DNA of 64,000 bases from positions 1 through 64,000 of the forward strand of contig JAGAPT010000021.1 of the NCBI GenBank assembly GCA_017623115.1, given 5' to 3'. Positions 1-64,000 of this stretch are shown piece after piece. Made by a program: the position numbers and the translations under genes. The first letter of the stretch is position 1. Each line of letters starts with the position of its first letter. The notes beneath the pieces are model-generated. The model was not told where the DNA came from, searched no databases, and saw only the letters and a program-made list of their open reading frames with translations. Source of the stretch: Alistipes sp. Its GTDB lineage: Bacteria > Bacteroidota > Bacteroidia > Bacteroidales > Rikenellaceae.

Positions 1-626
1 ATGACATCGGTCCAAGCCACCGAGGCCAGACCACCGTAAATCGAGTAGATACCGGCGATAACGAAGAGAATGAGGATGATGACCATCAGCGTCATATCAA
101 TCTCCATGCCGAGCAACATGCCCGGAACAGCCGGAATACCCAAAATCTGCTTGATGGCCAAGGCACCGAGCCAAGCCACCGACGTGAGGTTGATGAAGAC
201 GTAGAGGAAGAGCCAGAAAATCGAGAAGGCAAGACCTACACCCCAGTTGTAACGCTCGCGCAGGAACTGCGGGATGGTGAAAATCTTGCGCTCGATCATC
301 ACCGGCAAGAGGAACTTACCCACGACGATGAGCGTGGCGGCTGCCATCAACTCATAGGCGGCAATGGCGATACCCGACGCAAAGGCCGAGCCCGACATGC
401 CGATAAACTGTTCGGCCGAGATATTCGCGGCGATGAGCGAGGCACCCACAGCCCACCACGTCAGGGTGTTGCCGGCCAGGAAGTAGTCGTTCGACGACTT
501 CTCCTTGCCGTCTTTCGAGCGGGAGAGGAAGAAACCCAGTCCCACGAGCAGAATAATGTACAGGACGAAAATCGCGTAGTCGACGAACGCGAATCCGTTG
601 TTCTGTAATACTTCAATCAGATTCAT
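1..626 (-). CDS. Sodium/solute symporter (SSS family), partial
   Basis: The reading frame opens at an ATG (complement of 624-626) and runs off the left edge, so only about 208 N-terminal residues are visible. They are strongly hydrophobic with several membrane segments. The stretch SSNDYFLAGNTLTWWAVGAS followed by LIAANISAEQFIGMSGSA is the classic start of sodium:solute symporters of the SGLT/SSS fold, where TM1 forms part of the Na+ and substrate site. It lies 41 bp behind galM on the same strand, so the two are probably cotranscribed and the substrate is likely a sugar (galactose, glucose or a uronate); that specificity is inferred from context only. The protein should sit in the inner membrane. 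The C-terminal half is outside the window. Confidence 0.88.
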   Translation of the reverse strand, partial: MNLIEVLQNNGFAFVDYAIFVLYIILLVGLGFFLSRSKDGKEKSSNDYFLAGNTLTWWAVGASLIAANISAEQFIGMSGSAFASGIAIAAYELMAAATLIVVGKFLLPVMIERKIFTIPQFLRERYNWGVGLAFSIFWLFLYVFINLTSVAWLGALAIKQILGIPAVPGMLLGMEIDMTLMVIILILFVIAGIYSIYGGLASVAWTDV

Positions 627-667
627 TGGTTATGTGTTTTTTTGGTTAATTGTTCTCGATTTAAGGG

Positions 668-1804
668 TTATTCGCGTACACCGAACTTGTAGATACAACG
701 GCTCGTGTACTTCTCGCCCGGACGCAGGAGAGCCGACGGCCACTCGGGCTTATTCGGCGTGTCGGGATATTTCTGGGTCTCGAGGCAGATGGCTGCACGC
801 TGGTTGTAGGTGATGTCGTGCTTGCCCTGTACCGTGCCATCGAGGAAGTTACCCGTGTAGACCTGAATACCCGGCTCCGTAGTGTAGACCTCGAGCTGGA
901 TGCCGCTGGCGGGCGAGTAGAGTTCTACGGCTTGCTTGGTGATGTCGCCGGCTGTGTTGAGTACCCAGTTGTGGTCGTAGCCGTTGCCGTTCTTGAGTTG
1001 CTCGTAGTCGTAGTTTGTAATCTCGGCACCAATCATCTTCGGCGTGCGGAAATCCATCGGCGTATCCTCTACCGGCAGTATCTCGCCCGTGGTCATGAAG
1101 GTGTCGTCGCAGGGGGTGAAGGTATCGGCGTTGATGGTCAGTACGTCGTTCAGCACCGTCTTCGAGGGGTCGCCTGCGAGGTTGAAGTAGGTGTGATTGG
1201 TCATGTTGATAACCGTCGTGGCATCCGTCTCGGCCTCATAGGCGATGTCGATGGCATTCTCGTCGGTCAGCGTGTAGGTTACCTTGGCCGTTACGTTGCC
1301 CGGGAACTGCTCGTCGCCATCGGGCGAGAAGTACTGCAGCGTAATCTGGTTCTGCGAAGCCTCTACGACCTCATACACCTTGTATTGCCAACCGTTCGGG
1401 CCGCCGTGCAGGCAGTGGCCGAAGTTGTTCTGCGGCAGTTGATACTCCACGCCCTCGAGCGTGATTTTGCCATTGGCGATGCGGTTGGCGTAGCGACCGA
1501 TGGCGGCACCGAAATCCGAGGGGATGTTCTGGTAGTCGGCAATGTTGTCAAAGCCGAGGACTACGTCGGTCGGGTTGCCGTTGCGGTCGGGCACTACGAC
1601 CGATACGATGCGGCCACCGAAGGGGGTTACCGAAACCTCCATTCCTGCCTCGTTTGTCAGCGTGTAGAGCTTGAGTTGCTGGCCGTCGATTTCCGTCTCA
1701 AAGGCCGAAGGCTGCAGACCTGCAAGCGTCGTCTGCTCCTGATTGCAGCATCCCGTGGCAAGCACGGCGGTTCCCAATGTTAACATGGCTAAAATGCGTT
1801 TCAT
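668..1804 (-). CDS. galM: Aldose 1-epimerase (galactose mutarotase), lipoprotein
   Basis: This gene encodes 378 residues. The chosen start gives MKRILAMLTLGTAVLATGCC, a lipoprotein signal with a Cys lipobox; an upstream in-frame ATG at 1876 would only add a basic, non-conserved stretch. The body matches aldose 1-epimerases: FGGRIVSVVVPDRNGN, the core YANRIANGKITLEGVEYQL, the catalytic-His region NMTNHTYFNLAGD, and the late Glu region. The enzyme interconverts alpha and beta anomers of hexoses. The lipid anchor places it at the membrane rather than the cytosol, which is common for Bacteroidota GalM-like proteins tied to glycan uptake. A good promoter lies about 100 bp upstream (1907-1938) and the symporter gene follows. 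Confidence 0.93.
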   Translation of the reverse strand: MKRILAMLTLGTAVLATGCCNQEQTTLAGLQPSAFETEIDGQQLKLYTLTNEAGMEVSVTPFGGRIVSVVVPDRNGNPTDVVLGFDNIADYQNIPSDFGAAIGRYANRIANGKITLEGVEYQLPQNNFGHCLHGGPNGWQYKVYEVVEASQNQITLQYFSPDGDEQFPGNVTAKVTYTLTDENAIDIAYEAETDATTVINMTNHTYFNLAGDPSKTVLNDVLTINADTFTPCDDTFMTTGEILPVEDTPMDFRTPKMIGAEITNYDYEQLKNGNGYDHNWVLNTAGDITKQAVELYSPASGIQLEVYTTEPGIQVYTGNFLDGTVQGKHDITYNQRAAICLETQKYPDTPNKPEWPSALLRPGEKYTSRCIYKFGVRE

Positions 1805-1906
1805 GTTGGTTAGTTTTGTTGTTTTGTAATTATTGTGTTTCTTGTTATTTGCTCTTCTCGCACGCGTCGTCCGCACGCGCGTGAGCGCATGCCCTGAATA
1901 TTAGGT

Positions 1907-1938
1907 CAAATGTAGTGATTTTTGCGAGAATGTCCAAA
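1907..1938 (-). promoter_or_regulatory. Promoter for galM-symporter
   Basis: Read on the minus strand, TTTG (1938-1935) is followed after 20 bp by TACATTTG (1914-1907). This matches the Bacteroidota primary-sigma consensus TTTG-N19/20-TAnnTTTG. Transcription would begin near 1900, leaving a leader of about 95 nt before the galM ATG. Confidence 0.65.
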
Positions 1939-1975
1939 TTTTTTGGCTGTTTATCGTGGCCTGGGTGGTGGTTTT

Positions 1976-2006
1976 TTCGTGCAGCCGAAAATTTTTGCTA
2001 TATTCG
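1976..2006 (+). promoter_or_regulatory. Promoter for the alpha/beta hydrolase gene
   Basis: TTCG (1976-1979), 19 bp, then TATATTCG (1999-2006). Both boxes carry C at the same place where the consensus has T, with correct spacing. It diverges from the galM promoter 40 bp away and ends 24 bp before the hydrolase ATG. Confidence 0.45.
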
Positions 2007-2029
2007 TGGTGTGTTAATGGCTTTTGAAG

Positions 2030-2911
2030 ATGAAAAAGTGGTTGCAATGGTGGCTGGGAATCGTGCTGTGGCTATTCACGGTAGGTTGCGGGAAGATGCC
2101 GCAATCGGGCTTTGTTGCAGTGGATGAGGGCACGCTCTATTATGAGATCACCGGCGAGGGTGAGCCGCTGATTTTTGTGCATGGTCACTCGCTCGACTGC
2201 CGGATGTGGCGCGAGCAGGTGGCGTACTTTTCCGACCGCTATCGGGTGGTGACCTATGATGCACGCGGCTATGGTCGTTCGTCAAAACAGCGCGAGGATT
2301 TGCGCTTTACGCATTGCGACGATTTGGTGGCACTGATGGATGCCTTGGGAATCGAGCGGGCGCATGTGGTGGGCCTTTCGATGGGCGGCTTTATTGCCGG
2401 CGATCTCGTGGCGATGTATCCCGAGCGATTGCTTTCGGTGGTGCTGTGCGAAGGACATATTCGCTCTACGCCGAGTGTCAACCACCCGATGACCGATGCG
2501 GAACGAGCCACGAAACAGCACTCGATTGATGCCATTGCCGAGGAGGGGCTCGCTGCCTACAAAGCGCGTTGGTTTGAGCAATTGATGCAGGGTGGCACGG
2601 CAGCCGAGCGGATGCGTGAGCCGCTGAGGGAGATCATTGATGCATGGGATGGCTGGCAGGCTACCCATCACGAGGTGCATTGCTACTATGCGCGTGAAGC
2701 GATGGATACGCTGCGCAGCCGCCGACCGTTGGTGCCGACCCTCTTCATCGAGGGGCACCGCCCCAATCGGGAGGCTCCGCAGGAGCCGTCGATGATGCGC
2801 TACCTGCCCAACAGCCACATGGTGGTTGTTCCCGACTGTGGCCACATGGTCAATATGGAGCGGCCGGAGGCGTTTAATGGAGCGGTCGAGGCGTTTTTGA
2901 GCAGACTGTAA
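2030..2911 (+). CDS. Alpha/beta-fold hydrolase, lipoprotein
   Basis: A 293-residue protein. The ATG at 2030 gives MKKWLQWWLGIVLWLFTVGC, a short hydrophobic leader ending in a lipobox Cys. The fold is an alpha/beta hydrolase: oxyanion region FVHGHSLDCRMW, nucleophile elbow GLSMGG (the Ser), and C-terminal HMVNMERP with the catalytic His in CGHMVN. An acid residue would come from the FIEGHRPNREAP region. The substrate is unknown; relatives hydrolyse esters, lactones or small acyl compounds. It stands alone between divergent galM and convergent kduD, with its own promoter. Confidence 0.85.
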   Translation: MKKWLQWWLGIVLWLFTVGCGKMPQSGFVAVDEGTLYYEITGEGEPLIFVHGHSLDCRMWREQVAYFSDRYRVVTYDARGYGRSSKQREDLRFTHCDDLVALMDALGIERAHVVGLSMGGFIAGDLVAMYPERLLSVVLCEGHIRSTPSVNHPMTDAERATKQHSIDAIAEEGLAAYKARWFEQLMQGGTAAERMREPLREIIDAWDGWQATHHEVHCYYAREAMDTLRSRRPLVPTLFIEGHRPNREAPQEPSMMRYLPNSHMVVVPDCGHMVNMERPEAFNGAVEAFLSRL

Positions 2912-2985
2912 AGCGGCTTGGCCCACATAAAAGAGCGGTGCAACCCGAATGGATTGCACCGCTCTTGGTTTTCGTGTGGAGTCTG

Positions 2986-3783
2986 CTACTGCGGCTGCTT
3001 GCCGATGTAGGCCAGAATACCGCCATCGACATAGAGGATGTGGCCGTTCACGGCGTCCGAAGCCTTCGAGGCGAGGAAGACGGCCGGACCGCCCAGCTCC
3101 TCGGGGTCGAGCCAGCGACCTGCGGGGGTCTTGGCGCAGATGAACGAGTCGAAGGGATGACGGCTGCCATCCGGCTGCTTCTCACGCAGCGGTGCGGTCT
3201 GCGGCGTAGCGATGTAACCCGGGCCGATGCCGTTGCACTGGATGTTGTACTCGCCATACTCCGAGCAGATGTTGCGCGTGAGCATCTTCAGACCACCCTT
3301 GGCGGCAGCGTAAGCCGATACGGTCTCGCGACCCAGCTCCGACATCATCGAGCAGATGTTGATAATCTTACCCTCGCGGCGCTCCATCATCTCGGGCAGC
3401 ACGGCACTCGAGCAGATAAACGGACCTACGAGGTCGATGTCGATCACCTGCTGGAACTCCGAACGCTTCATCTCGTGCATCGGGATGCGCTTGATGATGC
3501 CGGCGTTGTTGACGAGGATGTCAATCTGACCTACCTCGGCGTGAATCTTCTCGACGAGCTCCTTCACCTGCTCCTCGTTCGTTACGTCGCATACATAGCC
3601 GTGCACGTTCTCGATGCCGTGCTCCTTGTAGTTGGCAAGACCCTTTTCGAGGGCAGCCTCGTTGATGTCGTTGAAAATGATGTTCTTGATGCCGGCAGCT
3701 ACAAAAGCCTTGGCGATGTTGAATCCGATGCCGTACGATGCACCCGTGATCCAAGCGTTTTTACCTTCCAATGAAAAGTTCAT
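2986..3783 (-). CDS. kduD: SDR oxidoreductase, KduD-type (2-dehydro-3-deoxy-D-gluconate 5-dehydrogenase)
   Basis: A 265-residue classical short-chain dehydrogenase. The ATG at 3783 gives MNFSLEGKNAWITGASYGIG with the cofactor motif TGxxxGxG; longer upstream starts overlap kduI and lack conservation. NNAG (LVNNAGII) and the active-site YAAAK are present. The downstream position after kduI supports assignment as KduD, which reduces 2,5-diketo-3-deoxygluconate to 2-keto-3-deoxygluconate in uronate breakdown. A close alternative name is gluconate 5-dehydrogenase, which shares the same subfamily. The gap to kduI is only about 47 bp, consistent with one transcript. Confidence 0.85.
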   Translation of the reverse strand: MNFSLEGKNAWITGASYGIGFNIAKAFVAAGIKNIIFNDINEAALEKGLANYKEHGIENVHGYVCDVTNEEQVKELVEKIHAEVGQIDILVNNAGIIKRIPMHEMKRSEFQQVIDIDLVGPFICSSAVLPEMMERREGKIINICSMMSELGRETVSAYAAAKGGLKMLTRNICSEYGEYNIQCNGIGPGYIATPQTAPLREKQPDGSRHPFDSFICAKTPAGRWLDPEELGGPAVFLASKASDAVNGHILYVDGGILAYIGKQPQ

Positions 3784-3830
3784 GGTATTCAATTTTAAGT
3801 GATAACTTTTAAGAGTATGACACTCGTCCA

Positions 3831-4673
3831 TTACTTCAAATCCGTAATTTTTGAGAAATCTTGGTCGCCGTAGTCGAGGTTCTCGCCACCCATACCCCAG
3901 ATGAAGGTGTAGTTGTGCGTAGCGGCGGCGCTGTGAATCGACCACTCGGGCGAGAGTACGGCCTGGTCGTTGTGCATCCAGATGTGGCGGGTCTCCTCGA
4001 CCTCACCCATCAGGTGGCATACGGCATCCGTCTCGGGTACCTCGAAATAGAAGTAGGCCTCCATGCGACGCGAGTGTACGTGTGCCGGCATGGTGTTCCA
4101 TACGCTGCCGGTTGCCAACTCGGTCATACCCATCTGCAACTGGCAGGTCGGCAATACCTGATTGACAATCATCTTGTTGATGTTACGCTCGTTCGAGCCC
4201 TCGAGTGAACCCATCTCGGCCACCACGGCATCGGCCTTCGTCACCTTCTTGTCGGGATAGGTGCAGTGCGCCGTGCAGGAGTTGAAGTAGAATTTGGCGG
4301 GTTTTGCGGGGTCTGCGCTCTCGAAGACAACCTCCTTGTCGCCGGCGCCCAGGTAGAGAGCCTCTTTGTAGTCGAGTTCGAAGGTCTCGTCGCCATGTTT
4401 TACGACGCCTTTGCCGCCTACGTTGAAGACACCCAACTCACGACGCGTGAGGAAGTAGGGAGCCTTCAGCGGGTCGATAGCCTCCAGCGTGAGTGCCTCA
4501 TTGACGGGCATCGCGCCACCCACGACCATGCGGTCGTACATCGAGTAGACCATGTTTACCTCGTCGGCAGCGAATACACGCTCGATGAGGAAGTCGCGAC
4601 GCATGCGTGCTGTGTCGTAATGCTTGGCATCCTCGGGATGCGCAGCATAGCGTACTTCATAATTGGTTTTCAT
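3831..4673 (-). CDS. kduI: 5-dehydro-4-deoxy-D-glucuronate isomerase
   Basis: 280 residues, the usual length for KduI, a zinc cupin that isomerises the unsaturated uronate released by pectate lyases and unsaturated glucuronyl/galacturonyl hydrolases. The metal ligands known from E. coli KduI are visible: H198 and H200 (AHVHSRRMEAYFYF), E205, and H247 (WSIHSAAATH). The gene leads a two-gene operon with kduD and has a consensus promoter at 4740-4770. It supplies the intracellular step that the pectate lyase locus at 31-41 kb would need. Confidence 0.96.
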   Translation of the reverse strand: MKTNYEVRYAAHPEDAKHYDTARMRRDFLIERVFAADEVNMVYSMYDRMVVGGAMPVNEALTLEAIDPLKAPYFLTRRELGVFNVGGKGVVKHGDETFELDYKEALYLGAGDKEVVFESADPAKPAKFYFNSCTAHCTYPDKKVTKADAVVAEMGSLEGSNERNINKMIVNQVLPTCQLQMGMTELATGSVWNTMPAHVHSRRMEAYFYFEVPETDAVCHLMGEVEETRHIWMHNDQAVLSPEWSIHSAAATHNYTFIWGMGGENLDYGDQDFSKITDLK

Positions 4674-4739
4674 AGTTATAGCAAGTTGTTAGTGAATAAA
4701 ATCGTTTGCGTTGCAGGCCTAATGCCCTATTTATCCAAA

Positions 4740-4770
4740 CAAAAATAGCAAAAGAATTTGAGATTGCAAA
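4740..4770 (-). promoter_or_regulatory. Promoter for kduI-kduD
   Basis: On the minus strand TTTG (4770-4767), exactly 19 bp, then TATTTTTG (4747-4740). This is a full match to the Bacteroidota promoter consensus. The leader would be about 60 nt. Confidence 0.7.
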
Positions 4771-4821
4771 ATTCCCCTGCAAAATAATCACTCCTCGACG
4801 TGAACGTCGAAAGAGGGCTCT

Positions 4822-5379
4822 CTATTCGCGCAGAATCTTAAAGACGGCCTTGAACTGCTCGCCCTCGCCAATCAGCGGTGCGTGAGCCATCTCGGGCGAG
4901 AGCAGAATCGCTTCGCCCGGACGCAGCGTTACATAACGCTCGGGCTGGTCGTCGAAGAAGAGGATGTCGGCCTCGGTGTTCATCTCGCCGCGTGGAGCCT
5001 TGCAGGCACTGCGGCGTGACAGCCCAAAGGTTTCGTCGATGCGAAGGGCAATTTGGAGGTCGTAATAGCGGTCGTGTACCTCGAGCGGAGCATCCTCTTG
5101 CGCCTTCAGTTCGTTGATGTTGAGCATCAGGAAGAGGCGGTCGCCATCAATCTCGTAACGACCCGCCTGCATCGTGTCGAGGCGATGGGTCTGCAGGTAG
5201 TCGAAGAGCTTCGTGAAGAGCGGGTTGTAGGCGGCCAACTCCTTGGCTTCGGCCGATTCGGGCGTGAAGACAACGGCGTCGCTGATGGCCACGGGAATCG
5301 CCTTTTCGTTGCGACCTGCACAGGCGATAGAGAGCCCTGTGATAAGCAGCACCGAGAGGGTGCGGAAGAATGGTTTCAT
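4822..5379 (-). CDS. YhcH/YjgK/YiaL family protein (DUF386), lipoprotein
   Basis: 185 residues. MKPFFRTLSVLLITGLSIACAG is a lipoprotein signal with lipobox Cys. The remainder has the YhcH/YjgK/YiaL beta-helix features: a tyrosine-rich GRYEIDGDRLFLMLNINEL, EVHDRYYDLQIAL, and the C-terminal LRPGEAILLSPEMAHAPLIGEG, whose Glu and His residues correspond to the family's metal-binding site. Members are implicated in sialic-acid and other sugar catabolism (anomer handling), but the exact reaction is not settled. Most homologues are cytoplasmic, so the lipid anchor is a notable variation. It is 38 bp behind the SGNH gene and probably read through with it. Confidence 0.82.
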   Translation of the reverse strand: MKPFFRTLSVLLITGLSIACAGRNEKAIPVAISDAVVFTPESAEAKELAAYNPLFTKLFDYLQTHRLDTMQAGRYEIDGDRLFLMLNINELKAQEDAPLEVHDRYYDLQIALRIDETFGLSRRSACKAPRGEMNTEADILFFDDQPERYVTLRPGEAILLSPEMAHAPLIGEGEQFKAVFKILRE

Positions 5380-5417
5380 GGGGTATAAGAGGTTTTAATT
5401 AGTTTTTGATTTTGTAG

Positions 5418-6359
5418 TTAGAATTGAGTGATGAATGGTTTTAGGCGTTCAAACATCATTGCCGTGAAAACTTTTGCTCCCGTATCGTTGAGATGGGCGG
5501 CATCTTTGAAGTATTCGGAGTGGGCATTGAAAATCTCCTCGTTGTATAGTTCGATATAGGGTATATCGGCCTCGTGGCAAATCCGGGCAAGCCGTTTGTT
5601 GTTGTCGGATGCCTGATAGCGAGGCGATGAGGTGATAATCAAAATGACTCCTAACGCTTTGCATTTATCAAAAACTTGCGTTAAACTTTGCAGGCTGTAT
5701 GTCGATAGGGCTATGGCACTAGTGGTGTTTTCGTGTACCGTATGGTGAGTTAATTCGCCATATAAAGGGTCATAACCATTGTTGGCGACTGAAGGTATTA
5801 AAAACGAACTCAGTATACGCAAAGGTTTGTTGTTGAATCGATACATGGCAGACTGTAGCTGTATGCGCTTTTTCCAATCCACTCGGTTGAGATAAGCTGC
5901 GGCTTGTTTTGACAATTGATAGTATGGGGCCATTTGGGATATAGAGGACTGGATTCCCCCCCCCGATTCGGACAGTTCGCTTTCGCCTATCTCAAAGATG
6001 ACTAGCTTGGGTTGGTAGCGATCGAGAATGGATTCAAGGCGACATGCGTTGTGATTAAGGAAGTTGCCATCTATACCCGCATTGTAGATTGAGTAAGACG
6101 ATTGTGTGTAATTGTTGATACTGTCGATGAGTAATTGCGCATCGTAGTGGTGGGATGCGCGAGATGATCCCACGATTAATACATCGACATCTGTTAAGCG
6201 ATTCATCGTGAAATTGTCTTTGGCGAGATGACCCGAAAAATCAGGGATGAGTCGCATGCTGTGATTGCCTAATATGCCGACTGCTTTGTCTATGATGCAT
6301 ACACTTACGACAACAATTGCTGTTGCTATGAGAAATTTCTTGAGTTCTTGATTTTTCAT
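5418..6359 (-). CDS. SGNH/AlgJ-like membrane-anchored acyl-transfer partner
   Basis: 313 residues. The ATG at 6359 gives a basic start then a membrane anchor (FLIATAIVVVSVCIID). Motifs fit the SGNH fold: DVLIVGSSRASHHYD with the likely nucleophile Ser near residue 66, YNAGIDGN as a block II-like loop, GESE near 125-128, and KDAAHLNDTG near the C-terminus with the D286/H289 pair. Such proteins pair with MBOAT transferases in O-acylation of exported polysaccharides (AlgJ/AlgX or PatB logic). The MBOAT gene ends only 5 bp upstream. A run of nine G (complement of 5956-5964) encodes part of SESGGGIQSS and would be prone to slippage. The acylated substrate is not known. Confidence 0.78.
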   Translation of the reverse strand: MKNQELKKFLIATAIVVVSVCIIDKAVGILGNHSMRLIPDFSGHLAKDNFTMNRLTDVDVLIVGSSRASHHYDAQLLIDSINNYTQSSYSIYNAGIDGNFLNHNACRLESILDRYQPKLVIFEIGESELSESGGGIQSSISQMAPYYQLSKQAAAYLNRVDWKKRIQLQSAMYRFNNKPLRILSSFLIPSVANNGYDPLYGELTHHTVHENTTSAIALSTYSLQSLTQVFDKCKALGVILIITSSPRYQASDNNKRLARICHEADIPYIELYNEEIFNAHSEYFKDAAHLNDTGAKVFTAMMFERLKPFITQF

Positions 6360-6364
6360 GGCTC

Positions 6365-7780
6365 TTAAAATTGGAAATAGAGAAACGAACCGCCGCTGAG
6401 TGCGCCGAACAAGAGGATGTAACAGATGATGCCAACTACGGATGCATATCGCACGATTCCCCATTTCGAATGCATGAAGTTGAGTTTCCATCCGAATTCA
6501 TCCTTGAAATCTTTTAATAGCAGGATGGTTAAACCTAAAAATCCATTGACAAATACAGATTTGTCGATAAAGATGGGTCCGTGGTCGGTAAATATTTTGT
6601 GGATAATATCGAAGGCGTCATGTACGGTGTTGGCTCGGAAGAAGATCCATGCAAAGGCAACCATGGTGAAACAACAGAGCATGCTGAAAGCTTTGGACCA
6701 CCATGAGGTCTGCATCGGATTGTAGATGTATTTGCGGAAGAGATTTTCCGCGATTTGATAGGTCCCGTGGAGAGCTCCCCAAAGGACGAAAGTCCAGTTG
6801 GCGCCATGCCAGATGCCACTTACCAAAAAGGTGATAAATAGATTGAATAGATGTCGGCCTTGTTTCACGCGATTGCCACCAAGGGGAATGTAGACATAGT
6901 CGGCAAACCATGAAGAGAGTGAAATATGCCATCTTCTCCAAAAGTCTTTAATCGAGTAGGCAAAATAGGGGCGATGGAAATTTTCCATGAGGTTGAATCC
7001 CATAAACTTGGCTGCGCCGATAGCGATGTTGGAGTAACCACCGAAGTCGCAATATATCTGGAATGTGAAGAAGATGGTGGCCAAGATGAAACTGGTGCCA
7101 TTATGGTTGGGGACATTGTTGTATACAGCATCGACATAGTCGCTCAACATATCTCCAATGCATAATTTCATAAAGAAGCCCCACAACATCAACTTGATGC
7201 CTTCAATGGCATTTTGGTAGTTGAATAGATGCTTTTTGTGAAATTGGGGCAATAAATTGGTCGCACGCTCAATGGGGCCTGCTACCAACTGAGGGAAGAA
7301 GGAGACAAAGAGTGCGTATGTGATGAAGTTTTTCTCTGCAGCTAACTTGCCTCGGTATATGTCGATGGTGTATCCGACGGCCTGAAAGGTGTAGAAGGAT
7401 ATGCCGACCGGCAATAAAATAGTTAAATTGGGAACCTCCCATCGAACATGCAACATATCAAGAAGAGCATAGATGCTTTCGTTGATGAAGTTGTAGTATT
7501 TGAATAAGAATAAAATGCCGAAATTGACAATGAGGCTGAGTGTGAGGATTAATTTTTGTTTCTTCGGCTGTGCTTTTAGCTGCTCTACGTAACGTCCGCA
7601 AAAATAGGTGATGAGGGTTGACCCCATAATCAAGAGCGCATAGATGGGCTCCCAGCACATATAAAAGTAATAACTGGCTATCAGCAACCAAATGTTTCTG
7701 CTTTTTAATGAGGGAAGCAAAAAGTAGAGTAGACAGACGGCCGGGAAATAGAGAAGAAATTCAAATGAGTTAAATAGCAT
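6365..7780 (-). CDS. MBOAT family O-acyltransferase (AlgI-like)
   Basis: 471 residues, close to the usual AlgI/PatA size, with about ten membrane segments. The MBOAT signature is clear: RPYFAYSIKDFWRRWHISLSSWF, then YIPLGGNR, then FLVSGIWHGANWTFVLWGALHG containing the conserved catalytic His. AlgI-type proteins move acetyl groups from cytoplasmic donors across the inner membrane to an SGNH partner that modifies extracellular glycan. The next gene supplies that partner. The start follows the XRE regulator by 26 bp, so the pair may be in one transcript with it. Confidence 0.93.
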   Translation of the reverse strand: MLFNSFEFLLYFPAVCLLYFLLPSLKSRNIWLLIASYYFYMCWEPIYALLIMGSTLITYFCGRYVEQLKAQPKKQKLILTLSLIVNFGILFLFKYYNFINESIYALLDMLHVRWEVPNLTILLPVGISFYTFQAVGYTIDIYRGKLAAEKNFITYALFVSFFPQLVAGPIERATNLLPQFHKKHLFNYQNAIEGIKLMLWGFFMKLCIGDMLSDYVDAVYNNVPNHNGTSFILATIFFTFQIYCDFGGYSNIAIGAAKFMGFNLMENFHRPYFAYSIKDFWRRWHISLSSWFADYVYIPLGGNRVKQGRHLFNLFITFLVSGIWHGANWTFVLWGALHGTYQIAENLFRKYIYNPMQTSWWSKAFSMLCCFTMVAFAWIFFRANTVHDAFDIIHKIFTDHGPIFIDKSVFVNGFLGLTILLLKDFKDEFGWKLNFMHSKWGIVRYASVVGIICYILLFGALSGGSFLYFQF

Positions 7781-7806
7781 GATGCCTTTGTTTTCGTTGG
7801 TTGGAT

Positions 7807-8478
7807 TTATCGTAATGAATTCATGCGAATCGAGGCTTTGACGAGCGCAATGGCGCGGATGCGACTCATGGCGACATCTTTGTCGGCGTGGTGCGGATTC
7901 TGGCTGACGAGTTTGACGTATCCCTCCTTATCCGATTTCTGGATATATTTCACCGTGACATACTCCTCGCCGTCGATGTCAATCGACAGGAGATACATAT
8001 CCCCCCAGAAGATATCCTCAAGGTGTTGCAGTTGCTTGTAGAGAACGATGTCGCCGCTCTTTAATAAAGGGTACATCGAGTCGCCTACGATGTAGATGGC
8101 TCCGTCGCACTTCGGGAGGTTGGGAATGTGGATGAAATTGACGGGTTTGAGCTCCTCGTGGTTGTTGAAGAGGGGCACCAAGCCGGCTGTTCCCTCGATC
8201 GAGTAGAGGGGTACGCTCTGCATGGGAAGCGAAGAGTCGGTGCGCAGCAGAAACGATTGCAGGTCGGGCTCGACATGGAACATGCGCCCTTCGCCCGTTT
8301 CGAGCCAATCGGGGTTGACGTTCAATTCTTGAACTAAGATGTTGCGGTTGCGTGCCGTGAGGCTTGCCTTGCCGGTCTCGATCATCGAGAGGGCGGCTTT
8401 GCCGATGCCAAATCGCTGTGCAAGTTGTTCTTGCGTCCATCCGAGGGCTTTGCGTATTAGTTTTACCCGTTCGTTCAT
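7807..8478 (-). CDS. XRE-family regulator with S24 (LexA/CI-like) peptidase domain
   Basis: 223 residues. The N-terminal helix-turn-helix (residues 1-60, ALGWTQEQLAQRFGIGKAAL) is followed by an S24 domain: VGDSMYPLLKSGD with candidate nucleophile Ser134, and VTVKYI with candidate general base Lys177. An Ala-Gly pair at 98-99 (EGTAGLV) sits where LexA/CI-type proteins self-cleave; whether this protein cleaves is unproven. It diverges from the small gene and the terminase gene and faces a perfect inverted repeat (8532-8544), which suggests a phage-type repressor. It may also lead the MBOAT transcript. Confidence 0.9.
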   Translation of the reverse strand: MNERVKLIRKALGWTQEQLAQRFGIGKAALSMIETGKASLTARNRNILVQELNVNPDWLETGEGRMFHVEPDLQSFLLRTDSSLPMQSVPLYSIEGTAGLVPLFNNHEELKPVNFIHIPNLPKCDGAIYIVGDSMYPLLKSGDIVLYKQLQHLEDIFWGDMYLLSIDIDGEEYVTVKYIQKSDKEGYVKLVSQNPHHADKDVAMSRIRAIALVKASIRMNSLR

Positions 8479-8531
8479 GGCTTTTCTATTAGAAAAATTG
8501 ATGTAAAATAATTGACTTTCCGAGTATCAAA

Positions 8532-8544
8532 TTCAATAATTGAA
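8532..8544. promoter_or_regulatory. Candidate operator: perfect inverted repeat
   Basis: TTCAAT-A-ATTGAA is a perfect 6-1-6 palindrome. It lies between the divergent XRE-S24 gene and the small-protein/terminase genes and ends 2 bp before a TATCTTTG -7 box on the plus strand, so a protein bound here would block that promoter. Assignment to the adjacent regulator is inference. Confidence 0.45.
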
Positions 8545-8546
8545 CC

Positions 8547-8554
8547 TATCTTTG
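8547..8554 (+). promoter_or_regulatory. -7 promoter box upstream of the small protein and terminase genes
   Basis: TATCTTTG matches the Bacteroidota -7 box TAnnTTTG. No good TTTG is found 19-21 bp upstream, which could mean that it needs activation or is weak. A minus-strand TAACTTTG (8568-8561) with a weak ATTG box 20 bp upstream could serve the XRE-S24 gene. Confidence 0.4.
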
Positions 8555-8620
8555 TACCTGCAAAGTTAAACAATTTATTTTTAATGCGCAATAAATTTTC
8601 ATAAAAAAATCGAAAAATCA

Positions 8621-8908
8621 ATGATTTATTCCGTCTCATCTGAACTCTACGAGGAGGTTAAATGTCGTTTGCTTGAGGCTATCGCCGACCGCAACTACTT
8701 CTCGGGCCATGTCGCCTTCAATTTCGAGGGGTGGGAGTGTCGGCTGGTCATCTCCTGCTTCGTCTATCGACGCGAGGAGCGGTATCCCGAGGGAGTAACC
8801 CATCCGATTGGTGATTTGGTGCCCGTGTGGTGGGAGTTCCATACGGCCGATAGCGATGCCGAGTGGCTCAACGACTTCTCCTTCTCGACCCTGCGCACCC
8901 TCCTTTAG
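8621..8908 (+). CDS. Small conserved-looking protein of unknown function
   Basis: 95 residues with no recognised domain. It is acidic and aromatic-rich with no signal peptide or membrane segment. The middle and end (IGDLVPVWWEFHTADSDAEWLNDFSFSTLRTLL) look well folded and codon use is like the neighbours, so it is probably a real cytoplasmic protein. It is transcribed away from the XRE-S24 regulator and precedes the terminase gene by 142 bp that hold two hairpins. I cannot assign a role; linkage to a phage-derived module is inferred from position only. Confidence 0.7.
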   Translation: MIYSVSSELYEEVKCRLLEAIADRNYFSGHVAFNFEGWECRLVISCFVYRREERYPEGVTHPIGDLVPVWWEFHTADSDAEWLNDFSFSTLRTLL

Positions 8909-8918
8909 GCGCAGGACC

Positions 8919-9018
8919 GGCTCGGACAATCCCTTCTTGGGCGCAGCAACGCCCGTTCGAGCCGATTTCTTTTTATGCTCCGTTCCGCCTGTCGTGTTGC
9001 TGCACAAAGGAACGGAGC
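8919..9018 (+). promoter_or_regulatory. Structured leader / possible attenuator ahead of the terminase gene
   Basis: Two hairpins fill the gap between the small gene and the terminase. The first nests GGGCG/CGCCC (8939-8943 with 8950-8954) inside GGCTCG/CGAGCC (8919-8924 with 8958-8963) and is followed by a T-rich stretch (8966-8974), so it resembles an intrinsic terminator. The second is a perfect 10-bp stem GCTCCGTTCC/GGAACGGAGC (8977-8986 with 9009-9018). Readthrough control of the terminase gene is possible but unproven. Confidence 0.45.
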
Positions 9019-9050
9019 GGGGGAATACCCCTATTTAATTAGCATGCTAC

Positions 9051-10454
9051 ATGGATTTTATCGAATTTTCCGAAACGGTCTATCCCTTTCTTGAATTGCA
9101 GGGATTTCATCGCAACTACTATCGGGTCTTGGAGGCTTTTGCCCGAGGGCGCATTCGTCGCCTGGTCATCACAATGCCTCCTCAGCATGGTAAATCGGTC
9201 GGTGCCACGACCCTGCTGCCGGCCTATCTGTTGGGGCTCGATCCCGATTGTCGGGTCGCCATTGCCTCCTATTCGGGGATGTTGGCCTCGAAGTTCAATC
9301 GGCGCGTGCAGCGCATCCTCGATTCGCGGGAATATGGGGCCTGCTTTCCCGAGACGACCATCAAACAGGGCTCCAAGCCACAGGGCTACATCCGCACCTC
9401 GGATGAGGTGGAGATTATCGACCACCGAGGCTCGCTGATTTCGGTTGGGCGCGAGGGCTCGTTGACGGGCAATCGGGTCGATTGTTTCATCCTCGACGAC
9501 CTCTATAAAGATGCTATGGAGGCCAATTCTCCACTGATACGTGAAAATTGCTGGGAGTGGTACACCTCGGTTGTGCGAACGCGTATGCATAACCACTCAC
9601 GGGAGTTGATTGTCTTTACCCGCTGGCATGAGGAGGACTTAATCGGCATGCTGCAGCAACGCGAGCCCTTCGTGGAGCTCACTTCGTGGAGTCAGCTCGA
9701 CACGTTGCCCGAGGAGACGTGGTTGCATCTGAATTTCGAGGCGTTGAAAAGTTCTCCTGCTACCGAGCTGGACCCGCGGCGTGAGGGAGAGGCGTTGTGG
9801 GAGGAGCAGCAATCGGCTCGGCTGCTCGAAAATAAGCGGCGGCTCGACCCGTTGCAGTTTGAGGCGATGTATCAGGGGCGACCCTCGGTGCGCGAGGGGT
9901 TGCTCTATGGCGGAGCGTTTAACGAGTATGAGGTTTTGCCTCGGGAGATTGTGCGACGCTCCTCCTATACCGATACGGCCGATATGGGCGATGATTACCT
10001 CTGCTCGCTCGGCTATGCGGTCGATGCCGATGGCCTGATTTACATCACCGATGCGGTCTATACGCGTGAGCCGATGGAGGTTACCGAGCAGTTGGTGGCC
10101 GATATGTTGCAGCATTCGGGGGCACGCACGGCGGCCATCGAGAGCAACAATGGCGGGCGAGGCTTTGCCCGTGCCGTGCAGCAACGAGCTCCATTGGTGC
10201 GTGTCGAGTGGTTCCATCAGAGCGACAACAAGGAGTCGCGCATTCTGACCAATGCGGCAACGGTGCAGCATCTGTTGCGGTTTCCCAAGGGGTGGAATCT
10301 GCGCTGGCCCGAGTTGTATCAACATCTGACGACCTATCGTCGTTCGTTTCGGGCCAATCGCTGGCACGATGCCGCCGATGTGGTGACGGGTATCATCGAG
10401 CGAGAAGTGGTCGATCGAACAAAAAACAGACTCCGAAGAGCCTGCTTTTTGTGA
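9051..10454 (+). CDS. Phage-type terminase large subunit (isolated)
   Basis: 467 residues, a full-length terminase. The ATPase half has a Walker A variant MPPQHGKS (42-49), Walker B FILDD (146-150) and the coupling-type segment IVFTRWHEEDL. The C-terminal RNase H-like nuclease half has its acidic set in order: D308/D311 (YTDTADMGDD), E364 (IESNNGG) and D440/D443 (WHDAADVV). In phages this protein packages and cuts DNA. Here there is no portal, capsid, protease, small terminase or integrase in the window; tsaD follows convergently. The gene shows no frameshift or stop, so it is either a recent remnant or retained for another purpose. Seven heptamer repeats start right after the stop codon. Confidence 0.9.
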   Translation: MDFIEFSETVYPFLELQGFHRNYYRVLEAFARGRIRRLVITMPPQHGKSVGATTLLPAYLLGLDPDCRVAIASYSGMLASKFNRRVQRILDSREYGACFPETTIKQGSKPQGYIRTSDEVEIIDHRGSLISVGREGSLTGNRVDCFILDDLYKDAMEANSPLIRENCWEWYTSVVRTRMHNHSRELIVFTRWHEEDLIGMLQQREPFVELTSWSQLDTLPEETWLHLNFEALKSSPATELDPRREGEALWEEQQSARLLENKRRLDPLQFEAMYQGRPSVREGLLYGGAFNEYEVLPREIVRRSSYTDTADMGDDYLCSLGYAVDADGLIYITDAVYTREPMEVTEQLVADMLQHSGARTAAIESNNGGRGFARAVQQRAPLVRVEWFHQSDNKESRILTNAATVQHLLRFPKGWNLRWPELYQHLTTYRRSFRANRWHDAADVVTGIIEREVVDRTKNRLRRACFL

Positions 10455-10503
10455 GAGGAAAGAGCAAAGAGGAACGAGGAAAGAGGAAAGAGGAAAGAGG
10501 AAA
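10455..10503. repeat. Tandem heptamer repeat (GAGGAAA)x7
   Basis: Seven consecutive 7-bp units, beginning on the base after the terminase stop. Units 1 and 4-7 are perfect GAGGAAA; unit 2 is GAGCAAA and unit 3 GAGGAAC. The strand bias is purely purine except for two C positions. Copy number of such arrays often varies between strains. Confidence 0.85.
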
Positions 10504-10506
10504 GTC

Positions 10507-10525
10507 AAGCCTGCAAAGCAGGCTT
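10507..10525 (+). terminator. Possible terminator after the terminase gene
   Basis: AAGCCTGC-AAA-GCAGGCTT forms a perfect 8-bp stem with a 3-nt loop, without a clear T-run downstream. It lies between the convergent terminase and tsaD genes. Confidence 0.4.
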
Positions 10526-10589
10526 AAAGGGCGAAGATCGACGCAGGGGCAATGCTGCGCCGTTCCCCCCCCCTGATAACTCCTCTGAA

Positions 10590-11621
10590 CTATAAAAGCT
10601 CTTCCAAACGTGCTACGGGGGCGATGTCGAGCGACGAGAACTCCCCTTGCTGGTAGCGGTGATAACCGGCCATGGCAATCATGGCGGCATTGTCGGTCGT
10701 GAAGCGGAACTCGGGCAGGAAGGTGCGCCAGCGACGACGCTTGCCTTCGGCGACGATACCGTCACGCAGTCCCGAGTTGGCCGAGACACCACCGGCGATG
10801 GCGATATCGCGGATGCCGGTCTCCTTCGATACCCTGACGAGTTGCTTTAAGAGAATCTCGACGATGGTCGTTTGGAGGGAGGCGCATAGGTCGGCCTTGT
10901 TCTTCTCGATGAATGCGGGGTCCTCGGCTACGGCATCACGAAGCGTGTAGAGGAACGAGGTTTTCAGCCCCGAGAAGGAGTAGTTGTACCCCTCGACATG
11001 GGGATGGGCAAAGCGGAACGCCTTGGGATTACCCTCTTTGGCCAGTCGGTCGATGACCGGACCGCCCGGGTAGGGGAGCCCCATCACCTTGGCGCACTTA
11101 TCGAAGGCCTCGCCGGCGGCATCATCAATGGTCGTGCCGAGAATCTCCATCTCGGTCGGAGAGTCCACCCGCACGATTTGGGTGTGGCCGCCACTCACGA
11201 GCAGGCACAAGAAGGGAAACTCGGGGTGGGGGAGCGTGCGGTCGGGCATGTCAATCAGATGCGAGAGGATGTGTCCTTGCAGGTGGTTAACCTCGACCAG
11301 CGGAATGTGTTGTGCCAGCGACAACCCTTTGGCGAACGACACACCCACGAGGAGCGAGCCGACCAATCCCGGGCCACGGGTAAAGGCGATGGCGTCAATC
11401 TCCTCGATGCCGACGCCGGCCTCCTTCAGGGCGGTATCCACCACAGGGATGATGTTTTGCTGATGGGCGCGCGAGGCGAGTTCGGGAATCACACCGCCAT
11501 ATTTGACATGCACGGCTTGCGAGGCGATGACATTTGACAGCAGGACATTGTTGCGGAGCACGGCTGCCGAGGTGTCGTCGCACGACGATTCGATACCCAA
11601 TATGGTAATCTCGTTATTCAT
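10590..11621 (-). CDS. tsaD: tRNA N6-threonylcarbamoyladenosine transferase
   Basis: 343 residues, the normal TsaD length. The ATG at 11621 gives MNNEITILGIESSCDDTSAA, the typical TsaD start; a longer frame upstream runs into the neighbouring terminator. The metal-binding H113 and H117 lie in VNHLQGHILSH, and GPGLVGSLLVG and SGGHTQ are intact. With TsaB, TsaC and TsaE it makes t6A37 in ANN-decoding tRNAs. A TACCTTTG -7 box (minus strand, 11636-11629) sits only 8 bp before the ATG, so the leader would be extremely short. Confidence 0.97.
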   Translation of the reverse strand: MNNEITILGIESSCDDTSAAVLRNNVLLSNVIASQAVHVKYGGVIPELASRAHQQNIIPVVDTALKEAGVGIEEIDAIAFTRGPGLVGSLLVGVSFAKGLSLAQHIPLVEVNHLQGHILSHLIDMPDRTLPHPEFPFLCLLVSGGHTQIVRVDSPTEMEILGTTIDDAAGEAFDKCAKVMGLPYPGGPVIDRLAKEGNPKAFRFAHPHVEGYNYSFSGLKTSFLYTLRDAVAEDPAFIEKNKADLCASLQTTIVEILLKQLVRVSKETGIRDIAIAGGVSANSGLRDGIVAEGKRRRWRTFLPEFRFTTDNAAMIAMAGYHRYQQGEFSSLDIAPVARLEELL

Positions 11622-11628
11622 AGTGCTG

Positions 11629-11636
11629 CAAAGGTA
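11629..11636 (-). promoter_or_regulatory. -7 promoter box of tsaD
   Basis: Minus-strand TACCTTTG fits TAnnTTTG. There is no clear -33 TTTG at the expected distance, where the upstream terminator hairpin lies. Transcription would start within a few bases of the tsaD ATG. Confidence 0.4.
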
Positions 11637-11637
11637 C

Positions 11638-11672
11638 GTAAAAAAATGAGTTCGAGTGCGTATCGAACTCAT
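11638..11672 (-). terminator. Terminator of the aldehyde dehydrogenase gene
   Basis: Stem ATGAGTTCGA (11646-11655) pairs perfectly with 11663-11672 around a 7-nt loop, and the minus strand continues into a T-run (complement of 11639-11645). It lies 6 bp after the aldehyde dehydrogenase stop. Confidence 0.8.
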
Positions 11673-11677
11673 TTTTC

Positions 11678-13093
11678 TTATAACAACCCTTTTATCCACC
11701 GAAAGAGCCCATAGGGCATGTAGCGCAACGGTAGGTCGAAACGAGTGGTAGTCGAGACGACCGAACGACGATGCGAGAAGGCGAGGTAGGAGTCGTAGCC
11801 GTGATAACGCCCCATGCCCGACTGCCCGACCCCTCCGAAGGGGAGACGTTCGTTGGCAATCTGCATAATCGTGTCATTCAGGCACGCTCCGCCCGACGAG
11901 GTGCGTTGCAGAACCTCGTGGCGATGTGCCGTGCCGAAATAATAGAGTGCAAGGGGTTTTTCTCGCTCGGTAATGTGCGTGATGGCCTCCTCGATGTGGC
12001 GGACGGTAACCACGGGCAGGATGGGACCGAAAATCTCCTCCTGCAGGACCTTTGCCGTGGGAGTAACCTCCTCCAGTACGGTCGGCTCGATAAACCGCTC
12101 CTGTCGGTTGGTGCGCCCTCCGAAACGAATCCGCCCCTCCGTGAGATAACCCGACAAACGATCGAAGGCCCGCTCGTTGACGATGCGCGCGAAGTGTCTG
12201 CTTTGCGAGGTATCTGCACCCAGCAAGGCGTGGAACGCCCGCTCCAACTCATTGAGAAATGGCTCACGGATTGCCTCGTGCAACAGCAGATAGTCGGGGG
12301 CGATGCAGGTCTGCCCCGCATTGAGCGATTTGCCCCATGCGATGCGACGAGCCGCTACCCGGAGGTCAGCATCCTCGTCGACGATGCAGGGGCTCTTGCC
12401 GCCCAACTCCAAGATGACAGGGGTCAGATGCACGGCTGCAGCCTCCATGATACGCCGCCCGAGTGCGGGGCTTCCCGTGAAGAAGATGCGGTCGAAACGC
12501 TCGGCCAGCAACAGCCCGTTTACCTCCCGATTTCCCTGCACAACGGCGATGTATTGCTCGTCGAAGGTCTCGCGGATGAGCTGTTCGATGACCTGCGAGG
12601 TGTGTGGTACATAGGGCGAGGGTTTGAGTAGCGCGGTGCATCCGGCCGAGATGGCCCCGATGAGCGGGTTGAGGAGTAGTTGCACGGGGTAGTTCCAGGG
12701 TGCTATAATCAGGGCCGAGCCGAGTGGCTCGGTGAGGATGCGGCTGCGCGAGGGGAACATTTTGAGGGGTGAACAGACCTTGCAAGGGCCCATCCAGCGA
12801 CGCAGGTGGCGACGATGGGTGCGAATCTCGCCCAGCACGATGCCGAGTTCGGTCAGGTAGGCCTCCTCATAGGATTTATGTAAATCGTGCCACAGGGCCT
12901 CGGTGAGCGGCTTCTCCCACGTGTGCAATGCCTCTTCGAGACGGGTCAACTGTTGGCGACGAAAGGCGTAACTACGTGTTGCTCCCGACTGAAAATAGGT
13001 GCGTTGTGCCTCCATGATGCGCTGAATGGTTGCATGGGGCGTGTTGGAAACCGTGCAGTGGCCGAGGTCGGCGTAGGGGATGGTGCTGTTCAT
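11678..13093 (-). CDS. NAD(P)-dependent aldehyde dehydrogenase (class 3-like)
   Basis: 471 residues. The ATG at 13093 gives MNSTIPYADLGHCTVSN; an in-frame ATG 60 bp upstream would read back through the FadL terminator. Key residues are present: N in WNYPVQLLLNPL, the general base Glu in LELGGKSP, and the nucleophile Cys in NAGQTCIAPDY. Length, the motif pattern, and the RRSVV-type C-terminal ending with a hydrophobic tail (LPLRYMPYGLFRWIKGLL) resemble class 3/fatty-aldehyde dehydrogenases, which oxidise medium to long aliphatic aldehydes. The physiological substrate is not deducible. It is separated from both neighbours by terminators. Confidence 0.92.
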   Translation of the reverse strand: MNSTIPYADLGHCTVSNTPHATIQRIMEAQRTYFQSGATRSYAFRRQQLTRLEEALHTWEKPLTEALWHDLHKSYEEAYLTELGIVLGEIRTHRRHLRRWMGPCKVCSPLKMFPSRSRILTEPLGSALIIAPWNYPVQLLLNPLIGAISAGCTALLKPSPYVPHTSQVIEQLIRETFDEQYIAVVQGNREVNGLLLAERFDRIFFTGSPALGRRIMEAAAVHLTPVILELGGKSPCIVDEDADLRVAARRIAWGKSLNAGQTCIAPDYLLLHEAIREPFLNELERAFHALLGADTSQSRHFARIVNERAFDRLSGYLTEGRIRFGGRTNRQERFIEPTVLEEVTPTAKVLQEEIFGPILPVVTVRHIEEAITHITEREKPLALYYFGTAHRHEVLQRTSSGGACLNDTIMQIANERLPFGGVGQSGMGRYHGYDSYLAFSHRRSVVSTTTRFDLPLRYMPYGLFRWIKGLL

Positions 13094-13115
13094 CTGCTCT
13101 TGCTGTTGCGTTGAT

Positions 13116-13157
13116 ACAAAAACGGTGCTTGACCTTTTTTTATTGTCAAGCACCGTT
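13116..13157 (-). terminator. Terminator of the FadL-like gene
   Basis: A perfect 13-bp stem (13121-13133 with 13145-13157, arm AACGGTGCTTGAC) encloses an 11-nt A/T loop, followed on the minus strand by a T-run (complement of 13116-13122). It overlaps the region just upstream of the aldehyde dehydrogenase start. Confidence 0.85.
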
Positions 13158-13177
13158 GTTAGACGGAGAATTTCAAA

Positions 13178-14635
13178 TTAGAACTTGAAATCCAGACCCA
13201 GACCCCACGTGAGCGAGGTGCGCTTGTAGATGTCCTGGAAGTGGCCAATGAGCTTGTCGCCCTGGATGACATCACCCTTCACGGTTACATCCTCGTAGAA
13301 GGTGGGCATGATACCGGCGTTGATGCGGATCATGTCGTTGATCTGATAAGCTGCACCGATACCGGTCGACCATGACGAGGTCGAGAAGTTCATGTCCGAA
13401 TATGCAGCCTCGTTCAGGTCATACTGCGTGCGCTGTACACCGCAGCTTACGAGCCACTTCTTCGAAATCTGCCACTCGGCACCGGCGAGGAACTCCATCG
13501 TGTTGCCCTCGACGCAGTTCGAGAACGAGTTCTCGGCATCCTTGTCGAAGTACATGTGCCACTCGGCCGTCACCTTTACGGGACCGCACTGGCGGCTACC
13601 GGCAATCGAGAGCAGGGCGGGCGTCTCGGCCTTTACCTTTGCACCGTTGGGGAAGATGGCGTTGATGACGGGGTCCTCGGCCGACACCTTTGCCGACTCA
13701 ATCTCGAGCTCCGTAGCCATCTTGAACTCATACTTTGCCGAGAAGGCCCAAGCACCCGTCTGTGCGTAGAGGGCGAGTACGGGGCTGATCGAATAGCCCG
13801 TCTGCTCTACGTCGAGCGTGTGGTCTGCCGTCTGGGCAGCACCCGTACCAACCTGCGTCATGGCAGCAACCAGCTGCTGACCCTCTGCCGTCTGGAGGAA
13901 AGCCTCGCCATAAGCAGCCATAGCCTGCTGATACTTGGCCTGCAGCTGGGTCAAAGCCTGACCGAATACGCCGGCTGCGGGCATCCAGTTGCCACCGATC
14001 ATGACGTTCGTGTTCTTCAGGTAACCCTCGTAAGCGTTCGAGGTGTTGCTGTAACGAACCAAGGCCGATGCCGACAACCAGTCGGTGATGCGGAAGGCAA
14101 CGCCGGCCTGGAAGGCGAGCGTCTGCGACTTGCCCTTCAGATACATATCGGTATTGTAATCAGTAACGGGAGCGAGCGACGACATAGCCGTGGGCAGTAC
14201 CGAGAACATGCGCTCGAACGAAGCCAGACCGTTGTCGTATTCGATTTCGCCACCACCACCGTTGACGCCCATGCCAACCATGATAGCCCAGCGATTTTTC
14301 TTCCACGTGAGGTGGAACGAGGGAATCAGCGGCGAGAATACCTCACCCTTGTACTCCGTGAGGCCGAAACCACCCGGATAGAGGTCGCCATGCTTGCTGA
14401 ACGACTCCGTAGCACGAGTCTGCATAGCCATCTGGTTGTTGATGCCGAAGTGCCAGCCGTCGGTCATGAAGGCCGTACCGGCGGGGTTGTTGTAGACGGC
14501 ATCGGTGTCGAGCGTCGTACCACGTGCAATGCTGCGCAGGAAGGCTGCGCTCTGGTTCGAGTTGGTCATCAGACCACCGGCCGTAGCCGTAGCTACCGTT
14601 GCAAAAGCAAGCAGAAGAGTAGCGATTTTTTTCAT
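13178..14635 (-). CDS. OmpP1/FadL-family outer-membrane transport protein
   Basis: 485 residues. A Sec signal (MKKIATLLLAFATVATATAG) precedes GLMTNSNQSAAFLRSIARG, comparable to the N-terminal hatch of FadL porins, with DAVYNNPAGTAFM matching the NPA region of the family. The rest alternates aromatic residues as expected of a 14-strand barrel and ends in LTWGLGLDFKF with a terminal Phe. FadL proteins admit hydrophobic compounds such as long-chain fatty acids. An Ala/Gln-rich insertion near residues 220-270 is predicted to be extracellular or periplasmic helix. A promoter lies at 14741-14772 and a leader hairpin at 14661-14679. Confidence 0.88.
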   Translation of the reverse strand: MKKIATLLLAFATVATATAGGLMTNSNQSAAFLRSIARGTTLDTDAVYNNPAGTAFMTDGWHFGINNQMAMQTRATESFSKHGDLYPGGFGLTEYKGEVFSPLIPSFHLTWKKNRWAIMVGMGVNGGGGEIEYDNGLASFERMFSVLPTAMSSLAPVTDYNTDMYLKGKSQTLAFQAGVAFRITDWLSASALVRYSNTSNAYEGYLKNTNVMIGGNWMPAAGVFGQALTQLQAKYQQAMAAYGEAFLQTAEGQQLVAAMTQVGTGAAQTADHTLDVEQTGYSISPVLALYAQTGAWAFSAKYEFKMATELEIESAKVSAEDPVINAIFPNGAKVKAETPALLSIAGSRQCGPVKVTAEWHMYFDKDAENSFSNCVEGNTMEFLAGAEWQISKKWLVSCGVQRTQYDLNEAAYSDMNFSTSSWSTGIGAAYQINDMIRINAGIMPTFYEDVTVKGDVIQGDKLIGHFQDIYKRTSLTWGLGLDFKF

Positions 14636-14660
14636 TCTTAAAAGTTTTGGTTAAACAATC

Positions 14661-14679
14661 GGTTCGGCTTCTCCGAACC
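14661..14679 (-). other. Leader hairpin upstream of the FadL-like gene
   Basis: GGTTCGG (14661-14667) and CCGAACC (14673-14679) form a perfect 7-bp stem with a 5-nt loop in the predicted 5' untranslated region, about 25 bp before the start codon. Its role, if any, in mRNA stability or control is unknown. The rest of the 14640-14936 gap holds the promoter and the LytTR gene 3' flank; I see no other gene in it. Confidence 0.5.
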
Positions 14680-14740
14680 TAATACATTTCTTATATATGG
14701 ATTGCGCGATGCACGAGGTGCTTTTTTGCGCAATCGGGTG

Positions 14741-14772
14741 CAAAGGTCGCCCTTTCTTCCGAAATAGGCAAA
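14741..14772 (-). promoter_or_regulatory. Promoter for the FadL-like gene
   Basis: On the minus strand TTTG (14772-14769), 20 bp, GACCTTTG (14748-14741). One mismatch to the -7 consensus. The leader would be about 100 nt and contains the hairpin at 14661-14679. Confidence 0.5.
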
Positions 14773-14936
14773 TAAAAGTGGCAAATGGATAGAAAAGAGG
14801 GTAAAAACCTCGTTTTTTGGGGCAAAAATTAGAAATAAGGGGCGAAAATTGGCAATCGCCCCACTTGGGGTGGGGTGAAATTTGTGCGATTTCGTGGTTT
14901 TTGTGGCTTTTTTTTCGCCTTTTTTTGAGGGGTGGA

Positions 14937-15806
14937 CTACTCGCGTTGTTCGGTCATCAACCAACGGGTAACACTCTCCGAATAGGTCTTCGAAATGGGG
15001 ATGTCGGGCAACCCCTCGATGCCGAGTTCGACGAAGATGCCCTCCTTTTCGCGGCGCAAAACACGCACGCGGTCGAGGTTGACCATGTAGGAGCGGTGGC
15101 AACGCAGGATGTTGGTGCCGGCAAGCTGTTCGCTGACCAATTTGAGCGAGGAGCGAATCATCATCTTGCGGGTCGTTTCGCCGCTTTGGTACCATACGCA
15201 GATGTAGTTGTCGGCCGACTCGATGATGAGCAGATGCTCGCGACGTACCGAGAGTTGCATTTTTCCCTTTTCGTCGAAAATCTGGATGTAGGCCTTCTGC
15301 AGGGCATTTTCATCCTCCTCGAGGCGTTTGCGGATAGATTTCAATTCACGCACCCGCTCCTGCCAGATGAAGTAGATGTACATCGTTACGTAGGGGATGA
15401 GCAGGATGAGGATGGTTTTGATGAGCGTGTTGCGGAAGACGGCCGAGATGTCCTGTTCGTCGGCCGTGAAGACCGATGCGATGGTGTAGATGAGGGTCAT
15501 GATGACAATCTCGAAGGCGACCCAGACGATGTAGCCGACATAGGAGATGGCGCGTTTCTTGGTATAAGCGGTCATGATGACACGCGAAATGGCGGCTACG
15601 GCCATACCGATCAGGACGATGAAGAACGATAGCAGGGTGTTCTTCAGACTCGGCTCGATGTTGAGCCACGGCAGTACCTTCTCGTCGAGCAGGTTGAAAT
15701 CGAGCGGACGGTAAATCAGGATGAAAGCCAGTGCGTAGAGCGGCACGATAAGCACCATCGTGATTTGGTTCTTTTTCTTGTAGATAAACGAGGGTATCGG
15801 TGTCAT
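14937..15806 (-). CDS. Membrane-bound LytTR DNA-binding regulator
   Basis: 289 residues. The ATG at 15806 gives MTPIPSFIYKKKNQITMVLI followed by four hydrophobic segments (about 15-35, 55-75, 85-105, 125-145), a short coiled coil (ERVRELKSIRKRLEEDENAL) and a C-terminal LytTR domain: LLIIESADNYICVWY, TTRKMMIRSSLKL and ILRCHRSYMVNLDRV. LytTR domains bind direct repeats in promoters. There is no receiver or kinase domain, so signalling would be direct from the membrane. It diverges from tamB, which may be a target (inference). Confidence 0.9.
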   Translation of the reverse strand: MTPIPSFIYKKKNQITMVLIVPLYALAFILIYRPLDFNLLDEKVLPWLNIEPSLKNTLLSFFIVLIGMAVAAISRVIMTAYTKKRAISYVGYIVWVAFEIVIMTLIYTIASVFTADEQDISAVFRNTLIKTILILLIPYVTMYIYFIWQERVRELKSIRKRLEEDENALQKAYIQIFDEKGKMQLSVRREHLLIIESADNYICVWYQSGETTRKMMIRSSLKLVSEQLAGTNILRCHRSYMVNLDRVRVLRREKEGIFVELGIEGLPDIPISKTYSESVTRWLMTEQRE

Positions 15807-15872
15807 GGTCGTTATGGTGTAAAAAATCGGCAAAAACACGCTCCGAAACGCGGTCTTTTCCCGAAAAAAAGT

Positions 15873-15880
15873 TATCTTTG
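15873..15880 (+). promoter_or_regulatory. -7 promoter box of tamB
   Basis: TATCTTTG lies 34 bp before the tamB ATG. No proper TTTG is seen at the -33 position, so activation by another factor is possible. Confidence 0.45.
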
Positions 15881-15914
15881 CAAATTGGTTAATACAAGTA
15901 TTAAAAGCGTTTCG

Positions 15915-18900
15915 ATGCACAAAGTTATAAAAATATTGGGAAAGTTCCTCCTTTCGGCGGTTTTGTTCTTTCTCTTTTTACCGCTTGTGCTGTCGCTCCT
16001 GTTGGCTATCCCGGGTGTGCAGAACGCCGTGGTCGATAAGGCGACCTCGGTCGTGTCGCGCCGTTTGGGTACGCAGGTCAGCATCGGACGCATCGATGTG
16101 GGCGGTGCCGGTCGCATCGTGATTGAGGATTTCTATATTGAGGATTTTCAGCGAGATACGCTTTTTTATGTTGGTCAGCTCGATGCCTTCCTGCCTCGCT
16201 TGGGGTTGGGTGGAGAAGGGCTTCGCTTTACGCGCGGGCGCTTGCGCGATGCCAAACTCTACCTGCGCGAAACGCCCGAGGGGGAGATGAATATCCGCCA
16301 GGTGGTGATGCGCATGACCAACCCCGATAAGCCGAAAAAAGGAAAATTTCACCTCGAACTACGTGATGCACGGGTGGAGGATATGACGCTCGTCATCGAG
16401 CGATTGGAGCATCGCAATCCGCGGTTTGGGGTCGACTATGGCAATATGCGTTTCGAGGATCTGGATATTGCCATGAACGAGTTCATGATTGATGCCCAGC
16501 TGATTTACGCCGATGTGGCAGCCCTCTCGGTGCGTGAGCAGAGTGGCTTTGTGTTGGAGCACCTCGACGGACGTTTCTACCTGACCAATGGTAGCCTTGG
16601 TTTTGAGGATGCTCACCTGCGCATGCCTCACTCCGATTTGCACATCGCCTCGTTGGCCCTGGCCGGTAACTCTTGGGCGGATTATAAAAACTATATCTCC
16701 GAGGTGGAGATGCTGGTCGATGTGACCGGCTCGGTGGCAACCGACGATCTCGCCTATTTTGCCCCCTCGATGCGCCGTTGGCAGACCCGCTTTACGGAGG
16801 CTCAAATCGGCTTTGAGGGGAAGGTGGGGGATTTCGAGGCACGTGTGCAGGGGCTGCATGTTGGCGATGCTACGTCGGTGCGTGCCACGGGACGTGTGCG
16901 GGGACTGCCGGAGTTCCGCACGGCTCGCTTTGAAGTGCGCCTGCCCGAGTTGCGGACAACCGCTTCGGAGGCGTTGCTGCTGGCACGTAATATTGCGCGA
17001 GTGCGCTTTGCCGAGGGGTTGCGCCAAAAGTTACAACGTGCCGGAAAAATGGAGTTGTCGGGGTATGTTGAGGGGTCGTTTGCCGAATTTGATGCACAGG
17101 CGACCTTGGTGACCACCCTCGGTATGGCCAATCTTGAGGCACAGATGGCTCATCGTGTTACACCCGATGCCGAGACCGCCGATGCGGCTCCCGGACAGGT
17201 GCTGACGGCTCGTGTGACGGCCGATGATTTTCGCTTGGGACAATTCTTGGATGAGGAGCCGTTGGTCGGCACGGTCGATGTGGCCGCCTCGATGCGAGGG
17301 TTGGTCCATCGTCGCCTGGAGGATGCCTATGTGGCGGTCGATGTAACCGATTTGGAGTTCAATCGCTATCGCTACGATTCGATACGGGTGGCGGGACGTC
17401 TGCGTAATAAGACCTTCAACGGCCGCTTGCGGGTGCAGGATGCAGCGGTGGATACCCAGATAGCCGGTCTTTTCGATTGGCACGACTCGATTCCGCGCTA
17501 CGACCTGACGGCGCAGATGCATCATGTGGATCTGCATGCCATACATCTGAACGAGCGAGATTCGATTTCCGAATTTGCGGGTCGTTTGGTGGCCAAGGCG
17601 AGTGGTCGTTCGCTCGACGATTTGAATGGCCGCATCCAGCTCTCGAATGCCCACTATCGCTACAACGATAAGGAGGTCGGGGTACGCAGCGTGGTGGTGA
17701 CGGGCGAAAACTTCCCCCAGAGTAAATTTGTGGAGTTGCGTTCCGATTTTGCCGATGCTACGTTCCGCTCGAAGAGCGGTTATCAGACCATCTTCAACTA
17801 TCTGCGACGTTCGGCATGGCGTTATCTGCCGCTTATTGGCCGCAATGCCGAGGCTGAGTGGCAACAAGCTCCTCGCAAGGAGGCGGTACCGAACGACTAC
17901 TCGTTGCTCGATGTGAAGATTCACCACTTCAATCCCATCGCTGATGCCATCTCCGAGGGGTTGCAGGTGGCCGATGGCTCGTCGATGCAACTCCTGTTCA
18001 ATCCGGCCAGCGACCGCCTCTCGCTCAAACTTACATCGGATTATATCGAGCGTCGTCGCATGCTGGCAACCCGTTTGAATGTCAATGCCTCGAATCATAA
18101 CGACTCGCTGACACTCTATGCCTCTTCCGAGGATCTCTACCTCGGGGTATTGCATATGCCGCACTTCTCGTTGACCGGCGGTGCTCGATTGGGTCGCATG
18201 CAACTCTCGGCCGGATTCATGGATACGGTGCGTCAGGCCTCGGCGCGTGTCGGTTTGCGGGCCTCACTCTCGGAAGAGAAGGGCGAATATGGTCAGGCCG
18301 TGGAGATAGACCTGTTGCCGTCGCACCTCTCCTATGGCCCGACAACGTGGCAGATGGGGGCTCGCGGTATCCGTCTCGATACGGCACGTCTCGCTGTTGG
18401 TGGATTTGTGATGCGGGCCGATGACCAATGGTTGCGCCTGGATGGTCGCCTGTCGCGTATTGCGGGCGATTCACTGCGTCTCGACATGCGTAACTTTGAG
18501 TTGGGGCCCTTCATGCAGTTTGCCGACCGCATGGGGTACGACCTGACGGCTCGTGCCAATGGAGAAGCACTATTGGTGGCCACGGAGGAAGGACGACGCA
18601 TGTCGGCCGATGTGGCGGTTGACTCGTTGACAGCCAATGGCCTTGTTGCACCGCCCTTGCGCCTCGCTTCGCGTTGGGATTTTGCTCGCCGGCGAGCCGG
18701 ACTCTCGGTGGTAGATGCCCAGCGTCGGGATACGTTGCTGCGTGGTTTCTATGCGCCCAAGCAGAATCGCTATTACGCCCATCTGATGGTCGATAGTTTG
18801 TCGATGGCACTGCTTGACCCCATCCTGACGGGTGTCGTCTCGGATACAGAGGGGCGTGCCAAGGCTGATTTGGTGTTGCAGGGCGAGGGGCGCAATGCCG

Positions 18901-20516
18901 ACCTCTCGGGACGTGTTGAGGTGACGGATATGAAGACGCAGGTCGATTTCACGAAGGTGGCCTACTCGATGCCGCGTGGTGAGATTACGGTGCATAATAA
19001 CCGCTTTACGGCCAAAGATGTTCCCATCTTCGATGCCGAGGGTAACCGAGGCCGCTTTGCGCTGGATTTGAATCTGCAACACCTCTCGAACATCGCTTAT
19101 GAGGTGCGTGTGGCGCCCGAGCGGATGCTGGTGCTCAATACCACCCAAGCGGATAATAACCTCTTCTATGGTCGTCTCTATGCCAGCGGTACGGCACGTA
19201 TTGCAGGTGATAAGGGTGCCGTCAAGATGGATATTGCCGCCCGCACAGAGGATAACTCCTTCTTCTTCATGCCGCTGTCCGATAAATCGACCATCTCGAA
19301 TGCCGAGTTTGTTACCTTCGTGCAACCTTCGTCGGTCGATTCGACCGATTTGGTGGCCGAGCGTCGTCGTCGCTTTGAGCGTGCACGCAATAAGGAGCGT
19401 GCTGCCAATCGAATGGAGATTGATTTGGCGGTAGATGTCGAGCCGAACGTGGAGGTGGAGATGATGGTTTCGGGCAGTCCGATTAAGGCTCGGGGCGAGG
19501 GTACGTTGAACCTCACTGTCGAGCCACAGAGCAATACCTTCGAGATGTATGGCGACTATACGATTCGGGAGGGTAGTTACCACTTCTCGCTGCAAAACCT
19601 GATCTCGAAACGCTTCCTCATCGAGGATGGCTCGATGATTCAGTGGACGGGCGATCCGGTCGATGCCCGCCTCGATATCGATGCCCTCTATAAACTCAAA
19701 ACATCGTTGCAGCCGCTGCTCGAGGGTACGGCCGATAACGTAGTAACCGATCGTTCGGTGCCTGTCGAGTGTCGCATCCATATTGGTGAGCGACTCTCAA
19801 ATCCCGATATTACGTTTGCGGTGCATGTGCCCGATGCCGATCCCGAAACGCAGAGTGTGATTGCTACGGCGTTGAGTACCCCCGAATCGGTCGATTTGCA
19901 GTTCCTCTACCTGCTTATTTTCAATAATTTCATGGCTGAAAACAGCCTCTCGGGTACGGCCGGTATCGGCTCGACGGCTTCGGCAGCCTCGGGACTGGAG
20001 TTCTTGTCCAATCAGTTGAGCCGTCTGCTCTCGGTGAGCGACTACAACCTCGTGATTCGCTATCGCCCCAAGACCGAGGTGGCGAGTGATGAGGTCGATT
20101 TCGGCTTGTCGAAGAGTTTGATTAATAACCGCCTCTATGTGGAGGTCGAGGGTAACTACATCATTGACAACAAGCAGGCCGTGAATAGCTCGATGTCGAA
20201 CTTCATGGGCGAGGCCTACCTGACCTATCTGGTCGATCGTTCGGGAGCCCTGCGTCTGAAGGCCTTTACGCAGACCATCGACCGCTTCGACGAGAACCAG
20301 GGTATGCAGGAGACCGGTATCGGTATCTCCTACAAGGAGGACTTCGATAACTTCCGCGATCTGCGTCGACGCATCAAAGAGCGTTTCTCGAGCAAGCGTC
20401 GCAAGGAGCGCAAGGAGCGGGAACGACAACTGCTGGAGGCGCAAGCACAGGCCGATGAGACGATTGAAACAGACGAAGTAGACAACATTAACGCGCAAGA
20501 AAACTTAAATAAATAA
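15915..20516 (+). CDS. tamB: TamB-like translocation/lipid-transport protein (DUF490/AsmA-like)
   Basis: 1533 residues. The ATG at 15915 gives MHKVIKILGKFLLSAVLFFL, a single N-terminal membrane anchor; an in-frame upstream extension would overlap the LytTR gene. The long body is repetitive beta structure typical of AsmA-like/TamB proteins that form a hydrophobic groove across the periplasm. The C-terminal TamB domain is visible: GDYTIREGSYHFSLQNLISK, IQWTGDPVDARLDIDALYK, and the ending segment with YNLVIRYRPKTE and NNRLYVEVEGNYIIDN. A charged C-terminal tail (RRRIKERFSSKRRKERKERE) follows. It is thought to move phospholipid or help outer-membrane protein assembly. exbB begins 15 bp later. Confidence 0.93.
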   Translation: MHKVIKILGKFLLSAVLFFLFLPLVLSLLLAIPGVQNAVVDKATSVVSRRLGTQVSIGRIDVGGAGRIVIEDFYIEDFQRDTLFYVGQLDAFLPRLGLGGEGLRFTRGRLRDAKLYLRETPEGEMNIRQVVMRMTNPDKPKKGKFHLELRDARVEDMTLVIERLEHRNPRFGVDYGNMRFEDLDIAMNEFMIDAQLIYADVAALSVREQSGFVLEHLDGRFYLTNGSLGFEDAHLRMPHSDLHIASLALAGNSWADYKNYISEVEMLVDVTGSVATDDLAYFAPSMRRWQTRFTEAQIGFEGKVGDFEARVQGLHVGDATSVRATGRVRGLPEFRTARFEVRLPELRTTASEALLLARNIARVRFAEGLRQKLQRAGKMELSGYVEGSFAEFDAQATLVTTLGMANLEAQMAHRVTPDAETADAAPGQVLTARVTADDFRLGQFLDEEPLVGTVDVAASMRGLVHRRLEDAYVAVDVTDLEFNRYRYDSIRVAGRLRNKTFNGRLRVQDAAVDTQIAGLFDWHDSIPRYDLTAQMHHVDLHAIHLNERDSISEFAGRLVAKASGRSLDDLNGRIQLSNAHYRYNDKEVGVRSVVVTGENFPQSKFVELRSDFADATFRSKSGYQTIFNYLRRSAWRYLPLIGRNAEAEWQQAPRKEAVPNDYSLLDVKIHHFNPIADAISEGLQVADGSSMQLLFNPASDRLSLKLTSDYIERRRMLATRLNVNASNHNDSLTLYASSEDLYLGVLHMPHFSLTGGARLGRMQLSAGFMDTVRQASARVGLRASLSEEKGEYGQAVEIDLLPSHLSYGPTTWQMGARGIRLDTARLAVGGFVMRADDQWLRLDGRLSRIAGDSLRLDMRNFELGPFMQFADRMGYDLTARANGEALLVATEEGRRMSADVAVDSLTANGLVAPPLRLASRWDFARRRAGLSVVDAQRRDTLLRGFYAPKQNRYYAHLMVDSLSMALLDPILTGVVSDTEGRAKADLVLQGEGRNADLSGRVEVTDMKTQVDFTKVAYSMPRGEITVHNNRFTAKDVPIFDAEGNRGRFALDLNLQHLSNIAYEVRVAPERMLVLNTTQADNNLFYGRLYASGTARIAGDKGAVKMDIAARTEDNSFFFMPLSDKSTISNAEFVTFVQPSSVDSTDLVAERRRRFERARNKERAANRMEIDLAVDVEPNVEVEMMVSGSPIKARGEGTLNLTVEPQSNTFEMYGDYTIREGSYHFSLQNLISKRFLIEDGSMIQWTGDPVDARLDIDALYKLKTSLQPLLEGTADNVVTDRSVPVECRIHIGERLSNPDITFAVHVPDADPETQSVIATALSTPESVDLQFLYLLIFNNFMAENSLSGTAGIGSTASAASGLEFLSNQLSRLLSVSDYNLVIRYRPKTEVASDEVDFGLSKSLINNRLYVEVEGNYIIDNKQAVNSSMSNFMGEAYLTYLVDRSGALRLKAFTQTIDRFDENQGMQETGIGISYKEDFDNFRDLRRRIKERFSSKRRKERKERERQLLEAQAQADETIETDEVDNINAQENLNK

Positions 20517-20531
20517 ACACAACAAAATCGT

Positions 20532-21206
20532 ATGATGACATTTTTGCAGGCTGCCGAAGCGGTGGCCATGAGTGAGGAGACCCGAATGGGATTGTGGACG
20601 CTCTTTACGAAGGGCGGATGGTTGATGTGGCCGCTGCTGGCTTTGGGCGGTGTGACCATCTTCATCTTTGTGGAGCGTTATATGCAGATTCGCAAAGCCT
20701 CGGTGCTGGATATCAACTTCATGAACCGCATCCGTGATTACATTTCGGATGGGAAGATGGCCGTGGCCGTGAACCTGTGCCGCAAGACTGATACGCCGAT
20801 TGCCCGCATGATTGAGAAGGGTATCGAGCGCATTGGCCGTCCGATGTCGGATGTGCAGACGGCTATCGAGAATGTGGCAAACCTGGAGGTGTCGAAACTC
20901 GAAAACGGCCTTCCGTTCCTCGCTACGATCGCCGGTGGTGCCCCGATGATAGGCTTCCTGGGTACGGTGCTCGGTATGGTGCAGACCTTCATGGATATGT
21001 CGGCTGCCGGTGGTACGGTGGACCTGGCACTGCTCTCGAGCGGTATGTATGTGGCCATGGTGACGACCGTCATGGGTCTTCTTGTCGGTATTCCGGCCTA
21101 CTTTGGTTACAACTACCTCGTAGCCCGCATCGAGAAACTGGTCTTCCAGATGGAGGCCAACTCGATTGCCTTCATGGATATTCTGAATCAACCCGTTCAA
21201 AAATAG
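20532..21206 (+). CDS. exbB: MotA/TolQ/ExbB proton channel protein
   Basis: 224 residues with three membrane segments (near 30-55, 125-150, 170-195) and the family core: FLATIAGGAPMIGFLGTVLGMV and GMYVAMVTTVMGLLVGIPAYF. ExbB and ExbD form the proton-driven motor that energises TonB-dependent outer-membrane transport such as SusC or FadL-independent porins. Two adjacent ATGs (20532, 20535) are equally possible starts. It lies 15 bp behind tamB and 6 bp before exbD. Confidence 0.95.
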   Translation: MMTFLQAAEAVAMSEETRMGLWTLFTKGGWLMWPLLALGGVTIFIFVERYMQIRKASVLDINFMNRIRDYISDGKMAVAVNLCRKTDTPIARMIEKGIERIGRPMSDVQTAIENVANLEVSKLENGLPFLATIAGGAPMIGFLGTVLGMVQTFMDMSAAGGTVDLALLSSGMYVAMVTTVMGLLVGIPAYFGYNYLVARIEKLVFQMEANSIAFMDILNQPVQK

Positions 21207-21212
21207 ACACCT

Positions 21213-21620
21213 ATGGCTATCAAACATGGATCGAAGGTCGACAAGAACTTCTCGTCGTCGTCGATGACCGACCTGATGTTCCTGCTGCTGCTCTTCCTGC
21301 TGATTGCAACCACGCTGATCAATCCCAATGCCTTGAAGCTGATGCTCCCGAAGAGTTCGAATCAGCTGAAGGATAAGGCGATGACCACCGTGTCGATTCA
21401 GGATGCGGGGCGTGGAAACTACCGCTACTATGTCGAGCTGCAGGAGGTAGGGTCGATTGCCGGTGTCGAGCGGGCACTCAAAGAGCGACTGGGTGAGCGG
21501 GAGGACGCTACCGTATCGCTGCATGCCGATAAGTCGGTGGTGTGGGACGAGATTATCAAGGTGATGAATGTCGCTAAGCGGAACGGCTATAAACTCCACG
21601 CTGCGACACAGGCCGAATAA
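21213..21620 (+). CDS. exbD: ExbD/TolR biopolymer transport protein
   Basis: 135 residues. A single membrane segment (DLMFLLLLFLLIATTLINPN) carries the conserved Asp (SSSMTDLMFLL) that relays protons in the ExbB-ExbD motor, followed by a periplasmic domain with the usual beta-alpha pattern and the ending WDEIIKVMNVAKRNGYKLHAA. It is part of the exbB-exbD-tonB run. Confidence 0.95.
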   Translation: MAIKHGSKVDKNFSSSSMTDLMFLLLLFLLIATTLINPNALKLMLPKSSNQLKDKAMTTVSIQDAGRGNYRYYVELQEVGSIAGVERALKERLGEREDATVSLHADKSVVWDEIIKVMNVAKRNGYKLHAATQAE

Positions 21621-21655
21621 CCCGAAATGACCAACTAAATCCGGAAGAGACCCCG

Positions 21656-22348
21656 ATGTATTACTACGACCCGAATGACCGTCGTCCACGCCGTTGGGCT
21701 GTGTTTGTAACAACCTGCTATGTGTTGTTGCTCGGGATGTCGTTTGCCTTTGTTTCGTTTGACTTTAGCCGCCCCGAGGCCTCGACCGATGAGATTATCA
21801 TCGAGTTTATCGAGCCGGAGCAGGTGACGCCACCGCCACCGCCACCCCGACGGGTGGTCGAGCCACGCGTACACGAAAAGGCGGCACCTGTCGAGCAGAC
21901 GGCGCAGGTGGAGGGCGCAGATAATGAGACGCGCACACCCAATCCCAATGCCCTCTTTGCGATGAACAAGGGTGGGGTAGACGAACCCGAAAATGCCGGT
22001 AATCCGCATGCCCGCGAGGGGGAGGATAAGGCTTCGGGTACAGGCCCCGGGCTCAGTGCAGATGGCTTCGACCAACTCGATAAGGGGTTGCAGGGGCGAG
22101 GCTTGGCGGGCGATCTGCCACGTCCCTCCTATCCCGGTACGAAGAGTGGCAAGGTGGTCGTGCGTGTCACGGTAGACGGCAAAGGGGCTGTCACGAGTGC
22201 CACGTTTGAGCCGACAGGTTCCACCACCAACGACCCGGCACTGGTTAAGGCAGCGGTTGAGGCGGCCCGTAAAGCACGCTTTACCGAGAGTCGAGCTGTG
22301 GTGCAAGGGGGAACGATAACCTATCTATTCCGCATAAAAGCTAACTGA
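21656..22348 (+). CDS. tonB: Energy transducer TonB
   Basis: 230 residues. One membrane helix (residues 13-34, AVFVTTCYVLLLGMSFAF), a Pro-rich linker (TPPPPPPRRVVEPR), a long flexible region, and a C-terminal TonB domain: GKVVVRVTVDGKGAVTSATFEPTGS and AVEAARKARFTES. It would span the periplasm and pull on TonB boxes of outer-membrane transporters. Its stop overlaps the start of the DUF1573 gene by one base (TGATG at 22346-22350), which implies translational coupling. Confidence 0.93.
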   Translation: MYYYDPNDRRPRRWAVFVTTCYVLLLGMSFAFVSFDFSRPEASTDEIIIEFIEPEQVTPPPPPPRRVVEPRVHEKAAPVEQTAQVEGADNETRTPNPNALFAMNKGGVDEPENAGNPHAREGEDKASGTGPGLSADGFDQLDKGLQGRGLAGDLPRPSYPGTKSGKVVVRVTVDGKGAVTSATFEPTGSTTNDPALVKAAVEAARKARFTESRAVVQGGTITYLFRIKAN

Positions 22349-22797
22349 TGAAACGACTATTGCTGTTACTATTTGTGGCTCTGCTGCCCTGGGTGGCCGA
22401 GGCTGATCGCAAGGGAGGGGATGTGCCCTCCGGCAAGGCCTTGTTGCGCTTGGAGGAGCATGTGCATAACTTTGGCGATGTGCCCCATCGTGGCGGAGAG
22501 CTTGTCTATGAATTTCGCTTCACGAACAGCGGTACGGCACCGCTTGTACTCACACGGGTCGTGACGACCTGCTCCTGTCTGAAGGCACACTTCAATCGAC
22601 GTCCCGTAGCACCGGGTGAGTCGGCCGGCATTCGGATTGTCTACGAGCCGCATAAGAGCGAGCCCGGCGTCTTCAATAAAGTGATTCAAATCTACTCGAA
22701 TTCGGCCGAGGGGCGTGAGGTGATTACCGTGCAGGGCAACGCCTTGGAGAGCGAGAAGGTGAAGGTCAAGGCCGATAAGGTGAAAATTAAGAATTGA
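22348..22797 (+). CDS. DUF1573 domain periplasmic protein
   Basis: 149 residues. A Sec signal (MKRLLLLLFVALLPWVAEAD) is followed by a DUF1573 immunoglobulin-like domain: HNFGDVPHRGGELVYEFRFTNSGTAPL, then VVTTCSCLKAHFNRRPVAPGES and a closing FNKVIQIYSN. The TCSC motif is a family hallmark. DUF1573 proteins are common in Bacteroidota and their role is not known. It is translationally coupled to tonB and followed 1 bp later by mtaD. The Lys/Val-rich tail (EKVKVKADKVKIKN) is low complexity. Confidence 0.85.
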   Translation: MKRLLLLLFVALLPWVAEADRKGGDVPSGKALLRLEEHVHNFGDVPHRGGELVYEFRFTNSGTAPLVLTRVVTTCSCLKAHFNRRPVAPGESAGIRIVYEPHKSEPGVFNKVIQIYSNSAEGREVITVQGNALESEKVKVKADKVKIKN

Positions 22798-22798
22798 G

Positions 22799-24118
22799 AT
22801 GAAAACACTGTTTCGAAATGCGACGATTATCCCGATGCGCCATGAGGCCGGTGAGGCTGATGTGTTTCGGGGCTCGGTCGGTGTCGTGGGGAATCTCATT
22901 GCGCTGGTCGCCACCTCGGAGGAGGAGGTGCAGGCCTTTTGCGCAAGCCATCCCAATTGCCGCATCATCGATTGCACGGGCAAGGTGCTGATGCCGGGGC
23001 TTATCAATACCCATTGCCATGCCGCCATGACCTTGCAACGCAGCTATGCTGATGATATAGCCCTCATGGAGTGGCTCAACGACTACATCTGGCCCTTCGA
23101 GGCGAAGCAGTCGGCCGACGATATAGCCCTGGGTATGACGCTTGGCGTGGTCGAGATGTTGCTCGGGGGTGTTACCTCGTTTGTCGATATGTACTTCCAC
23201 GAGAGCCGTTGTGTCGAGGTGGTCGAACGGCTGGGTATTCGCGCTCTGCTCGGCTGCTCCTATTTCGACCATTCGCTGGAGGTGGCCAAGGCCGATGCCT
23301 TGGCGGCCTGTGAGCGAGCCGCAGGATGCGACCGCATCCGCATTGCGCTGGCTCCGCATGCCCCCTATACCGTTTCACGGGAGGTGCTTTTGGCGAGCAA
23401 GCATTTTGCCGAGGAGCACCACCTGCCGATGATGATTCACCTCTCGGAGACGAAGGCCGAGTTGGAGCAGGTGGCTGCGCAATATGGCATGCGTCCCGTG
23501 GCCCTGCTCGAAGAGCTGGGGCTGTTGAACGACCGCCTGATTGCGGCACACTGCGTCTGGCTCAACGAGGAGGAGCGTGCAACATTGCGAGAACATGGCG
23601 TCATTGTTTCGCACAATGCGCAGAGCAATATGAAGATTGCAAGTGGCGCAGCCCCCATTGCCGAGATGCTGGCCGAGGGGCTTTGTGTTACGTTGGCGAC
23701 GGATGGCCCCTGCTCGAATAACGACCTCGATCTATGGGAGGAGATGCGTTCGGCAGCCTTCCTGCAGAAACTGTCGCACGAAAATCCGTTGGTGCTGCCG
23801 GCTCGGGAGGTGTTGCGCATGGCGACGGCCAATGGTGCCCGTGCCATGGGCTTTGCCGAGGGCGAGTTGGGGGTCGTGCAGCAGGGAGCAGTGGCGGACC
23901 TCATTGTGGTTGACCTCAATAAGCCGCACCTGCAGCCGATACACGACGTGGTGTCGAATCTGGTCTACTGCGGCAAGGCTTCGGATGTCGAGTGGGTGAT
24001 GGTCGATGGCCGTATGGTCGTCGAGGAGCGTCGGATTCCCGGGCTCGATTTGGCTGCGCTCTACCGCGAGGTGGGCGAGGCGGCAAACCGCATTAAAAAG
24101 CAGGTGGCAGAGCGATGA
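22799..24118 (+). CDS. mtaD: Amidohydrolase, MtaD-like (5-methylthioadenosine/S-adenosylhomocysteine deaminase)
   Basis: 439 residues. Amidohydrolase metal and catalytic motifs are present: NTHCHAAM (HxH), LAPHAPYTVS, the Glu in HLSETKAE, HCVWLNEEE, and the late Asp in ATDGPCSNNDLDLWEEMR. These together are typical of MtaD/TrzN-like purine deaminases that turn methylthioadenosine or SAH into inosine forms. A cytoplasmic location is expected. Its stop overlaps the next start (ATGA at 24115-24118), so it is coupled to the MBL gene. Confidence 0.9.
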   Translation: MKTLFRNATIIPMRHEAGEADVFRGSVGVVGNLIALVATSEEEVQAFCASHPNCRIIDCTGKVLMPGLINTHCHAAMTLQRSYADDIALMEWLNDYIWPFEAKQSADDIALGMTLGVVEMLLGGVTSFVDMYFHESRCVEVVERLGIRALLGCSYFDHSLEVAKADALAACERAAGCDRIRIALAPHAPYTVSREVLLASKHFAEEHHLPMMIHLSETKAELEQVAAQYGMRPVALLEELGLLNDRLIAAHCVWLNEEERATLREHGVIVSHNAQSNMKIASGAAPIAEMLAEGLCVTLATDGPCSNNDLDLWEEMRSAAFLQKLSHENPLVLPAREVLRMATANGARAMGFAEGELGVVQQGAVADLIVVDLNKPHLQPIHDVVSNLVYCGKASDVEWVMVDGRMVVEERRIPGLDLAALYREVGEAANRIKKQVAER

Positions 24119-24900
24119 AACTAACTTTCCTCGGAACAGGAACCTCACAAGGGGTGCCGACCATCGGTTGCCGATGTGCGGTCTGTCGTTCGACCGACCG
24201 ACGTGACCGACGTCTGCGGAGTGCAGCGATGGTCGAGTGGCGCGGGGTGCGCCTGCTTATCGATGCAGGACCTGATTTGCGCTACCAACTGCTCCGAGCC
24301 GATGTGAGCCATCTGGATGGCATCCTGCTGACCCACGAGCATAAAGATCATATCGGAGGGTTGGATGATGTGCGAGCCCTCAATTTCGTCGACTATCCCG
24401 AGGCGATTCATCCGGTCGACATCTACGCTACGGAGCGTACCTTGTCGACCGTGCGCAAGGATTTCGACTACGCCTTTGTGGCGGATAAATATCGTGGTGT
24501 GCCCGAAATATGCCTGCATGCGATTCATCACGGCGAGCCTTTTCGGGTGGGGGATGCCGAGATAGTGCCGATTGCGGGTCGCCACTCGGCTCGTTTTGAG
24601 GTAACGGGTTTTCGTTTCGGACGGTTGGCCTACCTGACCGATTTTAAGGAGATAGCCGAAGAGGAGGTGCGCCGATTGGAAGGTGTTGAGGTGCTGGTGG
24701 TCAATGCATTGCGTGTAAAGCCGCACGATTCGCACTTTAACCTGGAGGAGGCGTTGACGTTGATTCGTCGCCTGCGTCCGCAGCACGCTTTCCTGACCCA
24801 TATGTCGCATGATATGGGACTGCATGCCGAGCGGAGCCGTTTGCTCCCCGAGGGGGTCGAGTTGGCATACGATACATTGGAGATTGAACTAAACGACTGA
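24115..24900 (+). CDS. MBL-fold metallohydrolase (PhnP-like phosphodiesterase)
   Basis: 261 residues. LGTGTSQGVPTIGCRCAVCRS matches the PhnP-type N-terminus with its extra Cys pair that can bind a structural metal, and LTHEHKDHIGGLDDV is the HxHxDH catalytic metal site. PhnP cleaves cyclic ribose phosphodiesters; many relatives outside phosphonate operons are of unknown substrate, and some are annotated as lipoate or octanoate-pathway neighbours. It overlaps mtaD by 4 bp and precedes the SDR gene by 1 bp. Confidence 0.88.
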   Translation: MKLTFLGTGTSQGVPTIGCRCAVCRSTDRRDRRLRSAAMVEWRGVRLLIDAGPDLRYQLLRADVSHLDGILLTHEHKDHIGGLDDVRALNFVDYPEAIHPVDIYATERTLSTVRKDFDYAFVADKYRGVPEICLHAIHHGEPFRVGDAEIVPIAGRHSARFEVTGFRFGRLAYLTDFKEIAEEEVRRLEGVEVLVVNALRVKPHDSHFNLEEALTLIRRLRPQHAFLTHMSHDMGLHAERSRLLPEGVELAYDTLEIELND

Positions 24901-24901
24901 T

Positions 24902-25717
24902 ATGAAGAATTTTAACGGAAAAACCGTCGTGGTGACGGGTGCTTCGTCGGGGATTGGCGAGGCGTTGGCACGTGAATTTGCCGAATTGGGAGCCAATGTG
25001 GTGATGGGAGCGCGCAGCATTCAGAAGTTGCAACTCATTGCTGGCGAGATTCGCGAGAAGGGGGGCAAGGTGGCCTACTGTGGCGTGGATGTCGTCAAGG
25101 AGGAGGAGTGCAAGGAGCTGATTGATACCGCCGTGAAGGAGTTTGGCGGGGTCGATGTGCTGATTTGCAATGCCGGGCTCTCGATGCGAGCCTTGTTTGA
25201 TGATTGCGATTTGCAGGTACTGCATCGCCTGATGGATGTGAACTTCTGGGGTACGGTGAACTGCTGTAAATATGCACTTCCCTACCTGCAAGAGGCGAAG
25301 GGTTCGATTGTCGGTGTCTCGTCGGTAGCCGGTCTGCATGGCCTGCCGGGTCGCACGGGTTATTCGGCTTCGAAATATGCCATGACCGGATTCCTCGAGA
25401 CGCTTCGCATCGAGAACCTGAAAAAGGGGCTGCACGTGATGGTGGCCTGCCCGGGATTTACCGCCTCGAATGTCCGTTTCTCGGCCTTGACGGCTGATGG
25501 CACCCAGCAGGGGGAGACCCCACGCGATGAGGCGAAGATGATGACTCCCGAGGAGGTGGCCAAAATCATTGTGCGAGGTATTCGTCGTCGCAAGCGTCTT
25601 TGTCTGATGGAGATTGAGGGGCGAGCCACTCATTTCGTGAAGAAGTTCGCACCCGCTTTCCTCGACAAGATGTTCTACTATGTCATGTCCAAAGAGCCCA
25701 ACTCCCCCTTTAAGTAG
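24902..25717 (+). CDS. SDR family oxidoreductase
   Basis: 271 residues. Classical SDR features: TGASSGIGEALARE at the N-terminus, CNAG (LICNAGLSM), catalytic Ser in GVSSVAGL, and YSASK. The C-terminal part (TPEEVAKIIVRGIRRRKRLCL, VKKFAPAFLDKMFY) is like the DltE/11-beta-HSD-like group that often act on lipids or ketones. Substrate unknown. It is the last gene of the plus-strand run; a palindromic repeat starts 1 bp after its stop. Confidence 0.88.
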   Translation: MKNFNGKTVVVTGASSGIGEALAREFAELGANVVMGARSIQKLQLIAGEIREKGGKVAYCGVDVVKEEECKELIDTAVKEFGGVDVLICNAGLSMRALFDDCDLQVLHRLMDVNFWGTVNCCKYALPYLQEAKGSIVGVSSVAGLHGLPGRTGYSASKYAMTGFLETLRIENLKKGLHVMVACPGFTASNVRFSALTADGTQQGETPRDEAKMMTPEEVAKIIVRGIRRRKRLCLMEIEGRATHFVKKFAPAFLDKMFYYVMSKEPNSPFK

Positions 25718-25718
25718 C

Positions 25719-25827
25719 ATTTTCGAAGGGTGATTTCTGCGTTATGCTCGGTGAGAAAATGCTCACATACGTCGGTATGCTCCGCTTTTCTCCCCATCGC
25801 AAGCCTTGAAATCCCCGCTTCGAAAAT
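25719..25827. repeat. Long imperfect palindromic element (copy 1)
   Basis: A 109-bp palindrome. Pairing arms from outside in: ATTTTCGAAG (25719-25728) with 25818-25827; GATTTC (25732-25737) with 25808-25813; GAGAAAA (25753-25759) with 25786-25792; CATAC (25766-25770) with 25775-25779, with GTCG as the tip. The internal loops TGCTCA and CGCAAGCCT are shared with the copy at 54924. It begins immediately after the SDR stop and may act as a transcript end or mRNA stabiliser. Confidence 0.85.
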
Positions 25828-25845
25828 CCTACTTCGGATGAGTGT

Positions 25846-25901
25846 AGGGTGATTTCTGCGTTACGCTCGGTGAGAAAATGCTCACATACGTCGGTATGCT
25901 C
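25846..25901. repeat. Truncated second copy of the palindromic element
   Basis: These 56 bp repeat 25727-25782 with a single substitution (the T at 25744 is C here), then end abruptly at the terminator of the PfkB-family kinase gene. The right half of the palindrome is absent, so this is a half element, probably from unequal exchange or a broken insertion. Confidence 0.9.
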
Positions 25902-25902
25902 A

Positions 25903-25943
25903 ATAAAACAACGAGGGATGTCCATTGGACATCCCTCGTTGTT
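25903..25943 (-). terminator. Terminator of the pfkA-kinase transcript
   Basis: A perfect 17-bp stem (25907-25923 with 25927-25943) with a 3-nt loop. The minus strand runs on into TTTTATTG. It lies 19 bp behind the stop of the PfkB-family kinase and could also stop plus-strand transcription from the SDR run. Confidence 0.88.
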
Positions 25944-25962
25944 ATCTGAAAACTGAAAACTA

Positions 25963-26964
25963 TTAGAAGAGGTACTTGTCGTGCTTAACCTTCTCGACCA
26001 GGCGGAAAATCTCCTCCCAGGCCTCCTCGCCAAAGGTTGTGCCGACCACTTCGATGACCTTGCCGGCCGTGATGGCACCAATCGTGCCGCATTGACGCAG
26101 GTTAAGGCCCTGACACAGACCGGCCATAAATCCGGCCGCGTAGAAGTCGCCTGCACCGGTCGTATCGACACGCTTGGCGGCAGCCATGATACCGACATGC
26201 ACCACTTCGCCCCCTTGCTTGATAAGGGCTCCCTTCGTGCCAATCTTTACCACCGACAATTCGCACATCTCCGAGATGGCTTGCAGGGCATTGACCGGTT
26301 CGGCCTCACAGGTGAAGGTCTTGGCCTCATCCTCGTTGGCGAAGACGATATCGACATATTCGCGTACCAGACGACGCAGGAACTCGAGGTTCTCGGCCAC
26401 GACATTGAATGATGCCAAGTCGATGGCAACCTTCAAACCGCACTGCTTGGCGGTGGCTACTGTCTTCTCAATCAGGGCGTGGTTTTGTACCAGATACCCC
26501 TCGACATAGAGGCAGTCGTATCCGTCGAAGATGGTCGGCTCGATCTCCGGTGCATCGAGCTCGAGGGCAGCACCCAGGTGGGTAACCATCGTACGCTCGC
26601 CATCGGGCGAGATGAGCGACACGCACTTACCCGACTTCTCCTCGCCACGGAAGACAATCGGCTCGACATGGAGATTTTCGAGGGCCTTGATGTAGAAATC
26701 ACCCGTCGTGTCGCGGCCTACCTTGCCAATCATGCCGACACGACAGCCCAGACGGGCCATGGCGCGAATGGTGTTGCCGGCCGAGCCGCCCAACGAAAGG
26801 GAGTAGGGGAGGCCTGCCACCGACTTCGAGATTTCGGTCTGCAGTTCGGTGTCTACGAGGCTCATCGAGCCTTTTGCCAATTTGAATCGACCCAGTACGG
26901 AGTCCGATTTGAGGTTGACTAACATGTCGGTCAGCGCATTGCCGATGCCGATAACTTTCTTCAT
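25963..26964 (-). CDS. PfkB-family kinase, adenosine kinase-like
   Basis: 333 residues. PfkB signature 1 is present as LSLGGSAGNTIRAMARLGCRVGMIGKVG and signature 2 as DTTGAGDFYAAGFMAGL with the catalytic Asp. The N-terminus (MKKVIGIGNALTDMLVNL) and ISPDGERTMVTHLGA are typical of the adenosine/ribokinase branch found in Bacteroidota. Likely reaction: ATP-dependent phosphorylation of adenosine or a ribose-type sugar. It starts 20 bp behind pfkA and is probably cotranscribed with it. Confidence 0.85.
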   Translation of the reverse strand: MKKVIGIGNALTDMLVNLKSDSVLGRFKLAKGSMSLVDTELQTEISKSVAGLPYSLSLGGSAGNTIRAMARLGCRVGMIGKVGRDTTGDFYIKALENLHVEPIVFRGEEKSGKCVSLISPDGERTMVTHLGAALELDAPEIEPTIFDGYDCLYVEGYLVQNHALIEKTVATAKQCGLKVAIDLASFNVVAENLEFLRRLVREYVDIVFANEDEAKTFTCEAEPVNALQAISEMCELSVVKIGTKGALIKQGGEVVHVGIMAAAKRVDTTGAGDFYAAGFMAGLCQGLNLRQCGTIGAITAGKVIEVVGTTFGEEAWEEIFRLVEKVKHDKYLF

Positions 26965-26984
26965 GGTTTGGGTGCTTATAGGGG

Positions 26985-27965
26985 TTAGATGGATAAAATC
27001 TTTACCAGGTCGAGGTGGTCGCGGTCGATCTCCTTGCGGTGACGGAGTGCCTTGGAGATGGGTACGTAGGTGATTTGGCCGTTGAGGATACCGATCATCA
27101 CATTGCGCTGTCCTTCACGCAGTGCCTGCACGGCTGCATCGCCCATGCGCGAGGCGAGGATGCGGTCGCGAGCCGTCGGCGAGCCGCCACGCTGAATGTG
27201 TCCCAAGATGGTTACACGGGCATCGAATTCCGGAAACTCCTTCTTTACACGCTCGGCCAGGGCTGTAGCACCACCCGTCTCGGGATTCTCGGCAACAATG
27301 ACGATGGCCGAGTTCTTGCTCTTGCGGAAGCCGTGGTTAATCAGCTCGCCCAATTGGTCGACCTCGGTCTCCATCTCGGGGATGATGGCTGCCTCGGAGC
27401 CCGATGCAAGGGCACTATACAGGGCCAGATAGCCGGCCGTGTGGCCCATCACCTCAACAAAGAAGAGACGCTCGTGCGACGAAGCCGTATCACGCAATTT
27501 GTCGATGGCATCGAGAATCGTGTTGAGGGCTGTATCGTAACCAATCGTGTGGTCGGTGCCACCCAGGTCGCGGTCGATGGTGCCCGGCAGACCGATAATC
27601 GGGACATCAAACTCCTCGGCAAAGATCTGGGCTCCGGTCAGCGTGCCATCGCCACCGATGACCACCAAGGCATCAATACCCGCCGCATGGAGGTTCTCGT
27701 AGGCCTGCTTGCGTCCTTCGGGGGTGCAGAACTCCTGACAACGGGCTGTTTTGAGAATCGTACCACCCAATTGGATGATGTTGCTCACGCTACCCGACTT
27801 GAAGTCTACAATCTCGTTGCAGACCAAACCCTTGTAACCACGCATGATACCCTTTACGGCATAACCGTGGTAGATGGCACTGCGTGTGACGGCGCGGATG
27901 GCCGCATTCATCCCCGGTGCATCACCGCCCGAGGTAAGTATTCCGATACATTTGATAGTTGCCAT
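26985..27965 (-). CDS. pfkA: ATP-dependent 6-phosphofructokinase
   Basis: 326 residues, close to bacterial Pfk[18 protein letters not shown] is the nucleotide/phosphate loop. GGDGTLTGA has Gly rather than Asp after the second Gly-Asp, indicating ATP and not pyrophosphate use. [16 protein letters not shown] carries the catalytic Asp of the TIDxD motif (Arg in place of the usual Asn between them). It performs the committed step of glycolysis. A consensus promoter (27997-28028) drives it. Confidence 0.95.
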
Positions 27966-27996
27966 ATGTATACTTTGCTAATCGAACAAAATCGGA

Positions 27997-28028
27997 CAAA
28001 GATAGCGAAAAAAAGGCAGACCTGCAAA
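27997..28028 (-). promoter_or_regulatory. Promoter for pfkA
   Basis: On the minus strand TTTG (28028-28025), 20 bp, TATCTTTG (28004-27997). The -33 box sits in the loop of the terminator belonging to the upstream pspC-type gene, so terminator and promoter share DNA. Confidence 0.65.
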
Positions 28029-28043
28029 GAGTCTGCCTTTTTT
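28008..28043 (-). terminator. Terminator of the PspC/GIN operon
   Basis: The arm AAAAAAGGCAGAC (ending at 28021) pairs with GTCTGCCTTTTTT (28031-28043) around a 9-nt loop. T-runs occur on both strands. It lies 22 bp behind the large PspC gene. Confidence 0.85.
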
Positions 28044-28065
28044 ACCGTTGTGGTGTGCGGAGGAT

Positions 28066-29334
28066 TTAATCCTGCACTTCAATCTCCAACACCGGTTGCT
28101 TCTCGACGCTGATAGCTACCCGCTTGGGGCTCTCTTCGCGGTCGGTAATCGAGATTTTTACCCCTTCGGCTTTGATTTCCGGTGCGGCAGGTTTGTTTTT
28201 GGGGTCGATGCGCACCGTGCCATTCAGTTGCAATTCGCCCTCCTGTTCGAGTTGCTCCATCAACGCCTCGAGCGTAGTGCTTTCGCCGTTAATCTCCACC
28301 TCGGTCTCCATGACCTCCTCGAATCGCTCCTCGAGGTGGTAGGAGGCCTTGGGCACCGTGTGGTCGTAGATGGCAGCCGTGGCACAGGCGATGATGAAGA
28401 GAATCCATACGAGGAACATGGCCAGGATGGCCTTTCCGTTGGGACGACGTGAGGCAATGAGGCACATGAGCGAGTAGAGCAACATGAACATCGGTACCAG
28501 ACAAATGAAGATACCCAGAATGGGCACTGCGAGGGCTACATCGGTCGGGATGATTTCGTGGGAGCCTACCAAGATGGCTATCAGGCCGATGAGCAGGGCA
28601 ACGACACCCATCACCAAGCCGAAGACAATCAGGCCGGCAAAGAGTTTCAAGAGCAACAGAATGACCTTCCCGAAGACCGAAACCGTGTCGGCGACGACCG
28701 TCTTGGCCTCCATGTCGGGGTCTTTGGCAGCTGCTGTGCGTGAGATCGAGTCGGCTGTGATGCGCTCGCCATTCATCTCTAACTTCTGGCGGGCGGTGCG
28801 AGCCACGGGCACGGCAAACCACATGACGATGTAGCAGATGATGAAGACGGCAAAGAGGTTTCCGGTGAGGGGCGAGAGCCAGTGGAAGAGGGGCACCCAG
28901 CTGAAACACCCTAACAGCAGTGGGCTGAACATCAGCAGGCGTACCCATACGGGGTCGACATCGAAATATTTACCGATACCGGCGCAGACACCGCCCAACT
29001 TGGCATTCTGCGTATCGCGGTAGAGACGACGAGGGTTGCGCTCGACCGAGCTGTGGAGCGGTTCGGGCTCCTCATCACCGACGATATCCTCCGGTGTACC
29101 CATCTGGGCGATGATGTTGCGGATGAGCGGTAACTCGACCACACGCCCATGGTCCTGCGTCGAGAGAATTAGCTCGGCAATGCGTGCCTCGATGTCGGCG
29201 ACAATCTCGGCTCCGTCGGCCGAATCCTTATAGTTCTTTTTCAGCGTTTCGAGGTAGGTGTGAAGCTCGTTGTAAGCCTCGATATCCATCGTGAAGGCGA
29301 TGCCCGAAAGACTGCATTTTTTCACTTCGTTCAT
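28066..29334 (-). CDS. PspC-domain envelope protein (large)
   Basis: 422 residues. An N-terminal helical domain (residues 1-95, with IVADIEARIAELI and IIAQMGTPEDIVG) is shared with the small PspC protein upstream in the operon. A PspC domain follows (about 103-175, RLYRDTQNAKLGGVCAGIGKYFDVDPVWVRLL), then four or more membrane segments and a soluble C-terminal part rich in charged residues. PspC domains occur in envelope-stress systems and anti-sigma-like modules. Its function here is unknown, but the operon resembles Bacteroidota PadR-PspC-GIN stress clusters. Confidence 0.87.
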   Translation of the reverse strand: MNEVKKCSLSGIAFTMDIEAYNELHTYLETLKKNYKDSADGAEIVADIEARIAELILSTQDHGRVVELPLIRNIIAQMGTPEDIVGDEEPEPLHSSVERNPRRLYRDTQNAKLGGVCAGIGKYFDVDPVWVRLLMFSPLLLGCFSWVPLFHWLSPLTGNLFAVFIICYIVMWFAVPVARTARQKLEMNGERITADSISRTAAAKDPDMEAKTVVADTVSVFGKVILLLLKLFAGLIVFGLVMGVVALLIGLIAILVGSHEIIPTDVALAVPILGIFICLVPMFMLLYSLMCLIASRRPNGKAILAMFLVWILFIIACATAAIYDHTVPKASYHLEERFEEVMETEVEINGESTTLEALMEQLEQEGELQLNGTVRIDPKNKPAAPEIKAEGVKISITDREESPKRVAISVEKQPVLEIEVQD

Positions 29335-29364
29335 GGTGTGAAGAGGGTTTGAGGGGTTACTTGT

Positions 29365-30210
29365 TTAGTGTTGGGTGACATCCCCGCCACTCGAGCGTTT
29401 GATGTTACGATTGGTGCAGTTACCCGTGTAGTGAATGTCGGCACCGCTCGATGCATAGGCCTTGAGACTCTCGAGGCAGCAGATGGTGGCATCGGATGCG
29501 CTCGATGCCTCGATGTCGTAGTGCTTGACAACCAGTTTCGGGGCATGGAGGTCGGCTGCCGAACTCAACTCGGCCCGGCAATTGAGTACAGCACCTTGTA
29601 GCGTGGCATTGGCGGCACTCGAGAGGTTGAGGTTCAAGGTGCGCACGGCTAACGTAGCGGTGATGTCGGCTGAACTCGAGGCCTCCATCGAGCAACGCTC
29701 GGCGACCACCTCTCCGGTGAAGTGTGCGGCACTCGAGAGGTCGATTTCGCACTCCTCGGCTTGGATGTCGGCAACGATACGGCCGGCACTCGATGCGTCG
29801 AGCTCGACTTCGTCGCTTTGCAGACGTACCTCGCTGCGAATCGTGGCTGCGGCTACGGCTTTTACCTCATTCAGGGTTCCGTTGGTCGGAACGACGACCC
29901 GTACATGTACCGAACTAATCGAACGTACCTCGTCGCTGATACCGACCTTCAAGGTGTTGCCTTCGACCGAGACAATCACATACTCCATGACGTTGTCGTC
30001 GGCCTCGATGAGGGTCGCCTGACCTTGGTTGGCCACCAACTCTACCTGCACGCTGCGTGAGGCAGAGAGACTTTGGAACGAGGGTAAGGTGACCTCTTTG
30101 GTTGTGAGGTTGCCGCTCCCTTTCAGGCGACGCGGGGCGGCCTGTGCGGGGTCATTGGCGCAAAAGGTGGTGACGAGGGCAACCAAGAGTGCTATCAGAT
30201 AACTTTTCAT
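29365..30210 (-). CDS. Head GIN domain protein (DUF2807), exported
   Basis: 281 residues. A Sec signal (MKSYLIALLVALVTTFCANDPAQAA) is followed by a DUF2807 beta-helix-like repeat domain with many Ser/Ala turns: VRVVVPTNGTL, VELDASSAGRIVAD, CEIDLSSAAHFTGEV, CSMEASSSADITATL and so on. These short repeats (consensus EASSAADI) stack as a right-handed beta solenoid. Such head GIN domains occur in putative surface adhesins and in PspC clusters. Ends in a short basic tail. Role unknown. Confidence 0.87.
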   Translation of the reverse strand: MKSYLIALLVALVTTFCANDPAQAAPRRLKGSGNLTTKEVTLPSFQSLSASRSVQVELVANQGQATLIEADDNVMEYVIVSVEGNTLKVGISDEVRSISSVHVRVVVPTNGTLNEVKAVAAATIRSEVRLQSDEVELDASSAGRIVADIQAEECEIDLSSAAHFTGEVVAERCSMEASSSADITATLAVRTLNLNLSSAANATLQGAVLNCRAELSSAADLHAPKLVVKHYDIEASSASDATICCLESLKAYASSGADIHYTGNCTNRNIKRSSGGDVTQH

Positions 30211-30232
30211 AAGGCATTTCGTTTTTAGGGGG

Positions 30233-30565
30233 TTATTGCTGTTTTCCGCGAATCGTGGCGATTTGCTCGACCATCTCCTCCCACGCCTTGTCCCAGCGTT
30301 GGAGATACTCCTCGCCCTTTTCGGTCAGCGAGTAGAATTTACGCGGAGGGCCTTGTGGCGACTCCTCCCAGCGATAGGTCAGCAGTCCCGCATTCTTTTG
30401 GCGGGTAAGAATGGGGTAGAGGGTACCCTCTACGACGATCATCTCGGCCTCTTTGAGCTCGGAGATGATGCGGGGAGCATACGAGGCTCCTCGCGACAGA
30501 ATGGCGAGGATGCAGTACTCCAAGATTCCTTTGCGCATTTGCGCTTTTACATTATCTTCGGTCAT
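30233..30565 (-). CDS. PadR family transcriptional regulator
   Basis: 110 residues with a winged helix: KGILEYCILAILSRGASYAPRI, then VEGTLYPILTRQKNAGLLTYRWEES and RKFYSLTEKGEEYL. PadR regulators usually repress a linked operon and respond to small molecules or stress. It sits 2 bp behind the small PspC gene and about 22 bp before the GIN gene, so it probably controls its own operon. Confidence 0.94.
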   Translation of the reverse strand: MTEDNVKAQMRKGILEYCILAILSRGASYAPRIISELKEAEMIVVEGTLYPILTRQKNAGLLTYRWEESPQGPPRKFYSLTEKGEEYLQRWDKAWEEMVEQIATIRGKQQ

Positions 30566-30567
30566 GG

Positions 30568-31086
30568 CTAATGAGTATAGGTGTTACGGATAGGCTCTTC
30601 GGGAATGATAATCCAGAAAAGAATGTAGACCCAAAGCGAGAGGCCGCCGAAGAGAATCAGCAGCAGGGTCATGAGGCGTATGAGCGTCGGGTCGGCGTTG
30701 AAGTAAGCAGCCAAACCGCCACAGATACCTGCTATCGAGCGATTGGTGCGTGAGCGGTAGAGGCGGATGTGCTCCGGCTCCGACTGCGGCTCATAGGGCG
30801 GGGTTTGTGCTTCGCGGTAGCAGCGGCCGTCGGCAGAGAATTGCTCGGGGCGACCCATGCGATGCATCACCTCCTCGACTTCTCGGAGCGTGACAACGCG
30901 ATCCGATGACGGAATGCGTTCCTTGAGCATCTCGGCAATGCGACGCTCGACATCGCCCAGCGTGTCGCTATCCTCGGCAGGCAGGTGTCGCTCAACCTCG
31001 GCAAGATAGTGTTTGAGGGTGCGGTAGGCATCGTCGTCCAAGGTGAAGGCTAACGAGCCGATGTTGACGTGAATGGTCTCTTTCAT
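30568..31086 (-). CDS. PspC-domain protein (small)
   Basis: 172 residues, the first gene of the operon. The N-terminal helical part (LGDVERRIAEMLKERI, EVMHRMGRPEQFS) matches the N-terminus of the large PspC protein, and a PspC domain with the membrane segment follows (RLYRSRTNRSIAGICGGLAAYFNADPTLIRLM, then LLLILFGGLSLWVYILFWIIIP). The two are paralogues in one operon, differing mainly in the C-terminal extension. A minus-strand promoter is at 31131-31162. Confidence 0.88.
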   Translation of the reverse strand: MKETIHVNIGSLAFTLDDDAYRTLKHYLAEVERHLPAEDSDTLGDVERRIAEMLKERIPSSDRVVTLREVEEVMHRMGRPEQFSADGRCYREAQTPPYEPQSEPEHIRLYRSRTNRSIAGICGGLAAYFNADPTLIRLMTLLLILFGGLSLWVYILFWIIIPEEPIRNTYTH

Positions 31087-31130
31087 GGCGTTGAACAGAC
31101 TTTGGTAGGTGTTTTAGTTGTTTCTTGTTG

Positions 31131-31162
31131 CAAATATAATGTCTTTTTCTGTACTATGCAAT
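31131..31162 (-). promoter_or_regulatory. Promoter for the PspC/PadR/GIN operon
   Basis: On the minus strand ATTG (31162-31159), 20 bp, TATATTTG (31138-31131). Good -7 box, one mismatch in the -33 box. The leader is about 40 nt. Confidence 0.5.
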
Positions 31163-31199
31163 ACAAAGAACTAAATTTTTTCAAAAAAAGTGATGGAGG

Positions 31200-31249
31200 G
31201 GTGGAGTTTTTGGGAGTTTTGGGAGTTTTAGGAGATTTGGGGAATCTCT
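31200..31249. repeat. 9-bp repeat array (GGGAGTTTT family), site 1
   Basis: About five 9-bp units on the plus strand: a GGAGTTTTT-like unit, then GGGAGTTTT twice, AGGAGATTT and GGGGAATCT. It lies between the divergent promoters of the PspC operon and the PUL. It shares unit sequence and period with arrays at 55100, 55193 and 57656. Confidence 0.8.
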
Positions 31250-31291
31250 TAAATCTACTCATGAAAAATTGATTGTTTTTCGTTCAATTTT

Positions 31292-31322
31292 TTTGCGATT
31301 CGTGCATTTATCCTTATTTTTG
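31292..31322 (+). promoter_or_regulatory. Promoter of the pectate lyase/SusCD locus
   Basis: TTTG (31292-31295), exactly 19 bp, TATTTTTG (31315-31322). Full consensus. The leader is about 40 nt and a purine-rich Shine-Dalgarno-like stretch (GAGGGAGG, 31356-31363) precedes the ATG. Confidence 0.7.
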
Positions 31323-31368
31323 TTTAATTAAATCCTCGTACAATAAGCAACGAGCGAGGGAGGTGTGT

Positions 31369-33546
31369 ATGAAACAGTGGATGAAGATAGGTGTGTTCCT
31401 TGGCCTGCTGGTCGGGATGGTGCAGATGGCGGTGGCTTCGGAGGCCTCGGTACGCTCGTGTGCGTGGGCTGAACAATCGCTGGCAGCCTGTGTGCAACAG
31501 CCTGCATGGAATCAGCAGAGTGGTGAGGTGTTGGTTGCCGTGGCAACTGTGGCGACCCGCTATGATGCCGAATCACTCTTTGGTCGTGCGGTGGATTTTG
31601 CCTGCCGTTTCATCGATGAAAAGGGACGTATCGAGGGGCTCGATCTCCTCTCCGATGCCGATGCCTATGCAGCTGCCCGCTTCTTGGTTGCCGCTTACGA
31701 TCGTACGGGCGATAAGCGATTCAGGCGAGCCATCGAGCAACTCTACCTGCGTTATGAGGCACGAGGCTCGGCTGTCAATCTGGATACAGCACCCTTTCTG
31801 GCGCAATATGCACGCCGATTCGGAAAACGAAAGACGGGTGATGTGCGTAGCGTGCTCTATCCAGCCCTTGTCTCCTTGGTGCAAAGTGCTTTGGAGAAGT
31901 GTCCAACGGGATATACCCCTGCACAGATTATAAATATAGGCATGGATGTACTCGACTTCATCCCTTCGAAAGAGTCGGGTGTGAAGGAGTTGCACCGTAC
32001 GTTGGCTGCCTCCCTGACGATGGTTGAGACGTCGCCCGAGTGGTGTCGTGCAGCCCTCAAAGCATTGCGTACCAACCGCCTGCGTAGTGCATATCGACCG
32101 CAGGTGATGCAGGTGGCCGAGCAGGTTCTTGCAACCCCCCCCCACAAAAATTCTGATACCCAACGTGTTGCGGCTGTGATTGGTGCGGCCGTTGAATATG
32201 AAGCCCTTGTCAACTGCGATTGCGCAGCAACAGGGGCTTTGTTGCCTGCATTCCCCGGAGCCGAGGGCGGTGGCCGTTATACGACGGGAGGCCGTGGCGG
32301 TCGTGTGCTGACGGTGACGTCGCTGGCTGACGATGGCTCGCAGGGAACACTGCGTTGGGCTCTTGAAGCGCGTGGCGCACGCATCGTGGTCTTTGCGGTC
32401 GGAGGTACGATTGAATTGCGCAAGCCGTTGAAAATTAGTTTCGGTGATTTGACCATCGCCGGACAAACAGCCCCGGGTGAGGGTGTTACGGTGCGTAATT
32501 TCGGTGTCGATGTCGGTGCCGACAACATCATCATCCGTTACATGCGCTTCCGCATGGGCGACAAGGGTGGTGCACAGTCCGATGCCTTGAGTGGCAAGGG
32601 GTGTCGCAACATCATCATCGACCACTGCTCGATGTCGTGGTCGACCGACGAGTGTGCCTCGTTCTATGCCAATCGCGACTTTACGATGCAGTGGTGCATC
32701 CTCTCGGAGAGCCTTGCCCAATCGGTACATGATAAGGGCAGCCATGGCTATGGTGCTATCTGGGGTGGTCGGAATGTCACCTATCATCACAATCTGCTGG
32801 CGCATCACACGAGCCGCAATCCCCGATTAGACCATCCTGTCATCTATGGCGAAGAGTTGCGCCTAACCCATCGTGGTACGGTCGAGGTGGTCAATAATGT
32901 CATCTACAATTGGGGTTTCAAAGCATGCTATGGTGGCGAAGAGGGGTGGTGGAACTTCATTGGCAACTACTATAAGCCCGGAGCCGGAACGACGGCACGT
33001 CGAGGACGATTTGTCGAGGCTTCGATTAATCGGGATACGGGACACACCATCGGCAGTTACTTCATCGGCGGGAATGTCGTGGAGGGTAGCCCCGAGGTGA
33101 GCCGTTCGAATTGGCGTGGTGTCGAGGTGGAGGGTGGTTTCACGGTAGCCGATGCCGACCATCGTACCCCCTTTATGATGCCGGGCGGAGCGTTCGAGGC
33201 GACCTCGGCACAAGAGGCCTATCGGGCCGTGTTGGAGAAGGTGGGTGCCTCGCTCCAGCGAGATGCCATCGATCGTCGCCTCATCGAAGAGGTGGAGCGT
33301 GGCACAACGACCTATCGTGGCTCACGCAGTGGAGCTGCCGGCCATATCGACTCCCAGGAGGATGTCGGGGGGTGGCCATCGTTGCGGGGTGGTAAGGCTC
33401 CGAAGGATTCGGATGGCGACGGTATGCCCGATGCGTGGGAAGAGGCACAGGGACTCGATGCTACGGATGCTGCGGATGGTGCCTTGACGCTGACGGAGGG
33501 TGGCTATACGCATGTGGAACGCTACCTAAATAGTCTTGTTCAATAG
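31369..33546 (+). CDS. Secreted pectate lyase (PL1-type) with N-terminal helical domain
   Basis: 725 residues. The ATG at 31369, with GAGGGAGG upstream, gives a Sec signal (IGVFLGLLVGMVQMAVAS). Residues about 30-280 are alpha-helical with no recognised lyase feature; DADAYAAARFLVAAYDRTGD and NLDTAPFLAQYARRFG recall (alpha/alpha)6 glycosidases such as GH105. From about 291 the PL1 parallel beta-helix begins: PAFPGAEGGGRYTTGGRGGR, QGTLRWALEARGARIVVFAVGGTI, and VTYHHNLLAHHTSRNPRLDH with the catalytic region. The C-terminus has a calcium-type DSDGDGMPDAWE motif. A C9 run (32135-32143) lies near residue 256. It would cleave homogalacturonan outside the cell or in the periplasm. Confidence 0.87.
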   Translation: MKQWMKIGVFLGLLVGMVQMAVASEASVRSCAWAEQSLAACVQQPAWNQQSGEVLVAVATVATRYDAESLFGRAVDFACRFIDEKGRIEGLDLLSDADAYAAARFLVAAYDRTGDKRFRRAIEQLYLRYEARGSAVNLDTAPFLAQYARRFGKRKTGDVRSVLYPALVSLVQSALEKCPTGYTPAQIINIGMDVLDFIPSKESGVKELHRTLAASLTMVETSPEWCRAALKALRTNRLRSAYRPQVMQVAEQVLATPPHKNSDTQRVAAVIGAAVEYEALVNCDCAATGALLPAFPGAEGGGRYTTGGRGGRVLTVTSLADDGSQGTLRWALEARGARIVVFAVGGTIELRKPLKISFGDLTIAGQTAPGEGVTVRNFGVDVGADNIIIRYMRFRMGDKGGAQSDALSGKGCRNIIIDHCSMSWSTDECASFYANRDFTMQWCILSESLAQSVHDKGSHGYGAIWGGRNVTYHHNLLAHHTSRNPRLDHPVIYGEELRLTHRGTVEVVNNVIYNWGFKACYGGEEGWWNFIGNYYKPGAGTTARRGRFVEASINRDTGHTIGSYFIGGNVVEGSPEVSRSNWRGVEVEGGFTVADADHRTPFMMPGGAFEATSAQEAYRAVLEKVGASLQRDAIDRRLIEEVERGTTTYRGSRSGAAGHIDSQEDVGGWPSLRGGKAPKDSDGDGMPDAWEEAQGLDATDAADGALTLTEGGYTHVERYLNSLVQ

Positions 33547-33596
33547 GAAAAGCATACAACAATCAATTAACCAAATTCTAATCAAAACCTTACATT

Positions 33597-36500
33597 ATGA
33601 CAGAGAAATTTTACCTCTTGACCAAGCGGGCGATGGGAGCAATCCTGCCGCTGATGGTCTGTCTGTTGATGGCGGTAAGTGACAGCTTTGCACAAGACAA
33701 AGCCGTCTCGGGCGTCGTCAAGGATGCAATGGGGCAGCCTGTGATTGCTGCCACGGTTGCCGTGAAGGGTACGACGGTCGGTGTGACGACAGATGTCGAC
33801 GGTCGCTACTCGATTTCACTTCCGGCCGGTGCCGAGGACCTTATCTTCTCCTATGTCGGCATGAAGAGCCAGACGGTGAAGGTCGGTACACGCACGGTGA
33901 TTGACATTACGTTGCAGGAAGATGCACAGTCGCTTGACGAAGTGGTTGTCGTAGGTTATGCTGCGGTACGTCGTCGTGACCTGGTCGGCTCGGTCGGCTC
34001 GGTCGGCAACGAGGCCCTGACGCAGATGCCCGTCGCATCGGTGAACGAGGCCCTGACGGGTCGTCTGGCCGGTGTGCAGGTAACGACCACCGAGGGTGAT
34101 CCCGATGCTGAAGTGAAGATTCGTGTGCGTGGTGCCGGTTCGCTGACGCAGGATAGCTCGCCGCTCTACATCGTCGACGGATTCCCCGTAGAGAGCATCT
34201 CGGATATTCCGGCTTCGGATATCGAGTCGATTGACGTATTGAAGGATGCCTTCTCGACGGCTATCTACGGTTCGCGTGGTGCCAATGGCGTTATCATCGT
34301 GACCACGAAGAGCGGTGAGAAGGGCCGTGTGCGCGTGAACTACAACGCTTACTGGGGCTTCAAGGAGATGGCCAATCAGGATGGCGTGAAGGCAATGGAG
34401 CCGGGCGAGTTTGCTCGTTTCCAGTATGAGATGGCTGCTATGCAGGACAAGGTGGGCGAGAACTACGAGCCCTATTTCGGTGCATTCCAGGATATCGACC
34501 TCTATGATACGGTAGCCGGTAACGACTGGGTAGACCAACTCTTTGGTCGCACGGGCGAGCAGTTCAGCCAGAACCTGAGTGTCTCGGGTGGTGGCGATAA
34601 GTACAAGTGGACGGCCAGCTATGCGCACCTGGATGACAAAGCAATCATGATTGGCTCGGATTACAAGCGCGACAACCTCAATTTGAAGGCGCAGTTCAAG
34701 CCCAACAAGCGAGTAGCCATTGATGTTTCGGTGCGTTACTCGGATATGGAGGTGCGCGGTTCGGGTGCCAACTCACTCAACGATAAGGGCTCTTCGACGA
34801 CGGGTCGTTTGAAGAATGCCATCCTCTACATGCCGATTCCGCTGAAGGGTATTGTTGCCGGTGATGACCTTGAGGAGAACTTCTCCGACTGGGTGCGTCC
34901 CGACGTGGCTGTTTACGATAACGACAAGTTCCGTGAGCGCAAAAATTGGAATGTGAATGGTGGCTTCACCTGGGAGGTGGTTGATGACCTCAAATTGAAG
35001 GTGGAGTTGGGTCTGGACAGTTATCGTCAGACGACCTATTCGTACTATGGTGTGACCTCCTACTATGCCCGCACCAACTCGTCGGTATTCGCTGAGGATG
35101 GTTCGGCAATGCCTTCGGCATTTATGAATGATGTAGACCGTGAGCGTCTGCGCAATACCAATACGCTCTCCTATGACTTTAAGAAACTTATCAAGAATGA
35201 TAACCATTCGTTGAACTTCTTGCTCGGTCAAGAGTATATTGTGACTAAATCGAGCACGCTCAATACGACGGTCGATGGTCTGCCGACCTTCTTCAATGCT
35301 GATAAGGCATGGAAGTTTATGGGTTCGGGTACGCCGAGCAGCGTTTCGAAGTTCTACAATCCCGATGACAAACTCTTCTCGTTCTTCGGTCGCGTGAACT
35401 ATGAATTCAAGGATAAGTATCTGATCTCGGCTACGATGCGTGCCGATGGCTCGTCGAAGTTCGCAAAGGGTAACGAGTGGGGTTACTTCCCCTCGGCGGC
35501 TGCTGCATGGCGCATCTCGGGTGAGGAGTGGATGCAGAATGCACGCTGGATCGACAACTTGAAGTTGCGTTATAGCTTCGGTACGGCCGGTAACAACAAC
35601 ATTCCGGCAGGCTTCATCAATCAGGAGTACCAGGCTTACCCTTCGGAGCATATCTATGGTGCCGATGGTTACTGGAGCACGGTCTCGAGTGGTGGTAAGT
35701 TGGTAATGGCTAACCCCGACCTGAAGTGGGAGACGACGATTTCACACAACATCGGTTTGGACTTCGGTTTCTGGGGAAATCGTTTGAGCGGATCGGTTGA
35801 TTTCTATCAGAATACGACGAAAGACCTGCTCATCGCCTTCCCGACGCCGGGTAGCGGTTACGACATTCAGTATCGCAATGCTGGCGAGATTCGCAACTCG
35901 GGTGTCGAGCTTTCGATTAACGCCGCTATCGTGCAGAAGGAGAAGTGGGGTATCAACTTCACGGGAAACATCTCCTTCAACAAGAACGAGGTGATGGATT
36001 TGGCTCAACTCAATGCTGAGGGCGTTGTGGGTATTTCGGGCTGGCATAGCTCGATTACCGATGACTTCAAAGTGGTTACCGGTGGCGCATTGGGCGATGT
36101 GTATGGTTACACGACGCTGGGCCGTTATGAGGTAGAGGATTTTGATCTGGCCTACTATGCCGAGACGGGTAAGTGGCAACTGTTGGATGGCGTTGTGAAC
36201 AGCGCATCGGTAGTTGGTGATTGCCGCCCGGGTTCGCTCAAATTGGCCGATTTTGATGGCGATTTGACGCCCGATAAGCGGGTTATCGGCAATGTACAGC
36301 CTGACTTTACGGGTGGTTTCTCGCTCTCGGGTTATGTTTATGGCTTTGACATTGCTGCCAACTTCACCTATTCGGTAGGCAATAAGGTCTACAATGCAAA
36401 CCGCATCGAGTTCTCGGCACTGCACAAATATACGGGTGCCGGCCAGATTCGTAACATCTCGGAGGAGATGGCACTGGGCCAGCGTTGGACCAATGTAGAT

Positions 36501-36863
36501 TGGGCTACGGGACAGACCATTACCGATCCGGCTGCGTTGGCAGCAGCGAATGCGTCTACGACGTTGTGGTCGCCTTTCATCACGAAGACCTTCGTGTATG
36601 ATTGGGCTTTGGAGGATGCTTCATTCCTGCGTTTGAGTTCGTTGACGGTGGGTTACACGCTGCCGCAGGCCCTTACGCGCAAGGTGCGTCTGGATAAGGT
36701 GCGCTTCTACGCTACGGGTACGAATCTCTTCTGCCTGACCGACTATTCGGGCTATGATCCCGAGGTAGATACGCGTCGTTCGACGCCGCTGACTCCCAAT
36801 GTCGATTATTCGGCCTATCCGAAGAGCCGTTCGTGGGTGTTCGGTGTCAATATCAGCTTCTAA
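33597..36863 (+). CDS. susC: SusC/RagA-family TonB-linked outer-membrane transporter
   Basis: 1088 residues. After a signal (AMGAILPLMVCLLMAVSDSFAQ) comes the carboxypeptidase-like N-terminal domain (VSGVVKDAMGQPVIAATVAVKGT, GRYSISLPAGAEDLIFSYVG), a TonB-box segment (SLDEVVVVGYAAVRRRDL), a plug (LTGRLAGVQV, VRIRVRGAGSL-type region, LYIVDGFPV, IDVLKDAFSTAIYGSRGANGVIIV) and a large beta-barrel ending in WVFGVNISF. It imports oligosaccharides together with SusD. It lies 50 bp behind the lyase gene in the same transcript. Confidence 0.96.
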   Translation: MTEKFYLLTKRAMGAILPLMVCLLMAVSDSFAQDKAVSGVVKDAMGQPVIAATVAVKGTTVGVTTDVDGRYSISLPAGAEDLIFSYVGMKSQTVKVGTRTVIDITLQEDAQSLDEVVVVGYAAVRRRDLVGSVGSVGNEALTQMPVASVNEALTGRLAGVQVTTTEGDPDAEVKIRVRGAGSLTQDSSPLYIVDGFPVESISDIPASDIESIDVLKDAFSTAIYGSRGANGVIIVTTKSGEKGRVRVNYNAYWGFKEMANQDGVKAMEPGEFARFQYEMAAMQDKVGENYEPYFGAFQDIDLYDTVAGNDWVDQLFGRTGEQFSQNLSVSGGGDKYKWTASYAHLDDKAIMIGSDYKRDNLNLKAQFKPNKRVAIDVSVRYSDMEVRGSGANSLNDKGSSTTGRLKNAILYMPIPLKGIVAGDDLEENFSDWVRPDVAVYDNDKFRERKNWNVNGGFTWEVVDDLKLKVELGLDSYRQTTYSYYGVTSYYARTNSSVFAEDGSAMPSAFMNDVDRERLRNTNTLSYDFKKLIKNDNHSLNFLLGQEYIVTKSSTLNTTVDGLPTFFNADKAWKFMGSGTPSSVSKFYNPDDKLFSFFGRVNYEFKDKYLISATMRADGSSKFAKGNEWGYFPSAAAAWRISGEEWMQNARWIDNLKLRYSFGTAGNNNIPAGFINQEYQAYPSEHIYGADGYWSTVSSGGKLVMANPDLKWETTISHNIGLDFGFWGNRLSGSVDFYQNTTKDLLIAFPTPGSGYDIQYRNAGEIRNSGVELSINAAIVQKEKWGINFTGNISFNKNEVMDLAQLNAEGVVGISGWHSSITDDFKVVTGGALGDVYGYTTLGRYEVEDFDLAYYAETGKWQLLDGVVNSASVVGDCRPGSLKLADFDGDLTPDKRVIGNVQPDFTGGFSLSGYVYGFDIAANFTYSVGNKVYNANRIEFSALHKYTGAGQIRNISEEMALGQRWTNVDWATGQTITDPAALAAANASTTLWSPFITKTFVYDWALEDASFLRLSSLTVGYTLPQALTRKVRLDKVRFYATGTNLFCLTDYSGYDPEVDTRRSTPLTPNVDYSAYPKSRSWVFGVNISF

Positions 36864-36892
36864 TTTGACTACACTAACAAGGATACAAAAGT

Positions 36893-38800
36893 ATGAAAAA
36901 GATAGTATATATGCTGGCCTTTACGGCCTTGCTCGGAAGCTCGGTTTCGTGTAGCGATATGGTGGAGTCGGAGTCGCAGTCGTCGTTTGATGCCTCGGTA
37001 GTCTTTGCCTATCCGACCTTGGCCGAGGAGAATATTATGTCGATCTATCAGATTTTCGGTCAGAACAACGCCTATCGTAATCGTCACCATCTGTGGTATG
37101 GTTATAATACGGATATCGAGTGGTACAACAGTGCGAAAGCAAATGATGGTAAGACAACGGTCGTTGCTTACGATCCTCAGGTAAATGAAACGGGTGTGCC
37201 TCTTGATGCAGCCAATGGTGTCTATACCTATATGTATACGGCCGTTGAGCGTTGCAATCTCTGCATCGATGGTATTCGTAAGTATGGTAATCCGGCAGAA
37301 AATCCCGAGATGGCTTATCTGCTTGGTGAGGCCTTGACGTTGCGTGCCATGTTCTACTTTGATTTGATGAAGACGTGGGGTGATGTGCCGGCTCGTTTTG
37401 CGCCGATTGATTCCTCGACGATCTACATCGCTAAATCGGATCGTGATGTGATTTACGAACAACTGATTGCCGACTTGCAGGAGGCTTCCAATTACCTTTA
37501 TTGGCCCAATGAAACAGCCAAGACCGCCTCTTCGACCCGTATGAACAAGGCTTTTGCCAAGGGTCTGTTGGCTCGCATCTGTATGCAGGCTGCCGGTTAC
37601 GCACAGCGTCCCGATGATGGTCAGGTAGGTACGGGTAATATCGGCTCGGTACGTCGCTCGACGCGTGTCGAGAGTGGCGACTGGAGTGGTAATTATCTCT
37701 ATGATATTGCCTTGAAGGCGTGCCAGGATGTGATTGCTCAGGAGGGTAAGAGCGTAGCTTTGGCTCCGACTTTTGAGAAGTTGTGGCGCGATATGATGAG
37801 CTATACAAATGTGGTAGCCGGTGAGGAGGTACTCTTTGCCATTCCGTTTGGTCACGAGACGCGTCGTGGTCAGTGGTGCTCACAATATGCTATTCGTCAT
37901 GAGGGTGCCAATCAGTATGTGGCTAAAGGTCTTGGTGGCTCGGTAGGTCCCGTGCCGACGATGTATTATGAGTATGAAGCCGGTGATACCCGTTCGATGA
38001 GCTGTGTGAACTTCTTGTGGGGGAAACCCGTATCGAAGGTCTCGACGCCCGCACCTGCCAACTTCAACAAGTGGTATTTCGGTAAATTCCGTTATGAGTG
38101 GATCCCCAATGGGCAAACCATTGGCTCGGCCAACAACGACGATGGCGTGAAGCCGATTGTGATGCGTTATGCCGATGTGCTGCTGCTGGCTGCCGAGGCT
38201 GCGAATGAAATGAAAGAGTTGGATTTGGCGAAGGAGTATCTGCGCAAGGTGCGTATGCGTGCCTATGCCAATGATGCTGCGGCTGTTGATGCCTTCTTGA
38301 GTGGTATTACGAACCAGGAGCAGATGTTCCAGGCAATCTTCACGGAGCGCGCTCTGGAGTTCTGCGGTGAGATGATTCGTAAGCAGGACCTGATTCGTTG
38401 GGGCTTGCTGGGTGATGCTATCGACGAGGCTAAGGAGAAGATGAAGGCTATTCGCGTACAGGGTAGTTACACGTCGACGATCACGGGCAAGACCTATGAT
38501 TACTCGAAGGTGGGTCCTTACCTCTATTACAAACTCGATGGTGAGCAGATTGAGATGCAGTTGAGTGGCGTGGATGCCGATCAAACCCTCATTGGTGCCG
38601 GTTGGACCCAGTGGTACGAGGAGGAGACCGGCGAGTCGGGTGCCAAAGAGAAGAAGTATGAGTATGTGAAGGAGTCGAAGCTCAACGATGAGAAGATTGA
38701 ACTGATCTATCTTCGCGACCCCGATACACGTCAATATTGGCCGATCTTCTCGGCTGCGATTGCTAGCAACTATATGCTGGTAAATGATTACGGATATTAA
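36893..38800 (+). CDS. susD: SusD/RagB-family glycan-binding lipoprotein
   Basis: 635 residues. Signal and lipobox Cys are visible in MLAFTALLGSSVSCSD. The SusD helical framework is clear: NLCIDGIRKYGN, YLLGEALTLRAMFYFDLMKTWGDVP, a TPR-like DVIYEQLIADLQEASNYL, RMNKAFAKGLLARICMQAAGY and the C-terminal VMRYADVLLLAAEAANEM followed by FTERALEFCGEMIRKQDLIRWGLL. It caps the SusC barrel at the cell surface and binds oligosaccharide. Confidence 0.96.
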   Translation: MKKIVYMLAFTALLGSSVSCSDMVESESQSSFDASVVFAYPTLAEENIMSIYQIFGQNNAYRNRHHLWYGYNTDIEWYNSAKANDGKTTVVAYDPQVNETGVPLDAANGVYTYMYTAVERCNLCIDGIRKYGNPAENPEMAYLLGEALTLRAMFYFDLMKTWGDVPARFAPIDSSTIYIAKSDRDVIYEQLIADLQEASNYLYWPNETAKTASSTRMNKAFAKGLLARICMQAAGYAQRPDDGQVGTGNIGSVRRSTRVESGDWSGNYLYDIALKACQDVIAQEGKSVALAPTFEKLWRDMMSYTNVVAGEEVLFAIPFGHETRRGQWCSQYAIRHEGANQYVAKGLGGSVGPVPTMYYEYEAGDTRSMSCVNFLWGKPVSKVSTPAPANFNKWYFGKFRYEWIPNGQTIGSANNDDGVKPIVMRYADVLLLAAEAANEMKELDLAKEYLRKVRMRAYANDAAAVDAFLSGITNQEQMFQAIFTERALEFCGEMIRKQDLIRWGLLGDAIDEAKEKMKAIRVQGSYTSTITGKTYDYSKVGPYLYYKLDGEQIEMQLSGVDADQTLIGAGWTQWYEEETGESGAKEKKYEYVKESKLNDEKIELIYLRDPDTRQYWPIFSAAIASNYMLVNDYGY

Positions 38801-38829
38801 CAGATAACCAACTAGTTAGAAAAACTTAT

Positions 38830-41295
38830 ATGAAAACGATATTCAAAAAATGGACCATTGGTCTGCTGGCTGCCGTAGCTACATTGGCAGGCGGTTGTAC
38901 CGATCCCGATGGCATCGTTGAGGAGTTGGATGTAGATCGTGTTTTCTCACCGCTGAATTTCGAGGTGTTGTTGGAGAACAATGTCAATGCAACCTTCTCT
39001 TGGATTGTAAGCAATGGCATTGAGAACTACCAACTCGATTTGCAATATGAGGATGGTACGAGCTATCAGGTGCAGACGATTCCGGTAGTTGCTGAGGCGA
39101 TTACGAATGAGGGCAAACTCACCTATTTTATGCCGGAACTTCCCGGAAAGACGAAATTTGTTGCCTCGCTCTATGCGTTGAGTGTAAATCCCGATGTGGA
39201 TAATTCGAAGCCGGCTCAGTGTAGTTTTGAGACGGGTGTCGAGCAGCTCTTCTTGAATGATGGCCTGATTCCCGATGCGGATATTACCGCTACTTCAGCT
39301 GTGTTGCGCTGGTTGGCAGGCTCGAATGTTACCCACCTGGATGTGGATAATGGTGTGGGTACAATCCAGCTCGACGAGGCTACGAAGGCTGCCGGTGTCT
39401 ATACGTTGACGGGCTTGAAGACCGGAACGCTCTACACGGTGAACTTGTGCCGTGATACAGCTGTGCGTGGTACGACGAGTTTTACGGCCAGCGATAAACA
39501 TGAGGTATCTGTTTTGGAGAAGACGGCCAATGCCGTTACGCTTGGCTGGCCTGCAACGGCTGCTGTTGATGAGATTCGCATCACACCCGCTACGGAGAAT
39601 GGTGATGTATTCAAGTTGACGAGCGATGAGCAAGCTGCACATGCCTATGCAATTAAGGGGCTGAAATCGCTGACCGATTATCGTGTATCGATTTATATCG
39701 CCGGTGTTGAGAGTGGTAGCATGTCGTTCAAGACGATGGGTAAGTCCACGAAGTGGGACTTCACGACCTGGGAGGCACAGACCTTTGCTGCACCGACGAC
39801 TATTGATGGTCTTTTGATTAATGCCAATGCGGCAGTTGATAGTGGCAAGGAGATGTATATCTCGGCCGATGCGGATTTTGGTTGCAACTACCTCGATTTG
39901 AAGGGTAAGTCGTCGAATGCCGGTAAGGAGGGTCAGGCTCCGACCGACCGCTCGGTAATGTTCTCGGTAGATGGCGAGGGTGTCATCTCGATTGATTGCT
40001 ATGCCAATGGTGCAGGTCGCCATTTTGCAGTGTATATCGAGTCGCTGGGTACCCATACCGAGAAGTTTGAGGCTCCGGTGAAGGCCGATCGTGGCAAGGT
40101 ATATATTCCTGTGACGGGCTTTACGGGCACGACGAACCTCTATATCTGGACCGATGCAACCATCAACCATGTCTACTCGTTGGAGTGGACCGAGGGTGCT
40201 GAGGCTCCGGGTCGGATGGCTACGGCACTGGCAACGCCCGAGGTGACGGTAACGCCGACGATGGTCAATGTCGGTGAGGCTGCCGGTTTGGAGATTGCCT
40301 GGAAGGCTATCGAGAACGCTTCGAGCTACACCTGGGCTTTGAAGGGTGCTACGGATGCTGAAGGCAACCCGATTGGTGGTACGACCTCCGAGTTGAAGGT
40401 TTCGGTTCCGGCCGAGGTGGTGGCTGCTTTGGCCCCTGCTACCTATACGGCAAGCGTGGTGGCTGTGCCCTCGTCGACCTATCTCTATAAGAACTCGGCT
40501 GCCGGTACCGCCGACTTTACGGTCAGCGATATGGTGCTGGCAACGCCCAAGGTAACCTTTACCCCTGCCAAGGTGGTAGCCGGTGATGAGACGGAGGTGG
40601 TTGCTTCGTGGGAGGCTGTGATGAATGCCGCTTTGTATCAGGTATCGTTCAATGGTGGTGCTGCTACGACGCAGACCGAGACGAGCTATACGCTCTCGGC
40701 TGCTGATGTGAAGGCATTGGCTGCCGGTGAGTATAAGATTTCGGTGGTGGCTCTGCCCGACCCGAATGATGTCGGTCGTGAGCAGTCGGCTGCCGGTGAG
40801 GCTACGCTGACGGTGGATACGCCTCCTGTAACACCGCCTGCAACAGGTAAACTGGTTTGGGGTAACGACCTGTTCAAGACCTTTGCAGATCAAAAAGAGC
40901 AGTGGGATACCGAGAATGTCGATTTGGGCAATGGCCTCATTTACTATGTACAGGATGGTGGTAAGGCGAAGTTCAAGGCTGATAGCGGTATGTATCGTGT
41001 TCAATTTGGTGGCGGTGGTAAGGTTGCCACGATGAAGAACATCCTTGAGCTGACCGTTACGGGACCGGGTACACTTACCATGAAGGCTCGCAGTGGCGGT
41101 GATGTGCAACGTGCACTGATTGTGGAGATTGATGGTGTGAAGACAAATGCCGATGGTTATGCTACGCCCGTTAAGACGGAGACGCCGGCTGATTTTGAGG
41201 TGGATTGCTCGACCGCTAAAGCAGGCTCGAAGATTTATATCTATAGCAGTGACAGTTCGATTAATCTTTACAATCTCAAATGGACCGGTAAATAA
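38830..41295 (+). CDS. SusE-position surface lipoprotein with Fn3-like and beta-sandwich domains
   Basis: 821 residues. Lipobox Cys in LAAVATLAGGCTDPD. Following a FSPLNFEVLLENNVNATFSW domain are Ig/Fn3-like modules (two with LATPEVTVTP-type and LATPKVTFTP-type starts near 470 and 575). Two separate regions, about 310-450 and 675-820, share WDF.../WTxG endings and look like carbohydrate-binding beta-sandwiches (each ends in an ILYxLEW or LYNLKWTG-like strand). It occupies the SusE/F position, so cell-surface glycan binding is likely; no catalytic motif is seen. A strong terminator follows. Confidence 0.8.
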   Translation: MKTIFKKWTIGLLAAVATLAGGCTDPDGIVEELDVDRVFSPLNFEVLLENNVNATFSWIVSNGIENYQLDLQYEDGTSYQVQTIPVVAEAITNEGKLTYFMPELPGKTKFVASLYALSVNPDVDNSKPAQCSFETGVEQLFLNDGLIPDADITATSAVLRWLAGSNVTHLDVDNGVGTIQLDEATKAAGVYTLTGLKTGTLYTVNLCRDTAVRGTTSFTASDKHEVSVLEKTANAVTLGWPATAAVDEIRITPATENGDVFKLTSDEQAAHAYAIKGLKSLTDYRVSIYIAGVESGSMSFKTMGKSTKWDFTTWEAQTFAAPTTIDGLLINANAAVDSGKEMYISADADFGCNYLDLKGKSSNAGKEGQAPTDRSVMFSVDGEGVISIDCYANGAGRHFAVYIESLGTHTEKFEAPVKADRGKVYIPVTGFTGTTNLYIWTDATINHVYSLEWTEGAEAPGRMATALATPEVTVTPTMVNVGEAAGLEIAWKAIENASSYTWALKGATDAEGNPIGGTTSELKVSVPAEVVAALAPATYTASVVAVPSSTYLYKNSAAGTADFTVSDMVLATPKVTFTPAKVVAGDETEVVASWEAVMNAALYQVSFNGGAATTQTETSYTLSAADVKALAAGEYKISVVALPDPNDVGREQSAAGEATLTVDTPPVTPPATGKLVWGNDLFKTFADQKEQWDTENVDLGNGLIYYVQDGGKAKFKADSGMYRVQFGGGGKVATMKNILELTVTGPGTLTMKARSGGDVQRALIVEIDGVKTNADGYATPVKTETPADFEVDCSTAKAGSKIYIYSSDSSINLYNLKWTGK

Positions 41296-41319
41296 TCGGT
41301 GGATTTGATACCTGTAAGT

Positions 41320-41353
41320 AAGGTCGCTCCCGCTTGGGGGCGACCTTTTTTTG
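41320..41353 (+). terminator. Terminator of the PUL transcript
   Basis: A 12-bp stem (41320-41331 with 41336-41347, one T-G pair) with a 4-nt GCTT loop, followed by a T-run to 41352. Its T-run overlaps the -33 box of the next promoter. Confidence 0.9.
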
Positions 41354-41381
41354 CTAATTTGCCGATTATTGGCTACTTTTG
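41350..41381 (+). promoter_or_regulatory. Promoter for the NhaC antiporter gene
   Basis: TTTG (41350-41353), 20 bp, TACTTTTG (41374-41381). The -33 box is the end of the PUL terminator T-run plus one G. The leader is about 20 nt. Confidence 0.65.
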
Positions 41382-41407
41382 TGGCGACAAACCGTACAAA
41401 AAAACGC

Positions 41408-42700
41408 ATGAATCAACCAAATCGCATCAAAGGAGGATTTTGGGCTCTGTCGCCGCTACTGCTCTTCCTCGTGTTGTATCTCGCAACCTCGATTGTGGCG
41501 GGTGACTTCTACAAGATGCCCATTGCCGTGGCCTTTATTGCCTCGTCGCTCTATGCCCTCATGCTGCTGCGCGGTATGCCGTTGCAGGAGCGTATCGACC
41601 GCTTCTCGTCGGGGGCGGCCGACCCGAATATCCTGCAGATGATTTGGATTTTTGTCATGGCGGGTGCCTTTGCCCAATCGGCCAAGGCGATGGGGGCTGT
41701 CGATGCCACGGTTGACCTGACGCTCCACCTGCTGCCACCCGAATACCTCGCTGCAGGTCTCTTCTTTGCGGCCTGCTTTATCTCGATCTCGGTGGGTACG
41801 TCGGTGGGTACGATTGTCGCCCTGATGCCTGTGGCTTCAGGCTTGGCTGTCGAGACGGGATTCGATGCGGCCTACCTGTCGGCTGTGGTCGTGGGAGGCT
41901 CCTTCTTTGGCGATAACCTCTCGTTTATCTCCGATACGACGATCGCTGCCACACGCACCCAGAAGTGTGCCCTGCGCGATAAATTCAAGGTCAACTTCCG
42001 CATCGTGGCTCCGGCAGCATTGATGACCCTGCTCATCTATTTGTTGCAGGGGGTTCCGACGACCTTTGTTGAGGCGGCTCCCGGAGCGGTCGAATGGGTC
42101 AAGGTGTTGCCCTATCTCTTGGTACTGGTGCTGGCGTTGCTGGGTATGCAGGTGATGGTGGTGCTCGTGGTGGGTGTGCTGGCAACGGGTGCTATCGGTG
42201 TGGCGACCGGCACCTTCGGCCTCTTCGATTGGTGCGGGGAGATGGGCCGTGGCGTGGTCGATATGGGTGAGCTGATTATCATTACGCTCCTGGCCGGTGG
42301 TATGCTCGAAACGATTCGCCTCAATGGTGGTATCGACTACCTCATCTCGCGGTTGACCCGTCGGGTCAGTGGCCCGCGAGGGGCTCAAGCCGCTATTGCT
42401 GCGCTGGTCTGCATGGCCAATCTCTGTACGGCCAACAATACGATTGCGATTCTTTCGGTGGGGGCGATTGCGCGCGAGATAGCCGACCGATTCGGGGTCG
42501 ATCGACGCAAAAGTGCCTCGCTGCTCGATACCTTCTCCTGCTTCACGCAGGGATTGCTGCCCTATGGTGCGCAACTCTTGATGGCGGCGAGCCTGGCCTC
42601 GATTTCGCCCCTCGAGATTATCGGCAACCTATACTATCCCTTCCTGCTCGGTTTCTGTGCCGTGGTGGCGATTCTCGTGAAGCGACAGCCGAGGGTGTAG
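41408..42700 (+). CDS. Na+/H+ antiporter, NhaC family
   Basis: 430 residues with about eleven hydrophobic segments. The ATG at 41408 gives MNQPNRIKGGFWALSPLLLFL; an upstream in-frame start would lie within the promoter. Family features include SVGTSVGTIVALMPVA, FFGDNLSFISDTTIAA with conserved Gly/Asp/Ser/Thr residues in the ion path, and ANLCTANNTIAILSVG near the C-terminus. NhaC proteins exchange Na+ for H+ across the inner membrane and can serve amino-acid-linked roles in some bacteria. It stands alone between the PUL and the RND operon. Confidence 0.88.
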   Translation: MNQPNRIKGGFWALSPLLLFLVLYLATSIVAGDFYKMPIAVAFIASSLYALMLLRGMPLQERIDRFSSGAADPNILQMIWIFVMAGAFAQSAKAMGAVDATVDLTLHLLPPEYLAAGLFFAACFISISVGTSVGTIVALMPVASGLAVETGFDAAYLSAVVVGGSFFGDNLSFISDTTIAATRTQKCALRDKFKVNFRIVAPAALMTLLIYLLQGVPTTFVEAAPGAVEWVKVLPYLLVLVLALLGMQVMVVLVVGVLATGAIGVATGTFGLFDWCGEMGRGVVDMGELIIITLLAGGMLETIRLNGGIDYLISRLTRRVSGPRGAQAAIAALVCMANLCTANNTIAILSVGAIAREIADRFGVDRRKSASLLDTFSCFTQGLLPYGAQLLMAASLASISPLEIIGNLYYPFLLGFCAVVAILVKRQPRV

Positions 42701-42789
42701 TGGGCGATTCACCGGCCGATTTGGGCGGTTCGCCCGATTAAATGGAGTTAAAATAGGCGCAGGAGCAGTGCTCTTGCGCTTTTTTTTAT

Positions 42790-42797
42790 TACCTTTG
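42790..42797 (+). promoter_or_regulatory. -7 promoter box of the RND efflux operon
   Basis: TACCTTTG lies 35 bp before the adaptor ATG. The only upstream TTG (42774-42776) is too close for the usual spacing, so this is a partial promoter match. Confidence 0.4.
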
Positions 42798-42832
42798 TAT
42801 AGATGTAATGTAACTTATTAGTTCCGAGAAAG

Positions 42833-43906
42833 ATGGTACAAAAGAAAAAATGGATCTTTACGGCAATTGTGCTCGTGCTTTTTACGGTTGTGGCCCTGTG
42901 GTATAAGCAGCGTTCGGATGCACCGGAGGTGATGGCCGAGAAACCGACTATGGGAATGCGTCGCCAGACACTGCATGTCAACGGACTTGTCATCACGCCC
43001 CGCTCGTTGAGCGATGGTATCACGATGGTGGGTACGTTACTGCCCGACGAGGAGGTGGATCTCTCGTTCGAGACCTCGGGCATGATTACCGAAATCAACT
43101 TCCAAGAGGGCTCGATGGTTAGCGAGGGGGAGCAGTTGGCTCGTGTGAACGACAAACCGCTGCGGGCACAGCTGGCACGCTACGAGGCGCAAATCAAGCT
43201 GGCCGAGGATCGTGTGTACCGTCAGAGTGCGCTGCTCGAGAAGGATGCTGTGAGCCAGGAGGCCTATGAGCAGGCTCGTACCGAATTGGCTATCTTGCAG
43301 GCCGATATTGAGATCGTCCGCTCGAATATCGCCCTGACGAAACTGCGTGCGCCATTCGATGGTGTGATTGGTCTGCGCAATGTCAGCGAGGGTGCCTATG
43401 CCTCGCCCTCGGTGGTGGTGGCCAAATTGACGAAAATCAAGCCGCTGAAACTCGATATGCACATTCCGGAGCGTTATGCTGACCAGATTCGTCGGGGCAC
43501 ACGCCTCTCCTTTACGGTTGATGGCGTGAACCGCGAATTTGAGGCCTCGGTCTATGCCAAGGAGTCGGCTATCGACCCCGAAACCCGCACGCTGGCCGTG
43601 CGTGCCATCTATCCGAATGCCAACGGACAACTGCAGCCGGGGCGTTTTGTGACGGCCAAAATCCGCATGGAGGATATTGAAGATGCGATTGCCGTGCCGA
43701 CCGAGGCGATAGTTCCTGAGATGGGTGTGGACAAGGTCTACTGCTATCGCGGTGGTAAGGCGCAGTCGGTAGCCGTGAAGACCGGTCTGCGCACCGAGTC
43801 GCATATCCATATTGTCGAGGGGTTGCAGATGGGTGATACGATTATCACCTCGGGTACGTTGCAGTTGCGTGAGGATTTGCCCGTGAAGTTGGATATCATC
43901 GAGTAA
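42833..43906 (+). CDS. RND efflux periplasmic adaptor (membrane fusion protein)
   Basis: 357 residues. A short membrane anchor (WIFTAIVLVLFTVVALWY), a barrel-sandwich lipoyl-like part (GMITEINFQEGSMVSEGEQLARV and LRAPFDGVIGLRNVSEGAYASP), a coiled-coil hairpin (AQLARYEAQIKLAEDRVYRQSALLEKDAVS and ELAILQADIEIVRSNIALTKL), and a beta-barrel region ending in ADTIITSGTLQLREDL-like sequence. It joins the RND pump to a TolC channel. The pump starts 12 bp later. No lipobox Cys is present. Confidence 0.94.
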   Translation: MVQKKKWIFTAIVLVLFTVVALWYKQRSDAPEVMAEKPTMGMRRQTLHVNGLVITPRSLSDGITMVGTLLPDEEVDLSFETSGMITEINFQEGSMVSEGEQLARVNDKPLRAQLARYEAQIKLAEDRVYRQSALLEKDAVSQEAYEQARTELAILQADIEIVRSNIALTKLRAPFDGVIGLRNVSEGAYASPSVVVAKLTKIKPLKLDMHIPERYADQIRRGTRLSFTVDGVNREFEASVYAKESAIDPETRTLAVRAIYPNANGQLQPGRFVTAKIRMEDIEDAIAVPTEAIVPEMGVDKVYCYRGGKAQSVAVKTGLRTESHIHIVEGLQMGDTIITSGTLQLREDLPVKLDIIE

Positions 43907-43918
43907 GCAGGAGCCGCT

Positions 43919-46900
43919 ATGAATATCTCCGAACTAAGTATCCGTCGTCCCGTGATGGCCACGGTGATGACCCTCATTATCCTGATTTTCGGTTTTATCG
44001 GCTATACCTACCTCGGTGTGCGTGAGTATCCGAGTGTCGATAACCCGATTATCTCGGTTACCTGCTCCTATCCGGGTGCCAATGCCGATGTGATTGAAAA
44101 TCAGATTACCGAGCCGCTGGAGCAGAATATCAACGGTATTCCGGGTATTCGCTCGCTGTCGAGTGTCAGCAGCCAGGGCCAGAGCCGTGTGACGGTCGAA
44201 TTTGAACTCTCGGTCGACCTCGAAACGGCGGCCAATGACGTACGTGATAAGGTGTCGCGTGCCCAGCGTTGGTTGCCTCGTGACTGCGACCCGCCGACCG
44301 TCGCTAAGGCCGATGCCGATGCCATGCCGATTCTGATGGTGACGGTGCAGAGCCCGAAGCGTTCGCTGCTGGAGTTGAGCGAGATTGCCGACTTGACCAT
44401 CAAAGAGCAGTTGCAGACTATCAGCGACGTGAGCTCGGTGATGATTTGGGGCGAGAAACGCTACTCGATGCGCCTGTGGCTCGATCCGGTGAAGATGGCC
44501 GGCTATGGAATCACGCCGATGGACGTGAAGAGTGCCCTCGACCGCGAGAATGTCGAACTGCCGTCGGGAAGTATCGAGGGTAATACGACCGAGCTGACCA
44601 TCCGCACGATGGGCCTGATGCATACGACGCAGGAGTTTAACGACCTCGTAGTGCGTGAAAGCGAGGGACGAATCATCCGCTTGAGCGATATAGGCCGTGC
44701 GGAACTCGGCCCACAGGATACGCGCAGCTATATGAAGATGAATGGCGTGCCGATGGTCGGTGTCGTGGTTGTCCCGCAGCCCGGTGCCAACCATATCGAC
44801 ATTGCCGATGCCGTCTACGAGCGTATGAAGCAGATGCGCAAGGACCTGCCCGATGATGTGGTAACAGGTTATGGTTTCGATAATACGCGCTTCATCCGTG
44901 CCTCCATCGGAGAGGTGAAGCAGACCGTTTACGAGGCTTTCATCCTGGTGATTATCATCATCTTCCTCTTCCTGCGCAACTGGCGTGTAACGCTTATTCC
45001 GTGTATCGTGATTCCGGTGTCGCTCATCGGTACCTTCTTCTTTATGTACCTCTTCGGCTTCTCGATTAATGTCTTGTCGATGTTGGCCGTGGTGCTGTCG
45101 GTAGGTCTGGTGGTCGACGATGCCATTGTGATGACCGAGAATATCTACATCCGTATTGAGCACGGCATGAAACCCTTTGATGCCGGTATCGAGGGCGCGA
45201 AGGAGATTTTCTTTGCGGTACTTTCGACCTCGATTACGCTCATCGCCGTCTTCTTCCCCATCGTCTTCATGGAGGGTATGACGGGGCGTCTGTTCCGTGA
45301 GTTCAGTTTGGTGATTTCGGGCGCCGTGGTCATCTCGACCTTTGCGGCGTTGACCATCACGCCGATGTTGGCTTCGAAGATTCTCAAACGTCAAGAGCAG
45401 CAAAATTGGTTCTATCGCAAGACCGAACCCTTCTTTGTCGGGCTCAATAATTTCTACAGCCGTTCACTCGATTGGTTCTTGCAGCGTCGTTGGCTGGCAC
45501 TGCCGCTGACGGTGGCCATGTTTGTGGTCATCGGCTGGTTGTGGAATACCATCCCCTCGGAGATGGCCCCCTTGGAGGACCGTTCGCAGATTACCATCTC
45601 GACCCTCGGCTCGGAGGGTGCTACCTACGAGTACCTGCGCGACTACACCGAGAGCATCAATCGGATGGTCGATTCGCTGGTGCCCGAGACCGATAAGGTG
45701 TCGGCTCGTGTAACCTCGGGACGTGGTAATATCCAGCTGACCTTGACCGACATCGCTACCCGTAAACGCTCGCAGATGGAGATTGCCGAACAGATATCGG
45801 CTGCCGTGCGCACGCAGACCAAGGCGCGTGCCTTTGTGCGTCAGCAGTCGACTTTCGGTGGCCGTCGTGGTAATATGCCCGTGCAGTATGTGTTGCAGGC
45901 GACCTCCATCGAACGCCTGCAGGAGATTCTGCCGCTGTTTATGCAACGAGTGGCCGAGAGTCCGGTCTTCCAGATGGCCGATGTCGATTTGAAGTTCTCG
46001 AAGCCCGAAACTCGTATCCTGATTAACCGCGATAAGGCCAATCTGCTGGGTGTCAGCACGCGCGATATCGCGCAGACGCTGCAGTATGGCTTGAGTGGCC
46101 AGCGTCTGGGCTACTTCTACCTCAATGGTAAGCAGTATGAGATTTTGGCCGAAATCAACCGCCAGCAACGCAATAAGCCGACCGATCTGCGCTCGATCTA
46201 CCTGCGTAGCTCGACCGGTGAGATGATTCAGCTCGATAACCTCATCTCCCTGCAGGAGAATGTGGCTCCGCCGCAGCTCTATCACTACAACCGCTTCCTG
46301 GCAGCGACTATTTCGACCGGTTTGGCCAAAGGGAAGACCATTGGTCAGGGATTGGAGGAGATGGACCGCATCGCCGAGGAGGTGCTGCCCGAGGATTTCC
46401 GCACGGCTTTGGCCGGCGACTCGAAGGAGTTCCGCGAAAGTTCATCGAGCCTGATGTTTGCCTTTCTGTTGGCTATCGTGCTGATATACCTGATTCTGGC
46501 GGCACAGTTCGAGAGTTTCAAAGACCCGCTGGTCATCATGCTTACGGTGCCGTTGGCCATTGCCGGAGCCCTGATTTTTATGTCCGTGACGGGTCAGACG
46601 ATGAATATCTACAGCCAAATCGGTATCATCATGCTCATTGGTTTGGTGGCGAAAAACGGTATTTTGATTGTTGAGTTTGCCAACCAAAAGCAGGAGGCGG
46701 GCTTGGCGATGCGTGTGGCGATTGCAGAGGCCTCGTTACAGCGTATGCGCCCGATTCTGATGACCAGTGCCTCGACCATCCTCGGTCTGTTGCCGCTGGC
46801 TGTTGCGACGGGCGAGGGTGCCAATGGCCGTATCGCGATGGGTGTTGCCGTGGTGGGTGGCATGGTCGTCTCGACCCTGCTGACCCTCTATATCGTGCCG

Positions 46901-46948
46901 GCCATCTATAGTTATGTTTCGACCGATCGTAGTAAGGATGCCAACTAA
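43919..46948 (+). CDS. RND efflux permease (AcrB-like)
   Basis: 1009 residues, slightly shorter than E. coli AcrB, with twelve expected membrane segments. ISELSIRRPVMATVMTLIIL starts TM1, QITEPLEQNINGIPGI marks the porter domain, and VVLSVGLVVDDAIVMTENI holds the proton-relay Asp pair of TM4. The C-terminal segment has the second-half copy (GLVAKNGILIVEFANQ). Drives export of hydrophobic drugs, bile acids or similar compounds. Substrates are unknown. It is the middle gene of a three-gene operon. Confidence 0.96.
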   Translation: MNISELSIRRPVMATVMTLIILIFGFIGYTYLGVREYPSVDNPIISVTCSYPGANADVIENQITEPLEQNINGIPGIRSLSSVSSQGQSRVTVEFELSVDLETAANDVRDKVSRAQRWLPRDCDPPTVAKADADAMPILMVTVQSPKRSLLELSEIADLTIKEQLQTISDVSSVMIWGEKRYSMRLWLDPVKMAGYGITPMDVKSALDRENVELPSGSIEGNTTELTIRTMGLMHTTQEFNDLVVRESEGRIIRLSDIGRAELGPQDTRSYMKMNGVPMVGVVVVPQPGANHIDIADAVYERMKQMRKDLPDDVVTGYGFDNTRFIRASIGEVKQTVYEAFILVIIIIFLFLRNWRVTLIPCIVIPVSLIGTFFFMYLFGFSINVLSMLAVVLSVGLVVDDAIVMTENIYIRIEHGMKPFDAGIEGAKEIFFAVLSTSITLIAVFFPIVFMEGMTGRLFREFSLVISGAVVISTFAALTITPMLASKILKRQEQQNWFYRKTEPFFVGLNNFYSRSLDWFLQRRWLALPLTVAMFVVIGWLWNTIPSEMAPLEDRSQITISTLGSEGATYEYLRDYTESINRMVDSLVPETDKVSARVTSGRGNIQLTLTDIATRKRSQMEIAEQISAAVRTQTKARAFVRQQSTFGGRRGNMPVQYVLQATSIERLQEILPLFMQRVAESPVFQMADVDLKFSKPETRILINRDKANLLGVSTRDIAQTLQYGLSGQRLGYFYLNGKQYEILAEINRQQRNKPTDLRSIYLRSSTGEMIQLDNLISLQENVAPPQLYHYNRFLAATISTGLAKGKTIGQGLEEMDRIAEEVLPEDFRTALAGDSKEFRESSSSLMFAFLLAIVLIYLILAAQFESFKDPLVIMLTVPLAIAGALIFMSVTGQTMNIYSQIGIIMLIGLVAKNGILIVEFANQKQEAGLAMRVAIAEASLQRMRPILMTSASTILGLLPLAVATGEGANGRIAMGVAVVGGMVVSTLLTLYIVPAIYSYVSTDRSKDAN

Positions 46949-46960
46949 GTAAAAGAAAGC

Positions 46961-48274
46961 ATGAAAAAGATAGTAGCCATTTTCGCGTTGCTCCTCGTGG
47001 CGGTGCCGACCGAGGCACAGATGCGCCTGACGCTCCGTAGTTGCCTGGAGCGGGGCTTGGAGCAGAATTTTGAGGTGCAGTTGGTGCGCAATGAAGAGCA
47101 GATAGCTGCCAATAATGCCACACCGGCCGGCGCAGGTATGCTCCCCTCGGTTGGTTTATCGGCCAATGTGGGTGCTACGTTAACCTCGACCACCACGAAA
47201 CAAACCGATGGTGCCAAGGAGACGGAACGCAACGCTTTTGACCAATCGGCCGGTGCGGGCGTGACACTGAATTGGACCATTTTTGAGGGTGCACGTATCC
47301 GTACCAATCTCAAGCGACTCAATCAGATGCATGCCATGGGGCAGCTGCAGACACGGCTGACCATCGAGGAGTTTGTCGCCTCGCTGACGGCCGAGTACTA
47401 TAACTTCGTGCAGCAGCAACTGCGCCTGGAGAATTTTCGCTATGCCGTGCAGCTCTCGCGTGAACGTCTGCGCATCACTGAGGAACGTTTCAAAATCGGT
47501 AGTTTCTCGCGCCTGGACCTCTTGCAGGCCCGTGTCGATTTCAATGCCGACAGCTCGCAGTATATGTCGCAGCATGAATTGGTCGTAGCATCGCGTATCC
47601 GGATCAATGAATTGATGGCCGAGGAGGATGTCAACGAGCAAATCATTATCCGTGATACGGTCATTGGGGTCAATAAGTCGCTTGAGTGGAATCGGTTGGT
47701 CGAGGATATGCTCGCCACCAATACCGAGTTGCTGATGGCCGATCGTCAGTATGAGATTTCCGAATTGGAATTAAAGCGGGTGAAGGGTACGAACTATCCC
47801 TATGTGACCCTTTCGGCCGGTTATGGCTATCATTACAATCGCTTCGATACCGGCACTGCGAAGTGGCGCGGTACATTGGGCCCCGAGGTGGGTGTCAATA
47901 TTTCGTTTCCGCTCTTCGACCCCACCAGACGTCGTGATGAACGAAATGCATCGCTTCAAATCGATAATTCGCGGTTGATGCAGCAGCAGATTCGTCAGAC
48001 GTTGATGGCCAATTTGGCCACCTTCTGGCAGGCTTATCGCAACAACCTGGAGCTCATTAACCTCGAGCGTGAGAACCTGATTGCGGCGAAGGAGAACTAT
48101 GAGATTGCCATGGAGCGCTACTTGCTGGGCGACCTGCCCGGTATCGAGATGCGAGAGGCGCAGAAGAGCCTGCTCGATGCCGAGGAGCGTATCCTTACAG
48201 CGCAGTATAACACGAAGCTGTGTGAAATATCGTTGCAGCAGATTAGTGGAAACGTAGAGACCTATCTAAAATAA
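46961..48274 (+). CDS. TolC-family outer-membrane efflux channel
   Basis: 437 residues. Signal (IVAIFALLLVAVPTEAQ) followed by MRLTLRSCLERGLEQNFEVQLVRNEEQIAA, typical of the TolC helical start, and two repeated helical/beta halves (second at about 245: NTELLMADRQYEISELELKRVKG). It ends in the periplasmic/outer-membrane repeats EERILTAQYNTKLCEISLQQIS. It completes the tripartite pump with the preceding two genes and ends inside a bidirectional terminator. Confidence 0.95.
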   Translation: MKKIVAIFALLLVAVPTEAQMRLTLRSCLERGLEQNFEVQLVRNEEQIAANNATPAGAGMLPSVGLSANVGATLTSTTTKQTDGAKETERNAFDQSAGAGVTLNWTIFEGARIRTNLKRLNQMHAMGQLQTRLTIEEFVASLTAEYYNFVQQQLRLENFRYAVQLSRERLRITEERFKIGSFSRLDLLQARVDFNADSSQYMSQHELVVASRIRINELMAEEDVNEQIIIRDTVIGVNKSLEWNRLVEDMLATNTELLMADRQYEISELELKRVKGTNYPYVTLSAGYGYHYNRFDTGTAKWRGTLGPEVGVNISFPLFDPTRRRDERNASLQIDNSRLMQQQIRQTLMANLATFWQAYRNNLELINLERENLIAAKENYEIAMERYLLGDLPGIEMREAQKSLLDAEERILTAQYNTKLCEISLQQISGNVETYLK

Positions 48275-48310
48275 AAACACAGCGTCTGAGTCATCAGACG
48301 CTGTGTTTTT
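48273..48310. terminator. Bidirectional terminator between tolC and glnN
   Basis: A perfect 17-bp stem (48273-48289 with 48294-48310) with a 4-nt loop and A/T-runs at both feet. It stops both the efflux operon and glnN, which converge here. The tolC stop codon is part of the stem foot. Confidence 0.95.
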
Positions 48311-48324
48311 GTTATACGAAGTCC

Positions 48325-50505
<2,181 letters not shown>

Positions 50506-50934
50506 GGGTCGTAATGATTGATGAAAATAAACTTGCTGCAAAGGTAAAAATTTTTCTTTTTGATGGATATACAAAAAGTGTATTTTTTCGACAGGATGGT
50601 GAAAAAATAGTGCTTTTCTTGAGAAAAACGGCTGTTTTTTGCGTGATGATGCTGAAAAATAGGGCTATTTTCGGGTAGGATGGTCTGTTTTTGCGGGGTT
50701 TTATTGAAAAAACGATTTTTGTGAATTTCGATAAAAATAGGTAAAAATGAATGAAAAATGGTTGAAAGTGCTTGCTTTTGGAAATCGATAAACCAAAGGT
50801 TGTAGCAAGTGAATCAACACCCGTTGTTATTTTTATAACATAAAACGTGTATATTTGATAAAAAGTTTGTATCTTTACGCGCATTTTATAAGGCAATAAG
50901 CAATACCTAACAAAATATTAACTTCAAAACAGTT
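50506..50934. other. AT-rich intergenic region, divergent promoters
   Basis: A 429-bp gap between divergent glnN and mutA, much richer in A+T than the genes. Near glnN a minus-strand TACCTTTG -7 box (50546-50539) appears without a good -33 box. Near mutA, TATATTTG (50850-50857) and TATCTTTA (50870-50877) are candidate -7 boxes. I see no ORF with coding character. Confidence 0.5.
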
Positions 50935-52770
50935 ATGGCAAATACCAAAAGTGAAAAGCTGTTCGCTGAATTTCCCGCCGTCTCGACCGAGAAGTGGGAG
51001 GAGGTGATTACAGCAGACCTGAAGGGTGCCGACTACGAGCGTAAGCTGGTATGGCGTACGGGCGAGGGCTTCAACCTGCGTCCTTACTACCGTGCCGAGA
51101 ACCTCGAAGGCATCGAATTCTTGGGTACCGAGGCAGGGCAATTCCCCTATGTGCGCGGTACGCGTGCCCACAACGAGTGGCGCATCCATCAGACCGTGAA
51201 GGTCGCGAATGTGGCTGAGGCCAATGCCGAGGCGCTCAAATTGCTCAACTCGGGTGTCGATTCGCTCGGCTTCTGCTTCTGCGGTTGCGAGTCGCCAACG
51301 GCCGAGAGCCTGGAGACGTTGCTCGCCGGCATCTCGATTCCGGCTATCGACCTCGTCTTCTGTGGCGAGTGCGTAGGCGAGGTGGCAGAGCTCGTTCTGG
51401 CGAAATTGGAGAAGGAGGGGCTCGAGGATGCCCACATCTCGTTCGTCATCGACCCCATCGTGAAGGGCCTTTCGAAGAAGGGTACGTTGTGCGACAGCTG
51501 CATGGCCAAGGTGGCCGGCCTCGTGAAGAAGGCTGCAGCCTGGAAGCACGTACGTATCGTAACCGTCAGCGCACAAATCTTCGGCAATGCCGGCTCGACC
51601 ATCGTCGAGGAGTTGGCCTTCGCCCTCTCGGCCGGTCAGGAGTATATGGCTCGTTTGACCGATGCCGGTCTGACGGCTGATGAGGCTGCCCGTGCCATCC
51701 GTTTCTCGTTCTCCGTGTCGTCGAACTACTTCATGGAGATTGCCAAGTTCCGTGCCGCCCGTATGCTGTGGGCAAACATCGTGAAGGGTTACGAGCCCGA
51801 GAAGCTCTGCGCCTCGAAGATGTTGGCACACGCCGAGACCTCGCGTTGGAACCAGAGCGTCTATGACCCCTATGTAAACATGTTGCGTGGTACGACCGAG
51901 GCAATGTCGGCTGCTATTGCCGGCGTTCATTCGTTGGAGGTTGTTCCGTTCAACGCCGCTTACGCCGAGCCCGATGAGTTTGCAAAGCGCATCGCTCGCA
52001 ATGTGGAGTTGCTATTGAAGCACGAGTCGCACTTCGATCAGGTTGTCGATCCGGCCGGTGGTTCGTACTACATCGAGACCCTGACGGCGTCGATCGCTTC
52101 GGAGGCTTGGAAACTCTTCCTCGAGTTGGAGGAGAAGGGTGGTTACGCTGCTGCTTATGAGGCAGGCACGATTAAGGAGAAGATCGAGGCTTCGGCTGCC
52201 CAGAAGGATAAGAACATCGCTACGCGCCGTCAGATTCTGCTCGGCGCCAACCAGTTCCCCAACTTTACGGAGGTGGCCGGTGAGGAGATTACGATGGAGT
52301 CGGTAGAGCGTGACGTGAAGGAGGGCAACCTCTTGAACGCTTACCGTGGTGCGATGGCCTTCGAGCAGATGCGTCTGGAGGTTGACCGCTCGGGCAAAGA
52401 GCCCAAGGCCTTCATGCTCACCTGCGGTTCGCTCGGTATGGCTCGCGCTCGTGCACAGTTCTCGTGCAACTTCTTCGGTTGTGCCGGTATCCGCGTTATC
52501 GACAATACCTTCTTCAAGTCGATTGAGGAGGGTGTAGAGGCTGCTTTGGCTTCGAAGGCCGAGATCGTGGTTGTCTGCGCTTCGGATGATGATTACGCCG
52601 AGGCTGCTCCGAAGGTGAAGGAGCTGCTGGGTGACAAGGCCATCTTGGTGGTTGCCGGTGCTCCCGCCTGCACGCCCGAATTGGAGGCACAGGGCATTAC
52701 GAACTTCATCAACGTGAAGTCGAACGTGCTCGAAACATTGAAGTTCTACCTTAAAGAGATGGGAATCTAA
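50935..52770 (+). CDS. mutA: Methylmalonyl-CoA mutase small subunit
   Basis: 611 residues, normal for the non-catalytic small subunit. An N-terminal TIM-barrel domain ([44 protein letters not shown] and [14 protein letters not shown]) is followed by a B12-domain fold that lacks the DxHxxG cobalamin motif (the site reads [16 protein letters not shown]), as expected for MutA. It pairs with the catalytic subunit downstream, separated by 2 bp, to interconvert methylmalonyl-CoA and succinyl-CoA. Confidence 0.96.
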
Positions 52771-52772
52771 TT

Positions 52773-54908
52773 ATGAGAGCGAAATTTTCTGAACTGAAAT
52801 ATGAGGCTGCAGCCACGACGTCGTGCTGTGGCAAGAAGGGCTGCGGCGAGAAGCAGCCTTGGATGACCGCTGAGCAGATTCCCGTCAAGGGAATGTATAC
52901 GGCCGAGGATTTGGCCGGCATGGAGCACCTGAACTATGCTGCCGGTGTGGCTCCCTATCTGCGCGGTCCCTATTCGACGATGTATGTGATGCGTCCGTGG
53001 ACGATTCGTCAGTACGCAGGTTTCTCGACGGCTGAGGAGTCGAATGCCTTCTATCGTCGTAACCTGGCTGCCGGCCAGAAGGGTCTGTCGGTGGCCTTCG
53101 ACCTCGCTACGCACCGTGGTTACGATGCTGACCACCCGCGTGTAGTCGGTGATGTTGGTAAGGCCGGTGTATCGATCTGCTCCGTAGAGGATATGAAGGT
53201 GCTCTTCAACGGTATTCCGCTTGACCGTATGTCGGTGTCGATGACCATGAATGGTGCTGTGTTGCCCATCTTGGCCTTCTACATCGTGACGGGTCTGGAG
53301 CAGGGTGCTACGCTCGATCAGCTGGCCGGTACGATTCAGAACGACATCTTGAAGGAGTTCATGGTGCGTAACACCTACATCTATCCGCCCGAGTTCTCGA
53401 TGCGTATCATCGCCGACATCTTTGAGTATACGTCGAAGAACATGCCGAAGTTCAACTCGATTTCGATTTCGGGTTACCACATGCAGGAGGCCGGTGCTAC
53501 GGCCGACATCGAGCTGGCCTACACGCTGGCCGACGGTTTGGAGTACCTGCGTGCCGGTATTAACGCCGGTATGTCGGTTGACGCCTTCGCACCGCGTCTG
53601 TCGTTCTTCTGGGCCATCGGTATGAACCACTTCATGGAGATTGCCAAGATGCGTGCTGCCCGTATGCTGTGGGCCAAGATTGTGAAGCAGTTCGATCCGA
53701 AGAATCCCAAGTCGCTGGCCCTGCGTACCCACTCGCAGACCTCGGGTTGGTCGCTCACGGAGCAGGATCCATTCAACAACGTGGCTCGTACGGCTATCGA
53801 GGCGATGGGTGCTGCCCTGGGTCACACGCAGTCGCTGCACACGAACGCCCTCGACGAGGCTATCGCCCTGCCGACCGACTTCTCGGCACGTATTGCTCGT
53901 AATACGCAGATCTACATCCAGGAGGAGACCTCGGTATGCCGCCAGGTTGACCCGTGGGCAGGTTCGTACTATGTAGAGTCGCTCACCAACGAGATTGCTC
54001 ACAAGGCTTGGGAGCACATCCAGGAGGTGGAGAAACTCGGTGGTATGGCCAAGGCTATCGAGACCGGCATTCCGAAGATGCGTATCGAGGAGGCCGCAGC
54101 TCGCACGCAGGCCCGTATCGACTCGGGTGAGCAGAAGATCATCGGTCTGAACGAGTACCGTCTGGAGAAAGAGGCTCCGATTGACATCCTGGCTGTGGAT
54201 AACACGGCTGTTCGTGAGAGCCAGGTGAAGCGTCTGCAGGAGTTGCGTGCTAACCGCGATCAGACCGCTGTGGATAAGGCTTTGGCCGCTATCACGGAGT
54301 GCGTGAAGACGGGCGAGGGCAACCTCTTGGAGTTGGCCGTTGAGGCTGCCAAGGTGCGTGCTACGCTGGGTGAGATTTCGGATGCCTGCGAGGTTGTTGT
54401 AGGTCGCTATAAGGCCGTTATTCGTTCCATTTCAGGAGTTTATAGTTCAGCTGTGAAAAACGACGATATGTTCGAGCGCGCCAAGGAGATGTGCGCCGAG
54501 TTTGCCAAGAAGGAGGGTCGCCAGCCGCGTATCATGATTGCCAAGCTGGGTCAGGATGGTCACGATCGTGGTGCCAAGGTGGTTGCTACGGGTTATGCCG
54601 ATATCGGCTTCGATGTCGATATGGGTCCGTTGTTCCAGACGCCCGCCGAGGCTGCCAAGCAGGCCGTTGAGAATGATGTGCATGTTGTCGGCGTATCGTC
54701 GCTGGCTGCAGGTCACCTCACGCTCGTGCCGCAGATTATCGAGGAGCTCAAGAAACTGGGCCGCGAGGATATCATCGTCGTTGTGGGCGGTGTGATTCCG
54801 GCACAGGACTACGACCAGCTCTATCGTGATGGTGCCGCCGCTATCTTCGGTCCTGGCACGAAGATTCCGACGGCAGCGATTAAGATGCTGGAGATTCTTG
54901 CAGAGTAA
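52773..54908 (+). CDS. mutB: Methylmalonyl-CoA mutase large, catalytic subunit
   Basis: 711 residues. An N-terminal Cys-rich stretch ([16 protein letters not shown], residues about 14-29) precedes the standard mutase: [45 protein letters not shown] and the TIM barrel. The C-terminal B12 domain carries the cobalamin-binding DGHDRG motif ([14 protein letters not shown]) that MutA lacks. It converts succinyl-CoA to (R)-methylmalonyl-CoA, the first part of the propionate pathway. A palindromic repeat starts 16 bp after the stop. Confidence 0.97.
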
Positions 54909-54923
54909 GCGCAGGATTGTGTC

Positions 54924-55023
54924 TGATGGCCGATTTTGTCGTTACGCTTGTTGTGGAAATGCTCACATACGCTCAGTATGCTGCGCTTTCCACAACTGCG
55001 CAAGCCTAAAACTCGGCACATCA
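54924..55023. repeat. Long imperfect palindromic element (copy 3)
   Basis: The arms from outside in are TGATG/CATCA (54924-54928 with 55019-55023), GCCGA with 55013-55017, TTTT with 55008-55011, a 10-bp GTTGTGGAAA/TTTCCACAAC stem (54950-54959 with 54987-54996) and CATAC/GTATG (54966-54970 with 54976-54980). Loop sequences match copy 1 (25719-25827) while several stem bases differ in a paired way. It follows the mutase stop by 16 bp. Confidence 0.82.
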
Positions 55024-55099
55024 TCCCCAATCTAAACCGTTTATATGAAAAAGGAGTACCGCAAGGTGCTCTTTTTTTTTGGAGGGGATATTGCATGAA

Positions 55100-55157
55100 T
55101 TTTGGGAGGATTGGGAGGATTGGGAATTTTGAGAGGCTTGGGAATTTTGGGAGTATT
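55100..55157. repeat. 9-bp repeat array (GGGAGNTTT family), site 2a, G-rich strand
   Basis: Six or so 9-bp units such as GGGAGGATT (twice), GGGAATTTT (twice) and GGGAGTATT in 9-bp register on the plus strand. The C-rich array begins 35 bp later, and the two could pair as a long hairpin in an RNA. Confidence 0.75.
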
Positions 55158-55192
55158 GCATAGAAGTCTCAAAGTGCTTTGACTCCCCAACT

Positions 55193-55291
55193 TCTCAAAT
55201 GTCTCAAATGTCTCAAATCTCCCAAATCTCCCAAATCTCCCAAACCTCCCCAATTTCTCAAACCTCCCCAATTTCTCAAACCTCCCAAAGG
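55193..55291. repeat. 9-bp repeat array (TCCCAAATC family), site 2b, C-rich strand
   Basis: Eleven consecutive 9-bp units with no slippage: TCTCAAATG twice, then TCTCAAATC, TCCCAAATC twice, TCCCAAACC and variants to TCCCAAAGG. On the minus strand four GGG runs with 6-bp spacers (complement of 55221-55250) form a canonical G-quadruplex motif. Confidence 0.9.
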
Positions 55292-55311
55292 AACCGCCTC
55301 CGTCAACAAAC

Positions 55312-55347
55312 AAAAAAACACCCCCAACCTTCGCGGTCGGGGGTGTT
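55312..55347 (-). terminator. Terminator of rpsU
   Basis: Arms at 55317-55329 and 55335-55347 pair over 12 of 13 positions (AACACCCCC, then one A-C mismatch, then ACC), with a 5-nt loop and a T-run on the minus strand (complement of 55312-55318). It lies 20 bp behind the rpsU stop. Confidence 0.85.
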
Positions 55348-55367
55348 GCACTTATCGAAACGATAAA

Positions 55368-55559
55368 TTAGTCGTCCAAGTGATAGGTGTGCTGTACATA
55401 GATGGCGTGAGCCATAGCGTCGCGCTTGGCAATCGACGGCTTCGTGAAGTACTGACGACGACGAAGCTCCTTCAGAACGCCCGTGCGCTCATACTTACGC
55501 TTGAACTTTTTCAGGGCGCGCTCGATGTTTTCGCCCTCCTTTACCGTGGTGATAATCAT
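55368..55559 (-). CDS. rpsU: 30S ribosomal protein bS21
   Basis: 63 residues. The ATG at 55559 gives MIITTVKEGENIERALKKFK, a typical bS21 start, ending in HTYHLDD; the extended ORF would add 21 unrelated residues. bS21 is the last small-subunit protein and helps mRNA start-codon selection. In Bacteroidota, where few genes use Shine-Dalgarno sequences, it has been suggested to hide the anti-SD. It stands 113 bp behind the ComEA-like gene on the same strand. Confidence 0.96.
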   Translation of the reverse strand: MIITTVKEGENIERALKKFKRKYERTGVLKELRRRQYFTKPSIAKRDAMAHAIYVQHTYHLDD

Positions 55560-55672
55560 AGTTGTATTCTTTTTTTGTGTTAATGCTTGGTTTTTTTTGT
55601 TTTGGTTGCAACCTCTTTCCAAGCGGGTTGCGCTCTTTCGGCACGTTCGATTTCTGAAATCGTCAGTGCCCG

Positions 55673-56737
55673 TTAGTGTGCGTTGTGCAGGCTGTCAGCA
55701 CCAAATACCAGGTAGGGGCGCAACCTTGCGGCCTCCTCCTCGGTCAGTATGTTCTGTTCAATCATTTCCCGGGTGCTGTTCCAACCTCCTTTCAACTCTC
55801 TTTGTTTAAGCAATCGCCTTAACGTGCGCGGTCCGATGTACGGATGTCGCTGCAATTCGTTTGGGCTTGCAAAGTTAATATCAATTTTTTGAATTTCATT
55901 GCTATCACAGCAAATTTGTTGCAAAATTTTTTCATAATTCTGCTCCGTGACCCCTCTGACCTCTGCTAATTGCTCCACACGGTAGAATCCACCGAGTCGT
56001 TTACGGTAATTTAGCAGCTCGACGATGGTCTTTTCGCCGATGCCGACCACCGCACGTAGCCGTGCCGAGTCGGCCGTGTTGAGCTCGACGGGAGCCTCCC
56101 AGGGTGTGAGGTCCCGCTCGGGAAAGAGGATGTAGGGCTCCAAGGCCGTTGCCACCGAATCATCCACCACATAGCAGGCACGCACCTCCTCCATGTCGCG
56201 GAACCCACTACGGTCACGCCAGCGGATGAAGACCTCGGCCTGCCGCTTCGTCAGTGCACCGATGGCACGCAGGTAGGCGGCCGATACGGTGTCGATGCGG
56301 AAGGGCGAGGGTGCTAACCGAGGCAGCGTATCTCGTTTGTGGGGCGCATATTCCCGATGGGGGTGGGGCTTGATGCGGTACTCTTCGGCTATAATTATAT
56401 AAGGTGCCAACACCCGATAGGCCGAGTCGCTGATGCCGTAGCAGAGGGCAACATCCTCCGGAATGCGGAACACCTTGCCCGAGGCGCGAAATTTCAAGAG
56501 GGAGACTGCCTCATAGCGGGTCATGCCCAGCGCACGCAGGGCCTCGTAATCGGCCGTATTGGGGTCGAACGGGGCGAGGTAGTAGTACGAATCACGGCTC
56601 TCCAACTCCTGCTCAATGGTTTCGGTAAGGTCGGGCGTGGGGCGCGGCTCGACCAGCGTAAAGACGAGGATGAGCAGACCGGACAGCAGCACAAAGGCAG
56701 CCGTGCCTTTCACTTCACGTTCGGAGAAGAGGCTCAT
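55673..56737 (-). CDS. Helix-hairpin-helix protein, ComEA-like
   Basis: 354 residues. One N-terminal membrane helix (GTAAFVLLSGLLILVFTLV) anchors a periplasmic part with several HhH DNA-binding units: FDPNTADYEALRALGMTRYEA, ALTKRQAEVFIRWRDRSGF, ELNTADSARLRAVVGIGEKTIVELLNYRKRLGGF and INFASPNELQRHPYIGPRTLRRLLKQR. ComEA binds incoming DNA in transformation, but in Bacteroidota multi-HhH anchored proteins may instead act in DNA or envelope housekeeping. It overlaps the upstream hydrolase gene by 4 bp (ATGA), so they are coupled. Confidence 0.87.
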   Translation of the reverse strand: MSLFSEREVKGTAAFVLLSGLLILVFTLVEPRPTPDLTETIEQELESRDSYYYLAPFDPNTADYEALRALGMTRYEAVSLLKFRASGKVFRIPEDVALCYGISDSAYRVLAPYIIIAEEYRIKPHPHREYAPHKRDTLPRLAPSPFRIDTVSAAYLRAIGALTKRQAEVFIRWRDRSGFRDMEEVRACYVVDDSVATALEPYILFPERDLTPWEAPVELNTADSARLRAVVGIGEKTIVELLNYRKRLGGFYRVEQLAEVRGVTEQNYEKILQQICCDSNEIQKIDINFASPNELQRHPYIGPRTLRRLLKQRELKGGWNSTREMIEQNILTEEEAARLRPYLVFGADSLHNAH

Positions 56738-57534
56738 GATTGGGTGGTGTTAGAGGCGCAGAGGCGACGCAGGAAATCGAGCGACACCCGATTGAAGAAT
56801 CGCTTGTTGTCGACATTGCAGACGTGCCCTGCTTCGGGAACGATCACCATCGACGCCCATTGTCCGGCTTGTGCGGCTACAAGTTGCACCTGTGGCAGGA
56901 AGAGGTAGTCGTCTTGCCCCATCAAATAGAGCGTGGGGATGGCGATATGCTCGGCAAAGAGGCGTTTGATACGGCTGTTGAGCTGGTCCCCCAGCGTGAG
57001 CCAACGCAGAAAGTTTTCGAACGACAGCCGCTTGGCATTGCGCAGGAAGAGCTGCATCGAGTGGCCATAGCGGCGTTGCGGGATGATAGCCTTGGCGATG
57101 AACCATTTGAGCAGGCGGTAGGGCACGATGTGCTTGGTGCAGTCGGCGACACGCAGCAATACGCGCGACTCCCAGCTCAGCTCCGTCACGGCACCGGCCA
57201 GGACCATCGACTCGACACGCTCGGGGTGCAGTTCGGCCAAAACCCGCACAACGATGCTACCCAGAGAGAGCCCCATGTAGTGCGCCTTGCGGATGTTGAG
57301 GTGGTCGACAACCTCCATCACCTGCTCGGCCGCTGTCTCAAAGTCGAAATGCTTGTTCAGTATCTGCAAGACCGAAGACTCACCATGACCCACTAAATCG
57401 ATGAGCAGCAGGTTGTAGTGGCGCGAGAAATCGCCCACCTGACGATACCACACCTCGCTGCTGCCACCTGCGCCGTGTAACATCACGACCCAAGGGGCTT
57501 CGGTGTGCTTCTGAAAAGTCTTGTAGTGCAGCAT
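56734..57534 (-). CDS. Alpha/beta-fold hydrolase
   Basis: 266 residues, cytoplasmic. MLHYKTFQKHTEAPWVVMLHGAGGSS gives the oxyanion loop; LIDLVGHGESS and GLSLGS (nucleophile Ser at the elbow) follow, and MGQDDYLFLP and AGHVCNVDNK provide acid and base. The ATG at 57534 is preferred over a TTG at 57546. A minus-strand TATCTTTG box ends 9 bp upstream, giving a near-leaderless mRNA. Substrate unknown; coupled to the HhH gene. Confidence 0.87.
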   Translation of the reverse strand: MLHYKTFQKHTEAPWVVMLHGAGGSSEVWYRQVGDFSRHYNLLLIDLVGHGESSVLQILNKHFDFETAAEQVMEVVDHLNIRKAHYMGLSLGSIVVRVLAELHPERVESMVLAGAVTELSWESRVLLRVADCTKHIVPYRLLKWFIAKAIIPQRRYGHSMQLFLRNAKRLSFENFLRWLTLGDQLNSRIKRLFAEHIAIPTLYLMGQDDYLFLPQVQLVAAQAGQWASMVIVPEAGHVCNVDNKRFFNRVSLDFLRRLCASNTTQS

Positions 57535-57543
57535 AATCGGACG

Positions 57544-57574
57544 CAAAGATACAAATAAGTGAGGGCAAAAGCAA
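57544..57574 (-). promoter_or_regulatory. Promoter of the hydrolase-HhH transcript
   Basis: On the minus strand TTG (57574-57572), 20 bp, TATCTTTG (57551-57544). Partial -33 box. The start of RNA would be within a few bases of the ATG at 57534. Confidence 0.5.
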
Positions 57575-57655
57575 GTTTACTTACATTTTGCCGAGCAGGA
57601 GTATCGAAGACGAAGTCAAAGATCGAAAAAATAGAAAAACACGGGGGTGGGCTGT

Positions 57656-57701
57656 GGGGGAGATTTGGGAGTTTTGGGAGTTTTAGGAGTTTTGGGAGGG
57701 G
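57656..57701. repeat. 9-bp repeat array (GGGAGTTTT family), site 3
   Basis: Five units on the plus strand in 9-bp register: GGGAGATTT, GGGAGTTTT twice, AGGAGTTTT and GGGAGGGGT, preceded by extra G. It abuts the outer end of the sdhB tail repeat block. Confidence 0.82.
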
Positions 57702-57723
57702 TAGATTGCTTGCCATGTCCAAC

Positions 57724-57753
57724 AAAAAAGAGAGCCTGAAAGCTCTCTTTTTT
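57724..57753 (-). terminator. Terminator of sdhB tail copy C
   Basis: A 12-bp stem AAAAAAGAGAGC (57724-57735) with 57742-57753; loop CTGAAA. Nearly the same hairpin as copy B but unlike the native one. Confidence 0.85.
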
Positions 57754-57896
57754 TGATACACAAACGATGGTTTAGTCCTGAATCTTTGCAGCCAGGAATT
57801 CACGGTTGAGGCGAGCCAATCGCCCCCTTGACAAGGGGGAGGGGGGGATGTGAAAAACAATTGCGCGTATCGCGCAGATCGTTCGCCATATCCAAC

Positions 57897-57928
57897 AAAA
57901 AAAGAGAGCCCGAAAGCTCTCTTTTTTT
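57897..57928 (-). terminator. Terminator of sdhB tail copy B
   Basis: A 13-bp perfect stem (57897-57909 with 57916-57928) with loop CCGAAA and A/T feet on both strands. Confidence 0.85.
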
Positions 57929-58071
57929 GTTGCACAAACCGATGGTTTAGTCCTGAATCTTTGCAGCCAGGAACTCACGGTTGAGGCGAGCCAATCGCCC
58001 CCTTGACAAGGGGGAGGGGGGATGTGAAAAACAATTGCGCGTATCGCGCAGATCGCTTGCCATGTCTAACA

Positions 58072-58105
58072 AAAAACGAGTGGCCAGATTTGACCACTCG
58101 TTTTT
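58072..58105 (-). terminator. Native terminator behind sdhB
   Basis: AAAAACGAGTGG (58072-58083) pairs with 58094-58105, loop of 10 nt, T-run on the minus strand (complement of 58071-58076). It is 16 bp behind the true sdhB stop. Its stem sequence differs from those of the tail copies. Confidence 0.88.
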
Positions 58106-58121
58106 GCGTATGCCAATCGTA

Positions 58122-58865
58122 TTAGTCCTGAATCTTCGCGGCCAGGAATTCACGGTTCAGGCGAGCGATATGCGCGATGGAGATACCCTTCGGGCACTCG
58201 GCCTGGCAAGCACCCGTGTTGGTGCAGTTACCGAAGCCCAGCTCATCCATCTTGGCAACCATTGCCTTGGCACGGCGAGCACCCTCGACGCGACCCTGCG
58301 GCAACTTCGCCAGCGACGATACACGAGCAGCTACGAAGAGCATGGCCGAGCCGTTCTTGCAGGTAGCAGCGCAAGCACCGCAACCGATGCAGGCAGCAGC
58401 ATCCATCGACTCATCGGCATCAGCCTTCGGAATCGGAATTGCATTGGCATCGGGCACCGAGTTCGTGCGTACCGAAACATAACCTCCGGCCTGCAGAATC
58501 TGGTCGTAAGCACCACGGTTTACAACGAGGTCCTTGATGACGGGGAAGGCAGCCGAACGCCACGGCTCGATGGTAATCGTATCGCCATCCTTGAATTTAC
58601 GCATGTAAATCTGGCAGGTCGTGGCAGCCTGGCCGGGGCCGTGTGCCAAACCGTTGATGTGCAACGAGCACATACCGCAGATACCCTCACGGCAGTCGTG
58701 GTCGAAAGCCACGGGCTCCTTGCCGGCATGTACGAGGTCGTTGTTCAGAATGTCGAGCATCTCAAGGAACGAGGTGTCGGCCGAAATATCTTTGACCTGA
58801 TAGGTCTCGAAGGCTCCCTTCGATTTTGCGTCCTTCTGACGCCATATCTTTAAGGTGAAATTCAT
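58122..58865 (-). CDS. sdhB: Succinate dehydrogenase/fumarate reductase iron-sulfur subunit
   Basis: 247 residues. The [2Fe-2S] loop is [15 protein letters not shown] with the third Cys in ATTCQ; the second domain has [14 protein letters not shown] and [14 protein letters not shown] for the [4Fe-4S] and [3Fe-4S] clusters. It passes electrons between the flavoprotein and the membrane cytochrome. The last 14 codons ([14 protein letters not shown]) are copied twice downstream with only synonymous changes. It is the last gene of sdhCAB and is 41 bp behind sdhA. Confidence 0.97.
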
Positions 58866-58906
58866 AATTTCAAATGGTAATTAAAGTGTTGTACGTCAAA
58901 AGTGAA

Positions 58907-60853
58907 TTAGTCTTTGTAGTTACGCTGCTTGCGCTCCGTCTCCTCGTAGATGAGCGGCTCTTTCGTCAACTCGGGAGCCTCATCCATACCCTTGTACTCC
59001 CAAACGGCAGCATAGGAGAACTCCTCATCGTGACGCAGGGCCTCGCCCTCCTCGGTCTGGTGCTCCGAGCGGAAGTGTCCACCGCACGACTCGGCACGAT
59101 TCAGTGCATCGCGAGCCATCAGCTCACCCAACTCCAGGAAGTCGGCCAGGCGCAGAGCCTTCTCCAACTCAACATTGAACGACATCGGATCGCCAACGAC
59201 CTTCACATCCTTCCAGAACTCCTTGCGCAAAGCCTGAATCTCGACGATAGCCTTCTCGAGCGACTCCTTCGTGCGAGCCATGCCGACATTCTCCCACATG
59301 ATGTGGCCGAGTTTCTTGTGGATGTCATCTACCGACTGCTTACCATTGATCGACATGAGCTTGGCAATCTTCTCCTTCACGGCCTTCTCGGCCTCCTCGA
59401 ATGCGGGGGTATTCGTATCCACCTTCGGAGCCTGAATCTTGGCTGCGAGGTAGTCGCCGATGGTGTAGGGCAGTACGAAGTAACCGTCGGCCAGACCCTG
59501 CATCAGGGCCGAAGCACCCAGACGGTTGGCACCATGATCCGAGAAGTTGGCCTCACCGATGGCATACAGGCCCGGGATGGTGGTCATCAGGTTGTAGTCC
59601 ACCCAGATACCACCCATCGTGTAGTGCACGGCGGGGAAGATCTGCATCGGCTCCTCGTAGGGGCTTACGTCGGTAATCTCCTCGTACATGTCGAAGAGGT
59701 TGCCGTAACGCTGCTTGATGATATCCTTACCCAGACGCTCGATAGCGGTCTTGAAATCGAGGAATACGGCCAAACCGGTCTCGTTGACACCGAAGCCTGC
59801 ATCGCAACGCTCCTTGGCGGCACGCGAAGCGACGTCGCGCGGTACGAGGTTACCGAAGGCGGGGTAGCGACGCTCCAAGTAGTAGTCGCGATCCTCCTCC
59901 TTGATGTCCGACGGTTTGAGCGTGCCGGCACGCAGGGCCTTCACATCCTCCAACTTCTTCGGTACCCAGATACGACCGTCGTTACGCAGCGACTCCGACA
60001 TAAGCGTCAGCTTCGACTGCTGCGTGCCGTGTACAGGGATACAGGTGGGGTGAATCTGCGTGAAGCAGGGGTTGGCGAAGCCGGCACCCTTGCGGTAGCA
60101 CTGGAACGCGGCCGAGCCGTTCGAGCCCATGGCGTTGGTCGAGAGGAAGAAGACATTACCGTAGCCACCCGATGCGATGACCACAGCGTGTGCACCGTGA
60201 CGCTCAATCTCACCGGTTACCAGGTTGCGGGCGATGATACCGCGCGCCTCGCCATTCTCGACAACCACGTCGAGCATCTCGTGACGCGGATAGCTCTTTA
60301 CCGAGCCGGCAGCAATCTCCTTGTTGAGGGCTGCATAGGCACCCAGAAGAAGCTGCTGACCCGTCTGGCCTCGCGCATAGAAGGTACGCGATACCTGTGC
60401 GCCACCGAACGAGCGGTTGGCCAACAGACCACCATACTCACGTGCAAAGGGAACGCCCTGAGCAACGCACTGGTCGATGATGAGGTTCGAAACCTCGGCC
60501 AGGCGATAGACATTGGCCTCACGTGCACGGTAGTCGCCACCCTTGATCGTATCGTAGAAGAGGCGGTATACCGAGTCGTTGTCGTTCTGGTAGTTCTTGG
60601 CTGCATTGATACCGCCCTGAGCGGCAATCGAGTGGGCACGACGGGGCGAGTCCTGAATGCAGAATACCTTGACGTTGTAGCCCAACTCGCCGAGCGAAGC
60701 GGCTGCTGCGCCACCACCCAGACCGGTACCGATGACGATGATGTCGAGCTTACGTTTGTTGGCCGGGCTCACGACCTTGATGGCTGCCTTGTGGTTGCTC
60801 CACTTTTCGGCAAGTTTGCCCTGCGGGATTTTAGCATCTAATTTGAAAGCCAT
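58907..60853 (-). CDS. sdhA: Succinate dehydrogenase/fumarate reductase flavoprotein subunit
   Basis: 648 residues. FAD-binding [15 protein letters not shown] near residue 36, the covalent-FAD His in [16 protein letters not shown], and the substrate-site HPTCIPVHG and [13 protein letters not shown]-like segments are present. The length and the [10 protein letters not shown] motif suit the Bacteroidota/epsilonproteobacterial fumarate-reductase type (class B with a single cytochrome subunit). It reduces fumarate to succinate during fermentation and can run in reverse. Confidence 0.96.
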
Positions 60854-60889
60854 ATTTGTGTGTGTTTATTTGTTCGACACTGATGTTGA

Positions 60890-61603
60890 TTAGCAGCAAC
60901 CACCGCAGCAGGGGCAGTTAGCCTTCACGAAGAAGAAGATGACTACGACAGCAAAGCCCAGGAAGATGAGCGTGGCAACGATATTGGCCAGGCACTTCAG
61001 GCGGGGATACCACGTGTCGTTGGCCCAACCTGCGGTCTGGAACATTGACCACACGCCGTGCGTGAGGTGGAACCAGAGGGCTACGAACCATACGAGGTAG
61101 AGCACGACGTTGTACCACTGCGAGAAGGTGTAGCGAATCAACTCGGCACCATCCGTCGCAGCAACCATCTTGCCATCTACCATCGACTCATGACCACCCA
61201 TGATCTCAACGAGCTGCATCTTGGCCCAGAAGTGGGTGAGGTGCAGCAGCAGACCCAAGAGGACGATAACGCCCAATACGAGCATGTTCTTCGAGGCCCA
61301 CGAAACACCCGGCTCCTTGGTTGTTACGGCATAACGCTGCGTACCACGAGCGCGATAGTTGTTCCACGTCAGCAACAGTGCATAAGCGAAGTGGATGAAG
61401 ACCAAGGCGGCCAGACCGGCTGTACCGACCAGCGCATACCAATTAGCTCCGAGCAGTTCGCAAATCATGTTGTACGCCTCGGCCGAGAAGAGGGCCGTGA
61501 GGTTCATAGACATGTGGAAGAGGATGAAGAGCACGAGCGCGCAGCCCGAGATACTCATCACCAACTTCTTGCCTACCGATGAATTGTAAAGAAAACAGTT
61601 CAT
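60890..61603 (-). CDS. sdhC: Succinate dehydrogenase/fumarate reductase cytochrome b subunit
   Basis: 237 residues with five membrane helices, which is the diheme type-B form that exchanges electrons with menaquinol. Heme-ligand His candidates are in FILFHMSMNL, VFIHFAYALLLTW, LLLHLTHFW and LWFHLTHGVW. The C-terminus is unusual: after the last helix (IFLGFAVVVIFFFVKAN) it ends CPCCGGCC, five Cys in eight residues. First gene of sdhCAB, with a full consensus promoter upstream. Confidence 0.95.
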   Translation of the reverse strand: MNCFLYNSSVGKKLVMSISGCALVLFILFHMSMNLTALFSAEAYNMICELLGANWYALVGTAGLAALVFIHFAYALLLTWNNYRARGTQRYAVTTKEPGVSWASKNMLVLGVIVLLGLLLHLTHFWAKMQLVEIMGGHESMVDGKMVAATDGAELIRYTFSQWYNVVLYLVWFVALWFHLTHGVWSMFQTAGWANDTWYPRLKCLANIVATLIFLGFAVVVIFFFVKANCPCCGGCC

Positions 61604-61653
61604 GATGAAAATTAATTTTGTTATTTTTGTGAATGAATTGAATTTTCCGCCTA

Positions 61654-61684
61654 CAAAGATAGTTATTGTTTGTGGAATAACAAA
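61654..61684 (-). promoter_or_regulatory. Promoter for sdhCAB
   Basis: On the minus strand TTTG (61684-61681), exactly 19 bp, TATCTTTG (61661-61654). A perfect match to the consensus, leaving a leader of about 45 nt. Confidence 0.78.
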
Positions 61685-61767
61685 CCCTGAACCGCTTTTT
61701 TCTTATAGAAAAAGAGGTCGTCGGATGTGGCAATTTCGACTATGGGGGCAAGTGAGGTGGTGATGGC

Positions 61768-62295
61768 ATGCATGAGATGAAACAAATACTATTTCGTCGA
61801 GCCGAGGCGCATGAGTGCCCGATGATCTGGCAAATCGTGGAGAGGGCGATTCGACGGCTGGGCGCAGCAGGTGTCGACCAATGGCAGCACGGCTACCCGA
61901 ATCCGGTATGCATCGAGCAGGATGTGGCAGAGGGTGCGGGCTATGTACTGGTGCGCGCAGGGCGTATCGTAGCCTATGGTGCGGTGCTTTTTACGGGTGA
62001 GCCGGCTTATGTTGCTATCGACGGGGCGTGGCTGACGTCGCCCGATACGGCCTATGTCGTTGTGCATCGATTATGCGTGGCCGAGGCGGCTTTGGGTCAA
62101 GGTCTTGGGCGTTGCTTTATGGCGCAGGTCGAACAATTGGCCGCAGGGCGAGTGACGAGTGTTCGGGTCGATACCCATGCCGACAACCCGATTATGCACA
62201 CGCTGTTGCAGCAGATGGGTTTTCGACGCTGTGGTATCATCTGTTTTGAAAGTCGCTATCTGGTGGCCTACGAGAAGGTGCTGGTGCGAGCATAG
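61768..62295 (+). CDS. GNAT family N-acetyltransferase
   Basis: 175 residues with the GNAT core: acetyl-CoA pyrophosphate loop near LCVAEAALGQGLGRCFMAQVE (QxxGxG/A pattern) and TSVRVDTHADNPIMHTLLQQMGF typical of motif B. The ATG at 61768 has AGGTGG 7 bp upstream; an ATG at 61777 is possible. The substrate amine is unknown. It lies divergently from sdhC. Confidence 0.9.
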   Translation: MHEMKQILFRRAEAHECPMIWQIVERAIRRLGAAGVDQWQHGYPNPVCIEQDVAEGAGYVLVRAGRIVAYGAVLFTGEPAYVAIDGAWLTSPDTAYVVVHRLCVAEAALGQGLGRCFMAQVEQLAAGRVTSVRVDTHADNPIMHTLLQQMGFRRCGIICFESRYLVAYEKVLVRA

Positions 62296-62318
62296 GGCGA
62301 GGAGGTTGCAGAACAGAT

Positions 62319-62349
62319 TTTGAATTTTCGATTTTCGATGTTATTTTTG
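62319..62349 (+). promoter_or_regulatory. Promoter for uvrC, leaderless
   Basis: TTTG (62319-62322), exactly 19 bp, TATTTTTG (62342-62349), a full consensus match. The uvrC GTG start begins only 4 bp after the -7 box, which would put the RNA start on or beside the start codon. Confidence 0.72.
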
Positions 62350-62353
62350 TCGG

Positions 62354-64000
62354 GTGAGCGCCGATAAACAAGCCTTGAAAGAGCAGGTGGCTCTGTTGCC
62401 GCTATCGCCCGGGGTCTATCAATTCGTAGACCGCGGCGGTGTCATTATCTATGTCGGAAAGGCCAAATCGCTGCGTAAGCGTGTATCCTCCTATTTTGTT
62501 GAGAGTAAAGAGCATTCGCCCAAGGTGCGGGTGCTCGTGAAGCAAATTGTCGAGATTCGCCACATCGTCGTCGATTCGGAGCAGGATGCGTTGCTGCTGG
62601 AGAATTCGCTCATCAAACAGCTGCAACCGCGCTACAACATCCTGCTGAAGGATGATAAAAGCTACCCCTGGATTGTGGTGCGCAACGAGCCCTTCCCGCG
62701 TGTGGAATCGACCCGTCGGTTGCTGCACGATGGCTCCCACTACTATGGCCCTTATAGTTCGATTTCGATGCAGCGTAGCATCCTGGAGTTTATCCGTGAG
62801 GTGATTCCGTTGCGCACCTGCAAACTCAATCTTACGGACCGCCAGATTGCCCGTGGCCGCTATTCGGTGTGTCTGCAATACCACCTCGGGAATTGTAAAG
62901 GGCCTTGTATCGGGGTGCAGAGCGAGGAGGACTATCGTGCCGATGTCGACCTCGTACATGCCATCCTGAAAGGCGATTTGCGCCCTGTGCGCCAATACCT
63001 GACCCACGAGATGGAACAGGCGGCCGAAACCCTGCGCTTCGAGCAGGCGGCTCGCTATAAGCAACGCCTCGATGCGCTGGATAACTATGCGTCCCGTTCG
63101 GTTGTGGTCAGCTCACGCATCACCGATGTAGATGTCTTCTCGCTCCTGGTCGATGATGATGTCGCCTTCTGCAACTTTGTGCGCATCCGCCACGGCTCGA
63201 TTGTCGGCGTGACGACCGTGCGCCTTTCGACGGGTGTCGAGGCTACGGAGGCCGACATGCTCACGTTGGCCATCCAACACATGGTCGAGGAGGTGGCCGG
63301 AGGCGTGTTGGCTCGTGAGGTCATCGTGCCGTTCCTCCCCTCGACAACCCTGCTCTTCGATGGGGTAACCTTCACGGTGCCGAAGCGTGGCGAGAAACTC
63401 GACCTGCTCCACTTCTCGGAGAAGAGTGCCCGCATCTACCGTGCCGAGCAGCTCAAAAACCTCGAAATCAAGAACCCCGAACGCCATACCGAGCGGCTTA
63501 TGGAGGCGATGCGCAAGGAGTTGCACCTCGATCGGCAGCCACGGCATATCGAGTGCTTCGATAACTCGAATCTGCAAGGTACCTATCCTGTGGCCTCGTG
63601 TGTCGTGTTCCGTGACGGAAAGCCTTCGCGTAAGGAGTATCGCCACTTCAATATCAAGACCGTAGAGGGTCCCGATGACTTCGCCTCGATGCGCGAGATA
63701 GTCTATCGTCGTTATAGTCGCCTGATGGAGGAGGGGAGTGCGCTGCCCGACCTGATTATTATCGATGGCGGTAAGGGGCAACTTTCGAGTGCCTACGGTG
63801 TGTTGTGCGAGCTGGGTATCGAGCGGCAGGTGCCGATTGTCGGCCTGGCAAAGCGTATCGAAGAGATTTTCTTTCCGCACGACCCGATGCCCTACTACCT
63901 GAGCCGCACGGGTGAGCCACTGAAGGTGGTGTGTCATATCCGTGACGAAGCACACCGATTTGGTATTACCTTCCATCGTCAAAAGCGTAGCAAGGGATTT
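62354..64000 (+). CDS. uvrC: Excinuclease ABC subunit C (5' part)
   Basis: 549 codons from a GTG to the right edge, still open. The N-terminus MSADKQALKEQVALLPLSPG leads to the GIY-YIG nuclease (PGVYQFVDRGGVIIYVGKAKSL), then a UVR segment (EMEQAAETLRFEQAARYKQR) and the C-terminal RNase H-like nuclease (HIECFDNSNLQGTYPVASCV with Asp, and LIIIDGGKGQL with Asp). The final HhH DNA-binding part is outside the window. Makes the 3' and 5' incisions in nucleotide excision repair. No ATG in frame fits; GTG is supported by length and the family start. Confidence 0.93.
   Translation, partial: MSADKQALKEQVALLPLSPGVYQFVDRGGVIIYVGKAKSLRKRVSSYFVESKEHSPKVRVLVKQIVEIRHIVVDSEQDALLLENSLIKQLQPRYNILLKDDKSYPWIVVRNEPFPRVESTRRLLHDGSHYYGPYSSISMQRSILEFIREVIPLRTCKLNLTDRQIARGRYSVCLQYHLGNCKGPCIGVQSEEDYRADVDLVHAILKGDLRPVRQYLTHEMEQAAETLRFEQAARYKQRLDALDNYASRSVVVSSRITDVDVFSLLVDDDVAFCNFVRIRHGSIVGVTTVRLSTGVEATEADMLTLAIQHMVEEVAGGVLAREVIVPFLPSTTLLFDGVTFTVPKRGEKLDLLHFSEKSARIYRAEQLKNLEIKNPERHTERLMEAMRKELHLDRQPRHIECFDNSNLQGTYPVASCVVFRDGKPSRKEYRHFNIKTVEGPDDFASMREIVYRRYSRLMEEGSALPDLIIIDGGKGQLSSAYGVLCELGIERQVPIVGLAKRIEEIFFPHDPMPYYLSRTGEPLKVVCHIRDEAHRFGITFHRQKRSKGF

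Follow-up and report, generated by a model that had tools for sequence, protein, structure and literature searches.

Short DNA modules appear to replace the ends of essential genes while leaving these genes intact, behind tRNA as well as protein genes, in many species of Alistipes. The window analysed is a stretch of 64,000 nucleotides (positions 1 to 64,000 of contig JAGAPT010000021.1, Alistipes sp. assembly GCA_017623115.1; genome G000 below), in which the 3' end of sdhB is found three times. The observations are the anatomy of the modules at sdhB, the occurrence of a common core at many gene 3' ends, tails which change past a sharp boundary, an excess of synonymous differences, and one inverted arm which fits a foreign gene. 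We are somewhat inclined to believe that gene-end modules are transferred from species to species and pile up at the gene, and that ordinary tandem duplication adds to the arrays. We infer that entry is site-specific, and that the direction of change is gain at the gene rather than loss.

The sdhB array of the window

The sdhB gene (58122-58865, minus strand; NF005746, 417 bits, cut-off 243) encodes the iron-sulfur subunit of succinate dehydrogenase/fumarate reductase, and is flanked by sdhA upstream and by an alpha/beta hydrolase gene downstream. Its last 14 codons and the stop (58122-58166, the functional tail B1) recur on the minus strand at 57947-57991 (B2) and 57772-57816 (B3). The stops, at 58122, 57947 and 57772, are spaced by 175 and 175 bp; the period is 175 bp in the tails and 174 bp in much of the remainder. 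All three tails encode the same amino acid sequence, the changes at the four variable codons being synonymous throughout. The gene differs from the first copy at four codons (Leu, Glu, Ala, Ala) and from the second at three, and the two copies differ from each other at one (Glu). The first-pass annotation had described an sdhB 3' end present three times at an exact 175-bp period, with synonymous changes only, and both stops and codon comparison confirm it.

On the minus strand, to which all the elements belong, the order is sdhB, T1, A', E1, B2, T2, A', E2, B3, T3. A is the sdhB stretch just upstream of, or overlapping, the start of the duplicated tail (58162-58181); an inverted copy of it lies after the terminator, and matches by eye at 16 of 18 nt in the window. 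B1 is followed by a terminator hairpin of the ACGAGTGG type (T1, 58072-58105), by an imperfect inverted copy of A (A'1, 58043-58063), and by a C-rich palindromic core with a 5' hairpin (E1, 57997-58051; 52 bits with model R2, see below). Next to B2 reside a terminator of the GAGAGC type (T2, 57893-57932), a degenerate inverted copy of A (A'2, 57869-57889) and a second C-rich palindromic core with a 5' hairpin (E2, 57822-57877; R2, 50.9 bits). B3 is followed by a GAGAGC-type terminator, a tandem relative of T2 (T3, 57724-57753), and by a remnant of the inverted copy at the array end (A'3, 57703-57716). The palindromic insert is present twice, at about 57992-58063 and 57817-57889. Every unit had been credited with a terminator and two palindromes. 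Each tail does have its own intrinsic terminator, but the palindromes hold for two of the three units, since the short remnant alone follows the third tail. An Rfam search of positions 57000-59000 of the window gave four matches, all under the family cut-offs. Tandem repeats of 9 bp, of the GGGAGTTTT type, lie between genes at 57658-57698, 55097-55289 and 31203-31243.

A chance origin of the sdhB tail copies is ruled out by two controls. Shuffled tails gave no copies (0/1440) at 72 sdhB loci. Among 349 predicted genes in 462 kb of the window's genome the longest exact direct copy of the last 60 nt of a gene in the next 450 nt measured 16 nt, a result from which sdhB itself is absent, apparently filtered out via an overlapping antisense ORF. 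Inverted tails at gene ends in general showed no excess in the 349 genes over a control in which a few genes were paired with themselves or with neighbours. An assembly artefact is unlikely, because a three-tail array is found also in G127, a genome assembled as a single 3.4 Mb contig. Many arrays are located at or near contig ends (L157, L254, L255, L258, L263, L264, L266, L268, L311); draft assemblies thus seem prone to break at these places, which makes the copy numbers lower bounds.

Repeated sdhB tails within the genus

The initial sample included the 30 best-scoring SdhB loci of the genus, the window's own among them. To these 42 loci were added, two via element matches and 40 chosen by hand, several for a known core. 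One or more tail copies were identified at 19 of the 72 parsed loci (24 copies in total), a figure which is not a prevalence, the loci being partly selected for element matches. The layout of the window is found at sdhB also in G020, G024, G027, G088, G100 and G008. Empty sites, which the first-pass annotation had proposed to look for, have been identified in the close relatives G034 and G147, whose sdhB has a single tail and no core. G140 carries a core at sdhB without a tail copy. Most tail copies agree with the C-terminus found in the lineage that carries them (AAKIQD, SAKFKD, SAKFED, RAKLRD). Changes in the copies are not limited to adenines, which makes a diversity-generating retroelement less likely. 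In a MAG labelled Bacteroidetes bacterium Dive96_bin10.164 (L104:3703-3980) a second copy of the sdhB end lies 232 bp on; it spans more codons and has a similar terminator, and a C-rich core was not seen there.

Exchange of gene ends

Twenty-three tail copies were scored over 14 codons each, excluding the stop and leaving out L343, which has an indel. Gene and copies differ by 62 synonymous and 19 non-synonymous codons (62/81). Non-synonymous differences are missing in 15 of the 23 copies, one of which (G178, L238) is identical to the gene. The synonymous fraction observed, 0.765, compares with a mean of 0.23 and a maximum of 0.39 under random substitution, and with a mean of 0.64 and a maximum of 0.753 in 2000 trials under a half-constrained null, in which half of the differences fall on the constrained gene side. 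The excess is large over a neutral copy, and small over the half-constrained model. Given this excess, divergence was seemingly under coding constraint, and most of it seems to date from a time when both tails acted as functional gene ends. Between 3 copies of the der tail 6 codon differences were counted, none of which changes an amino acid. Against such a history, some sdhB copies have decayed, as in L032 (4 changed residues), L337 (5, stop included), G008 (2), the second copy of G023 (2) and the distal B3 of G027 (3, one a stop). Decay is milder in G024 (2 changed residues), where a remnant also counts among the decayed distal copies, and in G020, G088 and G065 (1 each).

Two species pairs, G027/G034 and G100/G020, have sdhB bodies 98-99% identical, and differing tails and terminators. 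G027 and G034 show 8 differences in nt 1-671, none of which in 355-671, and 9 in nt 672-744, 7 of which in 702-744; their terminators are unrelated. The differences at 672 and 693 are each private to one species. The two have base 690 in common and are unlike at 7 of 43 nt from position 702 onwards, which places the switch of G027 within nt 691-702, the region where tail copies start. In the second pair 11 differences in 701 nt are followed by 7 in the last 43. SdhB ends are intact in species with exchanged tails. In the comparison with sdhB of related species, a further check proposed at the outset, tails and terminators differ as a unit past a sharp boundary; the argument from this boundary rests on the two close species pairs only.

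The comparison was extended to pairs drawn from 71 complete sdhB genes, which share species and are not independent. At body divergence of 5% or less, tails differ on average by 1.0 nt in the 6 pairs with no arrays (1.6 expected from the body), by 7.7 nt in the 3 pairs with one array species and by 7.3 nt in the 3 with two; for these six array pairs 1.5 differences are expected from the body. The tail exceeds every other window of the gene in four of the six, and no excess is seen in L023-L336 and L330-L338. At body divergence of 8% or less, the tail is the most divergent 45-nt window in 4 of the 16 pairs that include one array species, in 8 of the 22 that include two, and in 0 of 21 without arrays.

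Within 130 nt past the stop, exact inverted matches to the sdhB stretch reach 13 nt or more in 9 of the 19 array species, 7-10 nt in the other 10 (8 nt in the window), and no more than 11 nt in 52 non-array species. In G027, A' matches its own sdhB over 8 nt and sdhB of G147 over 20 nt, the best of the 71 others. The inverted runs of G008 (20 nt) and G179 (22 nt) follow the codon variant of their own gene. One may argue from these latter cases that tails and inverted arms are kept for function, for example as nucleic-acid structures at gene ends. This we judge very improbable: A' is probably seldom transcribed, as it lies past the T-run of the terminator, related species do without the whole array, and some copies decay.

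The stretches between stop and terminator group into clans. The T1 clan of the window comes first in G000, G020 and G027, and second in G024; the T1 stretch of the window resembles the first stretches of G027 and G020 more closely than its own T2 and T3. Plain tandem duplication predicts that all units are mutual copies, terminators included. Yet, T1 is unlike T2 and T3 in G000, and first and second units are unlike also in G024 and G008. B2 and B3 of the window, along with T2 and T3, are tandem relatives of each other, and units of some other arrays are similarly alike. The distal units of the window plausibly represent the native sdhB end. G147 shares with them the CTC codon and the terminator type, but is not closer to G000 in sdhB than G020, both being 92% identical. 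Ungapped distances upstream of sdhB were out of register in several species, and were left out for those.

Much of the same data is explained by homologous recombination between tail repeats, which is the main and a serious rival. Old tandem arrays would change by recombination within and between species, a distal tail could become that of the gene, and the core would be a fragile site, no site-specific enzyme being called for. The tails are repeats of 20-45 bp, and the tandem relatedness of B2/B3 and T2/T3, as the decayed distal copies (G027 B3, second copy of G023, remnant of G024), fit well with this scenario; a deletion between B1 and B2 would give the empty sites of G147 and G034. The earlier statement that slippage or recombination alone would not explain synonymous-only divergence was too strong, since recombination between tails of arrays of different species could. 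However, front and distal modules of one array frequently lack relatedness (G000.1 has its nearest relatives in G027.1 and G020.1, G000.2 being more distant), and the switch of G027 either coincides with the first base of the repeat or precedes it. We regard recombination alone as quite possible, short of probable, and keep to the passage of modules between species as the reading to be preferred.

A genus-wide family of C-rich cores

A mobile unit restricted to sdhB was discarded, as cores and terminator pairs have been found at the ends of other genes. Searches with the sdhB insert gave strong matches only at sdhB, in six genomes, weaker rows being mostly terminators. The family was reached through terminator pairs in other genomes, which led to rpmA and to a tRNA-like end, and then to covariance models. 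Model R1, built on 11 cores, has matches in 86 of 180 genus genomes (E<=0.01). Model R2, built on 34, gives up to 29 matches per genome (E<=0.001; 29 in G136, 28 in G088), and none in 8 of 24 tested genomes (G047, G059, G075, G084, G109, G114, G123 and G148). Among the R2 matches listed (189 in 30 genomes, E<=0.001), 79 have a neighbour within 400 bp, mostly at 90-220 bp, a few of the close pairs being opposite-strand matches; under random placement 0.1 of 20 would have a close neighbour. A model run over 295 Bacteroidales genomes with stricter filters recovered the window's genome and, among the 294 others from across the order, 8 with a single match each (E 3e-6 to 8e-5).

Cores reside at the ends of tRNA-Gly (gcc, ccc), tRNA-Leu, tRNA-Arg, tRNA-Lys and tRNA-Thr genes, and of tmRNA (window's genome), rpmA and der (the G152 gene corresponds to TIGR03594). 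The repeated tail at a further core locus is presumably that of RNase Y. By eye and match length, the unit anatomy is recognized at tRNA-Gly, tRNA-Thr, rpmA and der, and partly at tRNA-Lys and tmRNA. Repeats at tmRNA and at rpmA of G020 contain the terminator and hardly any gene tail, and at tRNA-Leu and tRNA-Arg only inverted arm and core have been seen. Of 17 RNA-gene loci tested, 12, two of which come from different contigs of a single genome, carry direct tail copies of 18-27 nt, and the inverted arm, 8-14 nt long at RNA-gene loci, beats all 100 shuffles in 10 of 17. With respect to the gene, the core is not oriented at sdhB as it is at tRNA-Gly. In the window's genome, cores with E<0.05 are found at sdhB, tmRNA, both tRNA-Gly genes (gcc and ccc) and a tRNA-like end on C47, near tRNA-Pro (C23) and a tRNA-like remnant (C3), and, without a visible tail copy, on C38, C6 and C60. 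Similarly, lone cores with no tail copy by eye occur at L300, L301, L305, L307, L312, L313, L315 and L316. The arrays at tmRNA of the window's genome and at rpmA of G091 consist of plain tandem units with near-identical terminators, as expected from recombination between repeats; recombination gives no account, however, of a conserved core and an inverted arm at so many gene ends.

In an alignment of 34 sequences, each of the 170 cells of the core stem is paired. Both-side changes are seen in 2 of 5 pairs, and neither these nor the pair types exceed what is found in shuffles. The core could be a palindromic repeat of the REP or MITE type residing near terminators, and tail copies by-products of template switching at long hairpins. 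The paired stem agrees with this, as do some loci where gene end and terminator are joined in one long stem. Against it, template switching copies the local gene, so that a tail or A' fitting a foreign gene is not expected, and the Y1 transposase family PF01797, to which the REP-associated ones belong, is present in only 2 of the 180 genus genomes, and not in that of the window. A repeat of this type is an improbable source of the arrays, and an origin as RAYT-mobilized REP elements was discarded on the same count of transposases.

A model for module spread

A module is made of a gene tail (B), a terminator (T), an inverted copy (A') of the stretch just upstream and a palindromic core (E). If modules pass between species, those at sdhB would originate from sdhB of related species, hence tails would differ mostly by synonymous changes. 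A module may insert at a constant position within the end of the gene, bringing both tail and terminator; homologous recombination or slippage between direct repeats may then duplicate or delete units. In the window, the front module B1-T1-E1 belongs to the clan common to other species, and B2/B3 are related through tandem duplication. A recombinase acting in trans on core and inverted arms is plausibly involved.

The array had been first interpreted as the product of serial integration, each event bringing a replacement tail. In favor of this are the switch of tail and terminator as a unit, the coding constraint, the empty sites, and the cores at tRNA and tmRNA ends. The 3' ends of tRNA and tmRNA genes are usual targets of integrases. 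As in site-specific integration, a direct repeat of the target 3' end marks the far boundary and the gene end is preserved. In contrast, one of the two extra units of the window looks like an ordinary duplication, second and third tails being close tandem relatives, terminators included, and integration itself is an inferred step. That the arrays belong to an unnamed class of gene-free integrative modules of Alistipes, about 90-220 bp long, which enter the 3' ends of essential and RNA genes at a fixed point, provide a foreign working gene end, stack in order of arrival and are served by a trans recombinase reading arms and core, is advanced tentatively, as a somewhat doubtful extension.

The 175-bp unit has no room for an integrase. 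Longer elements between tails, which the first-pass annotation had proposed to look for, were not seen at the loci examined, and a phage or viral source was set aside, as four exact-pattern scans of viral contigs gave 0 matches. At tRNA-Leu(tag) of G143 (L256:1467-2322) two cores 795 bp apart enclose a 127-aa ORF, possibly cargo. The ORF has no Pfam or NCBIfam match and is present in 1 of 180 genomes; as such an orphan, it lends no support to a role as cargo.

Relation to known elements

The closest precedent is given by the 178-bp repeats found behind tyrV in E. coli (tyrT/tyrV, rttR). In E. coli K-12 three repeats spaced by 178 bp each carry the last 19 bp of the tRNA, and the last one reaches 19 bp into tyrV. 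As in Alistipes, a tandem unit lies behind a gene and contains its 3' end. The E. coli unit has a 10-nt inverted match to the tRNA, which is within the shuffle range (maximum 12), and a C-rich core was not seen there by eye at the one locus examined. The Alistipes family differs in that protein genes are involved too, loci are many per genome, and tails are exchanged. The E. coli repeats have an older literature, from which no paper was among the matches listed; among the matches listed no title or abstract describes the core family either. Short extragenic palindromes, several per genome, are shared with REP/REPIN elements mobilized by RAYTs, but the Y1 transposase is absent in 178 of 180 genus genomes, and we know of no REPs that carry gene tails. 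To our knowledge, small units that lack genes, reside at protein genes and have exchanged tails are known neither from the tyrV repeats of E. coli nor from the islands of Dehalococcoides.

The serial ssrA islands of Dehalococcoides are stacked behind a gene 3' end with a 20-bp direct repeat of the tail at the boundary, are kilobases in size and, in many instances, carry a serine recombinase module (PMC3146451). The Alistipes units, mostly 90-220 bp long, are unlike the islands as portrayed in that account. ICEs target conserved genes and tRNAs, and an element end can restore the 3' end of the target gene, the function of which is kept because the element supplies that end (PMC3715440). In contrast to ICEs as outlined in that source, a unit of 175 bp is too short to accommodate integrase or transfer genes.

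If the model is correct, a common genus of gut bacteria has essential genes whose ends are exchanged through tiny DNA modules, and a record of arrival order is left behind each gene. Alistipes would then offer a system with many loci and many species for the old puzzle of tRNA-tail repeats (E. coli tyrT), and codon changes at gene ends would have to be regarded with caution, as they can stem from transfer and not from mutation.

Additional repeats

Other repeats were observed in the same genome. Behind a gene which by eye looks SDR-like (24902-25717), a palindromic element containing GCTCACATACGTCGGTATGCTC recurs at 119 bp within positions 25720-25905 of the window. It is flanked by an imperfect inverted repeat, and similar sequences are found after rpmA in other Alistipes (L193, L195). 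On C13 of the window's genome (L220:14423-14689) a stretch of 144 nt is repeated at 123 bp.
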